This document shows, one piece after another, positions 1-24,968 of a stretch of 24,968 nt of DNA; within the stretch, counting starts at the first letter, position 1, and each line of letters begins with the position of its first letter. The stretch is from a virus, in the IMG/VR virus record IMGVR_UViG_3300009104_000116, positions 1 to 24,968 of that record; one strand, 5' to 3'. The notes beneath the pieces are model-generated. The model was not told the DNA's origin. It worked only from the letters and a program-made list of their open reading frames with translations, and did not search any database. Position numbers and translations under genes: made by a program.

Positions 1-267
1 ACAAAAAATTGTTCCTCTATATATAATTGTAGCACCATTTTTAACAACAAACGAATAAAATCTTCCTTCAATTAACAGGGGTTTAGATTGCGCATTTACA
101 AATGTGCCTGTAATGGTCATATAGCCATTAGCATTACTTACACTAACCGTAACGGCAGAAGTTGTTCTTTTTGATTTATCAGTTAATTCAAAAGTTACAG
201 AGCTGTGTGTGCTTCTTGGAATTATCTTAAAGCTCTGTGAGCTTGTTGATGTTGTTAATACTACCAT
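1..267 (-). CDS. Virion (tail or adaptor) protein, 3' end missing
   Basis: An ORF of 89 codons runs off the left edge of the window, so only the N-terminal part is seen. It starts with MVVLTTSTSSQSFKII and continues as a Thr/Ser-rich beta-type sequence, then GRFYSFVVKNG and a terminal IIYRGTIFC. From memory, small proteins of this pattern (SFKIIPR-like start, then a phrase meaning 'short linear input, strand-rich') sit downstream of the tail-tube gene in flavobacterial siphophages, so a virion role is likely. The ATG at 267 is preceded by an A+T-rich leader with no Shine-Dalgarno site, as elsewhere here. It follows a terminator after the tail-tube gene, so it may need read-through or its own weak promoter. 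The exact function is not recognised. Confidence 0.7.
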   Translation of the reverse strand, partial: MVVLTTSTSSQSFKIIPRSTHSSVTFELTDKSKRTTSAVTVSVSNANGYMTITGTFVNAQSKPLLIEGRFYSFVVKNGATIIYRGTIFC

Positions 268-303
268 ATTATAAATAACAAATTAAATTGCATTTGTTTA
301 TAT

Positions 304-329
304 AAAAAAAGGGAATGTTAAACACCCCC
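304..329 (-). terminator. Rho-independent terminator after the tail-tube gene
   Basis: On the minus strand GGGGGTG pairs with CATTCCC (seven pairs, two of them G-T) around a 5-base loop and is followed by seven T residues. It lies 29 bases after the stop codon of the 358-918 gene and would separate it from the next virion gene. Confidence 0.7.
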
Positions 330-357
330 TCTTTTAAATTCAAGTAAATATTATTTA

Positions 358-918
358 TTATGAATTTGTACCCTGTACTATTGTTGCGGCAGTTGTCAGA
401 CCTGCAAAAGGATTAGATGCTGATGGTGCCTCTAAAAAGTTAGCTGGCTCTACTTCTGAAGCGCTTAAGGTTAGTGTATAACCTGATAAGTCCCCCATAG
501 CAGCTCCAGTAACAATAGTTCCACCAGACACATCAGCTCCATTTGCCAAGCCCATTAAAAAAGCATTATTATTATAATCCTGTATAACTACATGAGGTCT
601 TCCGTAAGACAATAGTTTTAATTCTTTATTGTCTGCTAAGGTTAACTTGTGTAGTGTTAAATTTAATGTTTGTTCAAAAAACGTAGTTCCGTTTTCTCTT
701 GAGCTCGTAATAGTTTGTTCAAAGCTGCTATTTCCTTTAACCTGATATTCGTATGCTGTAATACCTGAATCAGATAAGTTTTGAATATCATCTATAACGT
801 CTGTGTTCGTACTGTCCTTTCCTACATTAATTCCGTAGTCAATAAAATAAACAGCTTTTATGCCTCCTACAACATCTTTGCAAGGTTCTTTTCTCCCTAA
901 TGTTAAATTACACGCCAT
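358..918 (-). CDS. Putative major tail-tube protein
   Basis: A 186-residue protein beginning MACNLTLGRKEPCKDVVGG. It has no membrane segment or enzyme motif; alternating hydrophobic residues suggest a beta-rich fold. The centre (EYQVKGNSSFEQTITSSREN, then FFEQTLNLTLHKL) looks like the strand-rich body of tail-tube proteins, and the C-terminal third is small-residue rich. It follows the capsid gene directly and is bracketed by two terminators, which is common for a highly expressed virion protein. The length is within the usual tail-tube range. The tail-tube call rests on context and general pattern; another abundant head or tail decoration protein is possible. Confidence 0.6.
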   Translation of the reverse strand: MACNLTLGRKEPCKDVVGGIKAVYFIDYGINVGKDSTNTDVIDDIQNLSDSGITAYEYQVKGNSSFEQTITSSRENGTTFFEQTLNLTLHKLTLADNKELKLLSYGRPHVVIQDYNNNAFLMGLANGADVSGGTIVTGAAMGDLSGYTLTLSASEVEPANFLEAPSASNPFAGLTTAATIVQGTNS

Positions 919-935
919 ATTATTATTTTTTTTAT

Positions 936-970
936 AAAAAAGGGTAAATAGGCATAACCCACCTACCCTT
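936..970 (-). terminator. Terminator between capsid and tail-tube genes
   Basis: Minus strand AAGGGTA pairs with TACCCTT (seven pairs) across an internal region that can form a further G-C pairing, followed by a run of T. It begins about 17 bases after the capsid stop. It would give separate 3' ends for the two most abundant virion transcripts. Confidence 0.7.
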
Positions 971-986
971 CTATGTTAAACAATTA

Positions 987-1910
987 TTATACTCCTTCTT
1001 CGTAAAGAACGATATCTGCTCCCCAAACGTGCTGTACACCAGCAGTAAATCTCATTACAATTCTTACGTTTTGCGAACCATCAATGTCAGACATATCAAT
1101 AACTTTAACGATATTCATGTCATTTACAAGACCTGTTCCGAAATATAAATTTGATTTTTGTGCTAATACAGCCGTGTTATCTCCTAATCCAGATGAAGGA
1201 AATAATTTTACTCCATCAAAAGAAACTTCACCACCTTGATACCACATGTGGCTTCTTGCATCTACACCTGAATTTGTTGCAGCATATCCGCCTAAAGCTC
1301 TAACATAAGCTTTAAATATGTTTTGTGAAACATATAAATATAGGTCTTCTTGACCATATACAGCAGAAGGACAAGCATCTATTACTTTTCCTAATTCAGC
1401 TACAACATTTGCAGAAGTTACGGCAGTACCAGAAATATCGCTTACAGTTGCGTCAGCTTTTAGTTTTTTGATAAACCCATCAAATTGTCCTGAAGTTCCA
1501 GTATCTCCTTCCCAGATGTTTTGTTCAGTTCTGTTAGCTACTTTTGCAGCAACATGAGCCAATACAAAATCAGAGAAGTTTTTTGGCAAGTTGTCAAATG
1601 CAGAGAATCCCATTTGAGCAGCTTCCCAATCACTATGTAAATCTTTTTTACATATATCCATGTTTACTTGGAATTCCTCTGGCTGAAGAACAGCTTCAGT
1701 AAGAGTTAAAGTTCCTTGTCCTGTTTGGAAATCACAGGTTGCATCCTTAACGATATCGTCAGTAGCAGCTTTTTTGATTACGCTTTTGTATTTTACATTA
1801 GGCATAATTGTTAACCCTCCTTTATCAAGGGTGTCAGCAGATAATAAAGCAGCAGCTATATACTTGCCACTAAATTCACCAGCATAAGTTGAAGTAATTG
1901 ATACACTCAT
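987..1910 (-). CDS. Major capsid protein (HK97-like)
   Basis: A 307-residue protein starting MSVSITSTYAGEFSGKYIAA. The length and layout fit HK97-fold capsid proteins: an extended N-terminal arm, a long helical stretch around residues 90-135 (LHSDWEAAQMG, FSDFVLAHVAAKVANRTEQN), a central segment with VYGQEDLYLYVSQNIFKAYV, and a beta-rich C-terminal part ending in MRFTAGVQHVWGADIVLY. The immediate upstream neighbours are a scaffold-like acidic protein and a prohead protease, the usual assembly trio. A terminator follows. An ATG start at 1910 is the only sensible choice. Identification is by context and overall pattern, with no catalytic residues to check. Confidence 0.85.
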   Translation of the reverse strand: MSVSITSTYAGEFSGKYIAAALLSADTLDKGGLTIMPNVKYKSVIKKAATDDIVKDATCDFQTGQGTLTLTEAVLQPEEFQVNMDICKKDLHSDWEAAQMGFSAFDNLPKNFSDFVLAHVAAKVANRTEQNIWEGDTGTSGQFDGFIKKLKADATVSDISGTAVTSANVVAELGKVIDACPSAVYGQEDLYLYVSQNIFKAYVRALGGYAATNSGVDARSHMWYQGGEVSFDGVKLFPSSGLGDNTAVLAQKSNLYFGTGLVNDMNIVKVIDMSDIDGSQNVRIVMRFTAGVQHVWGADIVLYEEGV

Positions 1911-1928
1911 TTTGTTTAATTTTAATTA

Positions 1929-2441
1929 TTAATTGTTTGCTAAAATATTCATTACTCTGTCAATAGTGGACTCTCCTCTATTATTTGCATATCTAACGAA
2001 TTGACTTTTTGATTCATCATGTTGTGGATTGTGATTAATTGGTTCAGCAGCAGGTTCAGCAGAAAGCTTTTCTATTTCTTTAGACATAGAAACTTTTTCT
2101 TCTTCGTAACCCAGCTTCAATTCATTAATTAATCCTTTTAATTCAGAAACGACAGAATCAAATTCGTCTCTTGAAACGTACTTATCTTCATCTAAAGAAA
2201 CTTCTTCAGAAAGCTCTTCATTAACTTCTTCTTTTTGTTCGTCTTTAGCAACTTCTTCAAGTTTTACCTCTTCTTCACAAGCAAGTTCAGTTAATTTTTG
2301 AGACATTTCTTCTTCTTCTTTAATTTGTTCAGATAATTGCACTTCGTCTTTAATCTCAATTTCTTTAACTTCATCTTTTTTAACTAGAGATAGTTTTTCC
2401 ATAATGTCGTTTAAGATTGAGGTAGCTTTAGTTTTTTCCAT
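1929..2441 (-). CDS. Capsid scaffold-like acidic coiled-coil protein
   Basis: A 170-residue, very Glu/Lys-rich protein. Residues about 20-130 are almost all charged and heptad-like (for example VKKDEVKEIEIKDEV, then DEFDSVVSELKGLINELKLG), predicting a long coiled coil. The C-terminus changes to a conserved-looking tail with QFVRYANNRGESTIDRVMNI. Scaffolds between a prohead protease and the capsid gene typically have this acidic helical body with a capsid-binding C-terminal end. It lies 18 bases upstream of the capsid start and is co-transcribed with it. The protease encoded just upstream would remove it during maturation. Function is inferred from position and composition. Confidence 0.75.
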   Translation of the reverse strand: MEKTKATSILNDIMEKLSLVKKDEVKEIEIKDEVQLSEQIKEEEEMSQKLTELACEEEVKLEEVAKDEQKEEVNEELSEEVSLDEDKYVSRDEFDSVVSELKGLINELKLGYEEEKVSMSKEIEKLSAEPAAEPINHNPQHDESKSQFVRYANNRGESTIDRVMNILANN

Positions 2442-2507
2442 AAATATTGAATTTATAAATTAATTTATCTTAACTAAATAACTGTATTTAAAAACCTTGT
2501 TAGATTT

Positions 2508-2657
2508 TTAATTGTTTCCTGATGTTTTGCCTATTCCTTGAGCCCTTAGAGTTCCATCACAGCACTTTCTTGAATATGTCCTACCATCTCTACATAAACA
2601 CCCTTTTTTGTTGTTTACAGGAGACGATATACCTAATGTTTCATTATTCTTTCTCAT
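2508..2657 (-). CDS. Small Cys-motif protein between protease and scaffold
   Basis: A 49-residue protein starting MRKNNETLGISSPVNNKKG. Its ATG overlaps the stop of the protease gene (TAATG), a translational-coupling arrangement that fixes this start; a longer reading that begins upstream inside the protease gene is unlikely. The core has four cysteines in the pattern C-x-C-x(8)-C-C (GCLCRDGRTYSRKCCDG) followed by LRAQGIG, which could bind a metal. From memory, small proteins with a TYS-KCCDG core recur near capsid genes in phages of Bacteroidota, but no function is established that I know of. Confidence 0.75.
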   Translation of the reverse strand: MRKNNETLGISSPVNNKKGCLCRDGRTYSRKCCDGTLRAQGIGKTSGNN

Positions 2658-3568
2658 TATAATTCTCCTAGTTCTTTCAGTTTGTTTCTTGACCAACTTA
2701 ATCCTGCTTTTCCTCCCCAAAATAAATAAGATATAGTTCCACAAGCTTTACTGTCTGATTCATCATAATATGTTTCTGCTCGACTTAAATATGAGTACAT
2801 ACGTTTAATTGTTGATACTGAAAGTTTTTCACCTCTTGCTAATTGTTGTGCTCTTATTTTTCCCACGCTTGTTACACATTTATTATTTACTTTTTTATTT
2901 AGTTCAATGCCTTTTTTTGCGTTATTTCTAATACCACTTCCATAATCATTGTATGTTTTAAATTCATATTTATTATCTAGTATTGAATTAGCAATCTCTA
3001 ATAATATTTCTCTAGCTTCTTCTTCGTTGTTTGTTTTATTAAAAGCACTCATTTCTATTTTATCAGTAAAATATCCTTCTATAGAAAATCCTTTTACCTT
3101 TCCAGTTTTTACATATTTTTGCCAAACCTCATCATTGTTTACTTTCATTGAAACCATCCAAGTTCCTATTGGCATATTTAAATCATATTTTCTTGATTTA
3201 TCATGAACATCATCTTCTATAATCCAAGATTCTACTACAGAAAGACCATGTAATTGTGCTTGGTGTTCTAGTGTAGATTTGTTTTGATTGCCTCTCATTA
3301 AAAATAGTTGTGATGCTTTTCTTACGGTTTCCTCACTAAAGAATATATAATATTCGTCTTCATTGTTTTTTCTAAATATATTTTTATTAGGTATTAATGC
3401 TGCACCCATTAATATTCTTTTTTCTTTATTTACTTCAGCAAGTTTTATTTGATGTTGTTTGGATAAAGCAATAAAATTTTCTTCTATTGCTGGTTCATCT
3501 ACAATAGAAATAGCTTCTATTCCAGATAACTCTTGTTCTTCGTCTATAAGTAGTTCTATTATTTCCAT
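2657..3568 (-). CDS. Prohead protease (XkdF-type) with extra C-terminal domain
   Basis: A 303-residue protein. Residues 1-170 match the XkdF/S78-type prohead serine protease pattern: GIEAISIVDEPAIEENF near the start, ILMGAALIPNKNIFR at 52-66, a histidine in STLEHQ (H102), VVESWIIED at 111-119, PIGTWMVSMKV at 133-143 and VKGFSIEG with the likely nucleophile S162. It would cleave the scaffold and capsid arm during head maturation. Residues about 205-303 form a second domain (VGKIRAQQLARGEKLS, then TIKRMYSYLSRAE and YLFWGGKAGLSWSRNKL) that, from memory, recurs in phage head proteins and proteases and has no assigned role. The start at 3568 follows two copies of an 18-base leader. The stop overlaps the next start. 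Confidence 0.82.
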   Translation of the reverse strand: MEIIELLIDEEQELSGIEAISIVDEPAIEENFIALSKQHQIKLAEVNKEKRILMGAALIPNKNIFRKNNEDEYYIFFSEETVRKASQLFLMRGNQNKSTLEHQAQLHGLSVVESWIIEDDVHDKSRKYDLNMPIGTWMVSMKVNNDEVWQKYVKTGKVKGFSIEGYFTDKIEMSAFNKTNNEEEAREILLEIANSILDNKYEFKTYNDYGSGIRNNAKKGIELNKKVNNKCVTSVGKIRAQQLARGEKLSVSTIKRMYSYLSRAETYYDESDSKACGTISYLFWGGKAGLSWSRNKLKELGEL

Positions 3569-3606
3569 ATTGAATTTATTTATATGCCTATTAAATTTAT
3601 TTATAT
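3568..3606 (-). repeat. Tandem 18-base leader repeat upstream of the protease gene
   Basis: Two 18-base direct repeats, 3568-3585 and 3589-3606, differ at a single position. On the minus strand each reads ATATAAATAAATTYAATA. The copy nearer the gene runs into the protease ATG (its last base is the A of ATG); the other is followed by GGC. They fill the gap between the tape-measure stop and the protease start and may be a duplicated translation-initiation leader. Confidence 0.75.
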
Positions 3607-3608
3607 AA

Positions 3609-5258
3609 TTAACCTATTGCTGCTGTTGTTGTAATATTTCTTTCTAGTTCTTGAGCTGATGTAATTTCTTTACTAACCACAAAGGCTTTTAGCGGTTGTC
3701 CTGTTACTCCTGCTAATGTGGTTGCCAATTGACTTACACCTCCTGCACCTACTACATTAAAGTCAGGAGCTTGAGCTGTTCCTGCTCCTGCTGCTGCACC
3801 TGAAACACCAGATGCTTCTTTCATGGCAGGAGTTTTTACAGCTAATATTGATTTTACTTGTGCTAAACCAGAAAGTATAGCAACACCTCTTGCTATTTCT
3901 GCTCTTAACGGAGAACTTGGTGTTGGCACGGGTAAAAATTGAGATTCATAAGCTCTTTGTGCCGCAGAATAAGTTGATATTGTTGTTGATGCTATAGCTA
4001 AAGCTTTTCCTACTCCAGTATTTTTACCAGCAAGTTCAGAGGCGAAATTCAACCCTTGACCATACATATCTAAAAGGTGTAGTTTTCCTTCTGCTTCTAA
4101 TCTAGCTATTTTTATTCTTTGTTTAAAGGCCCTTTCAGCTCTCTTCTTTTTTTCTTTATTTTGATGGTCTATAATTTCTAGCTCTTTTAAGTTAGTGTCA
4201 GCCATAATTCCTAAAGTTTCTTCAGCCCATAATTGTAAAGCTGTTTTTCCTTCAGCTATTTTTTTTGGGTCTGTTATGATGTCTCTAGCTGATTTTAATT
4301 GATTTACGGTTTCCAAAGCATCAGCACTAAAGCCAGTTGTAGATAATTTTTTATATTCATTAAACAGGAAATCAATATCAGAATGTATATCTTTTATTAA
4401 CTCCTTTCTGTTTTTTTTACCCTTTTTCATTATCTCTAAAACTGTTTCAGAGGTTAGGACATTAGCAGACAATAAATTAGATGCTCCATTTTTTATTGTA
4501 ATAAACAACGCCTCATACCAAGCAACATTATCTTGTGTACTAGACATTTCAGCATCTAACATTTCTACATATTTGGATTGTATTTTTGTCATTAAGGCGC
4601 TTGCTTTTGCTCTTTCTATTAAAACAGGAATATAATCTTCTATTGCCTTTTTAGATTCTTTTGTTAGCCTTCCTTCATCATCTAGCTTTAAATTCAAATT
4701 TTTATGACTTCTGTTTAATTCATCAACAGCTTGTTTTTTTTCTACAGTAGATTCAGTTGTTGAATCTAATATTTCAACTAATGCTTCTAGTTTTCCTATT
4801 TGTTCTCCTGCTTCTTTGCTGGCCTGTTTTGTAATGTCAGCCAAATCTTTCATTCTCTGTGTTACACCAGTTAACATTTCCCATAATTTTGGGCCAAAAG
4901 CAATTAATAGCTGTACACCTATTAAAATACCTCCCATTCCCCATAATGATTTTGCTAATTGTTTAAAAGAATCAACAACGCCTTTATTGGTTTCAACAAA
5001 ACTACCAAATAAGGTTACTAACTGTCCTAAGTTGTTTGCAATAGCAGTAAAACCATAATTAAGGTCAGAAGCTAAACGACCAGATTCTAAAAGTATAGCA
5101 TTGTTTAATCCTGATTGTGCCCTTCCTTGTTTAGTTGCTTGAGTAACTTTTGTTTGAGCATGAGCCACACCATCAAGAGCTTTTTTTACTGCATTTATTT
5201 GTTGAGGCGAAGCTCCTGATGACACCTGTACATTTATTAGTATTTTTTTAGTTGCCAT
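3609..5258 (-). CDS. Tail tape-measure protein
   Basis: A 549-residue, helix-rich protein. Residues about 1-100 resemble tape-measure N-termini (QINAVKKALDGVAHAQTKV). A hydrophobic segment near 105-130 (GMGGILIGVQLLIAFGPKLW) is a membrane-like stretch typical of this family. The middle is a long charged helical region. The C-terminal part is Ala/Gly/Thr-rich (SGVSGAAAGAGTAQAPDFNV) and ends with KAFVVSKEITSAQELERNI, a pattern I associate with tape measures of Bacteroidota phages. The protein sets tail length; at 549 residues it is short, implying a short siphovirus tail. It overlaps the preceding 48-residue gene by 11 bases. Unusually it is followed by head rather than tail-tip genes. Confidence 0.85.
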   Translation of the reverse strand: MATKKILINVQVSSGASPQQINAVKKALDGVAHAQTKVTQATKQGRAQSGLNNAILLESGRLASDLNYGFTAIANNLGQLVTLFGSFVETNKGVVDSFKQLAKSLWGMGGILIGVQLLIAFGPKLWEMLTGVTQRMKDLADITKQASKEAGEQIGKLEALVEILDSTTESTVEKKQAVDELNRSHKNLNLKLDDEGRLTKESKKAIEDYIPVLIERAKASALMTKIQSKYVEMLDAEMSSTQDNVAWYEALFITIKNGASNLLSANVLTSETVLEIMKKGKKNRKELIKDIHSDIDFLFNEYKKLSTTGFSADALETVNQLKSARDIITDPKKIAEGKTALQLWAEETLGIMADTNLKELEIIDHQNKEKKKRAERAFKQRIKIARLEAEGKLHLLDMYGQGLNFASELAGKNTGVGKALAIASTTISTYSAAQRAYESQFLPVPTPSSPLRAEIARGVAILSGLAQVKSILAVKTPAMKEASGVSGAAAGAGTAQAPDFNVVGAGGVSQLATTLAGVTGQPLKAFVVSKEITSAQELERNITTTAAIG

Positions 5259-5394
5259 GTCTCAATCTTTTAAATTGTTCCTTCATTTGTTTAAGGTTTT
5301 TTATTCCTGCATATTTCCCTTTTGCTATTTCTACATTTTCTCCTGCACCATACCAATCAGAAGCGTTTAATAATTCAAGTATGTTTTTTATCAT
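5248..5394 (-). CDS. Small protein preceding the tape-measure gene
   Basis: A 48-residue protein beginning MIKNILELLNASDWYGAGEN and ending LKQMKEQFKRLRHGN. It starts at the ATG at 5394, three bases downstream of the 815-residue gene's stop, and overlaps the tape-measure start by 11 bases, so it is clearly inside the operon. It has no membrane segment; the C-terminal half is basic and helical. The family is not recognised. The position next to the tape measure suggests a tail role. Confidence 0.65.
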   Translation of the reverse strand: MIKNILELLNASDWYGAGENVEIAKGKYAGIKNLKQMKEQFKRLRHGN

Positions 5395-5396
5395 AA

Positions 5397-7844
5397 TTAT
5401 AATTTATTAATTAGCTCTAATTGGCTTACTTCAGTTTTAAAGTTTGTGCTTATTGAATTAATGCGAAATGTCCTATCTTGTATTAGAAGCTCATCATTCA
5501 ACCTATAATTAATTAATATATCTGTAGGTAAATATGCCTTAAGTTTATATATTCTCTTTTTTTCTTCAAATATTCCGTTTATATAAGTTGAGTAAAACTT
5601 TTTGAACAATGAGTTTGTAGTGCCATTATAATTTCTCAAGTTCCATTCATCAATCTCATCATCAAAGTTAATTGTAAAACTTGGTGGGCTTATAATTAAA
5701 TAATTTTCACCGCTTGCCATAATATCTGAACTAATAGACAGTTGTGTATTGCTATCAACAGAATCTACTATTGCGGTGGTGTTGTCTGTAGTATTTAAAA
5801 TAATGTCTCCAACCGTAACTGTGCTATTAAAGTTTTGACCAGTTTGAATTAATTTATTGGCTGTAGCGCTTGTTGTAGTGCCTGAATCTGTGGGACTAGA
5901 GGCATTAGTTCCGTCTTCATTTGTGTTTGATGGTCTATAATATTGTGTTATTTCAGATGGAGTGCCTGTAGAAATCCATTTTATTCCTTTGCCACTTGAA
6001 ATTCCTGTCTCTTGAATTGCATAAAACACTAAAGGTTTAGTTAAAACAGGGTCATAATTTCCTGTGTTTGGTGTTACATCTGTATCAGAAGTAAATTCAC
6101 CATCAGCAGAATATCCCCATAATATGTCTGTTATATAAGCTTGTGGAGAGGTTATTGCAGTATAAGGGCTTGTTCCTGATTTATTATTGTCAATTATTCT
6201 TTCAAACTTCATGTGTTCAAAAGGAACTTCAACCTCATACTTTTTGCCTCTATCAACAAAAGTTGGTTTTACTTCTTCGTTACCAAATGTTTCATTAAAT
6301 TGTTCTTCGTGATTTATAGAAAGTAGCGTTTTTGGCTCTTCATATATAAAATCTATTTCATTAAATTCAAAAGCTCTTTCAATAGTTAAATCTTTAGTGT
6401 CTATATGTTTTGTAATATTATAATCTCCCTCTGAAGGATTATTAACTCTGTCGGCATAAAAATTATCTAATGTATCTACATATATTTTTCCAAAATCTGT
6501 ATCAGCAACATCATCAATATAGTAAGCTGTAAGATTAAACATTTTAAATAGTCCTGTAAGAAAATCTATAGTTTTTATTTTTGGCACATTACCTGTAATT
6601 AATATTTCGCTAGTTGTAGATATGCTTGCACCACTTCCTCCTATATTATAAACCGAATTTAATTCTGATGTAGGGGTTTGTGTTTCTGGATTTAATATAT
6701 ATTCCTTAAAAGACAAGCTTGGTGTAAAAGCCAAAGAAGTATTAGATTCAACAATCCATTTAATTTGATAGTTAACTAATTCAAATGTAGGAAGAATATT
6801 TATAGTAAGCTCTCTTGATGCGCCTGCACCTAAAGCCATTGTGCCTAATGTATTTCCTGTGACATAATCTACTGCTCTAGCTGTGTATTCTATACTCTGG
6901 TTAGCTCCAACAGTAACAATAGTTATGGTTGCGTCATAACTTCTTGTATATCCTTGTGTAGAAACAGCCCAAGTGTCTCCTGATATACTAATACCTAAAT
7001 CCCCAGAAGAATATCCCCAAGAGCCACATATTCGGCTTAATAATTCCTCTTGGTTTTCGTCTCCTCCAACAGCACCTTTATTTCTGCTTAACCATAGAAA
7101 CAAATTGCTAAAAACACTTTCTGATGTTGTATTAAAGAAATCTCTAGTAAACACTACATTAGAAGAATATCCGTTTGCAATAGTATATTTGTTTTCTATA
7201 GCTTCAATTATAGAAAAACATTTAATAGCTGGTTTTAAATCATCAAACGCTAATCCAATACTATTTTGTGTTGTATTATAATATAAGTTGCCATTATAAT
7301 TAGGGCTAGACTGTGCTGAATCATAATAAAACCTTTTGGTGTGTGAAATTAATGGATAAATTATTTTTCCTGAAGACAGCCCGCTTTCTAGTCCTGTTTT
7401 AACATTTGTACTATTATATTCATGATTATAGTCGTCTAGTTGACCTAAAGAACTTAATTCATCATCTCCAAGCAAGTCTTTTAGATTTATAGTACTGCCA
7501 TAAAAAACAACTTCATAAGAAAAAGGTTTATTATCTTTCATTTTAACATTATTAAGAGAAATCTTACCTCTTTTAAATGGAGAAAAATCGAGCTCCATAA
7601 CAGCATCTTTTCTGTTTCTGGCATCAAATCCATTGTCTATATCATAATTATACCAGTGTTTAAATATTTTGTTGTTTTCTCTTGATGCTGGCAAAGTAAA
7701 GGTTTGGCTAAAATCAGTAAACACTTTACCTATATCTCTAATATCTTTTATTTTTGATGTTAAGGAAATAGTTTCATCATTAAATAAATCTATTCTTCTA
7801 TATATATCGTCATTATCTTTTATATATAATACTATTTTTTGCAT
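5397..7844 (-). CDS. Large tail-tip/baseplate-like virion protein
   Basis: An 815-residue protein starting MQKIVLYIKDNDDIYRRIDL. The N-terminal region includes FTDFSQTFTLPASRENNKIF (residues about 42-61), a pattern I associate with tail-tip or baseplate-hub proteins of Bacteroidota phages. The body is beta-rich. Residues about 652-717 are an inserted Thr/Ser/Asp-rich module that also occurs twice in the neighbouring 518-residue protein. After it the sequence resumes with FTINFDDEIDEWNL and ends LQLELINKL-like (SQLELINKL). Its ATG overlaps the stop of the upstream gene (TAATG). No enzyme motif is visible. A role at the tail tip is inferred from size and neighbours. Confidence 0.65.
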   Translation of the reverse strand: MQKIVLYIKDNDDIYRRIDLFNDETISLTSKIKDIRDIGKVFTDFSQTFTLPASRENNKIFKHWYNYDIDNGFDARNRKDAVMELDFSPFKRGKISLNNVKMKDNKPFSYEVVFYGSTINLKDLLGDDELSSLGQLDDYNHEYNSTNVKTGLESGLSSGKIIYPLISHTKRFYYDSAQSSPNYNGNLYYNTTQNSIGLAFDDLKPAIKCFSIIEAIENKYTIANGYSSNVVFTRDFFNTTSESVFSNLFLWLSRNKGAVGGDENQEELLSRICGSWGYSSGDLGISISGDTWAVSTQGYTRSYDATITIVTVGANQSIEYTARAVDYVTGNTLGTMALGAGASRELTINILPTFELVNYQIKWIVESNTSLAFTPSLSFKEYILNPETQTPTSELNSVYNIGGSGASISTTSEILITGNVPKIKTIDFLTGLFKMFNLTAYYIDDVADTDFGKIYVDTLDNFYADRVNNPSEGDYNITKHIDTKDLTIERAFEFNEIDFIYEEPKTLLSINHEEQFNETFGNEEVKPTFVDRGKKYEVEVPFEHMKFERIIDNNKSGTSPYTAITSPQAYITDILWGYSADGEFTSDTDVTPNTGNYDPVLTKPLVFYAIQETGISSGKGIKWISTGTPSEITQYYRPSNTNEDGTNASSPTDSGTTTSATANKLIQTGQNFNSTVTVGDIILNTTDNTTAIVDSVDSNTQLSISSDIMASGENYLIISPPSFTINFDDEIDEWNLRNYNGTTNSLFKKFYSTYINGIFEEKKRIYKLKAYLPTDILINYRLNDELLIQDRTFRINSISTNFKTEVSQLELINKL
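5696..5889 (-). repeat. Copy A of the 65-residue tail-protein module
   Basis: This encodes residues about 652-717 of the 815-residue protein: SGTTTSATANKLIQTGQNF, then VGDIILNTTDNTTA and SISSDIMASGENYLI. It aligns without gaps to copies B (8318-8512) and C (9041-9235). Codon choice differs at many synonymous positions, so the copies are not a fresh duplication. Confidence 0.9.
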
Positions 7845-9400
7845 TATAAAATGTTGTTTATTTTGTCGTAGGCATAATCAAAAGAAAGGGAATATGAAAT
7901 TAATTTATCATTAACAGATTTCTTAAACGCTAATGAGTTTGATTTTAAATTTATAGGCAAAGTATTAGTGCCATCATCCACCCAAACTTGCTCAGAAAGC
8001 AACATTTGTTTTACTATTTCATTATAATCTTCACTATAAAAACCAGAATTAACAGTTATTGATTCTTTTCCATTTGCCATGAATTTTTTCTCTTGATGTT
8101 TGCTTAGGGCATAAGAAGGTGTTCCACCAGAGTTTTCTATATCTAAAATATTATTTTTAAACTTTTGTGATGTTATGTTTATATTAGTGCTTGATTTCTT
8201 AAAGAACCATATATTTTGTAGTGCACCATATTTATTATAAAATATAATATTCAATGGTGTATATTTTGGCTCACAAACCTGCTCTAAAGTTATTACCACG
8301 TTATTTTCATATTTTATTTGATAATTTTCTCCACTAGCCATAATATCAGCACTTATTGACAAGGTAGTGTTGCTGTCTATTGCTGTAACTGTAGCGCTTG
8401 TTGAATCTGTTGTGTTTTTTACTATATCACCAACTCTTACTGTAGTAACAAAGTTTTGTGAGCTATCTACTAACTTATTTGCAGTTGTTGCGGTTGTGGT
8501 GCCAGAATCAACAACACTAGAAAAGGTTACAGTATCACCATTAATTAAGTTTTGTGTATCTTCTATAATTACATATTGTATTTTTTGATTTGTATTACCA
8601 TTGTCTGAAATTGTAATATCTGTAGTTCCTGAACCCCAAGTAGAATCATTTGTATTCCAAAAATTATTTTCTACATCCCAATCTACATTTGCTCCAGCAG
8701 AACTAGTTAAAGAAACTGTTATAGTAGCTGCTTCAGCAAATACAGGAATTTTAATGTCTTTACCTCTGTTGTAATAAATATTAGTATTGTTTTGTAAAAT
8801 CATTGGAGTTGTAGTGCTTCTTGGGTTTACGCTATCCTCAAAATAACCGTAACCATCTATACCTAAGAATCTAGTTGTAGTAATGTTTTGACTATCTACT
8901 TGAACTATTGCACCTGCTGAATTGTATATAGTAACGTCAGCTTCTACCCATATAGTGTCAGTTGCATAATTATTATATTCTGTTTCTAAATAATCTCTTA
9001 TAAGTTCACTTAATTCATAAACAACATAGGGTTTGGCAAACAATATATAACTTTCTCCAGAAGCCATGATGTTTGAACTAATAGAAAGAGTTGTGTCGCT
9101 ATCAACTGCACTTACACTAGCGTTTGTGCTATCAGTTGTATTTTTAATATAACTTCCTACTTGTGCGGTAGTGTTAAAGTTTTGTGTGCTATCAACTAAT
9201 TTATCTGTAGTTGTGGCGGTAGTTGTTCCTCTATCTAATTCATCTAAAAGTTGTTCTTTTGTTAAAGTATATCTTTTATAAGCTGCTGTTCTTTGTGAGG
9301 TTGTTCCAGTCCAAATATATAATTCTAATTTTGCCGAGTTTAAATTTGCATTAGACACCTTAAAGTAAAACGGGCTTCTAGTATTTATTATTGTTGACAT
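7844..9400 (-). CDS. Tail protein carrying two copies of the shared module
   Basis: A 518-residue protein starting MSTIINTRSPFYFKVSNANL, followed by LELYIWTGT and later VYELSELIRDYLE (about 126-140). The region after 360 holds LEQVCEPKYTPLNIIFYNKY and WFFKKSS, a layout I recall from conserved virion proteins near the tail tip in Bacteroidota phages. Residues about 57-121 and 297-361 are two copies of a Thr/Ser-rich module that interrupts the flanking sequence on both sides. No catalytic motif is present. The stop overlaps the start of the 815-residue gene, so the two are translationally coupled and probably assemble together. The product name is inferred. Confidence 0.65.
   Translation of the reverse strand: MSTIINTRSPFYFKVSNANLNSAKLELYIWTGTTSQRTAAYKRYTLTKEQLLDELDRGTTTATTTDKLVDSTQNFNTTAQVGSYIKNTTDSTNASVSAVDSDTTLSISSNIMASGESYILFAKPYVVYELSELIRDYLETEYNNYATDTIWVEADVTIYNSAGAIVQVDSQNITTTRFLGIDGYGYFEDSVNPRSTTTPMILQNNTNIYYNRGKDIKIPVFAEAATITVSLTSSAGANVDWDVENNFWNTNDSTWGSGTTDITISDNGNTNQKIQYVIIEDTQNLINGDTVTFSSVVDSGTTTATTANKLVDSSQNFVTTVRVGDIVKNTTDSTSATVTAIDSNTTLSISADIMASGENYQIKYENNVVITLEQVCEPKYTPLNIIFYNKYGALQNIWFFKKSSTNINITSQKFKNNILDIENSGGTPSYALSKHQEKKFMANGKESITVNSGFYSEDYNEIVKQMLLSEQVWVDDGTNTLPINLKSNSLAFKKSVNDKLISYSLSFDYAYDKINNIL
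8318..8512 (-). repeat. Copy B of the 65-residue tail-protein module
   Basis: This encodes residues about 297-361 of the 518-residue protein: SGTTTATTANKLVDSSQNF, then VGDIVKNTTDSTSATV and SISADIMASGENYQI. At protein level it is close to both copies A and C. Confidence 0.9.
9041..9235 (-). repeat. Copy C of the 65-residue tail-protein module
   Basis: This encodes residues about 57-121 of the 518-residue protein: RGTTTATTTDKLVDSTQNF, then VGSYIKNTTDSTNASV and SISSNIMASGESYIL. It sits between LTKEQLLDELD and KPYVVYELSELI, which would read naturally as one domain if the module were removed. Confidence 0.9.
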
Positions 9401-9402
9401 AT

Positions 9403-9969
9403 CTATTGTTGTATTTTAAATGTATTTCCTTGTTTTATATAACCTATAGATTGCATAAATCCGTCTAAATCTAAATTTATATCTTTTATTATTACGTTTT
9501 CTATACCAGACAACCTATTAAATTGTTCATCTACTAATCTTGTTAAGAAATTAGTTGGTTTTATACCTTCTCTTTTTATTTTCTGTGCTATTAAATTAGC
9601 TATTCTATTTTTTGTTTTTGCTGTGTCTTTTAGTTTACGCCCTTTTGCTGACTGTAATGTAACAGGTTTTCTATTTATCCAACCAATCAAATCGTTTACA
9701 GAAACGCTTGTTCCTGCTTTAGTACCTTCATCAACTTTTTCTCCGTAAGAATTTCCTTTAATATTTATGTTTAATATGTTTGTTTTATTTTTTGTTTCGG
9801 TATATAAGCTTTGTTTTAGCTGACCACTTGAATCTATTGGAGCATTAACTACTCTGCCAGAAGAATAGGTTCTTTTTCTTGGCTCATCAATTTCTTTTTT
9901 TGCTAATTGAATTAATCTATTTGCATAATTAATCAAAAAAGCTTCTGTATTTTTTAATTTAAAACTCAT
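9403..9969 (-). CDS. Putative tail-completion/neck protein (gp10-like)
   Basis: A 188-residue basic protein. The start chosen is the ATG at 9969 (MSFKLKNTEAFLIN), whose ATGA overlaps the upstream stop; a TTG two codons earlier is less likely. A helical N-terminus is followed by SSGRVVNAPIDSSGQLKQSL, then GNSYGEKVDEGTKAGTSVS and a helical FLTRLVDEQFNRLSG stretch. The SGxLxxS pattern followed by YGxxVDxGT resembles the HK97-gp10/tail-completion family, where the central strands contain Y-G-V-E-G-T-like turns. Neighbours are another small neck-type candidate upstream and tail-tip proteins downstream. The family assignment is an inference. Confidence 0.6.
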   Translation of the reverse strand: MSFKLKNTEAFLINYANRLIQLAKKEIDEPRKRTYSSGRVVNAPIDSSGQLKQSLYTETKNKTNILNINIKGNSYGEKVDEGTKAGTSVSVNDLIGWINRKPVTLQSAKGRKLKDTAKTKNRIANLIAQKIKREGIKPTNFLTRLVDEQFNRLSGIENVIIKDINLDLDGFMQSIGYIKQGNTFKIQQ

Positions 9970-10460
9970 GGGCAAGTAGATTGTCCTGTTGCACTAATAT
10001 CTGATATTTGATTATTAGCAACTGTGATACTTATATCTAAACTCCAACCAGCAAGTAAGTTTTCAAATCTATCTTCAAACATATTTGCTGTATAATCCGA
10101 TTCAATTTGATATAGGTCAGAAAACAGTTCTCCTCTTCTAAGGGCTGACTGCAATCCGTTTACAACTGCAAACTGAGTATTTAAAACATCTTGTTTATTG
10201 TTTATGTCGTGAAAATAGTTATTTAATGCTTTTTTGTCTTCAGCAGTTTCGTTTACAATATCCATACAAATAACTTGTATATCGAATTGCACAACGTGGT
10301 CTTGAAACGTACATCCGTTTACAATTATGTGAGACAAAGGAAATATAGTTTGTTTAGATAAATCTACTTCAAATATGTCTCCAAACGTAACATTGTTAAC
10401 ATTTGTGTTTCCTTGTAAATATGCTTTAAGCTTGTCTAGTATGTCATAAAATGTGGTCAT
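9966..10460 (-). CDS. Conserved-type virion protein, possible tail terminator
   Basis: A 164-residue protein starting MTTFYDILDKLKAYLQGNTN. The mix of an N-terminal helix, strands with FPLSHIIVNGCTFQDHVVQF, and a C-terminal stretch with WSLDISITVANNQI suggests an alpha/beta minor tail protein such as a tail terminator. Its ATG overlaps the stop of the -1 frame extension of the upstream chaperone gene (ATGA at 10457-10460), and its own stop overlaps the next start. This tight coupling supports the frameshifted upstream reading frame. No family is recognised with confidence. Confidence 0.6.
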   Translation of the reverse strand: MTTFYDILDKLKAYLQGNTNVNNVTFGDIFEVDLSKQTIFPLSHIIVNGCTFQDHVVQFDIQVICMDIVNETAEDKKALNNYFHDINNKQDVLNTQFAVVNGLQSALRRGELFSDLYQIESDYTANMFEDRFENLLAGWSLDISITVANNQISDISATGQSTCP

Positions 10461-10720
10461 CCTTTATATGCTTTTTTTATTTCTTGTTGTTCTATTTCTA
10501 CTTTTTCTTTTTCAAACGCTAAATAATTTAAACATTGGTAAAGTGGTAAGTCGGTAACTTTGTCGAAACTGAGGACATCTCCTTTAGCGAGAGCATAAAT
10601 TGATTGATACCAACCCCATTTTTTGCCAAATGAGCTTCTAGCGTCTGCATATCCTGTTTGTTCAACTTTTGTTCCAAATATTTCGGTATAGCTGCTAGTA
10701 AGTCCTTCCCTAAATCGTAA
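10457..10720 (-). CDS. -1 frameshift extension of the tail-assembly chaperone (GT-like)
   Basis: An open frame in -1 register to the 238-residue gene continues from the T9 run to a TGA at 10457-10459 and encodes 87 residues after the slip: LRFREGLTSSYTEIFGTKVE, then SSFGKKWGWYQSIYALAKGD, LPLYQCLNYLAFEKEK and a basic end. It has no ATG at a suitable place, and its stop overlaps the next gene's ATG. Joined to the first 175 residues of the zero-frame product it gives a 262-residue fusion. The GKKWGWYQS pattern is one I associate with the second part of tail-chaperone pairs in Bacteroidota phages. Bases 10528-10720 are therefore read in two frames. Confidence 0.75.
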   Translation of the reverse strand, partial: LRFREGLTSSYTEIFGTKVEQTGYADARSSFGKKWGWYQSIYALAKGDVLSFDKVTDLPLYQCLNYLAFEKEKVEIEQQEIKKAYKG

Positions 10721-11244
10721 AAAAAAACCATTGAACTTATAGCTACATCTAATGGCATCTCTTTCATTAGTTCTTGTATTTCTTCATTTGGTTTGTATGG
10801 AGCAATTCCATATTTTTCTTTAGCTTTAAAATTAACTGGTCTATATAAAACAGACATAGCTTTGTGCATTTTTTGCCAATCAGAAATATTACTTTCAATA
10901 TCTATATATTCTCCTAAGCTCATTTCATCAAGATTAGGAATAAATCCCATATCTACATCTAACAAATTAAATCTTCTAATTAGCTTTGGTTTTTCTTCAA
11001 ATGCAGTATTGAGTATTTCTAATACTTTGTCAAATTCTTTTAAAGGTATTTTATTAACTTCTTTTAATGATATGTTGCAGAATATTTCTACAAGTTTCAT
11101 ATTTAAGAAATCGTTTATTTTTTCATCTTCTTTTTCATCTTCTGTTTTGTTTTGGTCAATGACTTTCATATACTTTTGATATTGATAAAGTTTTATATCA
11201 CTTAATGTCATTGGAACCTCTAATTCTATTTTTCTTAGTGCCAT
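10528..11244 (-). CDS. Tail-assembly chaperone, zero-frame product (G-like)
   Basis: A 238-residue, helix-rich protein beginning MALRKIELEVPMTLSDIKLY. It includes FIPNLDEMSLGEYIDIESNI at about 102-121 and AMSVLYRPVNFKAKEKYG at about 129-146, a pattern typical of phage tail-assembly chaperones that bind the tape-measure protein. Codons 173-175 (GTT TTT TTT, bases 10728-10720) contain a perfect T TTT TTT slippery heptamer. Ribosomes that do not slip continue to residue 238 (SSVSTKLPTYHFTNV). It is the first gene of the virion operon, after a promoter-like site and the 17-base repeat array. Its distance from the tape-measure gene is unusual. Confidence 0.72.
   Translation of the reverse strand: MALRKIELEVPMTLSDIKLYQYQKYMKVIDQNKTEDEKEDEKINDFLNMKLVEIFCNISLKEVNKIPLKEFDKVLEILNTAFEEKPKLIRRFNLLDVDMGFIPNLDEMSLGEYIDIESNISDWQKMHKAMSVLYRPVNFKAKEKYGIAPYKPNEEIQELMKEMPLDVAISSMVFFYDLGKDLLAAIPKYLEQKLNKQDMQTLEAHLAKNGVGINQFMLSLKEMSSVSTKLPTYHFTNV
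10717..10728 (-). promoter_or_regulatory. -1 programmed ribosomal frameshift site
   Basis: Minus strand G followed by nine T, then AC. In the zero frame this reads GTT TTT TTT TAC, so the heptamer T TTT TTT lies exactly in the register needed for a -1 slip, after which TTA CGA TTT opens the extension frame. Conserved-looking protein continues in both frames beyond it. Confidence 0.75.
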
Positions 11245-11267
11245 ATAATAATTAATTAATTTAGTTT

Positions 11268-11306
11268 AAATTGTACTTTATGTTTCTCCAACTGAATATA
11301 TGTCAG
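11268..11306 (-). promoter_or_regulatory. Promoter-like site with operator half-sites before the virion operon
   Basis: Minus strand CTGACA, seven bases further a TCAGTTGGA element, then 11 bases and TACAATTT. TCAGTTGGA stands at the same place relative to the -7 position as in the promoters at 13567 and 15513. The -7 match to TAnnTTTG is poor, so it may be weak, repressed, or read by a phage sigma factor. The first gene starts 24 bases downstream of TACAATTT. Confidence 0.4.
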
Positions 11307-11331
11307 ATATATAGTATAATATATATATATA

Positions 11332-11358
11332 TTACTAGTATTACTAGTATTACTAGTA
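11332..11358. repeat. Three tandem 9-base TTACTAGTA units
   Basis: Three perfect tandem copies of TTACTAGTA, each holding the palindrome ACTAGT, directly abut the 17-base repeat array. A TA-dinucleotide run precedes them. Together they form a low-stability region in a 253-base gap without genes. Confidence 0.9.
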
Positions 11359-11359
11359 T

Positions 11360-11478
11360 TACTTTATGTTATATAATACTTTATGCAATATAATACTTTA
11401 TGTAATATAATACTCTATGTAATATAATACTCTATGTAATATAATACTCTATGTAATATAATACTCTATGTAAATATA
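11360..11478. repeat. Array of seven 17-base repeats (TACTYTATGTAATATAA)
   Basis: Seven consecutive 17-base units. Units 1-3 have TACTTTATG and units 4-7 TACTCTATG; units 1, 2 and 7 carry single or few changes. The same unit occurs at 22733-22783. The array fills most of the gap between the small gene at 11498-11737 and the virion operon. Candidate roles are replication-origin iterons, binding sites for the winged-helix protein, or promoters for the phage sigma factor. Confidence 0.92.
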
Positions 11479-11497
11479 TATAATACATATAATGTGA

Positions 11498-11737
11498 CTA
11501 ATTGTCGCTTGGAGATAATTTATTGTAGTAATGTACATATAATTCCATTATTTTATTACTCCAATCTTTTAGTTTATATGTTTTAGGACTACGAATTAAT
11601 TTACCGTTATTATTAACTTCAATGTAATATTCTTTTTGATTCTTTGGCACAGGATATATTTTTATGTTACGCCTAAAACAAAAAGACATGGCAGCTAAAT
11701 AATTTTCGTGATGTACAAATTTATCCATTAGATTCAT
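11498..11737 (-). CDS. Small hypothetical protein
   Basis: A 79-residue protein if started at the ATG at 11737 (MNLMDKFVHHENYLAAMSF). A longer reading starting with TTG at 11767 would place its start inside the -7 element of the promoter at 11752, so I reject it. The sequence continues CFRRNIKIYPVPKNQKEYYI and ends KLSPSDN, a small alpha/beta pattern. From memory, small proteins with a 'YCxxxNxxIYPV' stretch recur among small phage genes, function unknown. It stands alone between the structured non-coding region and the 17-base repeat array. Confidence 0.65.
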   Translation of the reverse strand: MNLMDKFVHHENYLAAMSFCFRRNIKIYPVPKNQKEYYIEVNNNGKLIRSPKTYKLKDWSNKIMELYVHYYNKLSPSDN

Positions 11738-11751
11738 AAAGGTATTAAATT

Positions 11752-11781
11752 CATATATAATATACAAATGTCAGGTGGAAA
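11752..11781 (-). promoter_or_regulatory. Promoter-like site with CTGACA, before the 79-residue gene
   Basis: Minus strand TTTC, CAC, CTGACA, nine bases, then TATATATG. It aligns base for base in spacing with the strong promoter at 23987 (TTTG, CAT, CTGACA, nine bases, TATATTTG), with one mismatch in each core element. The start codon is 15 bases after the -7 element. Confidence 0.55.
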
Positions 11782-12045
11782 GTGTGTAGTGTAGAGAGAG
11801 TGGAGTAATATCCACACCCACCTCGAAATCCCCCAGAGTACCTATAAAACGCATTTAGAGACGTTTTAAGAGCTTTTATGTTTAAAGTGGAGGGTATCTA
11901 CCAGAAAGGGTATGAAACTAGCTAGAAAGGGGTTTAAATTGCTTTATATGGCTACTTTGTAGCTGATAAAGAGAAAGAAATATAACTTTTCGCTATTTAA
12001 TTAATCTTAACTAACTGAATGTTAAGAATCTAACAAAATGTGAGG
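11775..12045. other. G+C-rich, hairpin-dense non-coding region
   Basis: About 270 bases without a gene, much richer in G+C (especially 11775-11935) than the surroundings. Inverted repeats seen by eye: GGTGG/CCACC (11774-11778 with 11818-11822) enclosing GTGGA/TCCAC (11800-11804 with 11811-11815); AAAACG/CGTTTT with a 10-base loop near 11846-11867; GGTA/TACC near 11893-11902; GCTAC/GTAGC with a 3-base loop near 11951-11963; TCTTAAC/GTTAAGA with a 9-base loop near 12005-12027. It lies between a terminator and a promoter. A structured RNA, a packaging or recombination site, or a regulatory DNA are all possible; the strand is not known. Confidence 0.5.
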
Positions 12046-12048
12046 AAT

Positions 12049-12072
12049 AAAAAAACCCCTAATTAAAGGGGT
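12049..12072 (-). terminator. Strong Rho-independent terminator
   Basis: Minus strand ACCCCT pairs with AGGGGT around a 6-base loop and is followed by a run of T (poly-A 12049-12055 on the plus strand). It closes the block of small genes, 38 bases after the stop of the 12110-12316 gene. Confidence 0.85.
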
Positions 12073-12109
12073 GTTTAATTAATAAAAGACGTTAAAAGAT
12101 TAATATAAT

Positions 12110-12316
12110 TTAATTTATCTTATTAAACAATTTTAGATTATTTTCAAAACTATCTAAATTGTTATAATGTTCTTTAAAATATTCATGTTCAATAGTTATT
12201 AAAATATCTTTTTTATTTAACCATTTTAACCAGCTTTCAAATGTTTTATTTTTCATTTGTCTTTGTTCTCTTCTTTTGTTTGCGTGGTGTAAAATGTTTT
12301 TTTCAAGTCGGTGCAT
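12110..12316 (-). CDS. Small basic hypothetical protein
   Basis: A 68-residue, His/Lys/Arg-rich helical protein starting MHRLEKNILHHANKRREQRQ, with WLKWLNKKDILI in the middle. No signal or membrane segment. It starts nine bases after the stop of the preceding gene and is last in its operon, just before a strong terminator. The basic N-terminal half could bind nucleic acid. Family not recognised. Confidence 0.6.
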   Translation of the reverse strand: MHRLEKNILHHANKRREQRQMKNKTFESWLKWLNKKDILITIEHEYFKEHYNNLDSFENNLKLFNKIN

Positions 12317-12325
12317 AATCTTAAT

Positions 12326-12718
12326 TTAAATTTGATTATAAGATTTCATTCTTGTTTGATATTTTGCCCTTTTATAACTAGAATGGAGATTATTAAAGAG
12401 CGTGTACTGAGCGTGGAAAAGCATATCCATACCATACCCTCCAATTCTGCCATTTTTATCACAACAGGCAAGAGCTAATATTTTAGGGTCTTTAATGCTT
12501 CTAAATTTGTTTTTATAAGTATATCCTAACTTAATGATTCTACTCATTCCAGATTTAGAAACACTTTGAACACCTGCGTAAAAATTGCCCTTTAAAAGTG
12601 CGTTTTTTATTCTCAATAGTTCCGAATAATAATATCCGATATAATCAGATTCACTCATTGATTTTGCTAATTTGTAAATATGTACGTTTTTTTCCATTGT
12701 TTTATTGTTTTTTGTCAT
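12326..12718 (-). CDS. Conserved-type phage hypothetical protein (SKSGMSR / GYGMDM motifs)
   Basis: A 130-residue protein starting MTKNNKTMEKNVHIYKLAKS; a start at M8 is equally possible. Two motifs stand out: VQSVSKSGMSRIIKLGY at about 46-62 and GRIGGYGMDMLFHAQYTLF at about 90-108. I recall this pair (S-x-S-G-M-S-R followed by G-x-G-M-D-M) from a small protein widespread in phages of Bacteroidota and Firmicutes, with no assigned function. The invariant-looking Ser, Arg, Met and Asp residues hint at a catalytic or nucleotide-binding site, but that is speculation. It is the longest gene in the small-gene block. Confidence 0.7.
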   Translation of the reverse strand: MTKNNKTMEKNVHIYKLAKSMSESDYIGYYYSELLRIKNALLKGNFYAGVQSVSKSGMSRIIKLGYTYKNKFRSIKDPKILALACCDKNGRIGGYGMDMLFHAQYTLFNNLHSSYKRAKYQTRMKSYNQI

Positions 12719-12727
12719 AAGTTAGTT

Positions 12728-12919
12728 TTATTTATTTAAGTTTTTAGCTATATTTTTCCAATAATTAATTATTCTTTCAGTTTCTTCAATATCTTTTTTA
12801 AAGTTTTCTTTTTGTCCACTTACATAGATATTCTCTATTAGTTCATTAGTATGATACTCTAAATCTTTTAAGTCTTCATACATAAAATCTTGAATCACTT
12901 GTTTTTTTCTATTAGTCAT
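12728..12919 (-). CDS. Small helical hypothetical protein
   Basis: A 63-residue charged protein starting MTNRKKQVIQDFMYEDLKDL, predicted all-helical with possible heptads. The ATG overlaps the preceding stop by 4 bases (ATGA), which supports translation. Not recognised. Confidence 0.6.
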   Translation of the reverse strand: MTNRKKQVIQDFMYEDLKDLEYHTNELIENIYVSGQKENFKKDIEETERIINYWKNIAKNLNK

Positions 12920-13134
12920 AATTTTATTTTATTTTCTTTTTTTAATTTATTTGTATAATACCCCCAACCATATAAATCTAGTTCTAATTTAGATATTAAG
13001 ATTTCTATTTCATTTATTGGTAGTTCGTGAATCTTTCCATAATTGAAACAATGCAAGGTATATTTTAATAAACTAAGTGAATTGTCTTTTAATTGCGTGT
13101 CTTTGTCGTTCCAATCTGTTTTTTTTGTTTTCAT
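12916..13134 (-). CDS. Small hypothetical protein
   Basis: A 72-residue protein starting MKTKKTDWNDKDTQLKDNSL. It is rich in Leu, Lys and Asp and has an aromatic stretch LYGWGYYTNKL near the end. It lies in the short-gene operon with 4 bases of overlap to its downstream neighbour. Its MKTKK start recurs in several genes of this block (13813, 13139). Not recognised. Confidence 0.6.
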   Translation of the reverse strand: MKTKKTDWNDKDTQLKDNSLSLLKYTLHCFNYGKIHELPINEIEILISKLELDLYGWGYYTNKLKKENKIKL

Positions 13135-13138
13135 TGTT

Positions 13139-13255
13139 TTAAATATCTAAGGTTAATAATAAAGTTAAAATAAAGGCGCATGTATAAACAAACACTTTTA
13201 TAAATAAGTCGCTTAAAATGATTTTAGCGAATAGGTTTTTAATTTTTGTTTTCAT
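13139..13255 (-). CDS. Tiny single-span membrane protein
   Basis: A 38-residue ORF starting MKTKIKNLFAKIILSDLFIK, then VFVYTCAFILTLLLTLDI. The last 20 residues form one strongly hydrophobic helix; the first ten are basic, giving N-in topology. It begins two bases after the preceding stop and ends four bases before the next ATG, so packing supports it. Function unknown. Confidence 0.55.
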   Translation of the reverse strand: MKTKIKNLFAKIILSDLFIKVFVYTCAFILTLLLTLDI

Positions 13256-13257
13256 AA

Positions 13258-13368
13258 TTAAAATAAATTGATTAATAAAGTTAAGCAGGCATAAAATACA
13301 AATAAATAACCTGCAAAAAATAAAATAGTAATTGTTTTAATAAATAATTTGTGTAATGTGTTTTTCAT
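13258..13368 (-). CDS. Tiny single-span membrane protein
   Basis: A 36-residue ORF starting MKNTLHKLFIKTITILFFAG and continuing YLFVFYACLTLLINLF. It is basic at the start and then almost entirely hydrophobic. It resembles the next 38-residue membrane peptide in size and plan, and the two are adjacent, so they may be divergent relatives or act together. It starts four bases after the upstream stop. Confidence 0.55.
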   Translation of the reverse strand: MKNTLHKLFIKTITILFFAGYLFVFYACLTLLINLF

Positions 13369-13372
13369 GTTG

Positions 13373-13543
13373 TTAATCTTCTAAATGATATTTATAAAAA
13401 TTAATGTTTCCCCAGATGTCATTGTCTTGTAAAGCACCTAAAATGTTGTGCATTTCTTGTCTTGTTTCTTTTATTTCGCAGTCGCTTTCTAAATTAGCTA
13501 AGCAATAAGAAATAATTTGTAATTGTTTTTTGTTAAATTTCAT
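13373..13543 (-). CDS. Small hypothetical protein, first gene after a strong promoter
   Basis: A 56-residue protein starting MKFNKKQLQIISYCLANLES and ending INFYKYHLED. It is helical, with two cysteines, and has no membrane segment. It lies about 24 bases downstream of a near-consensus promoter, so it is probably the first gene of an operon that ends at the terminator at 12049. Not recognised. Confidence 0.65.
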   Translation of the reverse strand: MKFNKKQLQIISYCLANLESDCEIKETRQEMHNILGALQDNDIWGNINFYKYHLED

Positions 13544-13566
13544 TGTTCTTTGTTTTAATGTTTACA

Positions 13567-13598
13567 CAAATATATATAAATATTTCCAACTGACAAAA
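13567..13598 (-). promoter_or_regulatory. Bacteroidota-type promoter with TCAGTTGGA in the spacer
   Basis: Minus strand TTTTG (13594-13598), 19 bases, TATATTTG (13567-13574): a full match to the TTTG / TAnnTTTG pattern. The spacer begins TCAGTTGGAAATA, shared with the promoter at 15513. Expected start of transcription is near 13560, leaving a leader of about 15-20 bases before the ATG at 13543. Confidence 0.85.
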
Positions 13599-13638
13599 CA
13601 AAGTTAATATTTATATTGATTCTAAATAAGAACATTGC

Positions 13639-13671
13639 TTTGCTTTGTTGCTTTATTTATTTTTAACTTTG
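13639..13671 (+). promoter_or_regulatory. Possible plus-strand promoter opposite to all genes
   Basis: Plus strand TTTG (13639-13642), 21 bases, TAACTTTG (13664-13671), matching the TTTG / TAnnTTTG pattern in full. Transcription would start near 13678, run through the 29-base tandem repeat and then antisense to the 13813-14016 gene. No protein-coding ORF follows. Confidence 0.4.
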
Positions 13672-13702
13672 CAAAATTGCACTAACACGAATAAAGAAAA
13701 CA

Positions 13703-13760
13703 CACAAGAAAAAACACCTATTGAATTTAAGCACAAGAAAAAACACCTATTGAATTGAAG
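13703..13760. repeat. Tandem 29-base direct repeat with TATTGAATT core
   Basis: Two abutting 29-base units, 13703-13731 and 13732-13760, differ at one base. Each starts CACAAGAAAAAACACC and ends in the TATTGAATT motif. Further copies of TATTRAATTYA follow at 13764-13774, 13777-13787 and 13822-13832. The 269-base gap 13544-13812 otherwise holds only the two promoter-like sites. Confidence 0.9.
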
Positions 13761-13812
13761 AGCTATTAAATTTATGTATTGAATTCACAGATAAATATTA
13801 ATACGTTTAAAT

Positions 13813-14016
13813 TTAGTCCTCTATTAAATTTATTTGTAATTTATTACCATTTTTACACACACCCTCAACATTATAACATTTGTTGTCGTAAGGATTAAAT
13901 ATAAAAATTCTATCTGTTGCCATGTTTATTAAATCTAATAAATCATCATTAGATAATGTATTATATAATTCACAAAGGGCTTGACCTCTTGTAGTTGTTT
14001 CTTTTTTTGTTTTCAT
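13813..14016 (-). CDS. Small hypothetical protein
   Basis: A 67-residue protein starting MKTKKETTTRGQALCELYNT. The C-terminal half (TDRIFIFNPYDNKCYNVEGV) is strand-like. It is the last gene of the operon starting at 15491, before the repeat-rich gap. Spacing to the upstream gene is nine bases. Not recognised. Confidence 0.6.
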   Translation of the reverse strand: MKTKKETTTRGQALCELYNTLSNDDLLDLINMATDRIFIFNPYDNKCYNVEGVCKNGNKLQINLIED

Positions 14017-14025
14017 TGTGTTAAA

Positions 14026-14325
14026 TTAACAATTTAAATAATCGTGATTATGGGTAACTTTCATTTTAGTATCTCCGTCAGGATGTAATGTATAAATCAT
14101 TTTTAACGATTCTAACAAGACTTCTAACTCTTGTTCGGTAATTGTATAGCTATATATCTCTAACCTCGCTAAAACATCGCTATTTTCTTTATTCTCTCCT
14201 TTTATTTGCCAATTAGCCGTTATTTCAATTAATACATCATTTTCTAATGTATTTATCTCTGTATCTCTTATGGTGGATATTAAATTTCTGTTGTACTCTT
14301 TTAAATTCTTAATAATTGTTTTCAT
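14026..14325 (-). CDS. Small hypothetical protein
   Basis: A 99-residue protein starting MKTIIKNLKEYNRNLISTIR, with strands (DVLIEITANWQIKG), a helix (TEQELEVLLESLKMIY) and a His/Asp-rich end (TKMKVTHNHDYLNC). No membrane segment or known motif. It sits five bases downstream of the previous stop in the same operon. Not recognised. Confidence 0.6.
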   Translation of the reverse strand: MKTIIKNLKEYNRNLISTIRDTEINTLENDVLIEITANWQIKGENKENSDVLARLEIYSYTITEQELEVLLESLKMIYTLHPDGDTKMKVTHNHDYLNC

Positions 14326-14330
14326 TGTTT

Positions 14331-14501
14331 TTAATCTTTATAATAAGTGTTATATTCTTCTTCGGATAATAGATTCATATATTCTATTTTTCTGTTTCTA
14401 CAATATTCTAATTTAGTCCATTCAGGAGTTCTATCAGTTTTGAATTGCATAGCATAAACTTCTTGACCTACTTCTTTTATTTCAAAAGTTAATACTTTCA
14501 A
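14331..14501 (-). CDS. Small hypothetical protein with TTG start
   Basis: A 56-residue ORF that begins with TTG overlapping the upstream stop (TTGA at 14498-14501) and reads KVLTFEIKEVGQEVYAMQFK and then RTPEWTKLEYCRNRKIEYMN. The frame is open with a balanced composition, and the coupling to the upstream stop supports the unusual start. An internal ATG would remove a third of the protein. A strand-helix plan (EVYAMQF, then EWTKLEYCRNRK) looks like a folded domain. Not recognised. Confidence 0.5.
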   Translation of the reverse strand: MKVLTFEIKEVGQEVYAMQFKTDRTPEWTKLEYCRNRKIEYMNLLSEEEYNTYYKD

Positions 14502-14668
14502 GTTTTGCTCTTTCTGTATTCTGCTTCTAATTGCTGTAAATATAGTTCGTTTTTTGATTCTAAGGTTTCAATTCTAAGTTTTAGTTTTTCTTTATGCTCT
14601 TTGCAATTTACAAGCATTTCTCTTAAATGTTTAATTTCTATTCTAGCAATATCTTCTGAATATATCAT
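14498..14668 (-). CDS. Small coiled-coil protein
   Basis: A 56-residue protein starting MIYSEDIARIEIKHLREMLV, almost entirely charged helix with Leu heptads (KLKLRIETLESKNELYLQQL). It starts 22 bases after the upstream stop and overlaps the next gene by four bases. A coiled-coil oligomer is likely. Function unknown. Confidence 0.6.
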   Translation of the reverse strand: MIYSEDIARIEIKHLREMLVNCKEHKEKLKLRIETLESKNELYLQQLEAEYRKSKT

Positions 14669-14690
14669 ATTATTAAATTTATTTATTTAC

Positions 14691-14861
14691 TTACTTTTGT
14701 TTTACTTCTATCATGTTACTTAAAAATTCTATGGTGTCCATAATAAAATATTCTTTATCCTTGTGTGTTTTCATTTCGGCAGGAAAGCAAATCCAATATT
14801 GTTTGTTCTTTACAGTAAAAAGCTTTTTTAATATTATTCCTATTTGTTTCATTGGTCTCAT
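14691..14861 (-). CDS. Small hypothetical protein
   Basis: A 56-residue basic protein starting MRPMKQIGIILKKLFTVKNK, with YWICFPAEMKTHKDKEYFIM in the middle. Its ATG overlaps the stop of the 24-residue membrane peptide (ATGA). Not recognised; the strand-turn-strand plan (KQYWICFP, then KEYFIMD) might suit a small nucleic-acid-binding fold. Confidence 0.55.
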   Translation of the reverse strand: MRPMKQIGIILKKLFTVKNKQYWICFPAEMKTHKDKEYFIMDTIEFLSNMIEVKQK

Positions 14862-14932
14862 AATTTATCGGCTATTTTTCTATAACAATAAAAAGCTATT
14901 ATTAATATAATGGTTGATACTATTTCTATCAT
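14858..14932 (-). CDS. 24-residue membrane micro-peptide
   Basis: A tiny ORF, MIEIVSTIILIIAFYCYRKI then ADKL. One hydrophobic helix is followed by a basic tail, as in known membrane micro-proteins. Its stop overlaps the next ATG, and it starts three bases after the preceding stop, so tight packing supports it despite its size. Confidence 0.45.
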   Translation of the reverse strand: MIEIVSTIILIIAFYCYRKIADKL

Positions 14933-14935
14933 AAT

Positions 14936-15079
14936 TTATCTTTTAAAAAACTCTATGTCTTCTATTTCGTATTGAATAGAATCGATTTTATCTAACACAC
15001 TCTTTCTTTCGTCAGAATCTGGGGCATTATTCAACAACTCTTCGTAAACATTATCTAACATTACTATTATATGTCTCAT
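14936..15079 (-). CDS. Small acidic hypothetical protein
   Basis: A 47-residue protein starting MRHIIVMLDNVYEELLNNAP and ending IEDIEFFKR, acidic and helical. Its ATG overlaps the upstream stop (ATGA at 15076-15079). Not recognised. Confidence 0.55.
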   Translation of the reverse strand: MRHIIVMLDNVYEELLNNAPDSDERKSVLDKIDSIQYEIEDIEFFKR

Positions 15080-15288
15080 AAGCTGTCTGAATTTTGATTA
15101 AAATTTTCTTTATATTCATTGTCTCCATCAGCATATCCACAAGCTTCAGCATCTATGTTTTGGTAAACTCTTGAAACATATTCTCCGTAAGCTCTCCACC
15201 ACTCAAGTTCTGTGTTTTCTTCGTTTTCTTGTGTTTCTTCGGCTTCTGGTGGTTCTGAAAACAACCAGTGATTATTTAATTGTTTCAT
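15076..15288 (-). CDS. Small acidic hypothetical protein
   Basis: A 70-residue, strongly acidic protein starting MKQLNNHWLFSEPPEAEETQ. A Glu-rich stretch is followed by ELEWWRAYGEYVSRVYQNID and an Asp/Asn-rich end. The charge pattern would suit a DNA-mimic type inhibitor, but no family is recognised and this is only a thought. It overlaps the genes on both sides by four bases. Confidence 0.6.
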   Translation of the reverse strand: MKQLNNHWLFSEPPEAEETQENEENTELEWWRAYGEYVSRVYQNIDAEACGYADGDNEYKENFNQNSDSL

Positions 15289-15491
15289 GTTTTTTCGTTA
15301 TTAATTTTAATTAATATTATACCCATTAAAATAGTTAATGTAAAGCAAAGAAACAGGGTTGTTATTCCGTTAGTTCCATTATTAAATATGTTTTGATTAT
15401 AACTAACCAATATGCCTAATAAAGAAAAAGTCATTAAAATATATGATATTCCTATTGATATTTTAATTGTTTTTATAAATATTGTTTTCAT
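15285..15491 (-). CDS. Small two-span membrane protein
   Basis: A 68-residue protein with two hydrophobic helices (about 10-30, ISIGISYILMTFSLLGILVS, and 43-62, ITTLFLCFTLTILMGIILIK) joined by a short polar loop with NQNIFNNGTNG. It is the first gene after the promoter at 15513. A host-membrane role such as superinfection exclusion is possible; nothing in the sequence decides it. Confidence 0.65.
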   Translation of the reverse strand: MKTIFIKTIKISIGISYILMTFSLLGILVSYNQNIFNNGTNGITTLFLCFTLTILMGIILIKINNEKT

Positions 15492-15512
15492 AATTATTTG
15501 TTTTATTTAAAA

Positions 15513-15551
15513 CGAAGATAGTTAATTATTTCCAACTGACCAAATTGTCAG
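15513..15551 (-). promoter_or_regulatory. Promoter with TCAGTTGGA spacer element and palindromic operator
   Basis: Minus strand TTTG (15541-15544), 20 bases, TATCTTCG (15513-15520; one mismatch to TAnnTTTG). The spacer shares GTCAGTTGGAAATA with the promoter at 13567. A CTGAC / GTCAG palindrome with a 6-base spacer (15536-15551) covers the TTTG element, as expected for repressor binding. The ATG of the first small gene lies 21 bases downstream. Confidence 0.75.
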
Positions 15552-15590
15552 CTAAGTTTTTTTATATAAATGTTTTTTATATGTTTGTGT

Positions 15591-16805
15591 TTACTTTACA
15601 AAATAGTTTCCGTGAGGCACAGAACGAGTTAACAGGTATTGAATTGCGTATCTGGAAGCATCAATACCATGATTAAATTTATCGATTGGAATTGCACCAT
15701 TTAATTTCCAAGTATAGTTATTAAATTCGCGTATTAAATTCACAGAGCCATTGTCTATAATTATTTGGTGGTCTTGCATTAATGAAATTCCTGCTAAGAT
15801 GCTACCCTTCTTTTTTATAGTAGGTATTAAATTTATTCCCTTTGATTTTAATTCACTTAAAAGGCGTGGTTCAGAATTATCCATTACTGTTAATCCACTC
15901 CCTGCATATCTCCTATTTAATTCATAAAGTTGTGTTGTGCTTAATCCTGCTTTATAATAATGTTCCTTTAACCAAATAATCTTTCTTTTTTTGTCTATGG
16001 CAACCTCAACTAAAACAGATTCATCTACTGAGAATCCTACATCCATACCAAATATTGAATCTATATCATCATTAAATTTACCTATATTCCAATCAGTAAA
16101 TATAACTCCCTCTGCTCTTTTAAGCCAACCACCCATAATCTGATGTTTATATTTTTCTGGTCTTCTTACTTTCATATCCTCAATCTGTTTTACAAAAGAT
16201 TCTGATAAGTGTTCTATATTGTCTAAGTATGTAGTATGAATGTAAGTTATGTTTTCTTTAGTGCCATTAAAACCATCAGGAACTCCTCTATTTTGAAAGA
16301 ACCTTTGATATATCCAATTCTCTTTTGTAGTAGGGTTTAGAATTAATATACATCTATTCTTTACTCCCTTTGCTCTAATACTAAAATCAATCTTATCAAA
16401 ACTTTGTTCTTCTGTTAATTCTTCTGCCTCATCTAAAACAAACGAACTAACACCTTGAATAGATTTAAGCTTTGCCGTTTGGTCTCCACTTGATGTTCTA
16501 ATACCACTAAAGTATATTGAACTGCCTGTTAAATTATTAATGATTTCTGTTTTAGTTACAGTAAACTGATTAAGTATTCCCATTAATTCAAGCTTCTCAA
16601 TAAATTCTGGTATAATCGACATACCTGCTGAGGTCATTGTATAACGAGTAAATAATATTCTATGTCCTTTTTCGTATGTAAGCAACACAAGGAATGTATT
16701 ACAAGCAAATGATTTTCCACTTCCCCTTCCTCCTGTAATTACATAGTATCTGCTATCTGAATTAAATAGAGCTTGATATTTTTTATTCAGGTTTAAGTCC
16801 TTCAT
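15591..16805 (-). CDS. terL: Terminase large subunit
   Basis: A 404-residue DNA-packaging motor. The ATPase half has Walker A GGRGSGKS (residues 25-32), Walker B SFVLDEAEE with D125 and E126, and a coupling motif ILNPT (155-159). The nuclease half has the RNase-H-like acidic residues in GMDVGFS (D255), VMDNSE (D309) and HGIDASR (D382). The length is typical. It acts at the prohead portal, translocating DNA and cutting concatemers. The ATG at 16805 overlaps the small-subunit candidate by 23 bases. Overall it resembles the PBSX/Terminase_3 group. No portal gene follows, which is unusual. Confidence 0.95.
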   Translation of the reverse strand: MKDLNLNKKYQALFNSDSRYYVITGGRGSGKSFACNTFLVLLTYEKGHRILFTRYTMTSAGMSIIPEFIEKLELMGILNQFTVTKTEIINNLTGSSIYFSGIRTSSGDQTAKLKSIQGVSSFVLDEAEELTEEQSFDKIDFSIRAKGVKNRCILILNPTTKENWIYQRFFQNRGVPDGFNGTKENITYIHTTYLDNIEHLSESFVKQIEDMKVRRPEKYKHQIMGGWLKRAEGVIFTDWNIGKFNDDIDSIFGMDVGFSVDESVLVEVAIDKKRKIIWLKEHYYKAGLSTTQLYELNRRYAGSGLTVMDNSEPRLLSELKSKGINLIPTIKKKGSILAGISLMQDHQIIIDNGSVNLIREFNNYTWKLNGAIPIDKFNHGIDASRYAIQYLLTRSVPHGNYFVK

Positions 16806-17157
16806 CTTTTATATCTTCTGATTCTACATCAATAGTTTTTTCCTTATCTGCAAAATTAATTACAGGAATGTTGACTTCTGTTTTAACATTAAGTTCTTTT
16901 AATTCTTTTGGTTTGCCATACTTGTATTCCCAAAGTAATCTCATGTGAGGGAAACTATCTTTTGCCTGTTTTGCAAGTTCTAGCCAAGCTTTCTCTTCAC
17001 TTCCAAAAACTCTTTTCATGGCACCTAAGGCATAGTTGCCTAGCTTTTTTTCTCTTGCCTTTGGCGGTCTTCCTTGACCTCTATAAACTCCTTTTAAAGC
17101 ACCGTTGTTAGCCCTTCCGTCTTTTTTCTTTTTTTTTTCTTTTTCTATTCCTTCCAT
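16783..17157 (-). CDS. Putative terminase small subunit
   Basis: A 124-residue protein with a very basic start (EKEKKKKKDGRANNGALKGV), then GQGRPPKAREKKLGNYALGA and a helical part with AWLELAKQAKDSFPHMRLLW and EYKYGKPKE; the C-terminus is acidic. From memory, this basic linker followed by 'LLxEYxYGKP' is common in proteins encoded directly before terL in Bacteroidota phages. It would bind packaging sites and recruit the large subunit. It overlaps terL by 23 bases and the upstream gene by 13. No classic helix-turn-helix is obvious, so the call rests mainly on position. Confidence 0.7.
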   Translation of the reverse strand: MEGIEKEKKKKKDGRANNGALKGVYRGQGRPPKAREKKLGNYALGAMKRVFGSEEKAWLELAKQAKDSFPHMRLLWEYKYGKPKELKELNVKTEVNIPVINFADKEKTIDVESEDIKDEGLKPE

Positions 17158-17783
17158 AAACCTTTTTCAACTAATTGACAAATTATAGCATAATTGCCTA
17201 AATCCTGAAAAGTATCTTTTAAGGTTTCATTTCTGGCATCTCTTCCTTTTACCATTAAGTTTTTCCAACGACTTATTTTATCATTCATTCTAAACCACAA
17301 GCCGTTTAACGCAAAACCTTTTCCCTTTTTTGTTTCCATATTAGCACCTGTACTAATATTACTAATGCCATAATCTAATTGCTTTTTACAAAACAACTCA
17401 AATTGTTCTTCAGCTATTTTAATATAATTCTCAAATAGTTCAGGGCTTTCTTGTTTTAATTTTTCTATACTTTCAGATTTAAGCTCCATTATAGATTCTG
17501 TTTTTAATTTTTCCATATTATATGATTCTAAAGTTTTATTATATAGTTCTTTTAGTTCTTTATTTCCTTTCATCCAGTATTCAAAGTTTTTAACTGAATA
17601 TATAATTGTAGCATGATTTTTATTTACTGAATCTGATATTTTATGATAACTTAATTTTTCTTTTATTCTAGCTATTTGATAAAATATTCCCCTTGCTTCA
17701 GTATATTCTCTTTTCCTAGAAACAACATCAATATCTATGTTAGTATTTTCTTTTACTATTCTCTTTAATTTTTCTATTTTCAT
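17145..17783 (-). CDS. DnaA-domain-IV-like and DUF1599 (Nmad1) fusion protein
   Basis: A 212-residue protein with two parts. Residues about 20-70 resemble the DNA-binding domain IV of DnaA: SRKREYTEARGIFYQIARIK, then LSYHKISDSV and NKNHATIIYSVKNFE, the last matching the DnaA signature (xxHxTVxxxxxKI). Residues about 120-212 match the DUF1599 / nucleotide-modification-associated domain 1 pattern: CKKQLDYGISNISTG, RMNDKISRWKNL and LKDTFQDLGNYAIICQLV. A charged repeat (MEKLKTESIMELKSESIEKL) links them. DUF1599 is often encoded near nucleotide metabolism or DNA modification genes, but no modification enzyme is visible here. It overlaps its neighbours on both sides. Domain calls are by recall, not by search. 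Confidence 0.72.
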   Translation of the reverse strand: MKIEKLKRIVKENTNIDIDVVSRKREYTEARGIFYQIARIKEKLSYHKISDSVNKNHATIIYSVKNFEYWMKGNKELKELYNKTLESYNMEKLKTESIMELKSESIEKLKQESPELFENYIKIAEEQFELFCKKQLDYGISNISTGANMETKKGKGFALNGLWFRMNDKISRWKNLMVKGRDARNETLKDTFQDLGNYAIICQLVEKGLWKE

Positions 17784-17952
17784 ATTTATATTCTTTTAAT
17801 GCTTGTAATATTGCACTACAACACTCATATTCTTCTTCGTGTTCATAATGCTTAACTAAAAATTCTATTTCTATTTCGTCTATTATATTTCTATTTAAAC
17901 ACATTAGAGTGTCTTTATAACAGTCCATATAATCTAGATATTCTTCTTCCAT
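17740..17952 (-). CDS. Small acidic hypothetical protein
   Basis: A 70-residue protein starting MEEEYLDYMDCYKDTLMCLN, with Glu/Tyr/Cys-rich helices (EHEEEYECCSAILQALKEY) and a basic tail. It begins directly after the nuclease stop and overlaps the DnaA-IV/Nmad1 gene by 44 bases. The overlap is long, so one of the two starts may be later. Not recognised. Confidence 0.6.
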   Translation of the reverse strand: MEEEYLDYMDCYKDTLMCLNRNIIDEIEIEFLVKHYEHEEEYECCSAILQALKEYKYENRKIKENSKRKY

Positions 17953-18726
17953 TTACAAAGTATCTTCTACTAAGTAATTGTTTAGTTCATATTTATTTTT
18001 TATATAATGTTCATAAACCTTTAAAGCATACTCTACTTTCTTTTCTCCGCTATAATAAAAATCTTCACTTATATTAAATATGCCAATTTCGTTTGTAGGA
18101 GATTTATCAATAACTATAAACTTAAAATCCCTATAAGATTTATTAAACATATTACAATATATAAAACATTGACTGTCATAATTATAGGTGTTGGCACTAT
18201 ATCTAAACTTAGATAAAAGTGCAGTACTTTTTAAATCTATTAAATTGCTTCCCAATATATCAGCTTTTGCCCTAAAAGGATAGTCCATTAAATTGTCAAC
18301 CATTGGAACTTCAAACCTGCTGTCTTGTATTAGTTCTTTTGCAGGCTTACAATTATAAAATCTATCTCTTAATCTTAATGCCTTATCTCTATCTTTTATT
18401 GTAAACACATCCCACCTTTCTTGTTTAGCAAGCTTATATTCTTTGTTGTTTTTTGTTGCCACGTCTAAAAATAAACATTCATTAAACTTTTCTTTTTCTA
18501 ATATACTGGCATGAAACAAATATCCTTGTGCAAGCGCATCAGATTCAGTAGGTAAATCAAAACTGTTTAAATATTCTCTAGGAGATTTTAATAATTGACT
18601 TATAGCACTACTTGAAAAACAAGCTTTTGCTAAATATCCATAATAAAATTTATCTTGTTCTGCTTTTTTTATTAAATCATATCTGTTCCAAATTTCTTTG
18701 TCAAGTGTAAAAATAGGTTCTTTCAT
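17953..18726 (-). CDS. RecE/DUF3799-like PD-(D/E)XK exonuclease
   Basis: A 257-residue protein of the RecB/RecE-like nuclease group. Motifs in order: FSSSAISQLLKSPREYL at about 37-53, ALAQGYLFHASIL with H72, FEVPMVDN at 138-145, FRAKADIL with D156, LIDLKST with D164 and K166, and YDSQCFIYC with Q186 and Y190. This is the full active-site set (H, D, DxK, QxxxY). It would resect double-stranded ends to give 3' single strands for the ERF protein encoded further upstream. Together they make a recombination pair like RecE/RecT. It overlaps the upstream small gene by four bases. Confidence 0.85.
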   Translation of the reverse strand: MKEPIFTLDKEIWNRYDLIKKAEQDKFYYGYLAKACFSSSAISQLLKSPREYLNSFDLPTESDALAQGYLFHASILEKEKFNECLFLDVATKNNKEYKLAKQERWDVFTIKDRDKALRLRDRFYNCKPAKELIQDSRFEVPMVDNLMDYPFRAKADILGSNLIDLKSTALLSKFRYSANTYNYDSQCFIYCNMFNKSYRDFKFIVIDKSPTNEIGIFNISEDFYYSGEKKVEYALKVYEHYIKNKYELNNYLVEDTL

Positions 18727-18926
18727 TGTTTGTTTAGTTTTATAAATATTTCATTTAATAATCCAAGAGCAAGCAAATTATCTTGTTCTCTTTGGTCTAA
18801 AAGGTTTTTTATATATTGTATATTCTTTAATATAAGCTCTAAGTCGCTTTTTTTCTCTTTCTTATATAAATATTTTATAGAATTATCTAATTTAAATTCT
18901 ATGTTTTGTGTGCTTTTTAAATTCAT
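18723..18926 (-). CDS. Small coiled-coil hypothetical protein
   Basis: A 67-residue helical protein. The start chosen is the ATG at 18926 (MNLKSTQNIEFKLDN), one base after the lipoprotein stop; an earlier TTG would overlap the lipoprotein gene by 59 bases. The body is amphipathic and charged (YLYKKEKKSDLELILKNIQY), ending LNEIFIKLNKQ. Not recognised. Confidence 0.6.
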   Translation of the reverse strand: MNLKSTQNIEFKLDNSIKYLYKKEKKSDLELILKNIQYIKNLLDQREQDNLLALGLLNEIFIKLNKQ

Positions 18927-18927
18927 A

Positions 18928-19170
18928 TTAATTGCATAAATAATTATATTCGTATTGTGTATATCTTTCCCAACAGTCTTCAACAACTATATAAGTAACT
19001 ATTTCGTTATTAAATCCGTCTCTACACAAATATACATATTTTATCCAATCCTCGCCATATTCAACGTGGTATGGTTCTAAATAAGGTGCTGACGGATAAT
19101 AATTAAGGTCGCAATTATCAGAGCAACTTATAAATACTGCCAATAAAATTGTAAGTAGTTTTATTTTCAT
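18928..19170 (-). CDS. Phage-encoded small lipoprotein
   Basis: An 80-residue protein with a clear lipoprotein signal: MKIKLLTILLAVFISC, i.e. a basic start, a hydrophobic core and a lipobox ending at C16, followed by SDNCD. The mature part, about 65 residues, is rich in Tyr, Asp and Glu and has four further cysteines (C20, and those in YLCRDG, EDCWERY and the terminal LCN), so disulphides are likely in the periplasm or at the surface. It has its own promoter-like site at 19189-19220, which sets it apart from its neighbours. A role in superinfection exclusion, as for known phage lipoproteins, is an inference. Confidence 0.78.
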   Translation of the reverse strand: MKIKLLTILLAVFISCSDNCDLNYYPSAPYLEPYHVEYGEDWIKYVYLCRDGFNNEIVTYIVVEDCWERYTQYEYNYLCN

Positions 19171-19188
19171 TAATCTTTGTTTTCATTA

Positions 19189-19220
19189 CAAAGTAATAAA
19201 AAAAGGAGGAGTTTTCCAAA
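19189..19220 (-). promoter_or_regulatory. Promoter-like site for the lipoprotein gene
   Basis: Minus strand TTTG (19217-19220), 20 bases, TTACTTTG (19189-19196; one mismatch to TAnnTTTG). It lies directly after the stop of the preceding gene and 18 bases before the lipoprotein ATG. No CTGAC half-site is present, so it may be regulated differently. Confidence 0.6.
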
Positions 19221-19223
19221 TGA

Positions 19224-19373
19224 CTATTTAGAAAATCTTTTATTCCAAATATCAATAGCCACAGCATACCTTTGTTTGTTGCTTGGGTATTCCTTAATCA
19301 TTTTAGCATTATTCATAAATCTATTTAAAAATCCTGCTTTTTGTTCGTACTGTTTTGGCTTTATTAATGGCAT
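19224..19373 (-). CDS. Small hypothetical protein
   Basis: A 49-residue basic protein starting MPLIKPKQYEQKAGFLNRFM and ending QRYAVAIDIWNKRFSK. The pattern 'FLxRxMxxxxMxxEYPxxxQRYAVAxxxW' recalls a small conserved peptide seen in many phage genomes near head or DNA-processing genes. Its function is not known to me. It stands between the PD-(D/E)XK gene and the lipoprotein promoter. The frame is open and the start is an ATG. Confidence 0.65.
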   Translation of the reverse strand: MPLIKPKQYEQKAGFLNRFMNNAKMIKEYPSNKQRYAVAIDIWNKRFSK

Positions 19374-19405
19374 ATATAAATAACTCAGATATATTGAATT
19401 GTTTT

Positions 19406-19804
19406 TTAGAACCTACACTTTTTACAGTTCCACTTTTCGCCTATAGCGTTTAAATAAGTTTTAAATTCATAAGGGTTTTTATAATAAACCCACTGATGAT
19501 TATAATATAAAGCAGTTACTTTACATTTATCCAAAGGAATATTAATTTTATCATTATCAAACTCATGCTCTATTTTTAAAACGGCACTTTTTTTTGTGTG
19601 CCAAGAATCACAAATTCGTTCTAACAACAACCTTTGCCCTGTTGGTATCTTATTAAATTTATATTTAACCTCCATTAAAATTAATACTTCATTATCAAAC
19701 TCTAATACAGCATCAATATCTGAAGGGTGTAATTTTCCGTTTTGTACACCTGTAAAATCAATTACTTGTTTTACTTTGTTTCTGTTTCTAATTAAATTAT
19801 TCAT
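19406..19804 (-). CDS. Small PD-(D/E)XK nuclease-like protein
   Basis: A 132-residue protein. GKLHPSDIDAVLEFDNEVLI followed by LMEVKYK gives the PD-(D/E)XK core: D31 in the first strand, then E45-x-K47, with PTGQRLLLERI (Q57) as the next helix. The C-terminus ends in CKKC-RF (two cysteines), possibly metal-binding. Such small nucleases in phages may resolve junctions or degrade host DNA. From memory, the 'HPSDIDAVLEF' phrase is common in a phage hypothetical family of this size. It overlaps the upstream gene by eight bases. Nuclease activity is inferred from motifs. Confidence 0.7.
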   Translation of the reverse strand: MNNLIRNRNKVKQVIDFTGVQNGKLHPSDIDAVLEFDNEVLILMEVKYKFNKIPTGQRLLLERICDSWHTKKSAVLKIEHEFDNDKINIPLDKCKVTALYYNHQWVYYKNPYEFKTYLNAIGEKWNCKKCRF

Positions 19805-20201
19805 TAAAATATTCTGTATATAGTTTGTGTAATTTACTATGTAGGTTGCTTTTAAAACAAGAACTGCAACTAGTCATGGCCATATTATCATGAAAAACTC
19901 TATTGTATATTTTAAGTAGCTTTTGTTGAGTTTTAAAGTGTATAGAATCTTTTGTTTCCTTAAAGTATTTATCTAAGTATTTATATTCGTCTTCTGTTAA
20001 ACACTCTGGTCTGTTATAAGGGAAAAGTTTATTTAGCTTGTCTCGTCTCGAATCACATCCACAATCTTTGCCTAAAATAAACTTAGCAACTTTATCTATG
20101 CCAGTTTTTTTAAACACTGCTTCTAAAGCGTCTCCAATTCCTTTAGCTTTTGTATTTTTTGTATTCTTGTTTTGTTTTGTTTCGGATTCTTTCTTTGGCA
20201 T
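19797..20201 (-). CDS. Conserved-type Cys-rich phage protein
   Basis: A 134-residue protein. After a basic, low-complexity start (PKKESETKQNKNTKNTKAKG) comes IGDALEAVFKKTGIDKVAKF, then KDCGCDSRRDKLNKLFPYNR at about 46-65, and near the C-terminus MTSCSSCFKSNLHSKL. The paired cysteines (CGC and CSSC) could form a metal site. From memory, the phrase 'GKDCGCxxRxxKLNxLFP' recurs in Bacteroidota phages close to replication genes, function unknown. The start overlaps the sigma-factor gene by 59 bases, but no later ATG precedes the conserved part. Confidence 0.7.
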   Translation of the reverse strand: MPKKESETKQNKNTKNTKAKGIGDALEAVFKKTGIDKVAKFILGKDCGCDSRRDKLNKLFPYNRPECLTEDEYKYLDKYFKETKDSIHFKTQQKLLKIYNRVFHDNMAMTSCSSCFKSNLHSKLHKLYTEYFNE

Positions 20202-20718
20202 TTGTTAGTGTGTTAAATATTGAACTTAAGCTTATTTTTGTTTCTTTACTTATATCTCTCATACTCATATTCGTATTAAAATATAATTTTGTTAACTTTT
20301 TGTCATACCAATACCAGTCTTCAATTATACTATCTATCTTGTCGCACAACTCGTCTAAGTTAATCTTTTTTTTTATATTTTCATTATATTCTTCGTAGTC
20401 TTCTATTGTTTTGTTTATTAAATTGCTAAAATTATGTTCATCTATATCAGAAAATAATAACATTTTTTTATTTCTAGATTTGCCATAATTAGTAAACTTG
20501 CTATAAAACAAATTTCTTAATGTTATATAAATATAAAATGTATTAACCTCGTTTTTGTTATACATTATTTTTTCAACATTTTTTGTATAATCATATAATC
20601 TTAAATACATCTCTTGTACTATTTCATTGGCATCATTATCAGACAAATTAAAACTTTTTGCCATTTTAATCCACTCATTGTGGCGTTTAGATAATATGTT
20701 TAATATCTTAACACCCAC
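20143..20718 (-). CDS. Phage sigma-70-family (ECF-like) sigma factor
   Basis: A 191-residue protein. Residues about 25-45 (SDNDANEIVQEMYLRLYDYT) match sigma region 2, and about 148-180 (MSMRDISKETKISLSSIFNT, then LTNAKERIRNKTK) match the region 4 helix-turn-helix that reads the -35/-33 element. Tyr/Phe/Asn-rich sequence lies between. It probably redirects host RNA polymerase to phage promoters. The start is GTG at 20718, because the preceding residues (LSKRHNEW) belong to the fold; the first in-frame ATG lies 18 codons in. It overlaps its neighbours by 11 and 59 bases. Confidence 0.82.
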   Translation of the reverse strand: MGVKILNILSKRHNEWIKMAKSFNLSDNDANEIVQEMYLRLYDYTKNVEKIMYNKNEVNTFYIYITLRNLFYSKFTNYGKSRNKKMLLFSDIDEHNFSNLINKTIEDYEEYNENIKKKINLDELCDKIDSIIEDWYWYDKKLTKLYFNTNMSMRDISKETKISLSSIFNTLTNAKERIRNKTKQEYKKYKS

Positions 20719-20998
20719 TCGATAAAAGTATTTTTTCTATTTGTTCAAAGCTATTTATAACTAGATAAGTTCCCCTCCATTCTCTTTTAAATTTAGCTTC
20801 ATCAGGAGTAAGTTTTTGTTGACTTATAGATTTATTGCCATCTTTAATCTCTACTAAATAATTTTTATAATTATAACCTATAATAATATCTGGTGCACCT
20901 TTTCCTAATTGGTGAGTGTGTAATACAGAGCATCCTATATTTCTTAGCTTGGTAACTATTTGTTTTTGGTTGGCATCTACTCTAGCTTTAATTCGCAT
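20708..20998 (-). CDS. VRR-NUC domain nuclease
   Basis: A 96-residue protein that is a complete minimal VRR-NUC (PD-(D/E)XK) domain: an N-terminal helix (NQKQIVTKLRNIGCSVLHTH), then GKGAPDIIIGYNYKNYLVEI with D37, E50 and K52 (EIK), followed by SISQQKLTPDE with Q61 and a C-terminal strand-helix. Standalone VRR-NUC proteins in phages are thought to resolve or cut branched DNA such as replication and recombination intermediates. It overlaps the primase-helicase stop by 22 bases and the sigma factor start by 11. Confidence 0.9.
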   Translation of the reverse strand: MRIKARVDANQKQIVTKLRNIGCSVLHTHQLGKGAPDIIIGYNYKNYLVEIKDGNKSISQQKLTPDEAKFKREWRGTYLVINSFEQIEKILLSSGC

Positions 20999-22707
20999 CT
21001 AAATTTATCTACAATAATAAAAGGGCTTTCATTATTGAAATAATATCGACTTGACTTTCTGTGGTAAGTTATGCCGTGTATTTCTTGTGGGTAACCAACC
21101 AGTTTTTGTTTTTTTATCTTTTGACTACCAAATATAACACTTGTATCTGAAAAATCAACTGCCCTATTTGGTCTCCATATAAACATTACATTATCGCTTT
21201 TGTCAGCAAACGTTCCACCACCTTTTATTCTATTTATATCAGGCCTGTTATATTTGCCTTTTTCGTCTTTTTGTGGTGTAACTTGGTGTGCAACTAAGTG
21301 TACAGAAATTTTATTTTCTACTGCAAACCTTTTTAATTGGCTCATAAACCTACTAATATATAGGTCTTCTCTTTCGCCAAACTGCATCCTGTGTTGAACT
21401 GTATTATATGGGTCAATAATTAAAGAACGTATTCCTTTTGCTTTAACTAAATATTTAGCTCTATCAAAGATGTCATCTAATTTATAACTTTTTTTTGGAT
21501 AAATAATAAAAAAATGTCTTTTCATAAATTCCAAAGCTTCTTTAAACTCTTCAATACTCATATAATTATTTGCATAATAAGGGTCAGCACTTTTGCCAAT
21601 ATAACATTCAATTAAATCATTATAAAAATCATTTATTGGCATATTCTCTGGACTAAATACTGCAAACTTCCATCCGTCATGAAAAGCTTTTAATAATGAT
21701 AATTGATTTAAAAACATACTTTTACCTTCGTTTTGATAACCAGTCCAAACATTAACTTCTCCATTTCTCCAAGTCCAAGCATTGTCTATACAGGGTATAT
21801 GTGTAGTAGTTCCTCTTTCTTGACCATTGTAATATCCATCAATCATACTATCGTATATGTCTCCAACATTAAATATTCCTTCAACTTTAGGGTCTTGAGC
21901 ATCTTTTAATGCTTTCTTTAAGGATTCAACACCTTCTTTTAACAATAGTTCGTTTGCATCTTTATAACCATTAAAATTTACTATTTTACATTTTTCAGCA
22001 CCAAACCTCCTAACTAATTCTTCTTGTAAGTGTCTGCCATTATCGTCATTATCAGTAGCCACATAAATTCTCTCTGCCTGTTCAAATACATTGTAGCAAT
22101 TAGTAATACATTCTAACTTTTTATCTAGGTTTTTATCCCTTATATTTGGCGCACCCATATTAACAGATGTGTGCCAAGTAATACCTGCTACCTCCCAAGA
22201 CAAAGAATCTATTTCTCCTTCACATATAACAATTAATTTTTGATTATAAACTCTGTCGTAGTTATAAATAATTGGTTTACCATTTTTAGATTGCGTAAAT
22301 GTTTTAGTAAGTAAACCTCTTGTTTTGTAGTTTATAAGTTCATTGTTTTTTAAATATGGAAAAACTATACTTCTTCCGTCTTTACTACTGACTATTTTGT
22401 TTTGCTCAATAACCTCATTTGTAATGCCTCTATCGTTTAAAAACTTCTTAGATTTAGTGTTTAGATTTGATAAATTAGTTGTTTTTGGTTTTATATATAC
22501 AGGGGTGTTGTGTGTATATTCTCTAGGTTTTACACAACCAGTCCAACCACATTTATGGCAAATATATAAACCAGTATTTAAATTTATGCTTAAACAAGGG
22601 TCGTTGTAGTTTTTTTTGCCAATTTCATAGCATTTAGGACATTTTACTTTTTGTTGTACAGGGCTGTTTTTGGCAATTATACCAATATTATTAAACTCTT
22701 GTTTCAT
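20977..22707 (-). CDS. Bifunctional primase-helicase (T7 gp4-like)
   Basis: A 576-residue replication protein. The N-terminal zinc ribbon uses C23, C26, C50 and C53. The TOPRIM primase core includes VICEGEID (E163) and VATDNDDNGR (D219, D221). The helicase half is DnaB/RecA-like, with Walker A TGYQNEGKS (322-330), Walker B SLIIDPYN (428-435), HLVAHQ (470-475) and the arginine-finger-type stretch GGGTFADKSDNVMFIWR (496-512). It would unwind the fork and lay primers. The gene starts 98 bases downstream of the winged-helix gene, the gap holding the 17-base repeats. No DNA polymerase gene is in the window. Confidence 0.93.
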   Translation of the reverse strand: MKQEFNNIGIIAKNSPVQQKVKCPKCYEIGKKNYNDPCLSINLNTGLYICHKCGWTGCVKPREYTHNTPVYIKPKTTNLSNLNTKSKKFLNDRGITNEVIEQNKIVSSKDGRSIVFPYLKNNELINYKTRGLLTKTFTQSKNGKPIIYNYDRVYNQKLIVICEGEIDSLSWEVAGITWHTSVNMGAPNIRDKNLDKKLECITNCYNVFEQAERIYVATDNDDNGRHLQEELVRRFGAEKCKIVNFNGYKDANELLLKEGVESLKKALKDAQDPKVEGIFNVGDIYDSMIDGYYNGQERGTTTHIPCIDNAWTWRNGEVNVWTGYQNEGKSMFLNQLSLLKAFHDGWKFAVFSPENMPINDFYNDLIECYIGKSADPYYANNYMSIEEFKEALEFMKRHFFIIYPKKSYKLDDIFDRAKYLVKAKGIRSLIIDPYNTVQHRMQFGEREDLYISRFMSQLKRFAVENKISVHLVAHQVTPQKDEKGKYNRPDINRIKGGGTFADKSDNVMFIWRPNRAVDFSDTSVIFGSQKIKKQKLVGYPQEIHGITYHRKSSRYYFNNESPFIIVDKFRCELKLE

Positions 22708-22732
22708 TGTGTTTTTTTTATATATTATATAA

Positions 22733-22807
22733 TACTCTATGTAATATAATACTTTATGTAATATAATACTTTATGTATAAGTTTTATTTTTAATACATAG
22801 AGTATTA
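22733..22807. repeat. Second copy of the 17-base repeat array, with an inverted unit
   Basis: Two full 17-base units (22733-22749 and 22750-22766) and a partial third (22767-22783) match the array at 11360-11478. A further unit lies inverted at 22793-22806 and can pair with 22765-22778 (14 bases, one mismatch). The array sits directly upstream of the primase-helicase start and overlaps the winged-helix gene's stop, an arrangement like iterons at a replication origin. Confidence 0.88.
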
Positions 22808-23098
22808 CATACAACTGACTAATTTGACATCAGGGCTTATATATATTTTTCTTTCTTTGCCACTATTTCCAATACTTTTAGTAACCCTGTTTATATATCC
22901 TCTTTTTTCTAGCTTGTTAAATATTCTATATAAAGTCCTCTCATTAAGACCTAAACTCCTGCTAATAAACTCATTAGAGGCAAAACAATATCCTTTCTGT
23001 TTTGACAAAGATTCAACATAAGACAAAACAGTTGCTTCTTGTATAGATAAATTTGTATTCATAAATGATAAATTAATATTAACGTAATTTTTTGACAT
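22805..23098 (-). CDS. Winged helix-turn-helix protein, possible replication initiator
   Basis: A 97-residue protein. After an N-terminal strand (YVNINLSFMNTNLS), residues about 18-80 form a HTH_36-type winged helix: IQEATVLSYVESLSKQKGY, SNEFISRSLGLNERTLYRIF, NKLEKRGYINRV and a wing ending RKIYISP. This domain is found in phage replisome organisers and plasmid initiators and in regulators. Its gene ends inside the 17-base repeat array and is followed by the primase-helicase, so it is a good candidate for the repeat-binding protein. Its stop codon is made by the inverted repeat unit. A transcriptional role on the CTGAC sites is the alternative. Confidence 0.78.
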   Translation of the reverse strand: MSKNYVNINLSFMNTNLSIQEATVLSYVESLSKQKGYCFASNEFISRSLGLNERTLYRIFNKLEKRGYINRVTKSIGNSGKERKIYISPDVKLVSCM

Positions 23099-23111
23099 AA
23101 TTTTTGATAAT

Positions 23112-23140
23112 ACCCCCTATACATTACATATACAGGGGGT
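23112..23140 (-). terminator. Hairpin between the SSB-like and winged-helix genes, possible attenuator
   Basis: CCCCCT pairs with AGGGGG and continues through four A-T pairs past a bulge (about ten pairs, 5-base loop). On the minus strand it is not followed by a T run, so it looks more like a processing or attenuation hairpin than a full terminator. The next ATG begins 14 bases downstream. Confidence 0.45.
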
Positions 23141-23150
23141 TTGATTAGAT

Positions 23151-23402
23151 TTAAAACGGCAAATCAGTTTCTTCTTTTTGCTCTACTTCTTTTGGTTGCT
23201 CTGGCTTATACTCATCTACCCAAATAGTATGGGTTTTTCCATATTTGTCTGTTTCCTTTTTTGGAGCAATAGTAAGCTTTAAATACTTTTTACCATTGTA
23301 TTCAATCCAACTACCTCTTGCTTTTTCTTCCGAGATAGTAAAATTTACTAGGTCATAAGACCCTACTTTTTTTCCGTTTCCAACGTACTTTTTTTCATTC
23401 AT
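23151..23402 (-). CDS. Small protein with SSB-like C-terminal tip
   Basis: An 83-residue protein starting MNEKKYVGNGKKVGSYDLVN, with strands (KKYLKLTIAPKKET, HTIWVDEYKP) and a Glu-rich tail ending in EETDLPF. That end closely resembles the acidic tip of single-strand-binding proteins (D-D-x-P-F), which docks recombination and replication proteins. It lies 16 bases downstream of the ERF gene. The core is much shorter than a normal SSB OB-fold (about 110 residues), so it is either a minimal relative or an unrelated protein that mimics the tip. Confidence 0.7.
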   Translation of the reverse strand: MNEKKYVGNGKKVGSYDLVNFTISEEKARGSWIEYNGKKYLKLTIAPKKETDKYGKTHTIWVDEYKPEQPKEVEQKEETDLPF

Positions 23403-23418
23403 AATAATTAAATTTAAT

Positions 23419-23982
23419 TTAGGTTAATAATAATTTTTCTACTTCTGTACTTACTTTATATTTTTTTCTAATATCCGCGACAGTAAAACCTTTTTCTTTT
23501 ATTGCCGTCTTTGCCTTATCAAAAGAAACTCCTTTTTTTCCTAACCACTCTTTTGATGGCTCTAGCGTCTCCACAGAAGCATTTTGAGACACCTTAGCGT
23601 GATTATTAGTAGCATCTGCGTCTTTTGTGTCATCTATTAAAAACAAACCGTTTAAAGCATACTTTCTAGCATAACTAGAAGACGCACCATAAGATTGCGC
23701 TACGTCCATGCCTTTTCTGGTTAAATTAATACCTGCCTGTGCTCTTACTTGTATTTTGTCTTTGCCATCAGTTATTTCAGCAGTAGCATTTACAAACATA
23801 GGGTCTCCACTAACAGAATCGGTAATTGTTAAACACAAACCCTCTTTTTTTAATAAAGGTTTTACTGCCTCTAAGATGTCTTCACAACTTCTGTAATTAT
23901 AATTTCCAAAAGTGTTTCTTTGATTTTTTGGTGCTTTCAAACTCCCTTGAATATTCACCAACTTCTTTGTTAAGTTTTCCAT
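23419..23982 (-). CDS. erf: ERF-family single-strand annealing protein
   Basis: A 187-residue protein when started at the ATG at 23982 (MENLTKKLVNIQGSLKAPKN). The ERF core is clear: APKNQRNTFGNYNYRSCEDI, ILEAVKPLLKKEGLCLTITD, then AQAGINLTRKGMDVAQSYGA and SSYARKYALNGLFLIDDTKD. After about residue 135 comes a linker and a small C-terminal domain (KAKTAIKEKGFTVADIRKKY). It anneals complementary single strands in phage recombination, partnering the RecE-like exonuclease. A longer reading from a TTG at 24015 would cover the promoter and adds an unlikely hydrophobic leader, so it is rejected. First gene of the early operon. Confidence 0.9.
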   Translation of the reverse strand: MENLTKKLVNIQGSLKAPKNQRNTFGNYNYRSCEDILEAVKPLLKKEGLCLTITDSVSGDPMFVNATAEITDGKDKIQVRAQAGINLTRKGMDVAQSYGASSSYARKYALNGLFLIDDTKDADATNNHAKVSQNASVETLEPSKEWLGKKGVSFDKAKTAIKEKGFTVADIRKKYKVSTEVEKLLLT

Positions 23983-23986
23983 AAGA

Positions 23987-24016
23987 CAAATATACAATAA
24001 AAATGTCAGATGCAAA
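23987..24016 (-). promoter_or_regulatory. Strong promoter giving a near-leaderless erf transcript
   Basis: Minus strand TTTG (24013-24016), 18 bases, TATATTTG (23987-23994), a full match to the Bacteroidota consensus. CTGACA lies in the spacer, nine bases before TATATTTG. Only four bases separate the -7 element from the erf ATG, so the transcript should begin at or within a few bases of the start codon. It overlaps the tail of the upstream terminator. Confidence 0.85.
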
Positions 24017-24043
24017 AAAAAAGGGCAACATTTTTTGTTACCC
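24014..24043 (-). terminator. Rho-independent terminator before the erf promoter
   Basis: Minus strand GGGTAACA pairs with TGTTGCCC (eight pairs, one G-T, 5-base loop), followed by nine T. It ends the transcript of the lysis-region genes and insulates the erf promoter, whose TTTG element overlaps its T tract. Confidence 0.88.
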
Positions 24044-24089
24044 TCTTTAAAACAATGAAAACAAAGAAAATCAATGGATATTTTTACCC

Positions 24090-24166
24090 TATTGAATTCA
24101 CAAAGATAGTAAAACCCCTATTAAATTCATAGGGTATTGAATTTAGTTATTAACCTATTGAATTTA
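24090..24166. repeat. Cluster of four TATTRAATTYA motifs
   Basis: The motif occurs at 24090-24100, 24119-24129, 24135-24145 and 24156-24166, all in the same orientation. The second copy is flanked by CCCTAT and ATAGGG, which can form a 6-pair hairpin. The last copy overlaps the stop codon of the 42-residue gene. The same motif clusters at 13719-13832. Confidence 0.8.
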
Positions 24167-24292
24167 CCTTCCTTGTCCTCTATATTTTTTTTTATAACCA
24201 GATTGATTTTTACTTGCGTTTTTAGAGTGTACGTTAGGTCTTTTCTTTCTTTTATTAGGTCTATAAGTATTTACAGAAACTTTTCTTGGCAT
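24164..24292 (-). CDS. Tiny basic protein
   Basis: A 42-residue protein starting MPRKVSVNTYRPNKRKKRPN and ending GYKKKYRGQGR; about 40 percent of residues are Lys or Arg. Its ATG overlaps the holin stop by one base (TAATG), which supports translation. The composition suits nucleic-acid binding. From memory, similar tiny basic proteins occur in phages of marine Bacteroidota; function unknown. Confidence 0.65.
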   Translation of the reverse strand: MPRKVSVNTYRPNKRKKRPNVHSKNASKNQSGYKKKYRGQGR

Positions 24293-24699
24293 TATTTTTT
24301 TATAATTTTAGCCGTCTTTTCAATACCTCTTGAAGTAAAATAAAAGCCAAGAGACATTATAACTATCTGTCCTAGTAAATCAACGTACTGGTTGGCAATA
24401 TTAAATTCTCCAATATTTCCATCAGTAAGAGCAAATAGTGTGTAAAGAACTAAAGAGAATATTGTTAATAATGGACGAATGTTTTTACTTAACCAACTAT
24501 CACTATTCATGTCTGCTGCATGACGTGAAGTAATTTCTTTTTCTAAATCAAGCTCTGCTTTTATAAATATTTCTTCCATTTCTTTTTCAAACTGTGCTTT
24601 TTCGTCTTTAGTTTGTACAAATTTATCAACTAAACCACCAATTTTGTTTGCTATACCTGAGCCTGCACCACCAAATAATTTTGCTAATATTTTTCCCAT
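24292..24699 (-). CDS. Holin-like membrane protein (3TM GTA-holin type)
   Basis: A 135-residue protein starting MGKILAKLFGGAGSGIANKI. Residues 1-30 are a Gly-rich amphipathic segment; 31-70 a charged helix (KDEKAQFEKEMEEIFIKAEL); two clear membrane helices follow at about 75-92 (IRPLLTIFSLVLYTLFAL) and 105-124 (YVDLLGQIVIMSLGFYF), with a basic C-terminal tail. The order amphipathic start, charged helix, RPxL-led membrane pair matches the 3TM holin family (GTA_holin_3TM). It would permeabilise the inner membrane at lysis. No endolysin is within the window; it may lie beyond the right edge. Confidence 0.72.
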   Translation of the reverse strand: MGKILAKLFGGAGSGIANKIGGLVDKFVQTKDEKAQFEKEMEEIFIKAELDLEKEITSRHAADMNSDSWLSKNIRPLLTIFSLVLYTLFALTDGNIGEFNIANQYVDLLGQIVIMSLGFYFTSRGIEKTAKIIKK

Positions 24700-24702
24700 A
24701 AT

Positions 24703-24968
24703 TTAATTTTTATTTTTTATTAGTATATCTGAGCTAGGTCTGGTAGTAATGTCTGGCGCACTCTTAACACTAGCTGAATTATTAGAATTGTTATTTGAAT
24801 TATTACTAGACGAAGCGCCTCTATTATCTGGGTATCGCCATTGATAATCATAATTTCTATAATTATAATAAGGATAATTATATGGATAATAGCTACTATA
24901 AACAGGATAAAATGACCTGTAATAATCTGGTCTTATTTTATCTATTGCAACTAAAATAGTGTCCCCTT
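24703..24968 (-). CDS. Tyr/Pro/Asn-rich protein, 5' end missing
   Basis: The 3' end of a gene entering from the right edge; 87 codons plus stop are visible. The fragment starts GDTILVAIDKIRPDYYRSFY, continues with Tyr/Asn/Pro-rich sequence (YYPYNYPYYNYRNYDYQWRY), then a Ser/Asn run (SSSNNSNNNSNNSASV) and ends SSDILIKNKN. It stops three bases before the holin start. The low-complexity composition suggests a surface or periplasm-spanning tail, for example of a spanin or lipoprotein, but the informative N-terminus is not in the window. Confidence 0.7.
   Translation of the reverse strand, partial: GDTILVAIDKIRPDYYRSFYPVYSSYYPYNYPYYNYRNYDYQWRYPDNRGASSSNNSNNNSNNSASVKSAPDITTRPSSDILIKNKN

What the first reader, a model, noticed from the sequence alone, without database searches (positions are those of the whole stretch)
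5696..9235. A 65-residue module inserted three times into two adjacent tail proteins
Residues 652-717 of the 815-residue protein and 57-121 and 297-361 of the 518-residue protein share one pattern: GTTTATTANKLVD, QNF, VGDIVKNTTDST, a DS-TTLSIS-IMASGENY end. Each copy interrupts sequence that would otherwise read as one domain (for example LTKEQLLDELD / KPYVVYELSELI). DNA copies differ at many synonymous sites, so they are either old duplications or separate acquisitions. An in-frame, domain-sized cassette that keeps entering virion proteins would be a protein-level mobile unit, perhaps a beta-sandwich displayed on the tail for binding host glycans.
Basis: partly seen in the sequence, partly recalled or inferred. 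Interest (0 to 1): 0.75.

Follow-up and report, generated by a model that had tools for sequence, protein, structure and literature searches.

The report
Plug-in domain of phage tail proteins
A small, unnamed protein domain of about 65 residues sits in exposed loops of many different proteins of marine bacterial viruses (three times in this window), and close relatives have or lack it loop by loop, so it behaves as an interchangeable add-on, probably used to touch the host surface.

Summary
Three copies (62-72% amino-acid identity) lie in two adjacent predicted tail genes, A and B, of a probable Bacteroidota phage. Relatives show empty sites: L003 (A gene 90% identical DNA) lacks the A copy; L005 and L007 share a 99% identical B gene, yet only L007 has the A copy. 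Across relatives the module occupies five loops of B and six of A; in a module-blind sample 39 of 66 B and 37 of 53 A proteins have none. Overall: 281 modules, 220 ORFs, 28 host-protein groups. One small protein carries 0, 1, 2 or 5 copies; one wedge-like protein reads as three modules nested in each other. AlphaFold gives an autonomous small beta-barrel (pLDDT 88), not a sandwich. No Pfam, NCBIfam or PDB sequence family matches. Copies at one site are mostly one clade: entry into a new loop is rare, followed by inheritance and allelic exchange. There is no DNA signature of a mobile element. Host-surface (glycan) binding is plausible by analogy with 'evolved Dit' proteins but untested.

The parts
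9041..9235 (-). module copy at site B1, residues 56-120 of protein B
   Evidence: site empty in L054-type, L046, L137, L043 relatives
8315..8509 (-). module copy at site B5, residues 298-362 of protein B
   Evidence: site empty in L037, L038, L006 and most relatives
5694..5888 (-). module copy at site A6, residues 653-717 of protein A
   Evidence: absent from the nearest relative L003
7844..9400 (-). host gene B, 518 aa, predicted tail protein (C-terminal part matches phrog_35281, function unknown)
5397..7844 (-). host gene A, 815 aa, predicted tail protein (phrog_38559, function unknown)
8913..8916 (-). loop of B that is empty here but holds the module in L036, L101, L121 and others (site B2, about residue 162)
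8808..8811 (-). loop of B that is empty here but holds the module in L054, L066, L101, L107 and others (site B3, about residue 197)
8601..8604 (-). loop of B that is empty here but holds the module in L035, L036, L133 and others (site B4, about residue 266)
7804..7807 (-). loop of A that is empty here but holds the module in L053, L233, L235 (site A1, about residue 13)
7432..7435 (-). loop of A that is empty here but holds the module in L160, L161 (site A2, about residue 137)
7207..7306 (-). variable loop of A that is empty here but holds the module in L043, L044, L047, L052 (site A3, about residues 180-213; alignment uncertain)
6169..6172 (-). loop of A that is empty here but holds the module in L013, L027, L186 (site A4, about residue 558)
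6067..6070 (-). loop of A that is empty here but holds the module in L046, L185, L188 (site A5, about residue 592)

Best explanation
The module is a compact, independently folding accessory domain (a small beta-barrel that begins and ends with a strand) plugged in frame into loops, mostly beta-hairpin tips, of tail and other virion proteins. SHOWN: many loops and many unrelated host proteins; presence or absence between close relatives; inheritance together with the loop; purifying selection on the protein; one case of tract exchange that carried the module with its downstream flank. INFERRED: first entry into a new loop happens rarely, by in-frame illegitimate or short-homology recombination, and is tolerated because the loop is exposed and the domain closes on itself; homologous recombination between related phages then spreads or removes the filled allele. 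INFERRED, weaker: the displayed domain adds contact with the host envelope or surface glycans and so helps adsorption, as carbohydrate-binding modules do in 'evolved Dit' proteins.
For: Eleven loops in two adjacent proteins. 281 modules, 220 ORFs, 28 host-protein groups, including a wedge-like baseplate protein, tail-fibre-like proteins and a virion structural match. Empty/filled pairs: window against L003 (A gene 90% nt identity), L007 against L005 (B gene 99.2%, A gene 95.7%), L045 against the 88-aa Flavobacterium phage elemo protein. In L007 identity to L005 drops from 96% upstream to 87% just downstream of the module, where its peptide (DEWNLIDYLGTTNS) matches L034/L037: tract exchange. 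Module-blind sample: B 39 none/24 one/3 two; A 37/15/1; 19 of 51 complete pairs have none. The module folds alone with pLDDT 88.2, pTM 0.73, and equally well (about 90) inside B. Site labels need 19 changes on the module tree against a shuffled mean of 105.6. Module dN about 0.04 against dS about 0.5 between window and L003, as in the rest of B. Analogy for function: PMC7291167, PMC6669499, PMC10688798.
Against: No binding, structural or virion-proteome data exist for these proteins, and A and B match no protein of known function. The module tree rests on 65 columns and is poorly resolved, so the number of independent insertions is uncertain. Parsimony counts cannot tell gain from loss. Atomic coordinates and inter-domain error maps were not available; hairpin-tip placement rests on DSSP strings and on empty-site alignments. 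The bacterial examples include surface proteins with many linker domains, so a neutral spacer role is not excluded.
Confidence: 0.68

Rival explanations
1. Structural spacer or cement: the barrel fills gaps or stiffens the tail in A and B and has no ligand; copies come and go almost neutrally.
For: BACON domains, named for carbohydrate binding, act as linkers in the one published structure (PMC6949934). The module evolves under the same constraint as its host protein, with no sign of fast change at a receptor-binding face. Many phages lack it.
Against: Retention in tail-fibre-like and wedge-like proteins, in small virion-type proteins with up to five copies in one region, and in secreted bacterial adhesin-like proteins fits exposure rather than packing. 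Purifying selection argues against neutrality.
Confidence: 0.3
2. Ancestral domain, lost many times: the common ancestor carried modules at many loops, and the pattern reflects differential loss.
For: A6 and B1 need up to five changes each on the host trees, some of them due to truncated contigs; loss by deletion is easier than in-frame gain.
Against: Deep branches, including cultured Nonlabens phages P12024S/L and the L122- and L043-type B proteins, carry no module in B. Most sites need only one to three changes and are confined to one clade. An ancestor filled at 11 loops, besides 26 other protein groups, is implausible.
Confidence: 0.15
3. Self-mobile DNA element (transposon-like, intein, or diversity-generating cassette) that happens to be in frame.
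For: Many locations and sharp protein boundaries.
Against: The unit is 195 nt and encodes only the barrel. Third-base choice at fourfold sites is near background at both ends, GC3 matches the host ORF (p = 0.63), and copies at different sites are only about 65-70% identical. It is far too small for an intein.
Confidence: 0.03
4. Assembly artefact: chimeric metagenome contigs create the presence/absence pattern.
For: All close relatives are metagenome contigs.
Against: The filled A6 allele occurs in contigs of several samples (L007 and L097 are identical there, L034/L037/L073 nearly so), frames are intact, and a cultured phage has the empty form of the small virion-type protein.
Confidence: 0.02

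Closest known systems
'Evolved Dit/Tal' proteins: carbohydrate-binding modules inserted in loops of siphophage distal tail and hub proteins (PMC7291167, PMC6669499, PMC10688798)
   Same: Extra domain inserted in loops of a tail protein, present in some close relatives and absent in others; one to two insertions per protein.
   Different: Here the domain is about 65 aa with no match to any CBM family, the host proteins A and B are not shown to be Dit or Tal, at least 11 loops in two proteins are used, and binding is untested.
Ig-like accessory domains of phage virion proteins (Fraser et al. 2006, as reviewed in PMC9022992)
   Same: One promiscuous domain type in several classes of virion protein, sometimes inserted between core strands (YSD1 tail tube), patchy between relatives.
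   Different: Predicted small barrel rather than Ig sandwich; no significant Pfam Ig, Big or Fn3 match; inserted internally at many loops of the same protein.
BACON domains of crAss-like phages (PF13004; PMC6949934)
   Same: Domain of Bacteroidota phage tail proteins that spreads by horizontal transfer and duplication, also linked to T9SS-secreted bacterial proteins.
   Different: Unrelated by sequence; BACON is an Ig-like sandwich and its tail-associated copies are tandem, here mostly single copies in loops.
General domain shuffling in phage proteins (PMC10684548)
   Same: Recent exchange of protein fragments between functionally different virion proteins.
   Different: That survey detects sharing between proteins; here a specific, unnamed domain is resolved with empty and filled alleles at named loops.

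Membership tests
Ig-like accessory domain of phages | Ig/Big/Fn3 domain by profile | tested here: not met
   43 module sequences against Pfam: best Ig/Fn3-type match E = 0.028 in one member, not significant; none for A or B
Ig-like accessory domain of phages | beta-sandwich fold | tested here: not met
   AlphaFold model: six short strands and a short helix; PDB matches are F1/V-ATPase barrels and a phage tail-tube chain, all weak
Ig-like accessory domain of phages | occurs in several classes of virion protein with patchy distribution | tested here: met
   28 host-protein groups, occupancy varies
Evolved Dit (CBM in tail-protein loops) | host protein is Dit (or Tal) | tested here: inconclusive
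   A and B have no PDB sequence match; B fold search gives only weak hits such as the monocin tip
Evolved Dit (CBM in tail-protein loops) | insertion lies in loops of the host domain and is absent in relatives | tested here: met
Evolved Dit (CBM in tail-protein loops) | inserted domain is a known CBM fold | tested here: not met
   no Pfam or PDB sequence match; no CBM among listed fold matches
Evolved Dit (CBM in tail-protein loops) | binds host carbohydrate | not testable with these tools
   needs a binding assay
BACON (PF13004) | matches PF13004 | tested here: not met
   no match of the module; only a sub-threshold match (E 0.0029) near the C-terminus of the P12024S homologue of A, which lacks the module
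Self-mobile DNA element | conserved nucleotide ends or own mobility gene | tested here: not met
   fourfold sites not conserved at ends; 195 nt encode only the barrel

The most novel reading that the evidence does not exclude
An undescribed, virus-centred domain family acts as a general plug-in cassette: it can enter almost any exposed loop of a virion protein, including its own (the nested triple in L051), and some recombination process in these phages favours moving it as a unit, giving each phage a quickly changeable set of surface contacts.
Probability: 0.15. Interest if true: 0.85.

Novelty: new variant of a known kind. Interest (0 to 1): 0.58.

Why it matters
Domain promiscuity on phage virions has been known since the Ig-like domains, but how a domain gets into the middle of another protein without wrecking it is rarely visible. 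Here empty and filled alleles of the same loop exist in near-identical phages, at eleven loops of two adjacent proteins, for a domain that has no name in Pfam, NCBIfam or the PDB. That makes entry, exchange and loss of accessory domains directly countable in populations, offers natural examples of insertion-tolerant loops, and points to an overlooked candidate adhesion domain of marine Bacteroidota phages.

Tried and rejected
tblastn of the module against 50,697 phage records: nothing at E < 1e-5, and only weak hits at E 6-9, in cyanophage tail proteins and a Staphylococcus phage. PDB by sequence: no match even at E = 10. Pfam/NCBIfam: only scattered non-significant hits. PHROGs: weak tail-fibre profile matches for 3 of 22 copies (E 3.5e-4), a lead only. 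Fold search of B in the PDB: low-probability multi-domain matches, not informative. Nucleotide ends and target-site duplications: none seen. A recent copy of one window module into another was rejected (64-70% DNA identity). Bacterial origin: only 4 confirmed loci in the genome collection, found with one degenerate pattern, and 2 of 295 genomes of the class of L084, so the family is mainly viral, though a distant bacterial origin is not excluded.
Full report
WHAT IS THERE. The window is a 24,968-base virus record of IMG/VR type. Its large terminase is closest, among phage records, to that of Nonlabens phages P12024L/S, 53% identical, and homologues of genes A and B occur in the same phages, so the host is probably a marine member of the Bacteroidota. 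Genes B (7844-9400, minus strand, 518 aa) and A (5397-7844, 815 aa) lie just upstream of a gene with weak tape-measure matches (phrog_1686, E 2.8e-4). Neither has a Pfam match or a PDB sequence relative; their PHROG families have no known function. 'Tail protein' is therefore a prediction from gene order and context.

CHECK OF THE OBSERVATION. The three 65-residue copies are at 9041-9235, 8315-8509 and 5694-5888. Copy-to-copy BLASTP E-values are 2e-21 and 3e-23. Amino-acid identity is 62-72%, DNA identity 64-70%, and about half of the codons for shared residues differ synonymously.

EMPTY AND FILLED SITES. The nearest relative, L003, has both B copies but lacks the A copy although the A genes are 90% identical in DNA. 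L005 and L007 have B genes 99.2% identical; L007 has the module in A, L005 a short turn. In L007 identity to L005 is about 96% upstream of the module and 87% just downstream, and the downstream peptide matches the filled alleles of L034/L037, which indicates that module and flank arrived together by homologous exchange. In B, relatives show short turns in place of copy B1 and copy B5.

HOW MANY SITES. Removing the modules, aligning the host proteins and mapping the insertion points gives five loops in B (window numbering without modules: after residues 56, 97, 130-132, 201, 234) and six in A (13, 137, about 180-213, 558, 592, 653). The A3 group is spread over the alignment because that region is variable; I count it as one site. 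A search with a module-free part of B gives an occupancy that is blind to the module: of 66 complete B proteins 39 have none, 24 one, 3 two; of 53 complete A proteins 37 have none, 15 one, 1 two; of 51 complete pairs 19 have none. The sample is still the 80 best matches to the window's B family, out of at least 561.

BEYOND A AND B. Scans of viral contigs with module alignments confirmed 78 and 283 loci (the second capped). In the de-duplicated set of all loci I count 281 modules in 220 ORFs that fall into 28 groups when the modules are masked. Groups include a baseplate-wedge-like protein (phrog_219), tail-fibre and tail-collar matches, a virion structural match, DUF285 repeat proteins and a small virion-type protein family. 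In that family Flavobacterium phage elemo has an 88-aa form without the module, L045 one module, L305/L316 two, L258/L255 five in a row, all in the same region. In L051 the wedge-like protein ends in three N-halves followed by three C-halves of the module with canonical boundaries, which reads as a module inside a module inside a module; independent tandem duplications of the two halves are a less economical alternative. It was seen once. The module is rare in cellular genomes: four confirmed loci in the genome collection, by one pattern, and 2 of 295 genomes of the class of L084. L084 sits in a T9SS-type cadherin/Big_9 surface protein and L086 in a Big_5 protein.

HISTORY. On host-protein trees most sites need one to three changes; B1 and A6 need five each, but truncated contigs (L034, L004) inflate those counts. 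On the module tree the site labels need 19 changes, against a mean of 105.6 after shuffling. So copies at one loop are usually each other's relatives: entry into a new loop is rare, and gain or loss of the whole allele is more common. There are signs of movement between loops: A6 copies of the L122/L137 group sit next to B1 copies of the L145 group, and the B5 copies of L005/L007/L153 next to A6 copies (support 94 and 92; 65 columns only). Within sites the protein is under purifying selection like its host (module dN 0.04, dS about 0.5 between window and L003). Third bases at fourfold sites near the ends are no more conserved than elsewhere and GC3 equals that of the host ORF, so the conserved unit is a protein, not a DNA element.

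STRUCTURE. The module alone is predicted with pLDDT 88.2 and pTM 0.73: six strands and one short helix, beginning and ending with a strand. In the B model (pLDDT 82.6, pTM 0.72) both copies keep about 90 and each sits between two host strands; the three other loops used by relatives fall in coil. PDB fold matches are weak (best E 0.063, the tail tube of phage Mystique; then N-terminal barrels of F1/V-type ATPases). In predicted viral structures eight matches pass E 1e-3, identities 27-78%, and tail-fibre proteins of cultured phages follow at E 0.01-0.1. A small barrel closed on itself is what an insertion-tolerant loop needs; that inference is mine, and the distance between the two ends could not be measured.

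FUNCTION. Not tested. By analogy, carbohydrate-binding modules inserted in loops of siphophage Dit proteins bind the host (PMC7291167, PMC6669499), and an evolved Dit restores adsorption to exopolysaccharide-covered lactococci (PMC10688798). I give the adhesion role roughly 45-50%, a structural or spacer role about 30%.

CLASSIFICATION. It works like the known accessory domains of phage virions (Ig-like domains, PMC9022992; BACON, PMC6949934; evolved Dit). It is not a member of those families by any sequence or fold test made here. The literature searches found no description of this domain, but the library is limited to open-licence papers. New variant of a known kind.

Noticed in passing
L051:5878-6456 (+): Baseplate-wedge-like protein whose C-terminus reads as three modules nested in one another (three N-halves then three C-halves).
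   Followed up: partly
L258:2560-3969 and L255:1169-2557 (+): Small virion-type protein (MAYQKLQ...ALW) with five module copies in a row; relatives have 0, 1 or 2 in the same region.
   Followed up: partly
window 11360-11478 and 22727-22777: The same 17-bp repeat unit (about TATAATACTTTATGTAA) stands in two arrays, 6.9 and 3.0 copies, each upstream of minus-strand genes; the second directly before the primase/helicase-like gene. Could be regulatory or replication repeats.
   Followed up: no
L084:3754-10932 and L085:3781-11676: Module inside giant Bacteroidota ORFs of 2393 and 2632 aa; L084 has cadherin and Big_9 domains and a T9SS C-terminal signal, a possible cellular user of the domain.
   Followed up: partly
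L086:2905-7263 (+): Spirochaetes MAG protein with Big_5 domains and five divergent module-like repeats.
   Followed up: no
L001:4489-6753 (P12024S_45): Cultured homologue of A is annotated as carrying a BACON domain; the Pfam match is sub-threshold (E 0.0029) and lies in a C-terminal extension that A lacks.
   Followed up: partly
L167:1007-1477: A podovirus from Manatee Spring (MW202828) has a strongly diverged module-like insert in the same region of the small virion-type protein.
   Followed up: partly
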